Shown here piece after piece: positions 1 through 64,000 of a DNA stretch of 64,000 nt. The position numbers and the translations under genes were made by a program. A model generated the notes under the pieces. That model was not told where the DNA came from, searched no databases, and saw nothing but the letters and a program-made list of their open reading frames with translations. The stretch comes from Monosporascus cannonballus (Eukaryota > Ascomycota > Sordariomycetes > Xylariales). The stretch is taken from positions 124,001 through 188,000 of the forward strand of contig QJNS01000110.1 of assembly GCA_004154925.1 (NCBI GenBank). Direction: 5' to 3'. Within the stretch, counting starts at the first letter, position 1. Each line of letters starts with the position of its first letter.

Positions 1-93
1 AGTTATTTTTTACTCAAATTTCCACGATATCTTTACTAACATAAACTCGTACGACTTAGGTTGAATAGTTAGCTCCAATCTTTAGCCGTTACA
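1..93 (+). repeat. LTR fragment, 3' end only
   Basis: The segment carries the shared LTR 3' end of this window: the pattern 'cacgatat..ttact..aacataaac.cgtacgactta' followed by an ending like 'tagccgttaca'. The same ending closes the LTRs of elements C, D, E and F. It is cut by the window edge, so whether it is a solo LTR or the 5' LTR of an element cannot be told. The sequence after 93 does not match the internal 5' ends of C, D or E. Confidence 0.7.
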
Positions 94-434
94 ATTACGC
101 ATCAACTAAAATTACTACCTTTTCGAAAAATGTCTAAAAAGCCGCGTTTGTATTTCGTCGGCCTTTTGCTCGAACTAAAAACCTTAAAGTTTTTCAACGA
201 ATTCGCAAAAAACTAAAAAAGTTACGAACTTGTTAATACATACGATAAAAGCCGGAAAATAATAATTAGCTGCTAAAAAATTATAATTATAATAAAAAAA
301 CAATAATCGGAAGATATTTAAAAACCTAATTCAAATTTGTTACTCGTACAGATTACGACTAAATATTATAAGGCACTTTAATAAGAACTAAATGAGAACA
401 AAGGTAAAGAATCGACTTACATAATACAACGGGT
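94..434. other. AT-rich interval, no gene recognised
   Basis: Sequence between the LTR fragment and the piggyBac-like terminal repeat. A short open stretch begins with ATG near 130 but resembles nothing I know and is soon interrupted. It may be the internal region of whatever element owns the LTR end at 1-93. Confidence 0.4.
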
Positions 435-436
435 TA

Positions 437-476
437 TCCCCTTGAAGGCCACAGAGCGCTAGTCGCAACAATTTTT
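437..476 (+). repeat. Left terminal inverted repeat of the piggyBac-like element
   Basis: Forty bases that reappear in reverse complement at 23165-23204 with two mismatches. It starts with a C-run (TCCCC), as piggyBac family ends usually do. Confidence 0.85.
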
Positions 477-1059
477 TAGCGGGTCAATTCGTCGAGAACC
501 GCAATTAGGCCCACTAAAGCTCCATTAAGTTGCGGTACTTCACAGAAACGCGGGTGCGAAGGTGTTTTAAATGTTGACGTTAACGATATTATTATCTTTT
601 TCTTTTATTTAATACCTCGTTTTCAGTTAATTTTCTAAGGCAAAATGAGACGAAAACGGAATGTTGCAGACGTTAAAATAAAATCATAAATTCCTGCCAT
701 AAAGCTAAATCCTAATACGTATAAAAAAGACTTTACAGATAAAGCCATTTTCCGCCCGAACGCGCCTTTAAATCTGTTAGTTGGGATTTACTTTAAGCCA
801 TTAATTATCGATAAACGCGAAGTTAAAATAAGGCCGTTGCTATTTACTTTGTTAAAGTTGTTTTTTATTTTTATGCTATTTTGGCTGGCTAAGAAATAGG
901 TGTAATAGACGAATAATTATAAGTCTAAATGGGAAAAGGAACAGCCAGCTTCCCGGGGTTATCTGTAATACGATACGTATGTTAAAAAACTATATTTGTT
1001 TTTTTTATCTTTATTTATATGTATAATTATAAGGGATTTTCGGTCGATTGTTATTACCT

Positions 1060-1231
1060 TGGTTTAAATCTTTTTGCGTATTATCCGATTATTGGCTTTT
1101 TCTTTCGTAATCGATAGCAGGTTATATATCGCCGGTTTCGAATCTGGGATTAAGAACGTTAACTTAGGTTATTTTTCGAACGTTATAATAAATGGGCTAA
1201 ATAAGTATAAACGAAAATATTAGAGCGTTAC
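1060..1231 (+). pseudogene. piggyBac-like transposase, N-terminal recognisable part
   Basis: The plus frame reads F-F-F-R-N-R, then Y-R-R-F-R-I-W-D and F-F-E-R-Y-N-K-W-A-K. These correspond to the family's 'M-S-R-N-R-F...' block, the F-R-I-x-D block and the K-x-x-x-W segment just before the first catalytic Asp. Stops replace Gln and Trp codons. The frame continues into 8515 once element A is removed. The N-terminus upstream (about 600-1060) is too degraded to read with confidence. Confidence 0.7.
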
Positions 1232-1653
1232 TGTTACGGATCCCCGAGTAGACCCGTTCTGGAGGCCCCAGGGCTGCAAAGGAGGGAAAGCTCCATACTT
1301 TAAGTTACGTAACTTAAAGTGATTTAACTAATTTATTAGATTATATAGATCACTGTGATCTGGGTAATTTAATAGATTTAAGAAATCAATATTATATTAG
1401 CAGAATAAAAGGAAGTATAAAACTTTAGGTTTTTTATGTAAATAATTACCTATTTAATTTTCGCTCCTTAGTTATTAATTTAAGCTTTTAGTTCGGAAGT
1501 AATTATACCGTTTTTTAATTAAGGGAAAAGTTTTTAAATCTTTTTAATAAATAGATTACTGAATTATTTTTCGCCTTATTATTATTTGCAAATTAAGACC
1601 TTATTTCGGATATTACTTATATCTCTAAATGGATATATAATAAGTTCGTTATA
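1232..1653 (+). repeat. 5' LTR of element A
   Basis: It starts TGTTACGGATCCCCGAG and matches 8088-8509 over 422 bp without a length difference. The outer (left) end keeps GC-rich sequence, while the inner end is converted toward AT relative to the 3' copy. Confidence 0.95.
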
Positions 1654-2318
1654 TTTTAATAACTTTTTAATTCATAGCTAACAAATGATTTAAGGCTTAG
1701 CTGGGCATAAGTTTTCCTAAATTTAATAAAAACGATATTATAGGATAACGTTCAGAAAATAAATAATATATCCGATCCCCGTTATTAACCAGTAAAAGAT
1801 TAATAACCGGATTAAACGAATTACCTTTTATCGAAAAAGTTCTTTAATTAATTGATAACATAATACCCCTTATTATTCGATTTTAAGAAGGATTATTTTC
1901 GCAACCCAGATAACAACTTACCCCGGCCCCTAAGGACATTATCGAAATCCAGGGAAAGGAGTTAAAGGAGGAAGTAGCTGAAAAAGGGGCGGAAAAGGAG
2001 TACGGAGCCGAAATCCTAAAAGGAAAAAAAAGAGAACTTATTATGGAAAAAAGATTGGACCTTCTGGCATAAGAAGTTAAAAGCCTAAAAAAGAAAAATA
2101 TTCGATTTGCTAAAGGAAAAAAAATAACTTTTCTTTAATTTGGCTTCTTTAAGGGATAAAATTAAGGAAATAGTTTTCGATTACCTTCGTTTGGAGTAAA
2201 ACAAACTCCAGAAGAAATTTCGATTTTGGCATTATTCGGAATAAATTAAATACGCGAAAAAATTATTCCACCTTTTAATTACCAAGGAATGCTAAACGTT
2301 AAAGGTTATAAGCTAAAT

Positions 2319-3023
2319 CCCCCCAAACCTTATAATAAATTTAAGGACCCGGAAGGATTTTTGGTTTAGGCCAGATTTTACCTTAAGTTTTATAAAAGTT
2401 ATTTAACCGAAAATTACCAGAAAATAATGGTTATCTTATAATTATTTATCGGAAAATTTTTTTTGAAATTCGAACTTATTATATAGAATTATTTAAAAAA
2501 TTACCCGGATAATTTTTCGGATATAATTAATTATATCTTTAGCAAATACGATTATTTCGAAAAATAGATACGAATTTTGTTTGGAAATCCCGACAAAAAA
2601 TAAGATGTTATTAAGTAATTATATTTTTTTTATTAAATTAAATTAGCCGCCGAATATATAACGGAATTTAACCACTTTATTTTTATTTTTAATTTATCGG
2701 AAAACGTATTATTTTACCTTTATTATAACGGCCTAAAACCCTTAATTAAGGATAAGATATATAAGGAACTAAAAGTTGGATCTTTCCCGGAATATATTAA
2801 TAAGGCTATTATTACCAACCGACATATTTTCGACTAATATTTCGAAAGAAAAAGGACCAATAAGCGAAATGACGATAAAGGCTTTAATAGCCGAAATAAG
2901 AAGGATAAGGGCAAGCCTTAAAAGGAAGTAAGTATTATTTCGAAGGAACCTAAGAAAAATAAGTCCAAAGTAAAATATTTTAATTATGGCAAAAAAGGAT
3001 ATTTTAAGAACGAATATCGTTTT
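2319..3023 (+). pseudogene. gag of element A
   Basis: The frame from 2319 contains the Ty3-like capsid block 'F-K-D-P-E-G-F-L..A-R-F-Y-L-K-F-Y', followed by L-T-E-N-Y-Q-K. A CCHC zinc knuckle at 2976-3017 has the right spacing (C-x2-C-x4-H-x4-C), but all four ligands are changed: the three Cys and the His are Tyr, each explained by one C-to-T or G-to-A transition. At least five stops interrupt the frame. Gag would form the particle and bind RNA. The protein start is not visible. Confidence 0.85.
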
Positions 3024-4050
3024 TCCGTTAAAAGAAACTCCAAAAAAAAAGGAATTCCTTAATCCCAGAAAAAAGTCAGAATAATTGAATAAGAAATAGA
3101 TAATAAGGTAAAAAAGGAGAAAAAAAAATCAGCACGATTTTTTCCTAGCCGGAATTTATTATTGCCATAATTATTTAAATTTAAAGCGATATCCTAAAGT
3201 ACGAGGATTATCTAGTTTACCAGGATTTTAAGGTTAAAACTTATAAATATCACCTAGGATAAACGGTTTCTAGGATAATTATAAAATTAAAATACCTTTA
3301 TTATTTTAATACATAAAGGTATAAAATATATGATATAAAAGGCCAGTTTTGGCTAAATATTAATAATAATGGATAATTGTCCCCGGAATTTTGCAAATTC
3401 CCAGAATATACCATTTACCAGAAGATACTATCGGTAAACCCTTACGCCTTATTACATTTTACCGTTTACTACCAAGATAATTATTTTATTTATTTTAAAG
3501 TTAAAAAAGATAATAACTTTTGGCCTGGATAGGATAAAAAAATACTTACCGAACCAAATAACGAATGCCGATGCACAAAAATTTTTCGATGGCCAAAATA
3601 CCCCAGGTTTTGTTATTTACATCCAAATTCAGAATAAAATCGGAAAACCATATTGTAAGGATATTTATGTTACGTTTTAATGCTTTACATTTAATACGAG
3701 TTCTTAAATATGGGAATATTTTTTTCGGAAGTACATTTTTCCGACTTTATAACCCAGGAAATACCAAACCAAGGATCGAGCCAGAAAAAGATAGTTACTT
3801 TTGGATGCCAGTTGGGCAGAAAGAAATGGTACAAATATATGGACGATTACTGTACCAAGTACGCGGCTAAAAAGGCGCGAAAATAAAGACGCCTTTTTGT
3901 AAGTAAATTATATTAGTTAAAAAACGATAAAGGCTTTCGAAAATAAAGTATTAAGGAGCCCTAATATATAAAACCTTATGTAAGATAATAAAGGGATTAC
4001 GCAGTTAGATAAAAATTCCTTTTCGATATAAGGGCAAAATGTTTAAGGTT

Positions 4051-7000
4051 ATGATCGATTTAAAAGTAAAAAGTAATTTTATTTTTCCTATAATAACAGA
4101 AAAGCATTAAATTCCTTGGAAATATAAGTTAAAGTTTTATAAGTTACGTACAGTGGACGGAAGTTTGTTTATATACGAAAACGGACAAATTTTTCGAAAA
4201 ATTAAAGAATTCCCAGTACGGATTTAAGAATACCAAAAACGGATTTCGTTGAACATTGCCGATATTTTTAGGTACGATATTATTTTGGGGATACCGTAAT
4301 TTAAATCTAGTAATTTACATATTAACTGGAAATATTAAATATTTTTATGGGAAAACGAATTACCCGAAAAAAACGACCAAAAAATTTATTATGTTATTAA
4401 GGAAGTCCAGATTGCAAATTAAGTTTTTACAGTATTATCTAAGTATTAACGGTTTAAGAAATTATTTAAGGATAAAAAAAATTACGAATTATTATTATAC
4501 GGTTAATGGGATTACAAAATACTTATTAAAAAAGGATATTATCCTAAATTTCACAAGATTTACTATATAAACCTTAATAAGTTAAAAGCTTTATGGAAAA
4601 GTATTTAACTTAACTTAAAAAAAGGATATATCCAACCTTTTGATTTTTTTGCTGGATACCCCGTCCTTATGGTACCCAAGATTAAGGATAAAAAGCAGAA
4701 AATCGATAAAAACGGAGACCTGGTTTTTAGAAAAGTAATTGATTACAGATAGCTAAACGATATCATAATTAAGAATGGATATTTTCTGATTTTTATAAGT
4801 ACGTTAAAAAAAATATTAACAAAGCTAAATAATTTATTGCATTTAATTTTCGAAACGGTTATTACCGTATCAAAATGGCCAAGGGAGAAAAATAAAAAAC
4901 GGCATTTAAAATAATATATAGATTTTACGAGTACAAAGTAATACCTATAGGATTTACCAATATTCCCGCCAGTTTTTAACGCCTAATTATAATTACGCTC
5001 AGAAAATTTCTGGATAAATTTATGTTCGTTTATCTCGACGATATCCTTATTTATTCCAAGACTTTAAAAGGGTACAAAAAATAAGTCGCCTAAGTACTCC
5101 AGATGTTAAACGAAGCAAATATCCAAGTTAATCCAGCTAAAAGTATGTGGCATACGTAGAAACTAAACTTTCTGGGATATATTTTTATTCCCGGCTAAAT
5201 TTAAATTTAATGTTTTAAGATAGAAGTAATTAAGGATTAGCTTATCCCTAATAAAGTAACCGTTATAAATATTCGGCAAATTTTAGGATTTACGGGTTAG
5301 GTATGCGGCTTAATTAAGGGATATAAAAATATAGTTAAATTATTAACGAAATTTATTACTAAAAAGTACGTAAGAAAAAAAATTCGAATTCCTAAAGAAA
5401 ATAAAAAAAGTATTCCAGATTTTGAAAAATACAATTACCAGCGGATTTATAATAAGATTACTTAACGCCGAAAAAAAAAAGATTTAAAAACGGATATTTT
5501 AGATTACGTACTAAGTACTATCTTAAAATAATTAAAAGATAACGGCAAATAGTACCTAGTAATATATTACTTAAAAATATTCCGAAATACAAAACTTAAA
5601 TATCCGATTTACGATAAGGAATTATTGGCAATTATTAATATTTTTAAGGAATAAAAATTTTTCTTTAACGGAATACGGAAATTTTTTAATATTTATTTTA
5701 ATTATAAAAAATTTACTTAATTTATAAAAGCACAAAAATTAAATAAAAAATATAAAATTTGGATAATCTTTTTATTAAAATTTAATTTTAAGATATACCA
5801 TATTAAAGGAAAAAAAATATTTAGGCGGATATTTTTAATTGCAAAAAAAATTACGACTTTAAAGTTTTTAAAAGAAATATGCAAATATTACAATATAATA
5901 AGGACGGTACCATATAATTATGTGAAATAATAAAAAAGCTAATTCCCGAACTTTTAATACGGTTTTGGAATTTTTACGATATAGAAAAACAGAAAAAGGT
6001 TTAATGATTAAAAGGATAATCAAAAAACCAATTGCTATATTATGGCAATATTTACGTTCTTAAAGATTAATAATAACAATTTGTAAAGGAATTCCATAAA
6101 AACGCGTTATACGGATATTAAGGAATTTTGAAAATTATTAAACGATTATAAAAAAAATATAACTTTCCAGAATTATAACGTATAATTAAGAAGGTAATTA
6201 AAAATTGCAATATTTGTAATAAGGCCAAAGTAATACGCTATAAGCCTTATAGGTTATTGCAATTTACCGACATTCCTAATAAGGCATAGAACACCATAAC
6301 TTAGGATTTTATTATTAATTTATTTTTATTTAAAAATTTAATTATTAAAATCGAATACGACGGAATATGGGTAATTATTAATAGGTTTACCAAATATAGG
6401 TACTTTTTACCTTTTAAAGGAAACGTAACGGTAAAATAATTGGCTTATGCTTTTATTAAATATTACCTCAATAAACATAAAATACCCGGAAAAATTATTT
6501 CCGATAAAAATACGTTATTTATTTCAAAATTTAATACCAGTTTTGTTAAATAAATTAATACTAAGCTTAAGTTTTTTATAACTTATTAACTTTAAACGGA
6601 CGGTTAAACCGAAAAGCTAAACCAGACCCTGGAACAATACTTTCGAAATTATGTTAACTATTAGCAAAATAATTAGGTAAAATTTTTACTATTAACGCAA
6701 ATCGCTTATAATATATTTGTTAACGAGAATATGGGCATATTTCTTTATATAACTATATACGGATAAGATACAAAAATAAAACAATTTAAATAACCGTTTA
6801 ATAAAGCACCAAAAATTATTATAATTATCTTAAAAGTAAAAATATTAATAATAAAAATTAAGATAATCTAAGCCCGTTTTTAAAACGAATTGCGATTTTT
6901 TTAATAACGGATAACTTAGTATTATAATAAAAAAAATTAAGGGACCAATTTTAACGAAAAAAGATAAAATTTAATTATTACGCCAGAAACAAAATACAAC

Positions 7001-7330
7001 CTCGAATATCTTATAAATTAAGACGAAAAAACCCAGCGACAAGCTCGACTTTAAAAAACTTAGCCCGTTTAAAGTTAAAAAAGTCGTTTCCAAAACTAAT
7101 TATCGATTATTGTTACCCAAAAACATAAAAATATACCCTATTTTCCATATTTCCTTATTTAAATCAGCACCTAAGAACGCCCCCTTAAAAATAAGCTTAA
7201 AAGTCGAAAGAAATAATAAAAACAAATACGAAATCGAACGAATATTGGATTTTAAAATGGTTAAAGATAAAATCCAGTACCTAATTAAATAAAAAAATAC
7301 TTACATAAAAAAATATATAGGAATTACTTA
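4051..7330 (+). pseudogene. pol of element A (PR-RT-RNase H-IN-chromodomain)
   Basis: The aspartic protease spans about 4051-4335: M-I-D-L at the start, a K-S-N-F-I block, and I-I-L-G-I-P closing the fold. In the RT, the G-Y-P-V-L-M-V-P block lies near 4655, V-I-D-Y-R near 4740, G-F-T-N-I-P-A-S-F near 4950, and the catalytic Y-L-D-D is intact at 5031-5042, followed by L-N-F-L-G-Y. RNase H has D-I-L-D-Y-V near 5495. Integrase has a C-N-I-C knuckle near 6205, D-F-I-I-N and I-N-R-F-T-K-Y in the core, T-D-G-x-T-E-K-L-N-Q and a C-terminal L-P-K-N-I-K. The chromodomain (Y-E-I-E-R-I-L-D ... Y-L-I-K) lies at about 7214-7330 and would direct insertion to methylated histone H3. Stops occur throughout. 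Confidence 0.92.
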
Positions 7331-7367
7331 ACTATTTAATAAATATAATAAATTTAATTAAAACGTT

Positions 7368-7991
7368 CTACCGCCAAAATCCTGACCAACCGTCTTTAAC
7401 GCGGTTAACGTCGCAGGTAATAACGGTTTCCCGTTTAAATTTAAACTTTTGGCGTTTTAATCGAAAAAAATAAACGCCTTTATTATAGCGTTTATTTTTA
7501 AAGTAAGTTGCGTTTATTTCGTTTTTATACGACGTCATTTTTTTTCTATTTTTTCCCGCTTTTTTAATTAGTTTAGTTCGTAATTTTCGAAAAATAATTA
7601 TAACTTTTTTTTTCAAAATGTTTTCCTAATAACGCAAACGTTATAACTTATTTATTTTTTTTGATATTTCCTTTTGAAATTTTCGCTATAATTCCACAAA
7701 TTCGTTTTTAATAATACGACGCTCTTTTTAAAAATAATCGCGTTCAGAATTAATATTTTCTAATAAAAATATGGCAATTATTAATCCATTATAATAACGT
7801 TAATAACGGGTATAATAATAATAATTTGGAATACTTTTCGTTATAAAACACTTAGATTTTCCGAATAAAAAATAACTGGAACAAGGTAATATTTCGAATC
7901 CAAATTTGAAAATATAAGCAGACCGGTTATTGCGAATTTGACGCTAATTTGTACGGGATTGGCGCGTTAATTTTTCTGCTCGACCCGCCAT
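7368..7991 (-). pseudogene. Antisense ORF of element A: Cys-rich plus coiled-coil protein
   Basis: A single minus-strand frame of 208 codons runs from an ATG at 7991 to a stop at 7368, with only six internal stops, all explicable as mutated Gln or Trp. It lies between the chromodomain and the 3' LTR, antisense to pol. The N-terminal half has F-G-F-E-I-L-P-C-S-S-Y and further Cys/Tyr positions up to an E-N-I motif. The second half is rich in Lys, Glu, Arg and Gln in heptad-like spacing, so probably a coiled coil. The tail reads T-V-I-T-C-D-V-N ... D-G-W-S-G-F. Frames with the same plan sit at the same place in B to K. I do not recognise the family. The preserved frame across six stops argues that it was once coding. 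Confidence 0.72.
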
Positions 7992-8087
7992 AATAAGTTA
8001 AGCAATAAAAAAAACGATTTTCAATTAGAAAAGGGAGGTACTTATCTTTTTATCTTTGGGACAAAAATCCTGAAAAAAGGAGAATAA

Positions 8088-8509
8088 TATTACGGATCAC
8101 CGAGTAAACCCATTTTGGAGGCCTTAGGGCTGCAAAAAAAGGAAAACTCTATACTTTAAGTCACGTAACTTAAAATAATTTAATTAATTTATGAAATTAT
8201 ATAAATCATTATGATCTGGGTAATTTAATAAATTTAAAAAATTAATGTTATACCAGCAGAATAAAAGAAGATATAAAGCTTTAAGTTTTTTATGTAAATA
8301 GCTATTTACTTAGTTTTTGTTCCTTAATTATTAATTTAAACTTTTAGTTCGGAAATAATTATACCGTTCTCTAATTAAGGGAAAAATCTTTAAATCTTTT
8401 TAACGAATAGATTATTGAATTATTTTTCGCCCTATTGTTACCTGCAAATCAAGACCCTATTTCGGATACTGTTCATACCTCCAGGTGGATGTATGACAGG
8501 TTCGTTACA
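8088..8509 (+). repeat. 3' LTR of element A
   Basis: Matches 1232-1653. The purine-rich stretch gaaaaaaggagaataa just upstream is the likely polypurine tract. Here the outer (right) end is the better preserved one, the mirror image of the 5' LTR. Confidence 0.95.
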
Positions 8510-8514
8510 GTTAC

Positions 8515-8780
8515 GTCCTATGGTTTAATATTAATATGGATAAATATATCGTAAAGTATAATGGCAGGTTGCTTTTTAATATTACGATTCAGAATAAAGC
8601 CGAACATATGGGCTTTAGAGCCTGGATTTTGGTTTATCGTAGGTTACTTATAGTATAAACGGGCCATTATCTAGGTAAAGGCGGAGGTCCTGTCGGCGTT
8701 CTACGAGTGAAAATCAGAAAATTTAATAAGAAAGGTGATAATTTGTTAAATCGAATTTAGCGTATAGTTATTTACCTCGT
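8515..8780 (+). pseudogene. piggyBac-like transposase, first catalytic region
   Basis: The frame reads N-I-N-M-D-K-Y-I-V-K-Y-N-G-R then H-M-G-F-R-A-W-I-L-V, matching the family's 'N-x-S-V-D-E-x-x-x-x-F-x-G-R-S' and 'x-G-F-K-x-W-x-L' blocks. The first catalytic Asp is retained (GAT at 8539-8541). A G-G-G-P-V-G-V segment follows. The last five bases (8776-8780, CTCGT) are the left target duplication of element B. Confidence 0.78.
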
Positions 8781-9178
8781 TGTGACGAGCTTGGGGTTTA
8801 ACCAACTATTAAACCTTAGTCGTACAGGTTTATATTAGCAGAAATATCGTGCGAATCTAAGCAATAAATACAGTAACGTATTACGTCTCTTAATACCAAG
8901 GGGGCCTCAAGTAATAAATTATTATTATAAACTGGTATTATCTAAATTATGGAAATAATAAACGTATATATCTTAGTTCTGGCTTAAGGTGTTTAAGCGG
9001 CTCAAACCTTTGAGCCCGTTAAGCCCCTTAAGCTTTTTTGCCGGCTTAAGAGGCTTAAGGTATTTGGCGCCTTAAGACCTTTAAGCCGGTTACGTAATTT
9101 TTTGGCAGTGGTCGGGGTTTGTTTTTTTTTCGTAAACCTAACCGTTTGTAAAGAAATTAAGACTGTTAAGTTATAATA
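8781..9178 (-). repeat. 3' LTR of element B
   Basis: 398 bp. The outer (left) end 'tgtgacgagcttggggttt' is unmutated, whereas its counterpart in the 5' LTR (15116 on) has become 'tatacagatcttaaaattt', a run of G-to-A changes. Confidence 0.93.
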
Positions 9179-9196
9179 CGATCTCCCTTTTTCAAG
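9179..9196 (-). promoter_or_regulatory. Polypurine tract of element B
   Basis: Minus strand reads cttgaaaaagggagatcg directly against the 3' LTR. Equivalent tracts ending in (g)atcg or aatcg abut the 3' LTRs of C (22128-22143), D (40594-40609) and E (38918-38933). This is the expected plus-strand primer site for reverse transcription. Confidence 0.7.
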
Positions 9197-9269
9197 GATT
9201 TTTTGTTTTTAACAATCAAATTATTTATTTGTTATTTTTAATACGTAACTTTTGTTTTTATCTTTTGTT

Positions 9270-9829
9270 ATGTCGAATTACGTAAGAATATTTCGTTTTT
9301 ATAAACGTATTAACGCTTTTATTTTTTTAAAATGTAATAAACCTTTTAGTTTTAAGATATCTTTTTATTTTTGCCATAAAAAAAATGTTGAAAATATAAA
9401 GTTGTTCGGGGTTTTTTAAAATATACGCGTTATATTTATTATGGCAGTTTTTATAATATTTTTAATCCTGTAAAAATTAAATATTAAAAACTTTTAGACG
9501 AAAAGAATTATTTAAAACATAAATAAAAAAAGATTTACGAAACGTTACGAACGGTTACTAATAAATTGGATCGTTTATAAAAATAAAGAGGTTATTCCGT
9601 TATCGTAATATCGAAATATTTCGTCGTAGTATTAAAGGTGTGGAAACTATGGAAGAATTCGAACGTTTCGAAAAAAAAACAAGAATAATTAGAGGTTGCT
9701 GTTATAATTACTACGTTAACGTATACCGCGCCTAATTAGCCGGATATTTTAGCTATTAAATAGTTGATTATTAATTAAAACGCGTTTATTATTGCTGATT
9801 AAAATATTTTAATAGATATTAAGCGTTAA
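9270..9829 (+). pseudogene. Antisense ORF of element B
   Basis: A plus-strand coding-like region, antisense to pol, starts ATG TCG AAT at 9270 and ends at a TAA at 9827-9829. The N-terminal M-S-x-x-V-R-I-F-R-x-x-K-R-I-N-A-F-I resembles the start of the C copy. Near 9655 the frame reads M-E-E-F-E-R-F-E-K-K, matching M-E-K-F-E-R-F-E-K-K in C, and it ends with P-D-I-L-A-I, the tail seen as P-D-I-P-A-I in C. At least one frameshift and several stops interrupt it. Function unknown. Confidence 0.6.
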
Positions 9830-12800
9830 TAACGTTTTTAGTAGGTTCCCAGGTATTTTCGAAATCCGGGTGCTTTTTTTATTTGATTAGGAATTAGGTA
9901 AATCTATTTTATTTTTGCATATCGAATATTTTATTACTTTATATATTTATACGTTTTCTATGTTTATATCGTTTTATACCGTATATATCCTAAATATATT
10001 TACTAATAGTTTAAATAAGAAAACGTAAAAAATTAAATAAAATTCGGTTTTTGATAAAAATTCCAATTAATAATTATTTTCTCAGATTCTTTTGGCGATT
10101 TTGTACGGACCGATATATTTGAAATCGAATTTTTTGTTAAGTTATTTTATTTAAATATATTTTATAACGAAGAAAACTTTTCCTTTTTTTCGAAAATTAA
10201 TCCTTTTAACTTTTTTTGGTTATAATATTTGCTTGTTTGATTTTATTCGAATTCGAATTCTATTTTAATTTTTTTAATATAATTATTATAATTATTTTGA
10301 CGTAAAAATTGTTTTGATATTAATTACAGCGTTATTGCGTAATATTTTATAAATTTCTGGAATAAAACCAAAATTTATATTTATTAATATTGTTTTAATA
10401 TTTGCGTGATAATTATTATTATAGGCCACCTGTACGATTGGCAATTTTTCAACCTAATTATTGTTTTTATAATTAATATAATATTATAAGTAAATTTTTA
10501 AAATTTAGTTTATTTATTCTGTTTATTTATCTGTTTAATGTTTAAATACGTTAAAAAGTTTATGATTTAAATTAATTTATATTATAAGGTTTTACTAAAC
10601 TTTAAATACAAATATTGACTTTTTATTTAAAATAATTTTTATAAATAATCTGTATATATTAAAAATAATTTTTCATAAATATATATATTATTTATTCGGC
10701 ATTTATATTTTCGCAATATAATAAAAAATAAGAAAGTTTCGTAAATCGATTAACGATTATGAAAATCTTTTCGTAATATATTTCCGTAATTAAATTTTTT
10801 GATATAGGAAATTTAATAATAAAGTCGTATATAACCAAATATTATGATTATTTTGCTATTAATAATGGTTGTAATTTTCTATAAGGTTTGTAACGTCGAA
10901 TTTTTGTTTTGGCGTAAATATCGTATTACCGTATAACTTTTTATACCGTTAATTTTATTTTAAAAAGGAAATATTTACGTTAAAGCCGTTTAAAAGTTTT
11001 ATAAAGTTTTAAATATCCGTATAATTAATATTTATATATTTCTTTATACTAAATCCTTTTAATATATTTTAGAATTTATATTTTATTCGTTTTTTGATTT
11101 TTTAGTGAATTATTATTATATTATTGAAAGTTTTGGTATATATTAAATGGTACTGCCTGAATTGTCGTAATCCGTCGTAAGCGTAAATACTTTTTTATAA
11201 AAATATCGAAAATTATAAAATTAATTTTAATTAATTTTCTTCGAAATTTGGTCGCTTATTTAAAATATTTACTTTGTTATGTTTTAAATTCTTTCTATAA
11301 ATAATAACGAAATCGAAGTTCGCCAATTTTTTCGCATATTTTAATTATTATCTTATAAATCTTTTAATCGTAATCAATCGGTTAAAATTTTAATAATCCG
11401 TATAAATCTTAATTTGGTATAAATCTCCCTTTAGGAAATACCTGAATTTCCCAAATACCATAATAATGGCCATAAATCTTTTATTTAAAATGTTATAATT
11501 AAATTTGACTTTTTTTTAATTTATACGAAACAATATAATAAGGTGTGATTTGCCTTAATTATTTTGCTATCCGATTATTACATTTAAAGTATAATCCGAA
11601 ATATCGGTTTTTAATTCGATAAAGCGGTTTAAATGATATATAATTAATATTAATTTGTTAATCATCGTATTTTTAATATCTCGAAATACCTTTTTTGTAT
11701 TTAACGTTTATTTAAATTCTTTTTTATAAGGTTTATACAAAGTATAATTATTTTGTTAAAGTTTTGAATAAACATTCTGTAATAATTAACAAATTTAAAA
11801 AATGTTAATATTTTTTAATTATTAGTAATATTTACTATTTTGTAATTATAATAATTATTTTGGGATTTATTTTATTATATTTTAAGGTAATAATATATTT
11901 TAGATATTCCATTTTTTATTTATAAAAGTAACTTTTTGTGCGTTAATAAATAAATTTAGGTTTTATAAAGCTTTAAGAATTTTATGAACGTATTTTGCAT
12001 ATGCTTTTTCCGTTTTCGAAAAAATAAGAATGTTGTCGAAATAGCAAATAATAAAAATATCGAGGTATTTTCATAATACAGAATTAATTATTCGTTAGAA
12101 AGTTATTAATACGTTTGTAAGCTTTATTAATATAACTAAATATTTAAATATTCCGTATTTCGTCTTAAAGGTTATTTTCTATTTGTATTTTGTTTTAATT
12201 TTAATAAAGTTGTATGTATTTTTGAAATCGAATATTATAAATTATTTAGTTTTATAAAATCTGTTTTTATTGCCGTATTTAAAAGTAATAGTATTTAGTT
12301 TTTAATAATGATATCGTTTAATTATCGATAGTTAATTACAAATTGTAATTTTTCGTTTTTCTTTAATACGAAAAACATAAGGTATTCTGTTAGTAATTTC
12401 GAAGTTTAAATTTATTTTTTTATAACCGATTTTCTAAATATTTTTTAAAAATACGTAATTTATTTTCGTTAAAGACATAAATATGGTAAAACTTCGTCGA
12501 AGACCCTTTTTTAAAAATTATTTTATGATTTTATTTATTATGTTTTAATAATTTGGAATCGAATTGATTTTTAAATAGCTACTTTTATTTGTAATAATAT
12601 AATAATATATTAGTTAGATTTTTTGATATTTCGGACTGCTATTTTTATTATTTCAAATTATTATTTAATTACTTTAATTTTGCTTTAATAATAATAATCA
12701 TACGTCGTATTTTTCTTTAATACTTATTTGTTTCTTATATTTTATCTTTTTAGGTAATAAGGTTTCTGTGGTATTCTTATATTTAATTTTATCGTTATTA

Positions 12801-13149
12801 TCGATTAAATATTAAGATTTTTCTTTCGTTTATTAATAGGGAATAAAATAAATTTTATTTGGCCAGATTTATTATGAATTAAAATTCCGTATTAACGTAT
12901 CCATAGTAGTCTTAAGATTATATCGTAATTCTTAAATAAATCGATATGAAAATCGATTATTTGATATCTTTTTTTAACAAAAATCTTAAAATAATTAATT
13001 TCGCGTATACTCTTTCCGTTATCGTAAAGGAACTCTTGATTTTCGATATTCGTCGTCATATAAGGTTTTAACTTATATTTCCATAATAATTTAAATTTAT
13101 TAACCATATTTGGTGTAATATAATTTCCGCTTACAGCTTTGTAATCCAT
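9830..13149 (-). pseudogene. pol of element B
   Basis: The protease spans 12892-13149 (S-G-N-Y-I-T near its start, Y-D-I-I-L-R-L-L-W at its end) and is open throughout. In the RT the catalytic box at 12032-12043 reads Y-F-D-N where relatives D and E have Y-F-D-D, a GAC/GAT-to-AAC change. The integrase core includes Y-D-F-I-I-K-F-P-I-S near 10825. The chromodomain is at about 9830-9960, ending F-E-N-T-W-E-P-T-K-N. Stops are frequent outside the protease. Confidence 0.85.
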
Positions 13150-14049
13150 TATTATAATATATTAATACGGTTTAATTTGTATATTTAAAGTAATACAGTT
13201 ATTAATGTTTTTTATTGTTATATTTAAAACCTTTTTTGTAAATTTCCATTAATTCCTTTTGGTTTCGATATTTTGCGGCTTTTTATAGGTAACCTTTTTT
13301 TTAATTTCTATTTGAATTTATTAAGTTTTATTTGAGTTTTTTCGCTTAACGCATTAACCTATTATATTTATTATCATTGCCGGCGTATTATCTTTTCGAA
13401 TTATATTAGTTATTATTAGTTTTGTTACAATTTCTTTCCTTATTAAGTAAAATGTTTTTTTATATTTACGATTATATTTTATTATGCGTTATCTTAATTA
13501 TCGGTTTAGAAATTATCTGTAAACTAACGTATTTTTTCCTTAATAGCTATTTTTTCTGAAAATCTATAATGAATATTAATTGAAAATAAAGGTCCGTAAT
13601 AATATTTTGATAATATTTTTTTACCGTACGCTAGATTAATTTTTTTCTATTTGGTAATTATATTGTCCATAATAACAAAAAGGGTTTTCCTGCGGGCATT
13701 ATTTTTTTTTCGGGCCAATATTTTGTTTCGGCTAGTTGCTGGATATTTTCTAGGGCTATGGTTCGACGCTGTCGATATTAATATTTATTGTGTTTATGAT
13801 TTGCTGTACGGCTTGGAAAATCGAATTTTTTATAATATATCCGCGTAATTCGTTTATGGATATATTGCTTTCATTTTTCATAATCTGGATATTTTTGTCG
13901 TCGATAATGTATAATATGTATTTTACCATATCGATTAGATATTCCGGGATAAACCTTTTTTATTTAATTCTGGTATTTAGGAATTATCCTTATAATGTTT
14001 TTTGTTATGTGCGTAATATTTATTAAATCAACTTTTTGGTTTTTTATAT

Positions 14050-14780
14050 TTTACGTCGAATATCTTATTATAATAATTCTTATTAAACCTTTTACCATAA
14101 ACCTAATAGGTATTTGGCTTGGATTATATTAATAATTTTACTATCGTTTCCTTAATTATTTCTGGATTATTTTTTCGGTATAAGTATTTAGTTATCTTAT
14201 CGTAATTTCTTAAGCTTTTTGTATTTGTAAATTTTATGTTCTATTTTTTCATAATCAAAATATTTAATCTGGTTTTAATTTTGTTTATAGGTAACGTTAA
14301 GTTTTATGGGTTCTGGCGCCGTTCCGTAAAAAATAAGGGGCGCGTTTCGTTTTTTTCCCTGGTTGGACTTGTTGTACCTCGATTATAAGGCGTATTATTT
14401 TTTTGTCGTTTCTTAATCTATAGATCATTGATCTTAATTGCTTTTGTAATATACCGGTTTAAGGTAAATAATTATTTAATCCGAATAATTTTATGTTTTA
14501 TATTATTTTTTAATTTTTTATAAAATTTGTCGATAAGGGTATAGGCCTTATTACTTTCTTATTTTGCTTTAGCCGTACCGTTTTTAAAAATCATAACGGA
14601 TTTAGACGTAAATTTTTTTGTTAGATTTATAAAAGTTATTAAAGCGTAAATCGTTTTTTATTCGGGTTACTGAAATTATTACGTACTTTATTTTCCAAAT
14701 TGGTATAAAGTAAAAAACCTTTCTTAATAAAATCTTTTTTATTCGATCTTCTTATTTTCAGGCACATTTTTATAATAAAT
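14050..14780 (-). pseudogene. gag of element B, heavily degraded
   Basis: Placed by position and nucleotide similarity to gag of C (16585-17180), since both lie at the same distance inside the 5' LTR. The block opposite 14290-14400 matches the stretch of C holding the end of the gag core and the knuckle. Frames are too broken to read as protein. Confidence 0.5.
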
Positions 14781-15115
14781 TTAAATTAATTAACCATATT
14801 TCCCGTTAAGCATTTTATTTTCATTAGGACTTTATCCGTTAAATTATTAAGGTTTAGGAAACGAAAGTAAATTTGCGTTTAAATTAAAAAGGTTTAAAGA
14901 TTACCTTTCCCGTTATAAGGTTCCGGCTTTTTGAGCTTTATATGAGCAAAAAGATTTAGGCAAATAACGTAATCTTAATTTATCGAATTTTTTTTAAATT
15001 TCCGAATTCGAACTTAAAGTTATTAAATAAGGGTTTTTTAAACGGTAATCGATATTTTAATAATATTAAATATTATTTAAAGTTTAACGGTATTATTAAA
15101 TAAAAATTTATAATG

Positions 15116-15510
15116 TATACAGATCTTAAAATTTAATTAATTATTAAACCTTAGTTATACGGGTTTATATTAATAAAAATATCGTAAAAGTCTAAATAAT
15201 AAATAAAATAATATATTACGTTTCTTAATACTAAAAATGTTTTAATTAATAATTATTATTGCAAACTGATATTATTTAAACTATAAAAATAATAAGCGTA
15301 TATATCCTAATTTTAGTTTAAGGTGTTTAAACGGCTTAAATCTTTAAGCCCGTTAAGCCCTTTGAGCTCTTTTGCCGGCTTAAGGGGCTTAAGGTATTTG
15401 GCGCCTTAAGACCTTTAAGCCGGTTACGTGACTTCTTGGCGGTGGTTGGGGCTTGTTTTTTTCGTGGGCCCGACCGTCCGCAAGGAAGCTAAGCCCGTTA
15501 GGTCATAACA
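15116..15510 (-). repeat. 5' LTR of element B
   Basis: 395 bp. The right end (the outer end) is GC-rich and unmutated: ggcggtggttggggcttg and the terminal ggtcataaca. The left, inner part is strongly AT-shifted. Confidence 0.93.
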
Positions 15511-15515
15511 CTCGT

Positions 15516-15846
15516 GGATAAGCTTAGGAATACTTATAATTTCCCGTATTATATATTCGTTAATAACTTTTTTTTGTTATAGTTATTTTTGTAATTAGGC
15601 GAAAAAGGTTTAGCAATAACAGATATATCCCGAAAAAGATCCGAAATAACAAAGCAGTTAGTTAATTTAAAAAAGTTAAAAGTATTGTTTTGCTTATTAG
15701 TTAAACTGTAAAATTTTTAACATTTAATGATAAGGTAAATTGAATCGCTTTGGCTCATATTTTTATCGTTTTATTTTTTAATATTAGGTGGATAATAATA
15801 AAAAAAATCCCGTTAGTTCGAAAAAAGCCTAAAGCAAGGAGCAAAT
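15516..15846 (+). pseudogene. piggyBac-like transposase, second catalytic region
   Basis: The same frame as 8515-8780 continues: Y-Y-I-F-V-N-N-F-F-L-L, then G-E-K-G-L-A-I-T-D-I-S-R-K and L-V-N-L-K-K-L-K. This matches the family's 'Y-x-V-F-x-D-N-x-F-T-S' and 'R-G-x-x-A-T-G-T-x-R-x-N' regions. The second catalytic Asp is Asn (AAT at 15562-15564, a G-to-A change). The bases 15511-15515 just before are the right target duplication of B; 15842-15846 (CAAAT) are the left one of C. Confidence 0.78.
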
Positions 15847-16239
15847 TGTTATGACCTAACGATCTTGGCTTCCCCAAACGGTCGGAGAGCTTGGGCACCC
15901 AAGCCCGACCATGTTAAGAAGATCACGTGATTAGCTCAAAGGGCTCAAAGGCTTGGCACTTTTGAGCCAGTTGAGCCGGTAAGTAGCTTAAAGGGCTTAA
16001 GGGGCTTAAGGGTTTAAGCCGGTTAAATGGTTTAAGCCAAAAATAAGATATATACGTTTATTATTTCCATGGTTTAAATAGCTGTAGTTTATAATATAAT
16101 ATCGTTACCTAAAGCATTTTTGGCATTACGAAATATAATACGTTATTATATTTATTACTTAGATTTTTACGATATTCCTATTAATATAAACCCGTCGACT
16201 TAAGGTTTAATAATTAATTAAATTATATAATTCGTTATA
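15847..16239 (+). repeat. 5' LTR of element C
   Basis: 393 bp, starting TGTTATGACCTAACGATCTT. It contains iterated 'ggcttaag' motifs and a TATA-like aagatatata near 16046, the probable U3 promoter. The inner half is more AT-converted than the outer half. Confidence 0.93.
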
Positions 16240-16584
16240 CGTTGCAAATGTTTATTTAATAATACCGTTAAACTTTAAATAATATTTAACATTGTTAAAA
16301 TATCGAACAGCGCTTAAAAAACCCTTATTTAGCAATTTTAGGCTCGAATTTAAAAGCTGGAAAAAAAGGTTTAATAACTTAGGGCTACGTTATCTGCTTA
16401 AACCTTTTTCGCCCGTATAAAGCTCAAAAAATCAGAACTTTACGATAAAAAAGGCAAACTTTAGATCTTTTTAACTTAGATATAAGTTTATTTTCATTTT
16501 TTGGTTTTTAGTAACCTAGCGGATATAATTTTAATAATAAAAATATACCTAACAGAAAATACGGTTAATTAATTTAAACTTATT

Positions 16585-17180
16585 ATGAAAAACTTTTTGA
16601 AAATGGGAAAACCGGATAAAGAAAATTTTATTAATAAGATTTTTTTACTTTATATAAATTTCGAAAATAAAATTCGCGATAATTTCGGTAATCCGGATAA
16701 AAAACAATTAGCGGCCCAGTAATTTTTGCAATTTCGCCAAAAAGAATTTGCATCCAAATACGCCGTAACTTTTAAACATTTTACGGCTAAGGCAAAATAG
16801 AAAAATAATAAAGTTAATACCTTTATTAATATATTTTATAAAGGATTAAAGGATAATATAAAAAATAAGATTATTCGGATTAAACGATTAATTACCTTGG
16901 ACCGGTATATTATAAAAGTAATTAAGATTAATAATCGACAGTTTGAAAAATGATAGAAAAAAAAGGGATAATATGCCTTACGTTCGGAATATAACAAATT
17001 TAACTAAGGGAAAAAACGAAACGCACCTTTTACTTTTTACGGAACGGCGTTAGGACTTATGGAATTTAGCGTTATTTACCGACAAAATTAAAGCCAGATT
17101 AAATGCTTTAATTATAACAAAATAGAATATAAGGTCTATAAATATAAAAAACCCAAAAGGCCACGATAAAATAACTGGAT
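16585..17180 (+). pseudogene. gag of element C
   Basis: The frame from ATG at 16585 reads M-K-N-F-L-K-M-G-K, then I-N-K-I-F-L-L-Y-I-N-F-E-N-K-I-R, G-N-P-D-K-K and T-F-I-N-I-F-Y-K-G-L-K-D-N-I-K, a Ty3-like capsid core. In a second frame a zinc knuckle at 17104-17145 reads C-F-N-Y-N-K-I-E-Y-K-V-Y-K-Y: the first Cys is kept, and the other three ligands are Tyr. The frame change shows at least one indel. Confidence 0.85.
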
Positions 17181-18225
17181 CCCTATACCGGAAGGATAAT
17201 TTAAAAATAATTAGGGAAATAATAATAAAGTTATTAATATATTTTAAGCCAAATACATGTTAGGTTTATAACAAAAGATTTAATAAAAATTATTACGATC
17301 AAAAATTTGATAAAAAATACGAAAAATTAAAAAGCTAATTTAATAAATATTACGAACATAACGAAAAGCATTATAAGGATAATTACGTAAGTATTAAAAC
17401 TGGACGCAAAAAGTTTGTCCTGGAATTCTTAATCGATACGGCAAAATACATGATATATTATTAATAACGAAAATATCCCAATTACGAAAAATAAAAAAAA
17501 CATATCCATAAACGAATTATTTATATATATTATAAGGGATTCGATTTTCCTAATTCTACCGGAAATAATAAGGACGATAAATAATGGTATCGATAATTTC
17601 GAACCATAGCCCCAGAAGATATTTAGCAGTTAGCCGAAATAAAAAGCTGGCTCGAAAAAAAGTAATATTTATAAGAAAACCTTTTTTATTATTATAGATA
17701 ATATAATTACCAAACGGAAAAAGAATTAATCTAGCATACGGTAAAAAAGCATTATTAAAAAGTTATTACGGATTTCCATTTTTAATTAGCATTTATTGCG
17801 GATCCCTAGAAAAAAAAAGTTATTAAAGAAAAAATATGTTAGTTTATAAGAAATTTTTAAAATGATAATTAGGATAACGTATAATAAGAAATAGTTATAA
17901 ATATGAGAAAATAGTTTATTCGATAAAAAGGAAAATTATAAAAGAATTAGGAGTAATTAATACGATTCGAAGGAATAATACGCCGGTAATAACGATAAAT
18001 ATAGTAACTTAACGCGTTAAATAAAAAAGCATAAGCAAGGTTTAACAAATTCGATCAAAAATTAAAAAAAAAGGTTATCTGTAAAAAAGCTGTAGGATAA
18101 CAAAATCCAGAGAAATTAAAGAGAATTTCCGAAAAAAGCTTTAAACGTAATAATAGGAACTGTTAACGACCTTATTATTTTGGACATACGAATTGGAACG
18201 TATTAATATACCGTAATAATGGATT

Positions 18226-21200
18226 ACGGAACTCTGGGCAGGAATTATATTATACTAAATATAATTACTAAATTTAAATTACTATGAAAATATAAGTTGG
18301 AACTTTATATAATAACGAATGCCGAAGGTTAAGAATTCGCTTATAATAACGGAAAAGTTATACGCAAAATTAATTATTTCGAAATTTTTATTAAAAAACA
18401 ATATTAAACAATTAATTTTGGTCCCGTTTTATTTGGGAATTACGATATGATCTTAGGATTATTATGGATATACCAATACGGAGTTTTGATTAACAGAAAA
18501 ATTAGTTAAGTAAAATTCGTTTTATTCCTTGTTAATAAACGAAAAGAAAAAGAAATTAAGATTTTAATATTCGATTGATAATGGCGATAAATATAAATAT
18601 AAAAATACGATAAATACCTTATCACCTAAAGAAATAAGATATAAAAGAAATTAGGTATTAAAGAAAAATATAACGTATCGTTATTATTATTAAAGCGAAA
18701 TTAAAGCAACTAAATAACGATTTAAAATAAAAAAAATAATAATCCTAGAAATTAAAAAATCCAATTAATATATTATTATAATATTACAGATATAAATAAC
18801 TTTTTAAAAAAAACTTAATGTGAAATTATTAAAATATAACGAATAAAATTATGAAATAATTCTTAAAAAAGGATTTTCGACGAAGTTTTACCTTATTTAT
18901 AACTTTAACGGAAACGAATTACGTATTTTTAAAGAATATTTACAAAATCGGCTATGGAAAAAATGGATTCGATTTTCGAAATTACTAACAAAATATCCAA
19001 TATTTTTCGTACTAAAAAATGGGAAATTACGATTTGTACTTAATTATCGACAACTGAACAATATTATAATTAAAAATTAAATATTATTATTTCTAATTAC
19101 GAAAATAAAAAACCGATTTTACGGAATTAAATGACTTACAGCACTTAATCTTAAAAATGGATATAATTTTATTAAGATTAAAAAAGAAATACGAATAAAA
19201 AATAATTTTCAGAACGAAATACGGATTATTTCAGTATTTGGTTATATTAATGGGATTTACGAACGTATTAATAACTATTTAATAAATGGTTAACTACGTA
19301 TTATAAGAATATTTCGATGTTTTCGTTATATATTATCTTAACGATATTTTCATTTTTTCGGAAATATAGAAATATACGCAAAATATATTTATAAAACTTT
19401 TTAAGCTTTATAAAACGTAAGGTTATTTGTTAATGCAGAAAAAAATTAATTCCATATATAGAAAATGGAATATCTGGGATATATTCTTACCTTAAAACAT
19501 ATTAAAATAAACCCTAAGAAAATCGTTATAATTATAAAATGGCAAACGTTAATAACGGTTAAGGAAATATAAATATTCCTTAGATTCGCTAATTATTATA
19601 GGAAATTTATTCGAAACTTTAACAGGATAATTATATCCCTAACGAATTTTATGAAAAGAAAAGGAATTTAAATGAATGCCAGATACGGAAAAAGTATTTA
19701 GGGATATTAAGGATGCAATTATTCACCAATTAATACTAATTATATACAATTTAACTTATTCCGTTAAACTAAAAACCGATATTTCGGATTACGCGTTAAG
19801 CGTAATAATTGGATAATGAAATAATTAAGGCAAATTACACTCTATTATATTTTTTTCGTATATTTTTAAAGGAGCCGAATTTAATTACGGCATTCCAGAT
19901 AAGGAATTTATAGTTATTATTATATCATTTCGAAAGTTTAGGCATTTTTAAAAGGAAATTTATAAAATAATAATTAAAATATACGGAAAAATTGGCGAAC
20001 TTCGACTTCGTTATTATCTATAAGAAAAGTTTAAAGAATAATAAAACAAATATTTTAAATAAGCAACCAAATTTCGAAAAGAAATTAATTAAAATTAGTT
20101 ATATAATTTTTAATATTATTATAAAAAGATATTTACGCTTATAATAAATTGCGACGATTTGGGCAATACTTTTAAATATATATTAAAGGATTTAATAATA
20201 TAACGATAATTTTCCAGAAAACCAAAAAATAAATAAAATGCAAATTTTAAAAAATATTAAAAAGATTTAATATGCGAAATATACAAATATCAGTTATATG
20301 GATATTTAGGGATTTATAAACTTTTAAAGTGATTTCGACGTATATATTTTTTTCCTAAAATAAAATTAATAATATAAAAAGTTATACGGCAATATAATGT
20401 TTACGCTAAAGCAAAGATTTAATAACATAAACCATACGAAAAATTATAGCTATTATTAATTATAAAATAATTATAATATTTAGTTATATTCGACTTTTTT
20501 ATTAAGTTTTTTATATTAAAGGACCTAGTTTAAAAATATATTATAATAGTATTTTCGTAATCGTTAACCGATTTACGAAATTATTTTATTTTTTACCATA
20601 TAATAAGGACATAAACGCCGAACAACTGATATATATTTTTTTAAACATATTTTTAATATATACGGATAATTAATAGAAATTATATTAAACAAAAAATTAA
20701 TTTTCTTATTTAAGTTTTAATAAGGTTTTATAATATAAATCGGCCGAAATTATAAATTATCTAATATATTTAAATTATAAGTAAATAAATAAATACATTA
20801 AATAAATTAAATTTTAAAACTTTATTTACGATATTATATTAATTACGAATAAAATAATTAGGTTAAGAAATTATTAATTGTATAATTAATTTATAATATT
20901 AATTATTACGAAAGTGTAAAGATAATATTAACGAATGTAAATTTTAATTTTATTTCAAAAACTTACAAAAAAGTACGTAACGATAGTTTAATTAATATTA
21001 AAATAATTCTTAAGTTAAAATAGTTACTATAACTATATTAGGAAATAAAAATAAAATTAAAATTTATACGAAATCAAATAAATAAGTATTATAATTAAAA
21101 AGAATTAAAAAAAATTAATTTTCGAAAAAGGGGAAATAATTTTTTTGCTATAAAAAATATTTAGATAAAATAACCCAGTAAACAATTCGATTTTAAATAT

Positions 21201-21500
21201 ATTGGTCTATATAAAATTATTAAGAAAATCTTAGAAAATAATTATTAATTGGAATTCTTACCAAATGTTAAATTTTATTTAATTTTTTATATTTTTTTAT
21301 TCGAATTAATAATAAATATAATCAAAATATATATGGTACAAAATAACGTAAAAATAGAAAATGAATAAATATACGAAATAAAAAAATATTCGATATGCGA
21401 AAACAAAACGGATTTACCCAGTACCTAATTAAGTGGAAAAAATACCCGAATTCCGAAAATATCTGGGAACCCGCCAAAAATCTTATTAGCGCTTAACGCC
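18226..21500 (+). pseudogene. pol of element C
   Basis: The protease at about 18226-18490 resembles that of B (K-F-K-L-L-W-K-Y-K-L-E-P-Y). The RT runs about 18840-19560: F-V-L-K-N-G-K-L-R-F-V-L-N-Y-R-Q-L-N-N, and a catalytic box at 19333-19344 reading Y-L-N-D, so the first Asp is lost. The RNase H region holds a D-I-S-D-Y-A-L-S motif near 19780. The integrase core near 20490-20600 includes S-I-F-V-I-V-N-R-F-T-K in altered form. The chromodomain at about 21373-21500 reads K-I-F-D-M-R-K ... Y-L-I-K-W-K-K-Y-P-N-S-E-N-I-W-E-P and keeps its aromatic residues. Confidence 0.9.
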
Positions 21501-22056
21501 TATTAAAGAATTTTTATTAATAACGACGGACGCGTTTTAATTAAGGGTGGACCAATTAATAGCTGGGATATCGGGCTAATCGGTTACGGCCTGCGTTAAC
21601 GTGGCAGCTATAACGGCGGCCTTTAACTGTTCTTATTTTTTTTCGAAACGCTCAAATTTTTCCATCGCTTTCGCACCTTAAATATTGCTGCCAAATATTT
21701 TAATTTTACGACCACGAAGCAATTTCCGTTATTTTTATAGGCGATTTAGTTTATTTGCAGTATTACGAAGGACCTTACGAACCTGTTTTTTTTTACGTTT
21801 TAAACGGTTTTCCTTATTAAAAAGCTTTTTGTATTTAAATTCCGAAAAGCCAAATAAATCGCAAAAGTTACCGTATTACGTACAACGGGCGTATTTCCCA
21901 AAACTATGGTGTATCTTATAGAGTATGTCGACGGAACGATAACGAAAATAAAAGTTTTTTTTAAGGTATAATAAAATTAAGCAATATAATACGTTTTGTA
22001 AGGATGAAAACGTTAATACGTTTACGGGAACGGAATTTTTTAATGCGACTTGATAT
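21486..22056 (-). pseudogene. Antisense ORF of element C
   Basis: Minus-strand frame beginning near 22056 (S-S-R-I-K-K-F-R-S-R-K-R-I-N-V-F; the initiator is now ATA) and ending with L-I-G-V-K-R then TAA at 21486. The middle part is very basic (K-E-N-R-L-K-R-K-K-K-Q-V-R-K). Then comes M-E-K-F-E-R-F-E-K-K-x-E-Q-L-K-A-A-V-I-A-A-T and the tail x-P-D-I-P-A-I-N-W. It overlaps the last codons of the sense chromodomain frame, so the two genes converge and overlap. Same plan as A, B and E. No known function. Confidence 0.68.
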
Positions 22057-22143
22057 AATAAGTATAAAAAAAAGTTACTTATTAAAGTTGATAAACAAAC
22101 AGAATAATTTTTAAGGATAAAGATTTTGGAAAGGGAAAGATCG

Positions 22144-22484
22144 TATTATGATCTAACGATCTTGGCTTTCCCAAACGGTCGGAGAACTTGGCCACCCAAG
22201 CCCGACTATGCCAAGAAAATCACGTAATTGGCTTAAAGAGCTTAAAGGGCTTAAGGGTTTAAGCCGGTTAAGTAGTTTAAACCAGAAATAAGATATATAT
22301 GCTTATTATTTCCATAGTTTAGATAACTTTAGCTTGCAATATAACATTGTTACCCAAGGTACCCTTGGCATTACGAGACGTGATACGTTACTATATCCAT
22401 TGTTTAGATTCTTACGATACTCCTGCCAACATAAACCCGTCGACTTAAGGTTTAATAGTTGGTTAAACCGCATAGCTCGTCACA
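22144..22484 (+). repeat. 3' LTR of element C
   Basis: 341 bp. It keeps an intact 3' half (catatt..cgatactcctgccaacataa) that is AT-converted in the 5' copy. Preceded by the polypurine tract ggaaagggaaagatcg. Confidence 0.93.
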
Positions 22485-22489
22485 CAAAT

Positions 22490-22760
22490 ATAAAACCGTT
22501 ACCTGTAATTTTTTTAAAAAATAAAGCTGGAAAAACGGTTATAATATTTCAAATTGCTTATAAATATAACTTTAATATAAATGGCGTTAATTTCGGTAAT
22601 TAACGAAGGTTTAGCTTTAAACAAGATTACAAATTTCGATATAACGTAACGTAAGCCTTTATGTATAACTTTTTTATTTTATATTATCGTTAACAACTGC
22701 TTTTTGATGCAAAAATAAGGCAAACCTTTATGGAAATTATATTGCAATTCGACTTTTTTC
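22490..22760 (+). pseudogene. piggyBac-like transposase, third catalytic region and C-terminus
   Basis: The frame reads K-P-L-P-V-I, then Y-K-Y-N-F-N-I-N-G-V-N-F-G-N, matching the family's 'P-L-P-I-P ... D-Y-N-x-x-M-x-G-V-D-x-A-D-Q'. The third catalytic Asp is Asn (AAT at 22589-22591). F-M-Y-N-F-F-I-L-Y-Y-R follows, resembling the N-A-Y-x-L-Y helix. About 440 bp of non-coding sequence separate it from the right terminal repeat. Confidence 0.78.
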
Positions 22761-23164
22761 CGCAAAATATTAATTAATAAAGGCATTCGACATTTCGGGT
22801 CATTTTTTAACGGGCGTTAAAAAGCTTCGGAAAGCTCCTTTCGTGCTGGTAATATGGAAATCCCTATTAATCAATACCGGAAAGTCTCAGGGAAATCCTT
22901 TTTAAGGTGTTGGGTTTGTTTGGGATATTTTTATCGCGGTATGCGGTAAATAAGGTTTCAAATTGCAGGTAATGGTGTTGCGAATCTGTAGTTAGCCCGA
23001 TATATAACGTCCCGTTATTTGGAATACGGTATTGTAATTTGTAATAATGACCGGTGTTGGTACTTATATCATAATGCAGAATAAGTGTGGCTAAAGGTAG
23101 CTTTTCCTTCGGAAGATGATTGGGTTAGCTGGGCGAATAAAAAAATGTCGCCGAGAAGCTAGCG

Positions 23165-23204
23165 AAAAATTGTTGCGACTAGCGCCCTGTGTCCTTCAAG
23201 GGGA
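23165..23204 (-). repeat. Right terminal inverted repeat of the piggyBac-like element
   Basis: Reverse complement of 437-476 with two mismatches. It marks the sharp boundary between RIP-affected sequence on the left and GC-normal sequence on the right. Confidence 0.85.
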
Positions 23205-23206
23205 TA

Positions 23207-24830
23207 TTTTACACATAGGGATGATACTAGGATTAGATATATACGATAGACGGTCGGAAAGGGGAAAAGCTAGACTGCGAGGCTAGGAACTGCCCAGTTC
23301 CTACATCCGCCGTTCTAGGGTGTGATGCATTATTATAGCGACAATACTAGACCTAGAGAAACAAGAGCGCTCAATTTGGTAGACGCCACCGTCCTTGGAT
23401 TTTGGCCAATAAGTGTGTGTTCCTGTTGCGCCGTGATAATGACCCGAGTGTTTCATAGAAGCTCTATCGGAATTGCTCTTTCATATGTGAATCCATAAAT
23501 TCGTCCTGATTCGGATATCCTCGTCCAGTCGTCACGTCCCTATTAAGCCACATTAAAAGACTCTCTGTCCTCTGCTTTCACCTGGACCATCTGGCTTCGT
23601 TTCCAACTCTTCGGAAATCCATTATGCAGGTCCCGAATTGTCTGGGGCTAGTCTAAAGGGGTATTTCTAAAGGGTCCTAGCGAGTATAGAGAGGGTACTG
23701 ATGGCTCCTTATATACACTGAAATACGGCTATAGCCATGAGAAAAAGTCACCAGAGATAGCCGGGGCGGTCCCACATGGAGGCTGATCAGTTAAGGCAAA
23801 GACCTTGATATCGAGCAGTTATTGAGCCTTCGTTTCAATAGTTCGGTCACGCTTAAGCGAGGGGGAATGGCTTAAGAAATCGATTACATCAAATGGAGTA
23901 CCGAAACTCTCGTCGATATAGCTACCGATGTCATCCAGGCACTTTGGGAGACTCTGGTTGCTGGTGGTGTAATGGCGGCCCTTACATCTGTCTCAGGCGA
24001 GTGCTGCCTTTCGCGGTGGAGTGGCCCCCTACGCCACACCTCTTAAGTAATTGCTTCTAGACGTTGACGCAGACCGGATTGCGACGGAGGGTGTGATCCA
24101 CGCTGACGTAGCAGTACAGATGGCGAAAGGTGGGGAATCGGACAAGTGGCGTCGCCGTCCCAACACAACAGGACCGGAAGCTAGTCGGCATGGTACATAT
24201 AGGTATCGCCCCCCCCCACGAGAGCAGGTCCTGGGTTTCACCAATCCCCCCCGGCCCCCGCAAGCGGATACGGAAAGCAATGGTTATGGAAGCCTATCGC
24301 GGCTCCGAGACCTGTTTTCCTGTCAAAGGGGTAGAGACGCAGAGGATCACAAGAAAATCTAGAGCATTTAAGCATGTTAAGCTTGTCGCACTGTTGCGAC
24401 GTATAGCTACTCTCCTAATACCGTCAACCAGAACAATAATTCCTCAACTATTCTTAGGCCATAATGTCAATAAGGGCTACGGAAGTCCAAAAGGACCTGG
24501 CGTCGCGGCATGCTGTCATAAACGATGGTATCTCCTATGTATCTTCTGGACATCCATCATACGCTTGACCTCAGCGGCATGGCAGTTCTGACCCTTCCCA
24601 TTCAGGCTTGCATTGAGACCGGCCTGGACGCCAAACTCCGTTCGCTCTATATGGGATCCGCTCCTACTTCCACATGGCAATGCAGTGACGTATGCACGAG
24701 CGATTGAGACCTTTTAAGGGCCCTCAGCACTAAAATGTGTGGGCATTGTAAGTTCTTCAAGCGTTATACGTCCCTAGCCATACTAGGTTCCTGAAATATC
24801 CCAAACCGATTCTAGAAGCCTCGGATGAGG
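23207..24830. other. GC-normal island, left part; no gene established
   Basis: Balanced base composition with no RIP signs. The plus frame at about 23882-24047 reads T-E-T-L-V-D-I-A-T-D-V-I-Q-A-L-W-E-T-L and continues 15 residues, which looks protein-like. So does a plus frame at 24525-24704. Neither has a visible start, splice partner or family. Longer open frames around 24050-24590 overlap in three frames and look like chance products of C-rich sequence. A hairpin, aggaactgcccagttcct, sits near 23285. These may be decayed host gene fragments. Confidence 0.35.
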
Positions 24831-24833
24831 TCT

Positions 24834-25468
24834 TCATTTGTTTACTTTGAAATAGTGAGTCTCGGACTTCATCAAACCGTTTCCCATTGTACCGCTCTTC
24901 GCCAACTTCAAACTATGCTCCTCTGTTTGGCCAAGGCTTTTCAGCCGGTAATATGGCAAGATGACTTGTTTCTCAAAGAATACATGTCCGGGGCCTGCTA
25001 CTCTCTTCCCATCCTTGTAGATCTCATACCCGTAATGGGCCCTCTGTTCGGAGTCGGTCGTCGGGTTGTCAGCGTCTAGCTCATCATGGTTAGCGACCAT
25101 CTCTATCCTTTCTCTTTCCATATCCATGAAGCGTTCCACTCACCCCAGATGATCTCCAATTCAAAGAGCTTATCTGAATCTCGACTGAGTTCGAATGTTG
25201 CTCTGGCCTCTACGATTCCAGTCTGGTTGTGCTTATCAAAAGCAACGGCATCAAGGTTTTGCCTGATCCCATTCTGGAGCTCTGTCTGCGTAGCACCAGC
25301 CGAGGGGAGGTTCAGCCCTTGAACAGCTTGTAGGATTTTCTGTTGCAGAAGTTGTGCACCTTGAGAGAGACTATTGGCTTGGGCGTCTGAAGACATAGCT
25401 GCGCTTTGAAGAATACGTTGGTCAATGGCTGGAGTATTGAGCAGTTGTACGTGTTCGCGGAGGAGCAC
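24834..25468 (-). CDS. Uncharacterised protein gene, two C-terminal exons
   Basis: Exon 25144-25468 and exon 24834-25075 are joined by a 68-nt intron (25076-25143) with GTGAGT at its 5' end, GCTAAC as a branch site and CTAG at its 3' end. Splicing restores one frame across the join (E-I-I-W then D-A-D-N-P) and ends at a TGA at 24834. The first block is Gln-rich and helical-looking (L-L-Q-Q-K-I-L-Q-A-V-Q-G). The second contains Y-G-Y-E-I-Y-K-D-G-K-R and F-F-E-K-Q-V-I-L-P-Y-Y. No signal peptide or membrane segment is visible. There is no ATG at the start: a TAA lies just upstream in frame, so the frame must continue through a splice or frameshift to the blocks at 25422-25967. I do not recognise the family. 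This is the most credible host gene here. Confidence 0.6.
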
Positions 25469-25583
25469 GACGGGCCAAATGCCTTAAAAGCAAATCGCAC
25501 GTACCACTAATCATGCGCTCTCCCAGCCAATCTCTAGGTGGAACGAAGCAAAGCTGCCCAACGTTAAGGCCATCAAGGGTGCT
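25422..25583 (-). pseudogene. Upstream coding block of the same gene, frameshifted or spliced
   Basis: In another minus frame this stretch reads L-D-G-L-N-V-G-Q-L-C-F-V-P-P-R-D-W-L-G-E-R then L-L-L-R-H-L-A, with ordinary codon use. Its natural continuation is V-V-L-L-R-E-H-V-Q-L-L of the downstream exon, one frame away. No intron of credible length fits (the only GT..AG pair gives about 22 nt), so a single-base frameshift near 25455-25470 is the simpler reading. The block may begin at an AG acceptor at 25584. Confidence 0.4.
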
Positions 25584-25642
25584 CTATCACATGATCGATC
25601 TTTTCGGTTCACATCTGTCTTTCCCCACCCTCCTATTCTGAC

Positions 25643-25967
25643 TCAAATGCCTGCAAATTGACGAATGATATCCCAAGCTCCCTTTTCACCGAAGGTTAAG
25701 GTGACAGACATTACATCCACATTACGCGAAGAGGTCTCAAGCAGTGACGGTGATGATATCACATAGCGTTAGCTGATGCATTCTGGTCAACGGCAGTGCA
25801 AGCCTTGACTGCTCATTTGACGGACTTTCCCAGATCTCGATCTCGTCGTAGCCATACTTCCGCGACCTCAAAAGTTGATGTTGGTGTGCACGCTCTGTCC
25901 GGGGTTGGGCGATAGAGCCTGCCGTGCCTGGGGGACACGCAAATGGGTCTGTGTCCGTATTGAACAT
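25643..25967 (-). pseudogene. Possible N-terminal blocks of the same gene
   Basis: A minus-strand ATG at 25967 opens a 76-codon frame (M-F-N-T-D-T-D-P-F-A ... Y-G-Y-D-E-I-E-I-W-E-S-P-S) ending at 25737. A second frame at 25643-25766 reads V-M-S-V-T-L-T-F-G-E-K-G-A-W-D-I-I-R-Q-F. Both look like protein and lie on the same strand, upstream of the exons at 24834-25583. How they connect is not clear. They may be exons of one gene, or a gene with more than one frameshift. Confidence 0.35.
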
Positions 25968-26080
25968 CTGGATTTATCCTCTGCAAGAGTCCTTATGGCT
26001 AGACTCGACTTGGACGATATCGCTGTCAGAGGTTATATATATATCGTCCGTATTCTTTCATTTTAAAAGACTACTACGTC

Positions 26081-26119
26081 ATAGGGGTAACTGTAATATT
26101 CTGGTCAGGTAACCCCTAT
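26081..26119. repeat. Imperfect 13-bp inverted repeat
   Basis: ataggggtaactg (26081-26093) is mirrored by caggtaacccctat (26106-26119), with one extra base. It sits at the right edge of the GC-normal island. It could be a hairpin or the abutting ends of a small element; no duplication is seen. Confidence 0.4.
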
Positions 26120-26235
26120 TTACCTAACCTATCCAGGACTTAGTGTTTCTTACCCAAATACAATATATTTTAATTATATTATTGATATAATAATTAATGC
26201 TTTAATCTTTCGTATGTTTTCTGTTTGTTATGATT

Positions 26236-26625
26236 TAACTGCCTTTAGCTATTAAGAACGGTCGGGATAAAACAATGGCTTGTACCGACACAAGTTACGT
26301 AACGTGACGGATGTAATACTATAACATCAAAGTATTCTTTCAGCTTATGAATAACACGCGAGATTCGTCCTTACGGTACCCTAGGCTCGGAGTCTATTAT
26401 TACGGCACGCTCGCATTTAAAGGGCATGTATTTCAATCGTAAACCCTTTCAGACTAATTGCACGCTCTAATTGAATTGTACGCCTTCGAATTACGTGCTT
26501 TTGAGGTTCTTGGATTTCGGTAAAAGATCGGGCGCTCGAACTATTATGAGTTCAAGCGTTATGATTATATATGTATTCCTACAGAGGTTATATACATTCA
26601 AGGTCCGCGGATCTAAAGGCAGTTA
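26236..26625. mobile_element. Candidate 390-bp MITE
   Basis: taactgcctttag (26236-26248) is repeated in perfect inverted form as ctaaaggcagtta (26613-26625). Reading TA as the target duplication leaves 11-bp terminal repeats, ACTGCCTTTAG. There is no coding capacity. The interior is moderately AT-rich with little RIP. The short repeats make chance possible. Confidence 0.45.
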
Positions 26626-27432
26626 GGTAAACCGACTGACGGCTTTGCGCGGCTGCAGGCACCTGCAGAAATGGGGCTACTGCCAAAGAACCCATCTATT
26701 TTTGCGGTAGACTTCAGGCTATCGTGGTGGTAGCTCCGTCTGCTCCTAACGGCCAGGTACTATTTCAATTTGACTATATACCGGTATGCATTTGAACTGC
26801 GCTTTTAAGTTCTAGGCCTTGGAAATATATGACATGTATACATAGAGTGACATAATATATCAGCTGCCTGCAGCTAGGATTATATAATATAAGCAAAGTT
26901 ATAATATATCAAGAAAAATGCGAAATAAGCGAGGGTGCGACGCTAACCACAAGACCAAAAGATCAACAATTCCAAATCCCAATTGGGATTTGGGCACCCA
27001 AATCCACCTTATAAGAGCGCATGCAACAAGCCTCCAGCTACATTACACAAAATAAGAAACGTAATTATTAACCTGCATAAGGTAAACAGACTAAAACCTA
27101 GCAAATAAATTTAAAAAACTTAAATAATTTCATAAATTAATTAACAAAAACCGTATATTTTACTTATAAAATGTATATAAAATTATGTTAAAGACTAATT
27201 ATATAAATTTTCGAATTAAGTGAAATATGTTAGATATATAGATTATATAATATACGTTAAAATAATATAGGATAATTATTAATTCGATATGTTTCGAGAT
27301 AATTATTAACTTAATTTGCTATTATAGCGTTCTGTGCTGTTACCTTTAACGTAAAATACTAATCGATAAAAGTTTTTGAAATAAAAATTAAAATTCTAAT
27401 TAAAAACACTTAGATTAGTTGTTATCTTAGCT
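26626..27432. other. Interval without recognised genes
   Basis: It contains ctgcaggcacctgcag near 26652 and a perfect 22-bp palindrome at 26972-26993. From about 27060 the sequence becomes AT-rich with no readable frame. Confidence 0.4.
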
Positions 27433-27550
27433 AGCTTAGGCCTCTGCTAGCTCGTTTCTATTTTTGATATATTTTTATGTATTACGCCAAGGCGCTAAAA
27501 TTGACCAATCAAATAGCGTATACCCGTAACGAGCCAGCGAGGCCTGAGCT
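27433..27550. mobile_element. Candidate 118-bp MITE
   Basis: agcttaggcctctgctagct (27433 on) and the inverted agcgaggcctgagct ending at 27550 form arms of about 23 bp with a few mismatches; both contain an AGGCCT core. The span is too short to code. It lies just before the solo LTR F. Confidence 0.45.
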
Positions 27551-27579
27551 GAAGTTGTGCAAAAATGTTATGACCTAAC

Positions 27580-27977
27580 TGTTACGACCTGACAAGCCAC
27601 GGCCTCCAGGAACGGTCGTAACGGAGAAGGCCAAGAAAACCATGTGGATCAGGTCACGTGATGGATTACCAATTTACTGGTGGTGAGCCAGTGAGCCGGA
27701 TCACCAACTTACTGGTGGTAAGCCAGTGAACCGGATTACCAACTTATTGGTGGTAATCCAGTTAAAGGAGAAAGATATATATGCTTATTAATTCCATAAT
27801 TTAAATAATTTCAGTTTGCAATATTTATTAATATTAATTATTTGCAATAAGGTATTTCCAGTATTAAAAAATATAATACGATTATTATATCCATTACTTA
27901 GATTTTTACGATATTTTTATTAACATAAACTTGTCGACTTAAGGTTTAATAATTAGTTAAACCGTTTAGCCGTTATA
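27580..27977 (+). repeat. 5' LTR of element D
   Basis: 398 bp. The first 200 bp are almost free of RIP changes and GC-rich, while the inner half is strongly AT-shifted. Confidence 0.94.
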
Positions 27978-28319
27978 CGTTATAAGTTTTTATTTAATAA
28001 TACCGTCAAATTCTGAATAATATTTAATATTGTTAAAATATCGATCAGCATTTAAAAAACCCTTATTTAATAGTTTTAAGCTTAAATTCGAGAATTGGAA
28101 AAAAAATTTAACAATTTAGGGTTACGTTACTTACCTAATTTTCTTTCGCCCGTATAAAGCCAAAAAAGCCAAAAGCTTACGATAAAAAAATAACCCTTAA
28201 ACCTCTTTAATTTAAGCGCAAATTTATTTTTATTTACTAAATCTTAATAACTTAGCGGATATGGTCCTAGCAATAAAAATATACCTAACAAAAAATATAA
28301 TTAATTAATTTAAGCCCTT

Positions 28320-28900
28320 TATAAGAAATTTCTTAAAAATAAAAAAAACAAATAAAAAACCTTTTATTAACGAAATTTTTTTAATTTATATCAATTTCGA
28401 AAATAAAATGCGCGATAATTTCGGCAATCCGGATAAAAAACAATTAACGGCTTAATAACTTTTATAATTCCGATAAAAAAATTTGCGTCCAAATACGCCG
28501 TAACCTTTAAAAGTTTTACGGTTAAAACAGAATAGGAAAATAATAAAGCCGATATTTTTATCGATATATTTTATAAAGGATTAAAAGATAATATAAAAGA
28601 TAAAATTATTCGGATTAAATAATTAATTATTTTAAATCGGTATATTATAAAAATAATTAAAATTAATAATCGACAATTTGAAAAACGACAAAAAGAAAAG
28701 GACAATATGCCTTACGTTCGAGATATAATAAGTTTAACCGAGGAAAAAAACGAAACATATCCCTTATTTTTTACGGAACGGCGCTAGGACTTATAAAATT
28801 CGGCGTTACCTACAAATAAAATTAAAGCCAGATTAAATGTTTTAATTATGGCAAAATAAGACATAAGGCCTATAAATGCAAAAAGCCCAAGAAATTATAA
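28320..28900 (+). pseudogene. gag of element D
   Basis: Shows the same blocks as gag of C and E: I-N-F-E-N-K-M-R-D-N-F-G-N-P-D-K-K and Y-K-G-L-K-D-N-I-K-D-K. The knuckle region near 28833 reads C-F-N-Y-G-K. Stops and indels throughout. Confidence 0.75.
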
Positions 28901-29949
28901 TAAAATAATTAAATCCTTATACCGGAAGAATAATTTAAAAATAATTAAAAAAAACGATAATAAAGCTATTAACATAATCCAAGCTAAATACGTATTAGGC
29001 CTTAAGCAAAAAGTTCAATAAAAACCATTATAATAAGAAATTCGACAAAAAATACGAAAAACCAAAAAAATAGCTTAATAAGTAACGTAAGTACAGCAAA
29101 AGGTATTATAAGGATAATTACGCGAATATTAAGATTAAATAAAGGAAATCTGTTCCGGAATCCCTAATCGATACGGCAGAATATATGTTATATATTATCG
29201 ATAACAAGAATATCCCGATTACGAAAAATAAAAATAATAAATTTACGTACAAATTACCTGTATATATTATAAGGGATTCGATTTTCAAAACCGTACCGGG
29301 CATAATAAAAACGACGAATAATAATATTAATAATTTCGAATTATAGCCCTAGGAAATATTTAATAACTAGCCGAAACGGAAACTTAATTCGGAAAAAAAT
29401 AATACTTGCAAAAAACCCTTTTTATTATTATAAATAATATAATTATTAAATGGAAAAGGAATTAATTTAGCGTACGGTAAAAAAAATTATTAAAAAGTTA
29501 TTACGAATTTCCATTTTTAATTAGTATTTATTATAAATCCTTACGAAAAAAAGATTATTAAGGAAAAAATATATTAATTTATAAAAAATTTTAAAACCAT
29601 AACCAAAATAACATATAATAGGATATAATCGTAAATATAAAAAAATAATTTTTTCGATAAGGAAAGAAATTATAAAAAAACCAGAAATAATTAATACGAT
29701 TTGAAAAAATAATATGCCGATAATAGCAACAGATATAACAGCTTAACGAGTTAAACGAAAAAATATAAGCAAAGCTTAATGGATTTAAATAAAAATTAAA
29801 AAAAGGTTATTTATAAGAAAGTCATAAAATAAGGAAATTTAAAAAAATTAAAAAGAATTTCCGAAAAAGGTTTTAAATATAACGATAAAAAACGTTAATA
29901 ACCCTATTACTTTGGAAATACGAATCGGAATATATTAATATATTATAAT

Positions 29950-32612
29950 AATGGATTACGAAGTTCTAGGCGGAAAATATATTATACCGGATATAATAAA
30001 TAAATTTAAATTATTATAAAAATATAAGTTAAAACCTTATATAACGATAAATGCCGAAAATTAGGAATTTGTTTATAATAATAGAAAAGTTATACGTAAA
30101 ATTAATTATTTCAAATTTTTTATTAAAAGATAATATTAAACGATTAATTTGGATATTATTTTATTCGGAAATTATAATATAATTTTAAAATTACTATAAA
30201 TATGCTAATACGGAATTTTGATTAATGGCGGAATTAGCCAAATAAAATTTATTTTACTTTTTGTTAATAAATGAAAAAAAGAAAAATTAATATTTTAATA
30301 TTTAATCGATAATGGCGATAAATACAAGCATAAGGATATAATAAATACTTTATTATTTAAAGGAATAAAACATAAAAAAAATAAGTATTAAAAAATACGA
30401 CGTATCGTTATTATTATTAAAACGAAATTGAAACAATTAAATAGTAATTTAAAATAATCAAAATAATAACCTTAAAAGTTAGAAAATTTAATTAATATAT
30501 TATTATAATATTATAGATATAAATAACTTTTTAAAAAAAACTTAATACGGGATTACCGGGGTATAGCGAATAAAAATATGGAATAATCCTTAAAAAAGGA
30601 TTTTCGACAAAAATTTACCTTATTTATAATTTTAATAAAAACGAATTACGCGTTTTTAAAAAATTTCTGGAAAATCGGTTACAAAAAAAGTAGATTTAAT
30701 CTTCGAAAATACCAATAAAATACCTAATATTTTTCGTATTTAAAAAAATAGGAAATTACGATTTATAGTTAATTATTAATAATTAAACGACGTTATTATT
30801 AAAAATTAAACATTATCATTTTTAATTATACAAATAAAAAACCGATTTTACGGAACCAAATAATTTATAATATTCGATTTTAAGAATAAATATAACCTTA
30901 TTAGGATTAAAAAAATACGAATAAAAAATAACTTTCAAAATAAAATATAAATTATTTAAATATTTGGTTATATTAATGGAATTTACGAACGCATTAGCAA
31001 TCTTTCAGTAAATAATTAATTATATATTACGAACATACCTCGATATTTTCGTCGTATGCTATTTCGACGATATTTTTATTTTTTCGAAAATAGAAAAAGT
31101 ATATGTAAAATACGTTTATAAGGTTCTTTAAATTTTACAGAACGCAAAATTATTTATTAACGTAAAAAAAGTTAATTCCATATATAGGAAATAAAATATT
31201 TAGGATATATTATTACCTTAAGATATATTAAAATAAACCTAAAGAAAATCGTTATAATTATAAAATGGTAAATATTAATACTAATTAAAAACGTATAAGT
31301 ATTTTTTGGATTTGTTAATTATTATAGAAAGTTTATTCGAAACTTTAACAAAATAACTGTACTTTTAATAAATCTTACGAAAGAAAAGAATTTAAATAAA
31401 TGCCAAATACGGAAAAAATATTTTAAAATATTAAAGATACGATTACTAATAAACTAATATTAATTATATACGATTTAAATTATTTTGTTATGTTAAAAAC
31501 AGATATTTCGAATTACGTATTAAGCATAATAATCGGACAATAAAATAATTAAGGTAAATTATATTTTATTATATTTTTTTGTACAAGTTAAAAGGAGTTG
31601 AATTTAATTACGGTATTTTAGATAAAGAATATATGGTTATTATTATGGCTTTTTGGGAATTTGGACATTTTTAAAGAGAAATTTATATTAAATTAAGGTT
31701 TATACGGATTATTAAAATTTTACCCGATTTATTACGATTAGAGAGCTTATAAAACGATAATTTCGTGACGCGAAGAAATTGGCGAACTTTAAGTTCGTTA
31801 TTATTTATAAAAAAGGATTAAAAAATAAAAAAGCAAATCCTTTAATTAAACGACAAGATTTCGAAGAAAAATTAATTAAAATTAATTATATAATTTTTAA
31901 TATTATTATAAAAGGATATTTACGCTAACGATAAATTGCGACGATTCGGACAGTACTTTTTGATATGTATTAAAGAATTTAATAATATAACGATAATTTT
32001 CCAGAAAACCAAAAAACGAATAAAATATAAGTTCTAGAAAAATATTAAAAGGATTTAATACGAAAAATATACGAATATTAATTAAATAAATATTTAAGGA
32101 TTTTCAAAACCTTAAAATAATTTTAACGTATATATTTTTTTTCTAAAATAAAATTAACGGTACAAAAAATCATACGGCAATAAAATATTTACGCCAAAAT
32201 AAAGATTCGACAATATAAACCATACGAAAAATTATAATTATTACTAGTTGCAAAATAACTATAATATTTAATTATATTTAATTTTATTATTAAGTTTTTT
32301 ATATCAAAAAATTTAATTACCGGAATATATTACGATAATATTTTCGTAATCGTCGATCGATTTACAAATTTTTTTATTTTTTATTTTATTACGAGGACAC
32401 AAACGCCGAACAATTAATATACATTTTTTTCAAACATATTTTTAACATATACAGATTATTAATGGAAATTATATTAAATAAAGGATCAATATTCGTATTT
32501 AAGTTTTAGCAAGATTTTATGCCATAAATTAACTTAAATCATAAAATATTTAACGTATTTAAACTTTAAACGGATAAATAAATAAAACGAATAAACCAAA
32601 TTTTAAAAACTT
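29950..32612 (+). pseudogene. pol of element D, 5' part (PR, RT, RNase H, IN core)
   Basis: Protease-like sequence near 29950-30260 matches that of B. The RT contains F-F-R-I... and an intact catalytic Y-F-D-D at 31060-31071, followed by I-F-I-F-S. Integrase core blocks appear near 32280-32400 (Y-Y-D-N-I-F-V-I-V-D-R-F-T). The frame is broken by element E at 32618, preceded by its duplication ACTTA (32613-32617). Confidence 0.85.
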
Positions 32613-32617
32613 ACTTA

Positions 32618-32991
32618 TATTACGACCCGATAAACTCCGGTCTCAAGAAACGGTTAGGCAAAAACATACGGACCACCTCTCGGATTACGTAACGGTAATC
32701 ACTGCCAAGCCAGTGATCATTAGTAATTAAAAGTGATCCCAAGTAATCGTAATCACTACCAACGGCGTAATTACGAATAATTAAGCTAAAACGGAAAAAA
32801 ATATATACGTTTATTAAATCCATAGTTTAAATAGCTTTAGTTTGTAATATAATATCGTTACTTAAGGCATTTTTAGCATTACGAAACGTAATATATTACT
32901 GTATTTATTGCTTAGACTTTTACGATATTTTTGTTAATATAAATCCGTCGATTTAAGATTTAATAATTGGTTAAACCGTTTAGCCGTTATA
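32618..32991 (+). repeat. 5' LTR of element E
   Basis: 374 bp. Contains direct repeats of 'taatcactgccaagccagtgat' type near 32695-32760 and a TATA-like aaaatatata near 32795. Confidence 0.93.
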
Positions 32992-33336
32992 CGTTATACA
33001 TTTTTGTTTAATAATACTGTTAAACTTTGAATAATATTTAATATTGTCAAAATATCGACCAGCATTTAGAAAACTCTTATTTAGCAGCTTTAGATTTGAA
33101 TTCGGAAATTGGAAAAAGAAATCCGATAACTTAAGGCTACGTTATCTGCCCAACCCTTTTTCGCCTGTATAAAGTCAAAAAAACCAGAACCTTACGATGG
33201 AAAAAATAGTTCTTAAACTTTTTTATTTTAGGTACGAATTTACTTTCGTTTTTTAAACCTTAACGACCTAGCGGATATAATCTTAGTAATAAGAATATGC
33301 CTAATAAGAAATATAGCTAATTGGTTTAAGCCTATT

Positions 33337-33960
33337 ATGAAAAATCTTTTAAAAATAAAAAAAGCAAATAAGGAAAATTTTATTAACGAGATTTTTTTCA
33401 ATTATACCAATTTCGAAAACAAAATGCGCGATAATTTCCGTAATCCGGATAAAAAATGATTAACGGCTTAATAATTCTTATAATTTCGATAAAAGAAACT
33501 TATATCCAAATATGCCGTAACCTTTAAGAATTTTGCGGCTAAGGCCGGATAGAAAAATAATAAAACTAACGTTTTTATTAATATATTTTATAAAAGGTTA
33601 AAAGATAATATAAAAAATAAGATTATTCGGATCGAACGATTAATTGCCTTAGACCGGTATATCGCAAAAGTAATTAAAATTAATAACTGATAATTTAAAA
33701 GATAACAGAAAAAAAAATAATACGCCTTACGTTTAGGATATAAATTTAACTAAGGGAAAAAACGAAACGTATCCCTTATTTCTTATGGAACGGCGCCAGG
33801 ACTTATGGAATTTGGCGTTACTTATAAACAAAATTGGAGCCAGATTAAATGCTTTAATTATGGCAAAATGGGATATAAGGTTTATAAGTATAAAAAGCCT
33901 AAAAAACTACGATAGAATAATTAAACTCTTATACCGGAAAAATAATCCAGAACAATTAAG
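33337..33960 (+). pseudogene. gag of element E
   Basis: ATG at 33337 starts the M-K-N-L-L-K-x-K-K block shared with C. I-F-F-N-Y-T-N-F-E-N-K-M-R-D-N and I-N-I-F-Y-K-R-L-K-D-N-I-K-N-K follow. The zinc knuckle at 33850-33891 reads C-F-N-Y-G-K-M-G-Y-K-V-Y-K-Y: one Cys retained, three ligands mutated to Tyr. Confidence 0.85.
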
Positions 33961-34959
33961 GAAATAATAATAAGGTTATTAACATAATTTAAGCTAAGTA
34001 CGTATTAAGCCTTAAACAAAAATTATTACGATAAGAAATCCGACGAAAAATACGAAAAGCCAAAAAGCTAGCTTAATAAATAATGCGAACATGATAAAAG
34101 GTATTATAAAAATAATTACGCGAATATCAAAACTGGATAAAAAAAATTTATCCAGGAATTCTTAATTGATACGGCAAAATATATGCTATATATTGTCGAC
34201 GACGAAAATATCCCGATTACGAAAAATGAAAATAACATATTTACGTACGAATTACCCGTATATATTATAAAGGATTCGATTTTCCGAACCGTACCGGGCA
34301 TAATAAAAACGACGAATAATAATATCGATAATTTCGAATTATAACTTTAAAAAATATCCATCAATTAGCCGAAACGGAAAGTTGACCCGAAAAAAAGTAA
34401 TACCCGTAAAAAAACCCCTTTTATTATTATGGATAATATAATTATTAAACGGAAGAAAAATTAATCCAACATACGGTAAAAAAATACTGTTAGAAAATTA
34501 TTACGGATTTTTATTTTTAATTAATATTTATTATAGATTTTTACGAAAAAAGAGTTATTAAGGAAAAAATAGGTTAATTTATAAGAGATTTTTAAAATAA
34601 TAACTAAAACGACGCATAATAAAATATAATCGTAAATATAAGAAAATAATTTATTCGATAAAAAAAGGAATTATAAAAAAACTAGGAATAATTAATACGA
34701 TTCGAAGAAATAATACGCCGACAGTAATAATAAATATAGCAGCTTAACACGTTGAACGAAAAAATATAAATAAAGTTCGACAAATTCAAATAAGAATTAA
34801 AAGAAAGAGGTTATTATAAAAAAGTTATAAAATAACAAAACCCGGACGAATTAAAAAGAATTTTTAAAAAAGGTTTTAAATATGACGATAGAAAACTTTA
34901 ATGATTTTATTATCTTAAATATACAAATTGGAATATATTGATATATCGCAATAATAAAT

Positions 34960-37900
34960 TACGGAACTTTAAGTAAAAATTATATTATAAAAATATAAAT
35001 TAGAACCCTATATAACGACAAATACCAAAAATTAGGAATTTGCTTACGATAACGGAAAGATTAGATGCGAAATTAATTATTTCGAGATTTTTATTAAAGG
35101 ATAATATTAAACGGTTAATTTCGATATCGTTTTATTTAAAAATTACGATATAATTTTAAAATTATTATGAATATATTAGTTCGAAATTTTAATTAATAAC
35201 GGAACTGGTTAAATAAAATTTATTTTATTTTTTTATTAATAAATAAGGGAAAAAAAGCAAAGATTTTAATATTTATTTAATAATAACAACGAATATAAGT
35301 ATAAAAATACGATAAATACCTTATTACTTAAAAGAATAAAATACAAAAAAAACAGATATTAAAGAAAAATATGACATATTAATAGTCTTATTAAAGCGAA
35401 ATTAAAATAATTAAATAACGATTTAAAATAATAAAAATAATAGCCTTAAAAATTAAAAGATTTAATTAATATATTACCATAATACCACAGATATAAGCAG
35501 TTTGTCAAAAAGGAATTCGATATAAAATTACCGGAATATAACGAATAGGATTATGAAATAATCTTTAAAAAAGGATTTTCGACAAAATTTTATCTTATTT
35601 ATAATTTTAATAAAAACGAATTACGCATTTTTAAAAAATACCTGGAAAATCGGTTATAAAAAATGGATTTATTTTCGAAATTATTAGCAAAATATTTAAT
35701 ATTTTTTATACCGAAAAAAAACCAAAAAATTACAACTTATAGTTAATTATCAATAATTAAACGACGTTATAATTAAAGATCGAATATTATTATCTTTAAT
35801 TACGGAAATAAAAAACCAAATTTACGGAATTAAATAATTTATAGCATTCGATTTTAAAAATAAATATAACTTTATTAAAATTAAAAAGAATACGAATGGA
35901 AAATAACATTTAGAACGAAATACGGATTATTTAAGTATTTGGTTATATTAATAGGATTTACGAACATATTAATAACTTTCTAACGGATAGTAAATTATGT
36001 ATTACGAAAATACCTCGATATTTTCGTCGTTTGCTATTTCGACGACATTTTTATTTTCTCAGAAACGAAAAAAAAACATACGCAAAATACCTTTATAAAG
36101 CTTTTTAAGCTTTATAAGACGTAAGGTTATTTGTTACCGTAGAAAAAAGTCATTTTTATATATAAAAAATAAAATATTTAAAATATATTATTATTTCAAA
36201 ATATATTAAGATAAACTTTTAAAAGATTATCCTAATTACAAAATAACAAACGTTAATAATAATTAAAAAGGTATAAGTATTTCTTAGATTTACTAATTAT
36301 TATAGGAAATTTATTCGAAACTTTAGCAGAATAATTATACTTTTAATAAATTTTATAAAAAAAGAAAAGGAATTTAAATAAATGCCAGATACGAAAAAAA
36401 TATTTTAAAATATTAAAAATGCGATTATTAACGAATTAATACTAATTATATATAATCTAAACCGCCCCGTTAAGCTAAAAACCGATATTTCGGATTATGC
36501 GTTAGGCGTAATAATCGGATAATAAAATAATTAAGGCAAAATATACCTTATTGTATTTTTTTCGTATAAATTAAAAGAAACCAAGTTTAATTACGATATT
36601 TTAAATAAAAAATTTATAGCTATTATTATAGCATTTTAAAAATTCAGTTATTTTCTAAAAGAAAATTTATACAGATTAAAGTTTATACGGATTATTAACA
36701 TCTTATCCAATTTATTACAACCAGAAAACTTACAAAACGATAATTTCGTTATTATTTATAAAAAAGGTTTAAAAAAACGACAAAATAAATATTTTAAGTA
36801 GGCGACCAAATTTCGAAAAAAAATTAGTTAAAATTAACTATATAATTTTTGATACTATTACAAAAAAACATTTATACTTACGACAGATTGCGATAATTCG
36901 GGCAGTACTTTTCAATATATATTAAAAAATTTAGCAATATAATGATAATTTCTCAAAAACTCAAAAAACAAATAAAATATAAGTTTTAAAGAAATATTAA
37001 ATAGATTTAGTACGAAAAATATACAAATATTAATTATACGGACATCCAGAGATCCACAAAACTTTAAAGTAATTTTAACGTATATATTTTTTTCCTAAAA
37101 TAAAATTAATAATATAAAACTTTTTACGGCAATACGATATTTACGCCAAAGCAAAAACTCGATGATACAAGCTATACGAAAAATTACAGCTATTATTAAT
37201 CGTAAAGCGATTATGGTATTTAATTACATTCGACTTTATTATTAAACTTTTTATATCAGAAGATTTAATTACCGGAATATATTATAACAGCATTTTCGTA
37301 ATCGTTGATCGATTTACAAAATTTTCCTATTTTGTACCATATTACGAGGACATAAACGCCGAATAACAGGCATACATTTTTTTAAACGCATTTTTAACAT
37401 ATACAGATTATTAATAGAAATTATATTAAATAAAGGATTAATATTCGCATTTAAGTTCTGGCAAAGCCTTATAGCATAAATCGGCTTAAATTATAAGTTA
37501 TTCAGCGCATTTAAACCTTAAATGGATAAATACATAAAACGAATAAATTAAATTTCAAAAATTTACTTACGATATTATATTAATTATAAATTAAATAACT
37601 AGGTTAAAAAATTACCGATTGCTTAATTAACTTACAATACCAATTATTACGAAAATATTAAAATAATACTTACGAACGCAAATTTTGGTTTTATTTCAAA
37701 AATTTATAAAAAAGCGCGCGACGACGGTCTAATTAATATTAAAGCAATTTTTACGTCAAAATAATTACGACAATTATATTAAGAAATAAAATTAAAATTA
37801 GAATTCGTACGAAAGCAGATAAATAAATATTATAACCAAAAAAGGTTAAAAAAACTAACTTTCGAAAAAGGGAAAATGGTTTTCTTCGCCACAAAAAACA

Positions 37901-38268
37901 TTTAAACAAAACGACCTAGCAAAAAACTCGATTTCAAATATATCGGTCCTTATAAAATCGCCAAGAAAATCTTAGAAAATAACTATTAATTAGAACTTTT
38001 ACCAAAAGTTAAATTCTATCTAATTTTTCATATTTCCTTATTCGAATTAATAACAAATATAATTAAAGTACATACGACATAGGACAATATAAAAGTAAAA
38101 AACGAATAAATATACGAAATAAAGAAGATATTTGATATACGAAAGCAAAATGGACTTACTTAATATCTGATCAAATAGAAAAAGCACCTAAATTCCGAGA
38201 ACACCTGGGAACCTGCCAAAAACCTTACTGGCGCCTAACGCCTGTTAAAAAACTTTTATTAGCAATAA
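34960..38268 (+). pseudogene. pol of element E
   Basis: Protease at about 34960-35190. The RT has an intact Y-F-D-D box at 36035-36046 (C-Y-F-D-D-I-F-I-F-S). The integrase core is well preserved near 37225-37380: F-D-F-I-I-K-L-F-I-S, then S-I-F-V-I-V-D-R-F-T-K-F-S-Y-F-V-P. The chromodomain is at about 38100-38268 (K-I-F-D-I-R-K-Q-N-G-L ... N-S-E-N-T-W-E-P-A-K-N-L). Many Gln-to-stop changes. Confidence 0.9.
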
Positions 38269-38844
38269 CGGGCGCGTTTTAATTAATAACCGACCAATTA
38301 ATAACCGGGATATCGGGCCAGTCGATTGCGGCCTACATAAACGTAATAGCCGTAACAACAGCCTCTAATTGTTTTTATTTTTAACGTTTTTATTCTTTTA
38401 ACTTATTTAATGATTAAAATTTACGCTATACTATAATAATACCTTTCGAACAAACTAACGCTTTTTATTTACGCAAATAAATAAGACGAAAAAAAACTTT
38501 ATTTATCTTTTCTTAATATTTACGTTAAACTTTGAAATAAAACCGCTAAAACTTTAATAATTGCTTTTCGGTAAGCATTTTTTCGCGTATTAAACGTTAA
38601 CACTTACGACGAATATTTTATTAAAAAAATAAATATACCGGTACCATTAGAGGATCGACCCCGATTAATACATTCTTTATACCTTAAAACGTTTTTTAAT
38701 ATTTTATATTTTATATTTTTTAAAAAAATAATAAAAATAAAGTATAATTTCGTAACTAAATTCGTTGAAAGCTTTTACGAGGTTAACATAACGAACGGTA
38801 AAAAAACGGGGAATACGACGAATTTTAAAAATACAAAACGATAT
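38225..38844 (-). pseudogene. Antisense ORF of element E
   Basis: About 206 codons on the minus strand between the 3' LTR and the chromodomain. The first part reads F-N-E-F-S-Y-E-I-I-L-Y-F-Y-Y-F-F. After a frameshift E-N-I-R-R-K-C (38603-38617) leads into a basic helical region, R-L-I-R-E-K-M-L-T-E-K and Q-R-K-Y-Q-E-K-I-N-K. The tail is D-W-P-D-I-P-V-I-N-W and the stop is at 38225. The last 40 or so bases overlap the end of the sense chromodomain frame on the opposite strand. Aligns well with the K and A copies. Confidence 0.7.
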
Positions 38845-38933
38845 AATTAAAAGTAAAAAAAAGGTATATTTACCAAACGAAGAAAAAGAAGAAAAAAAAT
38901 CTTGAGGATAAGATTTAGGGAAAAGGGAAATCG

Positions 38934-39307
38934 TATTACGACCCGATAAGCTCCGGTTTTAAAAAACGGTTAAGTAAAAGTATACGGACCACCTTCCGGG
39001 TTACGTAACGGTAATTACTGCTAAACTAATAATTATCAGTAATTAAAGGTGATCTTAAGTAATTGTGATTATTACCAACGGCGTAATTAGGAATAATTAA
39101 GCTAAGAAAAAGAAAAATATATACGCTTACTAAATCCATAATTTAAATAACTTCAGCTTATAATATAATATCGTTACCTATGGTACCTTTAGCATTACGA
39201 GACGTAATACATTAATGTATTTATTATTTAGATTCCCACGATACTTCTGCCAATATAAATCCGTCTACTTAAGGTTTAATAGTTGGTTAAACCGCCTAGT
39301 CGTCATA
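38934..39307 (+). repeat. 3' LTR of element E
   Basis: 374 bp, matching 32618-32991. Preceded by the polypurine tract gggaaaagggaaatcg (38918-38933). Confidence 0.93.
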
Positions 39308-39312
39308 ACTTA

Positions 39313-39995
39313 CAATATTATATTAATTACAAATAAAATAATTAAATAAAAAAGTTATCGATTATTTAATTAATTTATAATTTTAGTTATTACGAAAACA
39401 TTAAGACAATATTTATAAATGCAAATTTTGGTTTTACTTTAAAAATTTACAAAAAAGCGCGTAACGACGGTCGAATTAATATCAAAATAATCTTTACGTT
39501 AAAACGGTTAGGATAATTATATTAAAAAATAAAAATAGAATTGGAATTCGTACGAAATTAAATAAATAAATGTTATAACCAGAAAGGGTTAAAGGGATTA
39601 ACTTTCGAAAAGGGGGAAATAATTTTCTTCGTTATAAAAAACATTTAAATAAAATAATCTAACAAAATATTCGATTTCAAATATATTGGTTTACATAAAA
39701 TCGCTAAAAAAATCTCAAAAAACAATTGTTAATTAAAACTTCCACTAAAAGTCAAACTTCATTTAATCTTTTATATTTCTTTATTCGAATTAACAGCAAA
39801 TATAATTAAAATGCATACGGCATAAAATAACGTAAAAATAAAAAACGAATAAGCATACGAAATAAAAAAAATATTTAATATGCGAAAACAAAACGGACTT
39901 ACCTAGTCCCTAATTAAATGGAAAAAATACCCAAATTCCGAAAACACCTAGGAACCCGTTAAAAATCTTATTAGCGCCTAACGCCTATTAAAGAA
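39313..39995 (+). pseudogene. pol of element D, 3' part (IN C-terminus and chromodomain)
   Basis: Resumes the pol frame of D exactly where it stops at 32612. Contains the integrase C-terminal P-F-E-L-N-like block near 39785 and a chromodomain at about 39848-39995 (N-G-L-T-x-S-L-I-K-W-K-K-Y-P-N-S-E-N-T). Confidence 0.85.
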
Positions 39996-40535
39996 CTTTT
40001 ATTAATAACGGCGGAACCACCCGAAATAATAATATCCCAATCTACGAGATTTACAGAGGGAAACCTTTAATCCACCATATTTTAATTAATAACGTTTATT
40101 TTTCCTAAGGCCTAAACCTTAATTCCGGATTCCGATTCCAATTACGTAAAATTATTAGAATTATCTAAGGATTAAAAAGTACGATTAATAAATTTCGTAC
40201 CTTAAAATTGATAGTATTGACGCTAACGACGTATGCAAAAAAAAACGCTCAAAAGCTTCGGATAAAGATTTTTCGGCCGTTAACTTTTTTTTTTAAATTC
40301 TTTCGATTTTACGATATGGCGATTAATTATAAAAATAAGGATTCCTATCCCGTTATACGAACGACCTCGACGAACATATTCCTTATAACGAAAAACCCTA
40401 TTTATTATCTGGCAATTAAACTGCCGAATAAAAAAAATAAAATATCGCGTTAAAATCTTCGAATTTAATTAAATTAGCTAAGGCAAGTCGTTATTCGGAT
40501 TTGCGAAAACGACGTTTGGATATACCGGAAAACAT
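39996..40535 (-). pseudogene. Antisense ORF of element D, degraded
   Basis: Minus-strand ATG at 40535 (M-F-S-G-I-S-K-R-R-F-R-K-S-E), with F-E-D-F-N-A-I-F-Y-F-F-Y. After a frameshift near 40414 it reads C-Q-I-I-N-R-V-F-R-Y-K-E-Y-V-R-R-G, aligning with C-K-I-I-K-N-V-F-K-Y-K-A-Y-V-K-R-N of element K. The coiled-coil half is not clearly readable and the end is unknown. Confidence 0.5.
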
Positions 40536-40609
40536 ATTAAAGGTATGTAAAAAAATTTTACCAGAAGAAAAGAAATCTTAAGGATAAGATTTTGAGAAAA
40601 GGGAAATCG

Positions 40610-41007
40610 TATTACGACCTGACAAATTACGGCCTTTAAGAACGGTCGTAACGGAAAAGGCCAAAAAAACCATGTAAATCAGGTTACGTAATGGATCACC
40701 AACTTACTGGTGGTAAGCCAGTAAGCCGGATTACCAACTTACTGGTGATAAACCAATAAGCCGGATTACTAATTTACTGGTGGTAATCCAGCTAAAGGAA
40801 AAAGATATATATGTTTATTAATTCCATAATCTAGATAACTTTAGCTTGTAATATTTATTAATACTAATTATTTGCAATAAGGTATTTCCGGTATTAAGAG
40901 ATATAATACGATTACTGTATCTATTGCTCAGATTCCCACGATACTCCTGCCAACATAAACCCGTCGACTTAAGGTTTAATAGTTGGTTAAACCCCCTAGC
41001 TGTCACA
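40610..41007 (+). repeat. 3' LTR of element D
   Basis: 398 bp. The outer (right) 90 bp are unmutated; the inner start tattacgacctgacaaatta shows RIP transitions relative to the 5' copy. Confidence 0.94.
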
Positions 41008-41421
41008 CTAACGGTCTTGGCTCCTGAAAACGGTCGGGATCCTGAAAAGCCAGACCCCGACCCAGCCAAGAAGTCACGTAACTGGCTCAAAGGACTCAAA
41101 GGGCCTGATTGGTCAAAAAGGGCTTAAGCCAGTTGAACACCAAAAGAGGCTCAAAGGAGCTCAAGAAGACTCAACCAGAAAGGTGTCGTTAAGCCGTAAT
41201 AAGCACCTTAAGCCAGAAAAAGGATATATACGCTCATTATTTCCATAATCTAGATAAATTTCAGCCTGCAATAACAATTCGTTACCCAAAACACGCTTGG
41301 AATTACGAAACGTAACACGATTACTGTATCTATTGCTCAGATTCCCACGATACTCCTGCCAACCTAAACCCGTACGACTAAGGTTTAATAGTTGGTTAAA
41401 CCCCCTAGCCGTCACAAAAAA

Positions 41422-41615
41422 CGCTTTTGTTTAGCATTTTTCTTAATAAAATAACCAATTTCTTTCGTTTATACAGTCAGTTTAAATCGAATAATTTTGA
41501 TATTCTAAATATATGCTAAATATAAGCTAATACACGTATAGGAAATTTTTCGAATCTTTTAAATTAAAGTTGGAATTAATACGGCTAAATTTAAATATGG
41601 GAAATAGGCGACCGC
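41422..41615. other. AT-rich interval, no gene
   Basis: No frame, repeat end or motif recognised between solo LTR F and the paired inverted units. Confidence 0.4.
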
Positions 41616-41926
41616 AACGCCCTCATGGCTGCGACAGTACAACTACCGGTCGTATTATCGTATACCGGGCTTCCCTAGTATATCTTGTATGAGAGGAGCC
41701 CGTCCAGCAATTGTTTTGGCCGTACGGGCTGTCGTTCTTGCGTCGCGGCCATGAGAAGGTTAGGGTCAGCCAAGTCCGGAACGCCCTCATATCTGTGACG
41801 CAGCAACCATAACGCGTACGGTCAAAAACATGGCTGGACGGGCTTCTCCCATACTCAATTACCCTTGGAAGGCCCATGGATAAGTGTTATATGCAGTGGT
41901 TACGTTATCGCAGCTATGAGGGCGTT
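41616..41926. mobile_element. Two MITE-like units in inverted orientation
   Basis: Unit 1 (41616-41761, 146 bp) and unit 2 (41780-41926, 147 bp) are inverted copies of each other, separated by 18 bp, so the whole locus is a long imperfect palindrome. Each unit also has its own terminal repeats: it starts aacgccctcat and ends in a reverse complement form (catgagaaggtt or atgagggcgtt). GC-rich and without RIP, unlike its surroundings. Alternative: one foldback element. Open frames here are by-products of the palindrome. Confidence 0.6.
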
Positions 41927-42165
41927 CCGGATTGGAAGTGGTGCTAATTGAGAATATTTGCCTTTTTCTTTAATATCGTAGCCAAATTTGCCCCGATTTA
42001 AAAGTTTTATATATCGTTAAAAAGCTTTTTAACACTTTATATAACAACGATTTTCTTTATTCTTTCACTATTTTTTTTTATTATTTTAATGGCGAGTTTT
42101 AAAAGAAGTTTTAAAAAAATTATATGAAACGGTGTTAATTAAGGCCAAAAAATCACAACTTGCTA

Positions 42166-42291
42166 TTGGGCCTTATTTTAGAGGTTTGTTGTTTTTGTGT
42201 GTTTTTTACAAATTAGGTTAGCGTGGTACTAAAAGTTACTTAGCTATAGCTGCGTCGCAAGCGTAGCTACAACCACTAAAATAGGGCCTGA
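42166..42291. mobile_element. Candidate 126-bp MITE
   Basis: ttgggccttattttagaggt at the left is mirrored by the reverse complement of actaaaatagggcctga at the right. The centre holds an agctatagct palindrome. No coding capacity. Confidence 0.5.
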
Positions 42292-42753
42292 TTTTAATGA
42301 AGCAAATTAATTGCAAATTATATAAAGCCTATTTGGTGTTTTAAACGATATCAGACTTAAATATGTAACTTACAAATATATTTGTAATCGTACAGCTTTG
42401 AAAAGATAAAGATTCGATTATTAACTTTATTTACTTATATCAAATTTAAAATATCAATAAGTAAGTCGCAGCAATTTAATATAGCATCGAGAAAGATTAT
42501 TTTTATTACGAACTATTTCGATTATAACTTAGGTTTAACGCTGGCCTTAATGTTTTATAGGGTGGAATAACGTAGTTTCGTATCGGCCTGCAATTTAGCT
42601 AAGCTAAAACAGGTCGAAACAACAGGAATTGTTACGGAATAATTGAACGTTCCAAATAATAAATCGGTTGTTAACGCCTTTTTTTACAGTACGAAACCTT
42701 ATCGGCAGCTCGTTCGACGTTTTTATTAATAACGTCGGCTTCGCTGTTATGGC

Positions 42754-43239
42754 TGCACCATACCATTACGCCACCAGAGCAAAAGATCAGTGGAATGATC
42801 GTAATTGTGGCAATCATCCTAGTGCTTACAGCCGTATAAGAGCTGTCACGGTGGACAAGCCCGTAACATTCGCATATTTGTTATTACTTATAAATATCGA
42901 TATCGATAAAACGGGATAGGGTTTCGACTTTAATACTTTTTAATGCTCCGAGTATTGCAAGTATTTCTTCCGCTTTTTATAAAGTCGATATATAAAGGAC
43001 GTAATATTAACAATATATCGGCCGCGTTTATAACGGCCGAGGCGCTCTCCTTTTAAAAGGCGTATAACGGGTTTAAAATTGTGGTAATAAATTTTAGTAA
43101 GGTTTTATATAACGACTGCACCTTATACCGCCGCGCTATCAGAGCAAAAGATCGATGGAATGATCGCAATTATAGCAATCATTCTAGTGCTTATAGCTCT
43201 ATATATACTGGAGCTGCTACGGTGGACCAAGTCGTAACA
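42754..43239 (-). mobile_element. Candidate TRIM-like element (direct repeats, 115 and 123 bp)
   Basis: 42754-42868 and 43117-43239 are diverged direct repeats (shared cagagcaaaagatc..tggaatgatcg and caatcatcctagtgctta) around about 250 bp of non-coding sequence. On the minus strand each begins TGTTACG and ends TGCA, like small LTRs, with a tatatata stretch in the second. No matching target duplication was found, so a plain repeat pair is possible. Confidence 0.45.
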
Positions 43240-43347
43240 TTTTGCGAGTGAAGCTGGCGCTATTCGGCGTTAAGGTTATTAACTTTAAAACGGACGAGAT
43301 TAAATTTACATTTTTCAATAACGCGTCTCTGGCCATCCTACTTTCTA

Positions 43348-43460
43348 TGTTACGATCTGACAGAGTGCGGTCTTAGGAAACAGTCGTAACAGAGATTTAC
43401 GGGCGAAGTAGATTGAATTACGTAATAGCTCGACAGAATTGATTATGAAGCTTTTAAAAT
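43348..43460 (+). repeat. LTR-like 5' end
   Basis: Starts TGTTACGATCTGAC and contains tcttaggaaacagtcgtaac, resembling the 5' part of the B to K type LTRs, especially that at 54543. No 3' LTR end follows; the sequence fades into AT-rich DNA. Confidence 0.5.
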
Positions 43461-43977
43461 TATATTTAATGAAAGTATCTTACAAATATATGAATATATT
43501 TGCAAAATGTAAACACTAGTAATTTGTGATAAAATTTCTTATTTAAAATAGTTTTAAAGTTACCTTATATAATTAATTACTAAAGTCATAATTTTATATC
43601 TTATAATATTTTTAATATATATTTATACGATGTAAATTTAATAATTAATTAAACTTGAGCAGTAATATATTATAAGGCTTTACCTAATAATAATATTAAA
43701 TATTAATTAATATTAAATACGTTTTAATTTTATTATTTGAAATCCGGATTCGGAAATTCGAAACGGAAATTTACTAATTTATTAACGAATTAAAAGAGCG
43801 TTAAAGAAAATAAAACGATATAATAAAATATGTTTATATTCTTTCACTTAAATATATATTTATTTTCGAATTTGTCTTAATAAATTAATAAATTAGCTTT
43901 TGACTATAAATGTATATATTAAAAAATGCAGTTATATAATTCGAACTTATTATAAGAGATTAGTTAATATGACAGCT
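43461..43977. other. AT-rich interval, no gene
   Basis: No readable frame. A short stretch near 43625-43700 resembles the gtttaataattaattaaa end of the common LTR and the following internal start, so a decayed element edge may lie here. Confidence 0.4.
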
Positions 43978-44360
43978 AAACTGTTTAACTAACTATTAAA
44001 CTTAAGTCGTATAGGTTTATAGTAAGAGGAATATCGTAGCATTTTAAATAATAAATATAATAACTTATTACGTTTTGTAATTCGAAAGACATTTTAAACA
44101 ACGAATTATTATTACAAGTTAGTATTATTTAATCGATGGAAATAAACGTACTTATATAATATTATCTTTATAAATTTATTAGCTTTTATTTTATAATATT
44201 TAATTAAGCAATTCGTTTAATCATATTTTTTTATGTAATTAAATAATTATATTTAATTAATTCCTATTAAGCACTTATTGCGTAAAATCACTTATTCGAG
44301 TTTTATTTTAATTGTAAAATAACTTTTTTTTTTAAATTCGCACTTGGTCAAATCATAAAA
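43978..44360 (-). repeat. 3' LTR of element G
   Basis: 383 bp. Its left end is a mutated tgtgacggctaag..gtttaac and its right end gtcaaatcataaaa matches the end of the B LTR. Confidence 0.8.
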
Positions 44361-44422
44361 CGATTTTTTTCTAAGATGTTATTCTAAAATTATTATTTTT
44401 TAAATTAGGAATTCTTTTTAAA

Positions 44423-44980
44423 ATGTTTGATTACGTTATTAAATCTCGTTATCACGATTCGTCTTTTACTCTCTGTCGTTAAAATCTGCTTTTTATTTTT
44501 AACGTATTTAATTTGAAAATTGGGGCGTATTTTTTATACTTTGTAAAAGCTTAAAAATACGAAATAATAAAAAACTTTTCTAAATATAAGGCTTATAAAA
44601 GACGTATTTACATTTGTAATAAAACAGATTTTGGTTATTTTTATTAAGAAATATTCGCAAAAAATCGTTTTTTTAAGTTTTAAAAACGTTATTAATAAAA
44701 AGAATAAACGGACTTATCGTACGCTTAATATGTCTTCATGAATAAAATTCTTTTTTTTTTGGTTTAAGAGCATTAAAATAATATAACGAAAATTATAATC
44801 TCTAAAAAAATTAAAAAAGTAAAAACGATAAAAATAAACTTCTGCTGATATTTGCGCCGTTGTATTAATTTCTTTTACGATTCGATCGAGCGGTTTCTTA
44901 CGGTTATTTTAGATACCGTAAATTGAAAAATTATTATTTTTGATAATCACGTTATTACTAATAAAAGCCTTTTAATTAAC
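44423..44980 (+). pseudogene. Antisense ORF of element G
   Basis: Plus strand, ATG at 44423, M-F-D-Y-V-I-K-S-R then N-L-L-F-I-F-N-V-F-N-L-K-I-G and Y-E-I-I-K-N-F-S-K-Y-K-A-Y-K-R-R. These align residue by residue with element K (N-L-L-F-I-F-D-D-F-N-F-E-I-M and C-K-I-I-K-N-V-F-K-Y-K-A-Y-V-K-R) with no gap over about 60 codons. The coiled-coil half is degraded. The end is approximate. Confidence 0.62.
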
Positions 44981-44994
44981 GTTAGATATTTATA

Positions 44995-47900
44995 AGCTTT
45001 TTACAGAATTCCAAATATTTTCAGAATCCTGATAATTTCTTTTATATAATTAAACATTAAATAAATCCGTTTTCTTTGTATATTAAAATTCTTTTTTTAT
45101 TTCGCCCATAATTTCGTTTGTATCATTATATCGTTTGTTTCTCATAAAGTTAAATAATACCTATTATTAATATAAAAACAATATAAAAAATTAATTAGAA
45201 TTTAATTTTGAATAAAGACTTTAATTAATAATTACGTTCTGAAATTTTTCCATTAATTCTATATACAACGATATATTTAAAATCAAGTTTTTTATGAAGT
45301 CGATTGGTTTAAAGATATTTAATAACAAAATAAATTATTTGTCGATTTTTGAAATTGAACTGTTTTTAATCTTTTCGTATTATAATATTTGTTTATTTAA
45401 TTAAGTACGAATTTCAATTTTGTTTTGGCTGTTGAATATAATTATTTACGCTATTTGGATATAAATCTTGCTTTAACGTTAGCATATCTATTATATGTAT
45501 TTTTATAAATATCGGATATAAAATTATAATTTACGTTTATTAAAATCATTTTAATACTTATGTAGTAATTTATAGTATTAACTAATTACGCATTAAATTA
45601 CTTTTAAACTTAATTATTTTATTTATAATGATTTTAATATCTTACATACGTTAATATTTGAAATAACCCTCCCCGTATCCGTTTATTTAATGTTTAAATA
45701 CGTTAAATTATTTATAGTTTAAACTAATTTATATTATAAAGCTTTGCCAAAACCTAAAAAAAAATCCAATTTTTTATCGAAAATACTTTTATATTAATCT
45801 ATATATATTAAAGATACCTTTAGAGCAAACATATATTCTTTGCTCGGTATTAATGCCTTTGAATGAAGCAAAAGATAAAGAATATCCCAAACTTGATAAT
45901 TATTACGAGTATATTTTCGAAATATATTTTTCTCATTTAATATTTAAATTACAAAATGCTAATAAAACAATCCCGAATAACTATAACCTTCTGTAAAACT
46001 TATACCGTTATATTTTGACTTTATAGTAAAAGTTACATTATCGTTATATTTTTTAAAAGTTGTTACTTTTTTTTTAAAAAAAAAATAATAATATATTAAA
46101 ATTGCTTTAAAGTTTGAAATATCTCTTAATAGTTATATAGTTAACATTTATATATATATCGTATAAAATATATTTAATATTTTGTTGCATTTTGGAACTT
46201 ATTTATATTTTTGTTTCTTATCAAATTGTTCTTATATTTTTAAATTTTGTAATATATGTTACATAGTATCGTCTATAGTATTATAATTTGGTATAAATGT
46301 ATATACATTTTTATAATAATATTAAAAATTATATAAATAATTTTTATTACGGTTCCTTAAATTTCGCAATTTATTTATAATATTTATTTTATTATTTTTA
46401 TCATTATTTATAAATAATACAGCAATCGCATATTGTAATTTCTTTTATGTATTATAATTATCAGTCGATAAATTTTCCAGTTGTAATAAAACGGATAAGA
46501 CTTTAATAATTCGTATAAACCTTAATTTACTGAAGAGTTTCTTTAAAGATATAATTCAATTTTCGAAAAAGTGTAATAATAACTATAAATTCCTTATCGA
46601 GAATAACGCAATTATGTTGAGGTTTTTTTAATTTGTACGAAAGAAATGCAATCAGATATGATTGATTTTAATTATTTCGTTATTCCATTATTACGTTTGA
46701 TGGACCATCCAAAATATCAGTTTTTAATTCCATAGAACGTATTATATTATATAGAATTGACATTAATTTAGTAATAATCGTATTTTTAATAGTTTAAAAA
46801 AGGATTTAGTGGTATTATTTATTTCAGCTCTTTCTAGAAAAATTAATTAAAAATATATTAATTAATGAAAATATTAAAACTATTTTCTATAATAATTAAT
46901 AAATCCGAAAAACATCTATATCTTTTGAATTATCGTTAACATTCATTATTTTATAATTGCAATACTTCTTTTAAAATATATTTTAAGTATGTTATTTCTT
47001 ATTTATAAATATAATATCTTTTGCGTGAATTAATAATTTAGCGTTTTATAAATTTTAAAAAATTTCAAAACCTAATCTTATATTAATTCTTTCCGTTTCC
47101 AAATAAACAAAAATATCGTCAAAATAATATATGTTAAAAACGTTACAATAGTTTTATAATATATAATTTATTTTCTGTTAAACTATTTTTAATACGTTCG
47201 TAAATTCTATTAGTTTATTTCAATGTTTAAATAATTTTGTATTTCGTTTTAAAAGTTATTTCTTTTCGTATTCTTTTTAATTTCAATAAAAATATATTTA
47301 TTTTTAAATTTGAAAATGATAAATTATGAGATTTTTTCAAATTAATTTCTTATATTAGTAATTAAAAGTAATAATATTATTTAATTATCCAGTATTAATT
47401 ATAAACGGTAATTTGTTAACTTTTTAAAATACGAAAAGTATAAGGTATATTACGAGTAATTTCCAAAACCGTGGTTATTCCTTTCCTAATCTATTTTTTG
47501 ATGTTTTTTAAAAACGGGTTATATCGTTTTAGTTAAAATAACTAATAAAGTAAAACTTTAAAAATAAATATTTTATAAATTTTGATTTGAAATGGTGATT
47601 TAATTACTGAAATATATTTTAGTAATAATAATACGTCGCATTTTGGTTTAATACTTATTTTCGAGTTATAGTTTTTAAATGAATAAAATAACTATTATTA
47701 TTTTATATGTTATATTTGTTGTTATTTCTATTAAATATTAAATCTTTACTCTTTCTATATTGTATTTAAAGATAACATATAAACCGAACTATACTTGCTT
47801 AAGTTTGGCGTCAATTACAGTTTTATATTAATATATTTACAATTTCGCTAAAATTGCATCGTGAGTTTTAAATAAATCGATATCGAAATTCATTTTTTAA

Positions 47901-48090
47901 AATCGTTTTTGAAAAAAAATCTCTAAGTAATTAATTTAACATTAAGTTTTTCTATTACTATAAATAACAATTCAATTTTCGCTATCGTTAAATATATAAA
48001 GGTTTAACTTGTAGTTTTATAATAATTTAAATTTATAAAGAACGTTTAATATGATATAATTTCTATTTAGAACTTCGTAATTTAATATTA
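44995..48090 (-). pseudogene. pol of element G
   Basis: The chromodomain on the minus strand near 44995-45115 reads G-E-I-K-K-E-F ... N-Y-Q-D-S-E-N-I-W-N. The protease region at about 47850-48090 matches that of B (12892-13149) at nucleotide level. RT and integrase between them are recognisable mainly by nucleotide similarity to B. No frame longer than about 60 codons survives. Confidence 0.7.
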
Positions 48091-48899
48091 CAGTATGTTA
48101 ATACGTTCTAATCTATGTTTTTGAAATAGTAAAGTTATTAACGGCTTTTATTATTACGTTTAAACTTCTTTTTTAAATATATCTTTTTAGTTTCTCTAAA
48201 TTTCGTTATTTTATAGAGTTTTTACAGATAATTTTCTTTTTTAACTCTTTTTCGAATTTATAGAATCTTTTTTGTATTGTTTCGTATAAGAAGTTAAACT
48301 CTTATATTTATAATGTTTACTGGCGTATTTGTTTTTTTTCATTACATTAATATTTCTTAATTACCCTGCAACCTCTTACTTTGGTAAGTAAATTATTTTT
48401 TTTGTATGATATATAATCTCTCATTATGCGTTTATAATATATCCTGTTTTAGTAAAATTTTTAAATAAATGATTAAAGTTCTTTCAAAACTTATTTTCTT
48501 AAAGTTTATATTACATTTATTTAAATATAAAAATTTATAAAAAGCTTTAAATAATATTTTTGTATAATATATTAAATTTATTCTTTTGTAAATTAATATT
48601 TATATTGATTATAAAAACCCCAAAAGTTTGTTTATGGATACTATTTTCTTTTAAACTAATTCTATAGGGTTATTCGTTTATCGATATCGTTTTATTAAAT
48701 AAAAATTCTAAAATAGCGATATTATAGTTTATGTATTGTGTTATTTCTGGTTTAATTAGAAAAATCGAATATCTTTTTGACTATACGTACGATACGTTAA
48801 TAAATAAACTTCTTCATGATTTATATACTAGATACTTTCGTCGTCTATAATATATCACGTATATATTGTTATATTAAATTAGAATACCGATATAAACGT

Positions 48900-49720
48900 T
48901 TTTTATATATTTTTAATATTCTTTTAATTATTCTTTTATGGCGTATTATTATTGTTATAAAGTTTTCCGGACCAACGTTTTACCCTTTCGCATTTCGCGT
49001 TAAATATTCTATTTTAATGGCCTTTATTCGTATTAGGTTTGGATTATATTAATAAGATTATTATTATTATATTTATTATGTTTACACTATTTTCTGTTTA
49101 TAAAAATTTGGCTATATTATTACCGTTCTTTTAGAATTTTTGGAAATGTTTTAATAATATCCTATTTTGCAGCAATTATAATATTTAAATTAATTTTTAT
49201 CTTTATGTTAAATAGCTTTGAGTTTCAGAAGTTGTAACGTTATATTACAGGTTGTAAATAATATATTGTTTTTCTTCTCTAATTAGCTAATTAACTACCG
49301 TATTTTGTAATATATTATATGTTTTCTATTTGGCGTTTATATAATTCGTTATGATTTTTAACGGTTTCGATATTATGTTGACTTAATGTTTTTGGTTTTG
49401 AAAATTTAGGAATCTTAATTTTAGTATTATATTTTGGATTCTTTATAAACAATACTAATATAAACATTTCCGTTATTATCCTTCTATTTTATTTTGGCTA
49501 TAAACCTTTTAAACATTATTTTATATTCGAAACTGGTTTTCTTAGCGTAACTAAGAGATTTGTTATGTTATTGTACGTTTATCGTCGGAATTTTCAAAAT
49601 TAACATAACCGCAAAAACGCTTTTTAATCAATACTTTTTGGCCTGTTTCGATATATTCTAGATAAACTTTTATTGTAAGTTTAATCTAGTTAAAAATATT
49701 TCCCGTTAGAAAAACTATAA
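48900..49720 (-). pseudogene. gag of element G, decayed
   Basis: Assigned by collinearity with element B: the stretch near 49690-49715 (gtttaatctagttaaaaatatttcccg) matches B at 14780-14810. Not readable as protein. Confidence 0.45.
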
Positions 49721-49765
49721 CGGCGGAAATTGTATTCGGCGGTTTTTTGAAATTCTCGTATTACG

Positions 49766-50992
49766 ACCAACCCAAGACCGGCCGCAGGAAACGGTCGGAC
49801 CCACACGAGGGGTCACGTGATTTGGATCTCTTAGCATCAAGTTCTAAATAAATCTATACAGAACTAATCGAATCTAAGACGGCCAATCTATGAACGAGCT
49901 AACCCCTCAACGCGCCGGCCATTTCCTATATAAAATCGTCAAAATCGTTATATTTTCAACAACGCTTTAAATTTCGAATGAAAATCAAAAAAGGAAGCGG
50001 CTATCAATCCCGTTATTAAATTTAGTCCCTTTATAAAAGAAAAATATATTGAAAATTGCCATAATTACTTAATATTTTTGGAAATTTTATGATATTTAAT
50101 ATTACGTTTTCCTATAAATTTTATACGTAATATTTACAAAATTCATAACTTTTTTGATATGAAAGATATATAAAAGATATTATATATATAATTATTTTCA
50201 TATTAGAGCTATTTAAGTGCGGTTCTCTTTTTTAAATATCTTTGGTAAATATAAACATATATTATAAAAATGATCAGTGGAGTAAAATTTAAGAACATTT
50301 TATATGCGAAAATCTATATTACATTTTGAAATATTAATTATATAACGAATAGTTACTATATATAAATATTAATTTTCTAATTTGTAACACCGTAATTTAT
50401 GAATAAATAGAGTGAAAAGCCTATTATTTCTATGTAATTTAATTCTGTATGTATTTATTAATACAGTAATTTATTCAGTTTTAAGAATTTCTCATACAAT
50501 TTGTATAGGAAAATGTTAACGTTTTATTTTTACAACTTTAATCTTAATATGCTTCATATAAATATAAATACATTTTTATAATATTTCATGTATTGTATTT
50601 CTTTACGGCTTTAATTATTATTCTGTCGACCGTTTTTTAATATATATTTTTGTTAGTTAATTATAAATATCCAGTTTTGTTAACTTTCATAGAAAATGGC
50701 GGTTCGTTGATGGAGTGGCCTGTTTATAGGTGGGCCGTCTTTATGGTATTAGATTTAAGGCGGCGTTAAGATCTAATAAAAATCTAATTAACCTATAAAG
50801 AATATATATATTCATTATTTCCATAATTCAGATAACTTTAGCTTGCAATAATATATTATCACCTAAAACGCTTTTGGTATTACGAGACGTAATACGTTAC
50901 TGTATATGTTGCTTAAAATCCTATGATATTTTTTCTAACATAAACGCGTACGACTTATGTTTAATAATTGGTTAAACTGCTTAAAAACAACA
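49766..50992 (+). repeat. LTR halves separated by about 840 bp
   Basis: 49766-49840 is a GC-rich LTR start (mutated TGTTACGACCAACCCAAG, then cggtcggacccacacgagg). 50760-50992 is a typical LTR 3' half ending in aacaaca. Between them lies AT-rich sequence without coding frames, including a tatataaaa motif at 49929. This could be one interrupted LTR, or two LTRs each broken. The second may instead start at TGTTAACTTTC (50678). Confidence 0.5.
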
Positions 50993-53900
50993 GCTCGAAA
51001 AATCAGAAATTCTAATTAATGTACTATTACAATATTATAGATATAAACAGCTTTTCAAAAAAGAACTGGATACGAAATCATTAGAACGTAACGAATAAAA
51101 TTATGAAATAATTTTTAAAAAAGAAGTTTCGACGAAATTTTACCTTATTTATAACTTAGCCGAAAATTAAGTACGCGTCTTCAAAACATATTTAAAGAAT
51201 CGGTTACAAAAAATCATTTAACCTTCGAAATTATTAACGAAATATTGAATTGAAGTAAAGAGAGAATTTGGCTTAATCAATGCGGATGAACAAGCTATAT
51301 CACGACACGGAAAGGAATTGTCGAGATAAAGAACTGAATCCGATTATATTAATAATGTTGAACCTCGATAACTAAAATAGCAGAAACAGAGTAAGTGGTG
51401 ACAGTCGTAGGTAAAGCCTAGAGGTTGAACACATGGCGAAAAAGAACTCCTTAATATATATATGAGACCCAGGCTTTGTGATCAGCCGAGCCTGATCATT
51501 GGCGTAACAACTCGCTCCATTTCATTACCTATAAGGTATTTTTCGGTTTTAGTATTTAAAAAATAATAAATAGCGATTTATAATTAATTATTAGGAATTA
51601 AATAATATTATTATTAAGTTTTAAGCGTTATTATTTCTATTATCAAAATAAAATATTAATTTTAAAAAATTAAATATTTTATAATATGGAATTTAATAAT
51701 AAAAATACTTTTATTAAAATTACACAAGAACATAAATACAAATATAATGTTTAAAAGGAAATACCAATTATTTAAATATTTAGTTATATTAATAATATTA
51801 TAAATACATTACTAAATATGGAATTAATAATAATTTATATATTGTAAATATATTCGAATGTTTTTATTATATATTAGTTTAACCACGTATTTATTACTTC
51901 GAAAATAAAAACATATATATATTATATAGCCTTGTAAAAGTTTTCATATTTTATAAGATATGAAATTATTAATTAATACAGGAAAGAATAATAGTATAAA
52001 TAAAAAATAAAATAATTAAAATATTTTATTGCTTTACAATCTATTATATTAAAGCTTAAAATAATAATTATAAATTTAACATAATACGTAATAATAGTAA
52101 TTAAAAATGCAAAGGTATTTTGTAGATTTATTTATTATTATTAGAAGTTTATGGCCGATTCTCTTAAAATTCTTATATTTTTAATCAATTTTATGAAGAA
52201 AGGTATATAAATATGTATAGTTTATAAGTTAACGTTATAAGACATTTCAGATGAAATTATTAATAAATTAATATTAATTATAGATTATTTAATATATTTT
52301 CTTAAACTAACCAATAAAACTTAACAATCTAGAATAAATATATATATTTTATCATATAATAAGTGGAGTAAATTATAATTTTTAATATATTTTTAAATAA
52401 ATTTAATCGAGCCAAAATTCATTAACTTATTTTAAATTAAGACGTTATAATTATTAATATAATCTTTTAAAATTTTAAATACTTTTTCAAACCAAATCTT
52501 GCGTAAATTGAAGTGTATACTGAGTTTTAAAATTTTATATCTTTAATTAAAAATTAAACAATTTATAAAACAGTAATCATAATAATGAAAAAAATAATAA
52601 ATTCTTATGTTATTATTAGATATAAAATTGATTTAAGATACGGTAAAATTAATATTTTAAAGAGTATTTGGTAAATCAGTAATATAATTTTAGATATTAC
52701 TTTAAAACATTATGTATATTTAACTTGAATTATAATAATATGGGCTACAGTATAGAATAAAGGGTGCGAAATAAAAAATGAAAGGTTAAATGAATTATAA
52801 ATTTTACAAAGATATTAAATAAATTAAATACGTTGTACATATAAATATTAACTGTACAAATATTAAAGTATTTATAAAGTTGAAAAACGAATTTAATATA
52901 TTGAAAGATTTCTTAATATAAAGATAAAAACTTAAAAACAATATAAGGATAAAATAATGTTTGTAATAAACTTAAAACATTACAATGTTATGTTTACGTA
53001 AAGTTATAATTATTATAAATTCATTAGCAAATTTACGTTACCAGTAAATCTAACTATAGAAACATATTACAATAGTATTTTTGTTAGCTTCTACTGATTT
53101 ACACAAGAGTAAGATTAAATAAATAAAGTATATATTTTTAGAAGTATTTATAATATTTATAAATAATTACACAAATTTATTTTCAATTAAGGAAATACGT
53201 TTATTTTCAAACTGTTTATACAACTTTATAATATAAATTAATTATTTAACGTATTTAGAATGTAAATAAACGAATAACCGAAGTGATTAGATTAAACGGT
53301 AAAAATGTATTTAAAACGTCATATTAATTGCGAATAAAATTAATGGGTTTAAGAATTAATTATTACTTAATTAATGTATAGTATTAATTTATTATAAAAA
53401 TATTAAAACAAACTTAATAAACCTAAACTTTGATTTTATATACGATATTTTTAAATGTATATATAACGAATTTAGTAATCTTAAAATGATAATTATATTA
53501 AAAATGAAACTAAAATAAAGCTTTATAAATAATTAAACACTTAAATATTATAATTATAAAATGTTAAACGAATGGGCTTTGCAAAAGTGAAAAATAATTA
53601 ATTCAAACTTTGAATATTAAATATATTGGTCTCTGTAACATTCTTAAAAAAAACTTTAGAAATTAATTATTAACTAAAAGCTTCATTAAACATTAAATAT
53701 TATATAATTTTATATATTTCTTTATTTAACTTAATAACGAATATTTTTATAAAAGTTTACCTGAGAAAAAATAATAAAAATATAAAAAATACATTTAATT
53801 AAAAAATGATTTATGTAATACTTAATTTAATAAAACAATTATCTGAATTCCTAAAATATTTGAGAAATTATAAAAGGCTTTATGAATGCTTAATACTTAT

Positions 53901-54542
53901 TAAATGGTTTTCTTATCGCTAATACCGTTCAAATTCAAATTACTATAATTAATTATATTTATAAAAGTCCTGTTAATATTTTTCAAGTTCAATTAATTAA
54001 ATTACTTAATAATATGTGAAGAAATCTTTGAATAATATAATATTTTTCCGGTCATTTTTACGGGTTTCTTTGACGTTTTGATCCGTTTAAATTTTTCGGA
54101 GATTATAAATCTCGAATTAATATATAAGATATACGGTTAGCTTATAATTTCTTTTATTTCCGAAAACAACAAACCCTTCTTTACGTTCGTTCAATTCTTT
54201 TCTTTTTTTGAAATTGAATTTTGTTTGTAAATAGTTAAAATCGAAATGTTTTAATTAATAAAGGGAAAATTTATTAATATTGTAAAGGTTTTAATTTTGC
54301 ATTAAATACTTTTCATATCGGTTACAATATGCTATAAAACTGCGATAAAACAATAAATAACGGTTACTATAATATAAATATACGGGTATATTTACGGTAC
54401 CAAAATTAACAAGTTCAAATAAAATATTTCTTTTTTGATATTTTTCTCAATTAGTTTTTAAATACAGCCCAATACGCTAAATAAAAGTAATTTATAAAAA
54501 AAAGGAAATGTTTAAGATAGAAATTATGGAAAAAGAGAATTA
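50993..54542 (+). pseudogene. Element H: 5'-truncated pol of a Ty3/Gypsy chromovirus
   Basis: Begins abruptly in the protease-RT linker; gag and protease are missing. The RT N-terminal block near 51120-51250 matches C (G-F-S-T-K-F-Y-L-I-Y-N). The integrase core near 53060 reads T-Y-Y-N-S-I-F-V. The chromodomain remnant near 53800-53930 has L-S-E-F-L-K-Y-L in place of N-S-E-N-T-W. The minus strand at about 54000-54480 has basic helical blocks (F-K-K-R-K-E-L-N-E-R-K-E-G) that may be another copy of the antisense frame. Extremely AT-rich. Confidence 0.65.
51246..51535. mobile_element. GC-normal insertion in the RT of element H
   Basis: About 290 bp of balanced composition interrupts the RT between 'gaaatat' and 'ggtatttttcgg', which are adjacent in C, D and E. 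It contains inverted cagccgagcctgatcattgg-type sequence and tatatatatgag. No terminal repeat or duplication could be fixed. It lacks RIP changes, so it is younger than H or below the length RIP recognises. Could be a solo LTR of another family. Confidence 0.5.
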
Positions 54543-54871
54543 TGTTATAGTTTAATAAGGTACGGCCTTAGAAAACAATCGTAAGAGGGATTTATAGACT
54601 AAAAAGAAAAAGTTGCATAATAGCTTAATAGGATCGATCGCAAAGACTTTAGAATTAAATTCGATAGAAGTAAATTATAAGTATATAGATATATTTATTG
54701 TTATAGTTCAAATTATATTACTCTGTAATAAAATTTCGTTAATTAAGATATTTTTAGTATTACAAAACGTGACTAATTACTCTATCTATTATTCAAAATC
54801 TTACGCTACTTTTGCCAACATAAACCCGTACGGCTTAGGTTTAATACTTAGTTAAACCCTTAGCCGCTACA
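54543..54871 (+). repeat. LTR, 329 bp
   Basis: Starts TGTTATAGTTTAATAAGG and ends tagccgctaca, with the full conserved 3' half. Its position suits the 3' LTR of H, but 54872 onward also looks coding, so it may be the 5' LTR of another element. No target duplication is visible. Confidence 0.75.
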
Positions 54872-54879
54872 ACCTACGT

Positions 54880-55190
54880 CAATGTATAATGTGACTAAGA
54901 AAAATATCAAGCGAGCTATAGCGAACGAGGATATGGCGGCTTAGGACACCGAAATGTACAAATGGGCCGAGTTAGTCGTTAAAAACCTTAATACGAATAG
55001 CTCGCCGTATTGGAATTAGCGTAATCGTTACGTATCTAAGGTCCGTTTGGCTTTGCTGCTGCTAATAAGGATGTTGGATAATGTTATAAAAAGCATATCT
55101 AAGCTGAATATATATTAAAGCGCAAAATCAAAAAAAAGAAGTAGGCGTGACGTAAAGTACGTCGAAAAAGTGTATTTTTTTTAATCTACT
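54880..55190 (+). pseudogene. Unrecognised coding fragment
   Basis: The frame reads N-V-T-K-K-N-I-K-R-A-I-A-N-E-D-M-A-A, then after a TAG K-W-A-E-L-V-V-K-N-L-N-T-N-S-S-P-Y-W-N and R-Y-V-S-K-V-R-L-A-L-L-L-L-I-R-M-L. Two internal TAGs are well explained as former Trp codons, as in the RIP-damaged genes around it. It could be a gag of another family or a DNA transposon relic; I cannot name it. Confidence 0.45.
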
Positions 55191-55488
55191 CTTTTCCTTC
55201 GTTATTCTGCGATTATTTTTTTATTGATATAATATATAAAGATCCAACATTAAAGACTTGAAAGTTAATAATATATAAGAGTATCCAAAACTGCAAATTA
55301 GAATCGTTTATAAAAAATTGTACTTTGTATTAATTTTTGATGAAGCAGTACAATAATATTCGGAAACCGTATAATGAAAATAAATTAAAAATAAAATCTA
55401 ATGACGAAAGTACAAAGGATTTATACATAATGCAGCTATAATATAGATAAAGCAAGTTTATAGTAAAGCATAGTATTTATGGCCTTAA

Positions 55489-55839
55489 TATAACAGTTAA
55501 GAGTTTAACCAACTATTAAATATAAGTTGTACGAGTTTATATTAGCAAAAATATCGTAAAAGTTTAAGTAACAAAATAACTTAATTACGTTTAGTAATAC
55601 CAAAATATTTCAAATAACGAAATCATATTTCAAACTTGCGCCCTTATTTTGGTTATAAAATAACCGTATATTTTTTAATTTTTTATGTAAATACATTTTT
55701 ATGGAAATCATAGTTAGTTAAATAGTTATTTAACCGTATTTAAATATTGCGCGCTAAAAATATATTACGTAACGTAAATTTATAAATGTTTAATTTTGGC
55801 CCGATTGTTATTGAGGCTGTAATCCGTTAAACCGTAATA
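55489..55839 (-). repeat. 3' LTR of element I
   Basis: 351 bp. The left end matches the reversed gtttaaccaactattaaa block and the right end ccgttaaaccgtaata is a mutated form of the LTR start TGTTACGACCTAACGG. Confidence 0.75.
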
Positions 55840-55914
55840 TAATTTTAGTTTTTTAAGATTTCATTTTTAGAACTATTTTTCGTTTTTAAGTAAGCTTTCT
55901 TTAAAAAACAATAT

Positions 55915-56461
55915 ATGCGGTTATATTATTAAAACCTTTATTTAAAACCAATTTTTGACCATTTGTGGTTAAAATCTATTTTTTATTTTCAATGAATTGA
56001 ACTTTAAAGTTATACCATGTTTCTTATATTTCTTAAATGTTTTCAAAATAAAAGGCAATGCGAAATATTTTTAAATGAAAAGCTTAGATAAAATGTAACT
56101 AGTTTTGTAATAAAAAAGGTATCTCGATAGTTTCAATGAAAAATATATACGCCAAAAACTAATAATTTGAATATAAAAGAATATTTTGAAAGAAGCCTTT
56201 TCTTAAATATTAAAAAGATTATTAATCAAAAATAACCGAAGTTATTACGCGCTTCATTAGTTTTCGTAAACAAAAAACTTGCTTTTCGTATTATAACTAT
56301 TAAAATAATATAACGGATATTATAATCCTTAAAAAAGCTAAAAAGAAAACAGCAAAAATAGATTTTTATAAAGGCCGTTGTAAGCACCTTAATCTTCCTT
56401 TCTAAATTATTTAATTAATTTTCTACGGTTATTTTAGAAATTATAAATTAAGATTCTATTA
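55915..56461 (+). pseudogene. Antisense ORF of element I, fragment
   Basis: Plus strand near 55975-56030 reads L-F-F-I-F-N-E-L-N-F-K-V-I-P-C-F-L-Y-F, aligning with L-L-F-I-F-D-D-F-N-F-E-I-M-P-Y-F of element K; one Cys is retained. Cut by element J. Confidence 0.5.
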
Positions 56462-56905
56462 TATAACGGCCCAAAGCTTAACTAACTATTACAACGAAGT
56501 CGTACGAATTTATATTCGCAACAATATCGTAAAGCTTTAAGCAATAAATAATAAAACTATATTATGTTTCGTAATACAAGAAGTATTTTAGGCAAAGATG
56601 TTTTCTTATAAGTTAGTATTATTCAAATTATAAAAATAAATGTATTTATATATTATAACTTGTTTTTTTCGTTAAGCTTATCTTTAAAGACTTTACGATC
56701 GATTTCGTCAAGTATGGTTCTAAAGGTTTTTCGATCGATCTCGTCGAGCCATTACGTGACTTGACCTAACTAACTCGTAGATTTCTATTGCGACCGTTTT
56801 TTGAGACCGCATCTTATCAAGTAGTAACACATATCTGGTTTTACTTCTTTTCTGAAAATCCTTATTGCACTAAGTTCGAAAGCCGCGTTTTATTAAATCG
56901 TAATA
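56462..56905 (-). repeat. 3' LTR of element J
   Basis: Contains about two 36-bp units (ending at 56740) and two LTR-start-like ends in succession, gtagtaaca at 56829 and atcgtaata at 56905, suggesting a fused or internally duplicated LTR. Confidence 0.75.
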
Positions 56906-57500
56906 CAATTTCCCTATCTATAATTTTCGTTCCGAAAATTTCTTTTTTTAATTAGTTTTCCTTGTTGTTTTTTATTATATCGAAATACATTAAATAATTT
57001 CATCGCCAAACTCAAAAAAGAGAATAGCTTATTTATATTTATTTCTTTTTAAGTTGTAAGCATATCTATTTTTTATTATGTTTGTCGGAACTTATCTTTT
57101 TATTGTATTATCATTTTGGAATCTTTCCGTGACGAAAAATATATTTCTAAAAACCAAAGTTTTTATAACATTAAAGAGCTTTTTACTTCTTAAATTAAAG
57201 GCTTTATTTTGAATTAGTTTAAAATAAAAACGGAATTAACAAATATTAAAGAACGAATAAAATAAATGCAGGTCAAAATGCGCAAATTTAGGAAATAAAA
57301 AAACTATAAGTTAATCATATAATACGAATACTATGCCAGGAACTTTAATCTCTTGAAAAGTTAGAACGTCGAGAAAAAGAGGCCAAGGCAGTAATTACGC
57401 AAATTACAATAACGCCGTTTGCAATTAATTGTTCTAAAATAAGGACCTTTAAAAGTTTATATCTAATAATATTAACTAAGGCGCGTTTATATTACGTGCT
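56906..57500 (+). pseudogene. Antisense ORF of element J
   Basis: Plus strand near 57340-57440 reads S-L-E-K-L-E-R-R-E-K-E-A-K-A-V-I-T-Q-I-T, the coiled-coil segment corresponding to E-K-F-E-R-F-E-K-K-x-E-Q-L-K-A-A-V in C. The N-terminal Cys-rich half is not readable. Confidence 0.5.
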
Positions 57501-58679
57501 ATTCATAAAATTCCTTCAGCAAAGCTTAAACATTTATAAAATATTTAGCCGGCTTTTCAATATTTTCGGAATTCGGATAATTTGTTCATTTAATCAGGTA
57601 CTGGGTGAATCCATTTTCAATTTGCATAATAAAGATGTTTTCCATTTCGTACGTAATTTCCTTTTTAACCTTCACCTCGTTTTATTCTTTATGAATTTTG
57701 ATGACATCCGTTATAAACATAAATAAAAGAATATAAAAAACCAAATAAAATTTAACTTTTAATAAACGCTTTGACCAATAATGAAGTTCGAAAATGTTTT
57801 AATAATTTTTTATAGATTAATATATATAAAATCGAATTTTGTTTATGAAGTTTTTTTATTTCAATATGTTTGGTAATAAAATAAATTATTTTTCTTTTTT
57901 AGAAATTAATTTTCTTAAACTTTTTCAAAGGCTCAAACTAATTTATTTAATTACGTAAGAACTCTGATTTTATATTAAGTTTCTTATTATAATTATTGAA
58001 ATTATTTTATCGTAAACATTATGTTAGCGTTAATAAATTTGTTATATATATCTTTATAAATATCAAATATAAAACCGAAGTCTACGTTCATTTAAATTGT
58101 TTTAATGCTTTTCTAAGAATGAATATTATAGAGTAATTAAATAATAACTACATTTTGAATGTAATGATGATATATATAATTAATATAATGTTTTAAATAT
58201 ATTTTCAATATTTGGTTTAATTCTTTCCTTTGTTCGTCCATTTAAAATTCAAACGTAATATAAAGTCTTTTTAAAACTTTAAAATAAATATTATTATGTT
58301 GTTAAAATAGTTTCATGTAAATATTTATATATATTAAAGATGTATTTGAAAAAAGTATTTATTTAATATTAATATCTTTTAATAAAGTACAATAAAATAG
58401 CTTTATACAATTATATATAACTACGAAAATAATATTACATAATAATGTTATTAGATTTCTAAGTAAGGAATTGAATAATAGAATTTATAACAATTAAATT
58501 TTAAATTTCTTTTAAAAATTAATAATAATTATAATTCTCTATAAGGTTGGCATTACCTTTTGGCCTCATTTTATAAAATATATTGTCAATATATTTATAC
58601 AGATTGTCTTCTCTATTTTAAAGAAATAATAAATACAATATATAATAACAGTGTTTATGAAGATTTAAGCCTTTATATA

Positions 58680-58710
<31 letters not shown>

Positions 58711-61700
58711 TCAAATTCTTCAATTTTGTATATTTTAACAAATTATAATTTTATATTTTAAATTTTTATTCTCGGACTTTACTATAATCATAAATATTCT
58801 TAAAATAATAATAAATATTTTATACTTAATTTTCAATACTTTCTTTAAAAGATTAGTTATATATTTAAAGAATGTGTTTTATTATTTTCTAAACCTTTTA
58901 ATAAATACTAGAAAAATCCAAATTCGTTATTTTTTATATATCATCACTTTCGTTCCGTAATACCTTTATTCGTAATACAATATATAAAATGTTCATAATT
59001 TGTTTAAATGTTAAATTAAAAATATCCTTTGAAGGAATTCTTATATTTTCGAAAGTATATCATAATAACTCTGAACATCGTAATTAAAATATTATAATTA
59101 AATTTGTCTTCTATTATTTATTTAAAAACGTAATAAACTATAATACATTTTATTAATTTCATTATTAGAAAATTTTATTTAATATATAATCCAAAGTATC
59201 CGTCTTATTTTACTAAATTTTCTTAAATCGCTTTAAATTAACAGTAAGTCGTTAATAAATATAGTTTTAAATTTTTGGTTATACTTTTGATATATATACT
59301 ATATATTTAAAAATAAATTTTAAAATTATTAAAAATGAAAGATGTTCATTAAAATCCCTAGTATATTTTCTATAATAATGAACAAATTCAAAGGATATTA
59401 TTCGTTTCTGATTACACCTAAAGTTTTTTATTTTATAATAACAGGTTAAAATAGTAATATATTTTAAATTTGTTATTCATTATTTATACAAGTCATTTTC
59501 TTTAGGTTAATTTATAACTTAATGCCATATAAAATTTAAAAAATCTTATACACTTATTGTATACAAATTTGTTTCGGTTTCCAATATATTAAAATATTAG
59601 CCAAAAAATATACGATTAAAATATCAAAAGGCTTTCATTATAGATAATAATTATTTATTAAAAAGGTATTAATATATTCGTAAACGTTAATGACATAATT
59701 TGATATTCAAATGATATATATTTTATTTTAAGTATTATTCTGTATTTATTCTCTTGTATGTTAAATATGATTTAATTTGTTTTTAAAATTAAGTATTATA
59801 CATTAAACAATTTGATAAAATGAGTTTATATCTTAATAACTTAAAACAATAATGATTGAATGTTAAGGATAATTGATTATAAATCGTAATATCTTATCGT
59901 TTCAGATATAAAGAATATAAAATACCTTATAAATCTATTTGAAAGTTCTATATTATATTTTTAGAATTAAATTTCTAAATATGTTTTAAAAATGTATATT
60001 TTATTTCAGGTAACATTTTTAATTAAATAAAACTTCGTAAATAAACCTTTGTAGTATTTATTTTGTAATTCTCTTTATTATGTTTTAATAATTTCGTATA
60101 GTATTCTTTTTTCAAATTTGTTTTATATTAGTAATATTACAATAAAATATTAATTAAATTTGTGAATTCTATAATGTGTTATTTTAAATGGTTATTTAAT
60201 TTTTTAAATTTTATTTGTATAATAATAATAATGTAGTGTATTTCGCGTAAATATTAAAAAGTTTTATTTTTATATTTAAGATAATTAAATGTTTATCATA
60301 TTTTTATATTTATATTCCTAGTTAGTTTTAATCGAATATTAAAATCTTAAGTATATTTTCTATATTAACAAAATATAAAACGAACTTTATTTAGTGATTT
60401 TTTCAATTAATTGAAGCTGTATACTAATATATCTAAAAGAATTCTAAAATTGTATTATAATTCTTAAAGAAAACTATACCGAAAATTTTAATTTAATATT
60501 ATGCTTAAATAAATGTTTTAAAATAATTAATTAAGCGGTTAATTTTTAATATATTATAAGAGAAACTTTAAATTCCGGAACTTGATATTATATAAAGATT
60601 TAATTTTTATTTCCATAATAATAAAATTATAAGCAGTTCTTATTGTTATATTTAAAGCTCTTTTGGTCAATTCTTTGTAAATTCCTTAGGTTTTATTATT
60701 TTGTAGCTTTTTGATAAATATTTCTGTTTGTCTTTTTTTCGAATTTATTTACTTTTATTTGTATTTCCGTCTAAAACACATTAAAGTATTGCCTTTATTA
60801 TTTTTATCGCTCTATTTAACTATTAAATTCAATTAGTTATGTTTACCTTTATTATATTATTCATTCAATACTTAACTTGCTTAGTAATACGTAATATTCT
60901 ATTATATCGTAATATTATTATCTTTTTCACCTTTTTTAAATAAATGTATTGATTTTAATCTTAATATTTTCTTTTCTACTAGGATTCATAATAAATATTA
61001 ATTAAATATAAAAACCTGTAATAACTGTTAATAGTATGTCTTTAAGATACGTTGAATTAAGGCTTTATACATTATTAATTCCTTTATCAGCTTTATAAAG
61101 TTGATTTTTTATAAATATTATTTTAAACGATAAGAATTGGAAAATATTAATATTATCATTCATTTCATTTGTTATTTCCTATTTAATTCAAGAGATCGAA
61201 TTCCTTCTTTATATAGACGTATAATGTGTCGATAAATATATTTTCTTTATTTGGTATTTATTAGATATTTTTGTTATTTATAATTCATAACGTGTTTTTT
61301 GCTGTATTAGATAAAAGATTTAGGATAAATAATTTCAATTTAGTTTTAATATCTCTTTAATTATTTTTTCATCCACATTATTAGTTGTCTACCGCCTCTT
61401 AAGTTAAACTTTTAATATTTTATATCTCGTGTTAGATCCCTTTTTATAATGCGTTTTATTAGCATTAAAATCGAATTATTTTGATAATTTATTAATTTTT
61501 ATCAACTAATATTTTATTGAAATTACTTCATCGTAATTTTCAAGTAATAGATTAATTGGTTTATTATTAAGGCTTTTTAAATTTACTTTAACAATATACT
61601 GTCTTGCTATAATTATAATACTGTATTTAATTTTACTTTTGCATTAAATCGTCCAGAATTTCATAAATCGTAATACGGTCCTACAAGAAGTAAAAAAACG

Positions 61701-62484
61701 TATTTCGTTTCTTTTTTTAGTTATATTTAGCATAGTTAAATTGTAAAATATATTATTAGCATTTTTTATATTTTTAAAATTATCGGTTCTCGGTTTCAAT
61801 TTCTTTAATAATATATATTTAATATAATTTATCATTTTATCTAATAATTTTCATAGTTTACTTTATTTCTGTACTTCTTCTAACATGTATTAATAAATAT
61901 GCCGGTTTCATTATTTCCATATCCGGCTTTAGTAATACAACTTTTAAAAATAATTATGTATTTAAAAACTTCTTTTTTTATAATTTAAAAATTAATTGTA
62001 TTGTACATCGCTTTTTATCCGAGTTATCGAAAATATTGTGTGACTTATTTATAAAATTTGTATATAAGTAAAAATTTCGATAATAAATTTTTCTTTATCC
62101 TAGTTTCCTTTTTTAAAGACGTTCTTATAACTAATTCGAATTAATTAACCTTATTTTAGATTAATTATATTCCAATAAGCACAACTAAATTTCTTTAATG
62201 CGGTAAAACAAAGAATAGAAGGTAGATGCGTATTTAATTAACAAAGAGTTCGAAAATTCGGTTTTTTATTATACGGCTCCGGTTTTCTGAGTTTTATTAT
62301 AGCAAAAGAAGTTAATATAAATAAAATAACCCTAATTTAATCGAAAAGTTATTAAATCTTAATTTCGAATTTCCAAATCCGGGCCTAAAGGTGTTAAAAA
62401 AGGTTTTTAAGTATTAATCGATATCTCGGCAATAGTAAATATTACTTAAATTTTTATGATATTATCAAATAAAAGCTTATAACG
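57501..62484 (-). pseudogene. gag-pol region of element J, mostly unreadable
   Basis: The chromodomain remnant lies near 57530-57620 on the minus strand (L-S-E-F-R-K-Y). Further right, AT-rich sequence follows the collinear order of B and G (RT around 59600-60500, gag around 61500-62300) by nucleotide resemblance only. A (TA)n tract is at 58674-58710. Confidence 0.5.
58674..58710. repeat. TA microsatellite
   Basis: A nearly pure run of TA dinucleotides inside element J. Confidence 0.9.
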
Positions 62485-62994
62485 TGTAACAATTAAATGC
62501 TTAATTAATTATTAACTTTAAGTTATACGGATTGATATTAATAAGAATAATATAATACTTGACATAATAAATAAAATAATTAATTATATTTCGTAATATT
62601 AAACATATTTTAAATAACGAAATATTATGATAAATTAACATTATTTAGTTTTAAAAATACACCTATTTATATATTATTATTTTTTATTATTTATGGTACA
62701 AATTATTTCTTGTAATAACTTCTGTGTATATGGCTCAGCCTGGAAAATATAGCCTGAACCAAAATATATCTTGTGTATTATTATTTTTAAGATTTCTATC
62801 GAGCTACGTTTTAATAGTTTTACGATAAATTTGGTCGAACCAGACTTTAATGGCTTTACGATAAATCCTGTCCAGCTAGACTCTGATAGTTTAACAATAG
62901 ATCCTGTCGAGCCATTACGTGACTAGTTCTACTTCTTCTCTGAAAATTCTTATTGCGACTCTTTCTGCGGGCCGTATCTTAGTATATCGTAATA
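62485..62994 (-). repeat. 5' LTR of element J
   Basis: 510 bp. Contains three 36-bp tandem units at 62800-62835, 62836-62871 and 62872-62907 plus a partial fourth, and ends atcgtaata. Confidence 0.8.
62800..62919. repeat. 36-bp tandem repeat in the LTR of J
   Basis: Units begin cgagct/cgaacc/ccagct and end gataaatcctgt or similar. Three full copies here, about two in the other LTR. Confidence 0.8.
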
Positions 62995-63245
62995 TATTAT
63001 ATATTAAACATCTTTCTTTCAATATATAATTATTTAACTCCAAAGTTTATATAAATTAAAATTGGACAGGTTTATGACACCTTAACATTTATCTAAAATA
63101 ATATACATTATTTTAATCTTAAATACTAACTATTTAATAAATAGCAAAGATTAACACTTTTATGAATGATATAAACCCATATATACAATATATTACAATG
63201 TTTAATTATATTAAAATTCAAAATAATAAGTATTCTAAAGTTTTC

Positions 63246-63644
63246 TGTGACGGCTTGGCGGTTTAACCAACTATTAAACCTTAAGTCGACGGGTTTATGT
63301 TAACAGGAGTATCGTGGGAATCTGAACAATAAATACAATAATCGTATTACGTTTCTTAATATCAAGGGTGCAAAAGCGTATTGCAAACGATTAATATTAA
63401 TAAGTGTTATAAGCTGAAACTATCTAAACTATAGAAATAATAAGCGTATATATCCTAATTTTTTTATTACTGCTTATCTTTGCTTAGTAAAACCTTGCTA
63501 AACGATTGCTTAATGCTATTTAGTCGTACTTAGTTAAACTTAGTTAAGACCCGTTAAGTACCGATTACGTGATCCTGAACTAGCGTAAATTTTGTAATCT
63601 TAGCTAAACCGTTTTTGCAAGCCTAGCTGGCTTAGGTTATAACA
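63246..63644 (-). repeat. 3' LTR of element K
   Basis: The outer (left) end tgtgacggcttggcggtttaa is unmutated, as in B. It contains iterated cttagttaaacttagttaag motifs near 63528. Confidence 0.9.
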
Positions 63645-63715
63645 TAATCTCCTTTTTTCCCAAATCTTGTTCTTAAGATTTTTCTTTTCCTTTTGGTAAG
63701 CCTTTTCCTCTTAAA

Positions 63716-64000
63716 ATGTCGGCCCGCGTTATTAAAAATTGTCGGCAGGTTTTTTCGTCTATTACGTAACGTTAAAATCTGCTATTTATCTTTGACGATT
63801 TTAATTTTGAAATTATGCCGTATTTCTCATGCTTTTCCAAAGGCTGGGAATGTAAAATAATAAAAAACGTTTTCAAATATAAGGCGTATGTTAAACGTAA
63901 TTATTTTTGTGATAATAACGGTATTCCCTTATTTTCTTTAGAAAACATTCGTACCGAAAATTAACGTTTAAAACGCGAAAAGGTATTTGCGGAAAAGCGT
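63716..64000 (+). pseudogene. Antisense ORF of element K, best-preserved N-terminus
   Basis: ATG at 63716 opens a frame of 95 codons to the window edge with only three stops, all TAA where CAA (Gln) fits. It reads M-S-A-R-V-I-K-N-C-R-Q, then L-L-F-I-F-D-D-F-N-F-E-I-M-P-Y-F, C-K-I-I-K-N-V-F-K-Y-K-A-Y-V-K-R, F-C-D-N-N-G-I-P-L-F-S and E-N-I-R-T-E-N. Restoring Tyr and Phe positions to Cys or Ser in thought gives a pattern of spaced cysteines like a small zinc-binding domain, but that is inference. It is antisense to pol of K. The C-terminal half lies outside the window. Confidence 0.7.

What the first reader, a model, noticed from the sequence alone, without database searches (positions are those of the whole stretch)
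63716..64000. A conserved antisense gene at the 3' end of many chromovirus elements
In A, B, C, D, E, G, I, J and K the interval between the 3' LTR and the chromodomain holds a coding frame on the strand opposite gag-pol. The copies share an N-terminal block (F-x-F-E-I and spaced Cys/Tyr), a C/Y-x-I-I-K-N ... K-Y-K-A-Y block, an E-N-I motif, a charged coiled-coil stretch and, in several, a P-D-I-P tail. Stops sit where Gln or Trp fit, so RIP destroyed a once open frame. The N-terminal pattern suggests a Zn-binding domain, hence possibly a nucleic-acid-binding accessory protein or a regulator of the element made from its own promoter in the 3' LTR region. I know of no characterised protein of this kind.
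Basis: partly seen in the sequence, partly recalled or inferred. Interest (0 to 1): 0.88.

Follow-up and report, generated by a model that had tools for sequence, protein, structure and literature searches.

The report
Antisense gene in a fungal retrotransposon
Dead copies of a fungal jumping element still show that it once carried a real extra gene written backwards at its end, for a small protein with a zinc-binding-type pattern of cysteines; such backward genes are known in related elements but what they do is not.

Summary
From 63716 (+), 72 bases past the inner end of an LTR and opposite gag-pol, runs a frame of about 200 codons; its first 95 lie in the window. In 53 distinct copies from this genome a test blind to RIP (transversions only) shows purifying selection on this frame: tv-only Ka/Ks 0.25, other five frames 0.60-1.73. 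The third-position excess sits on internal branches of the copy tree (23/15/66) and is not significant on terminal ones (67/73/87): selection while the element moved, then decay. Of 447 premature stops, 438 stand where another copy has a RIP-source codon. The frame overlaps the end of pol tail-to-tail by 62 nt. Six C/Y columns have Zn(2)-Cys(6) spacing, C-x2-C-x6-C-x8-C-x2-C-x6-C; a long helix follows. Yet 0 of 15 copies scanned match Pfam Zn_clus, while six host domains with two cysteines knocked out still do, so it is not filed there. The kind is known: Boty of Botrytis carries an antisense gene, brtn, in the same place; homology could not be tested. Nuclear nucleic-acid-binding accessory or regulator: inference.

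The parts
63246..63643 (.). LTR next to the antisense gene (ends set by eye on TG..CA, inner end about 63643); partner LTR at L009 7628-8015, 84.8% identical
63644..63715 (+). leader between LTR and ATG; pyrimidine-rich on + (the polypurine tract of the sense strand, by position and composition, my reading)
   Evidence: sequence
63716..64000 (+). first 95 codons of the antisense frame (ATG at 63716); rest lies outside the window, to about C22:188300
63821..63910 (+). the six C/Y codons of the Zn(2)-Cys(6)-spaced module (codons 35-64 in alignment numbering)
44423..44986 (+). diverged damaged copy of the frame; LTR end at about 43970
55973..56409 (+). diverged damaged copy; LTR end at about 55490
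9392..9826 (+). diverged damaged copy (weakest match, E 1.6e-4); LTR end at about 8781
38228..38844 (-). diverged damaged copy; LTR end at about 39305
21489..21998 (-). diverged damaged copy; LTR end at about 22484
39974..40465 (-). diverged damaged copy; LTR end at about 41007
7524..7937 (-). far-diverged version of the antisense frame; no LTR match found beside it

Best explanation
An accessory gene of a Ty3/Gypsy chromovirus of this fungus, on the strand opposite gag-pol, between the U3 end of the 3' LTR and the end of pol, with which it overlaps tail-to-tail by 62 nt. It codes for about 200 residues: a short N-terminal part, a six-cysteine module with Zn(2)-Cys(6) spacing, a long charged helix and a variable tail. 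Shown: the frame, its selection while the element was mobile, its decay of RIP type, the position, the cysteine spacing. Inferred: the module binds zinc and nucleic acid, the helix makes a dimer, the gene is read from the U3 side of the 3' LTR, and the protein acts in the nucleus on the element's own LTR or nucleic acid, tuning its expression or transposition, in the manner of HBZ of HTLV-1.
For: RIP-blind selection on this frame and strand; third-position excess on internal branches, not significant on terminal ones; 438 of 447 stops of RIP type; conserved start and stop columns; 17 of 41 distinct indels multiples of 3, more than in the three neighbouring stretches; exactly six Cys-type columns in codons 1-199 of the frame, all six in Zn2C6 spacing, such a set in no other frame of the 2.3 kb searched, and in 0 of 2,000,000 random draws of seven columns; the same spacing by eye in L073, L074, L075 and a second copy in L015; a 54-residue helix, block pLDDT 81-91 over its first 50 residues, in a natural stop-free stretch; chromodomain, RT, RNase H and a Tf2-type SH3 domain on the opposite strand of sister copies; pol stop column 52 of 53 inside the frame.
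Against: 0 of 15 copies matched Zn_clus (8, 7; an eighth copy with four Cys, L043, was not scanned), though six of six host domains with two cysteines changed to tyrosine still match at 8e-8 to 5e-7 (these were the six best of the 111 host matches, so a generous control). One far version has x7 in place of x6 in one loop. Heptad periodicity not significant (p 0.10-0.26 in four helix windows). The N-terminal model is poor (pLDDT 61, pTM 0.30) and draws helices through the cysteine region, not a zinc cluster (made from copies that have lost cysteines). Few CGG/CCG sites kept in LTR and leader (two CCG columns at 40% or more, no CGG). No expression data.
Confidence: 0.6

Rival explanations
1. The protein is a structural or transport accessory (nucleic-acid chaperone, nuclear import or integration-site helper) and not a transcription regulator.
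For: Zinc modules also serve as nucleic-acid chaperones (general knowledge); PMC7264820 section 7 discusses nuclear entry in connection with such genes.
Against: Spacing is that of a Zn(2)-Cys(6) cluster rather than a CCHC knuckle (both motifs recalled); the antisense strand suggests expression separate from gag-pol.
Confidence: 0.25
2. What is selected is the antisense RNA (silencing or double-stranded RNA control), and the frame is a by-product.
For: PMC7264820 section 8 raises dsRNA control for antisense transcripts in such elements.
Against: Third-position excess and Ka/Ks 0.25 on one frame with RIP-type stops are coding signatures.
Confidence: 0.05
3. Shadow of pol: the frame is open only because it lies opposite a coding frame.
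For: The last 62 nt do overlap pol; the frame on the other strand that shares third positions has a lowered ratio, 0.60.
Against: About 540 of about 600 nt lie beyond the pol stop column (stop in 52 of 53); the mirror frame is explained by shared third positions and is weaker than the antisense frame.
Confidence: 0.02
4. A recently captured host gene carried by one element lineage.
For: The fungus has many Zn(2)-Cys(6) domains (111 matches, a lower bound).
Against: Searches with four different versions each ran to the limit of about 150 scored matches, with partly overlapping lists; 0 of 15 copies match Zn_clus. An old capture is not excluded.
Confidence: 0.08

Closest known systems
brtn of Boty-like elements (Botrytis cinerea; Zhao et al. 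2011, title seen in reference lists only)
   Same: Antisense gene between pol and 3' LTR (PMC7264820 section 5) of a fungal element whose gag-pol has a chromodomain (PMC4227169 passage); called an additional ORF in PMC8365987 (passage)
   Different: Sequence of BRTN not held, so homology, length and cysteines not compared; the passages read mention no zinc module in BRTN
Antisense aORFs of plant Gypsy elements (Grande gene23, RIRE2, Retand TRP28)
   Same: Same place and orientation; DNA binding suspected for TRP28 (PMC11963269 abstract and passages)
   Different: Different protein domains; plant lineages
HBZ of HTLV-1
   Same: Antisense regulator gene read from the 3' LTR, with a DNA-binding-type (bZIP) domain (PMC6950816 abstract and passages)
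   Different: bZIP, not a six-cysteine module; a retrovirus; no relationship claimed
Fungal Zn(2)-Cys(6) transcription factors (PF00172)
   Same: Spacing of six cysteines, with a long helix after it
   Different: Profile not matched; aromatic/small residues where the family is basic after the second cysteine (my reading, family motif recalled)

Membership tests
Antisense accessory gene of LTR elements (aORF-3R, the brtn kind) | Between pol and 3' LTR, opposite gag-pol | tested here: met
   with a 62-nt overlap of pol
Antisense accessory gene of LTR elements (aORF-3R, the brtn kind) | Conserved coding frame in most copies | tested here: met
   tested on the copies that carry it, the share of all elements that carry it was not counted
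brtn proper | Sequence homology to BRTN | not testable with these tools
   paper not held; protein database switched off
Zn(2)-Cys(6) cluster PF00172 | C-x2-C-x6-C-x5-12-C-x2-C-x6-8-C (motif recalled) | tested here: met
   as C/Y columns; best copies keep 4 of 6 Cys (8 of 53 copies)
Zn(2)-Cys(6) cluster PF00172 | Profile match | tested here: not met
   0 of 15 copies; damaged host controls pass, 6 of 6
Zn(2)-Cys(6) cluster PF00172 | Zinc and DNA binding | not testable with these tools
   bench work
Chromovirus (Ty3/Gypsy with chromodomain) | Chromodomain at the end of pol | tested here: met
   PF00385 E 3.6e-8 in an L018 stretch; RT, RNase H and Tf2-type SH3 domains in stretches of sister copies; not tested on the window's own copy L009

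The most novel reading that the evidence does not exclude
Fungal chromoviruses carry their own zinc-cluster-type regulator, antisense and made from the 3' LTR, a convergent counterpart of HBZ, kept under selection across diverged versions of the element.
Probability: 0.35. Interest if true: 0.75.

Novelty: new member of a known kind. Interest (0 to 1): 0.5.

Why it matters
Antisense genes at the 3' end of LTR elements have been known for years without a function (PMC7264820). A cysteine array of zinc-cluster spacing, strong selection and a long helix give a concrete, testable hypothesis for this fungal one. The RIP-blind test (RY coding, internal against terminal branches) shows how a gene can be recognised from dead copies only.

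Tried and rejected
Chance frame, pol shadow and RNA-only selection: rejected. Profile search of A1 against solved structures: 12 weak matches, best E 0.04, 11 named adenosine deaminase and one organophosphate hydrolase: taken as noise. Pfam on the frames gave only weak matches at E 0.02-0.22 (PDU_like, DUF5125, DUF4798, a YDR124W-type helical domain) or none; NCBIfam best was PduM, E 0.0043, in 3 of 8 members: taken as chance in AT-rich helical sequence, not pursued. Heptad test not significant. Fold search of the C-terminal helix model: 2 matches, E 7 and 9.4. IMG/VR scan: no relative, which says little about fungi. Bacterial promoter scan around the LTR: consensus not meant for fungi, not used. 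The organism was not identified; no named fungal collection was at hand.

Full report
What is there. The window is 64 kb of an unnamed 88.8 Mb assembly in 618 contigs, mostly AT-rich and full of damaged LTR elements. At 63716 (+), 72 bases after an LTR (63246 to about 63643; partner in L009 at 7628-8015), begins a frame of about 200 codons with 3 stops in the 95 codons inside the window. In sister copies the opposite strand holds pieces of reverse transcriptase, RNase H, a Tf2-type integrase SH3 domain and a chromodomain: of 10 natural stop-free stretches submitted, 4 matched a Pfam family over its cut-off, 2 gave only weak unrelated matches and 4 gave none. So the element is a chromovirus and the frame is antisense. 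The window's own copy was not scanned for these domains.

Copies. A protein search of the own genome gave 151 matches (150 of 2322 candidates scored); every listed row has inside stops. Searches with three other versions gave 150 matches each, the scoring limit; the lists overlap in part, and with the two 75-residue queries many rows show no stop, as expected for so short a stretch. I took 53 distinct copies from the loci held (loci L001-L008 left out as repeats of others, further duplicates dropped by sequence).

Is it a gene? RIP changes C to T and G to A, so purine/pyrimidine state is untouched by it. In codons 1-157 RY heterozygosity is 0.029, 0.031, 0.092 at the three codon positions. Transversion-only Ka/Ks is 0.254 (0.197-0.342), against 1.732, 1.403, 1.243, 1.483 and 0.601 in the other five frames; 0.601 is the frame on the other strand that shares third positions. 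The tail (codons 158-200) gives 0.557 (0.349-0.940). As a positive control the pol frame at 1050-1950 gives 0.573; the six frames of the LTR give 0.64-1.17 and those of the stretch 600-900 give 0.73-1.43. That last stretch, labelled spacer in my scripts, turned out to be pol (integrase end and chromodomain), so it is a positive control that failed; single-base indels of the reference copy at about 695, 713 and 968 shift its frame and are the likely reason. On a tree of the copies, transversions at positions 1/2/3 of the antisense frame are 23/15/66 on internal branches (p=4e-10) and 67/73/87 on terminal ones (p=0.25); the contrast is significant (Fisher p=3e-5). In pol (600-1400) the third-position share also falls from internal (61 of 113) to terminal branches (391 of 959; p=0.009), but there the terminal excess stays significant, which plain neutral decay does not explain. 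Distinct indels that keep the frame: 17 of 41 in the antisense frame, 4 of 54, 13 of 76 and 18 of 106 in the neighbouring stretches. Stops: 438 of 447 stand in columns where another copy has a codon that RIP turns into a stop. Start column ATG 24, ATA 27, other 2; stop column TAA 49, TGA 1, other 3 of 53.

Where it ends. Read in the chromodomain frame, pol runs on to a column that is a stop in 52 of 53 copies, at 538-540 nt of the antisense frame, whose own stop is at 597-599: a tail-to-tail overlap of 62 nt.

The protein. Columns that are Cys or Tyr in at least 90% of copies with at least one Cys: six between codons 1 and 199, at 35, 38, 45, 54, 57, 64, with Cys in 1, 32, 32, 18, 7 and 29 of 53 copies. 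TGY to TAY is what RIP does on the other strand. The six follow C-x2-C-x6-C-x8-C-x2-C-x6-C; no other frame over 2.3 kb has such a set, and 0 of 2,000,000 random draws of seven columns of 200 did. By eye the same spacing holds in L073, L074, L075 and the second copy in L015; the far version at window 7937-7524 has x7 in one loop. No copy keeps more than four of the six (8 of 53 keep four, 4 of 53 none). Against membership in PF00172: 0 of 15 copies matched it, while six of six host domains with the first and fifth cysteine changed to tyrosine still matched. The six were the best of 111 host matches, and RIP also alters other residues, so the control is generous; still, the module is at best an unusual relative. 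A natural stop-free stretch of codons 105-198 (L016) is modelled as one helix of 54 residues and then mostly low confidence; the N-terminal model is poor and shows no zinc cluster; the heptad test is not significant.

How it may work. A small protein with a zinc-type module and a long helix, written against the element's own transcript and beginning beside the U3 end of the 3' LTR, is most simply a nuclear nucleic-acid-binding accessory factor or regulator. HBZ of HTLV-1 is an antisense product of a retrovirus, made from the 3' LTR, that represses sense transcription from the 5' LTR (PMC6950816, abstract and passages). Regulation, nuclear location, zinc and the promoter are inference here.

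What is known. Boty-like elements of Botrytis carry an antisense gene, brtn (Zhao et al. 2011, seen only as a title in the reference lists of PMC8365987, PMC7264820 and PMC4227169). PMC7264820 (abstract, passages, sections 5, 7, 8) puts it between pol and the 3' LTR and says of this class that function is not known and no clear similarity to other proteins had been described. PMC5987419 (one passage) reports a Monilinia transcript with similarity to truncated Pol and, at 63% identity, to BRTN. PMC3248453, a survey of fungal LTR elements, does not use the word antisense in its main text (passages only). That a zinc module of this kind has not been reported rests on paper searches in open-licence papers only; the 2011 paper itself may say more. 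I also recall, from no call, undamaged fungal hypothetical proteins with a similar cysteine layout.

Verdict. Observation confirmed strongly; interpretation partly supported; a new member of a known kind with a new, testable structural lead.

Noticed in passing
window 63260-63280, 40973-40993, 41382-41402: A short inverted repeat (GGTTTAA, 7 bases, TTAAACC) near the outer end of three LTRs.
   Followed up: no
window 40693-40791 and 27663-27762: Two LTRs (40600-41007 and 27582-27963, 85% identical) hold an internal imperfect repeat of about 29 bases, 70 bases apart.
   Followed up: no
window about 41611-41930: GC-richer island with complementary ends (about CGCCCTCATGGCTGCGA and CGCAGCTATGAGGGCG), perhaps a fold-back element little touched by RIP (sequence).
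   Followed up: no
window 23001-26000: GC 0.46-0.51 in an AT-rich setting: likely host gene island.
   Followed up: no
alignment of 53 copies, 600-1400 nt of antisense coordinates: pol shows third-position transversion excess on terminal branches too (291/391/277), unlike codons 1-157 of the antisense frame; reason unknown (tree or alignment error, or some copies younger than the tree shows).
   Followed up: partly
antisense frame codons 158-179: Terminal-branch counts in the tail are also uneven (23/21/38, p=0.04), so the internal/terminal contrast rests on codons 1-157.
   Followed up: no
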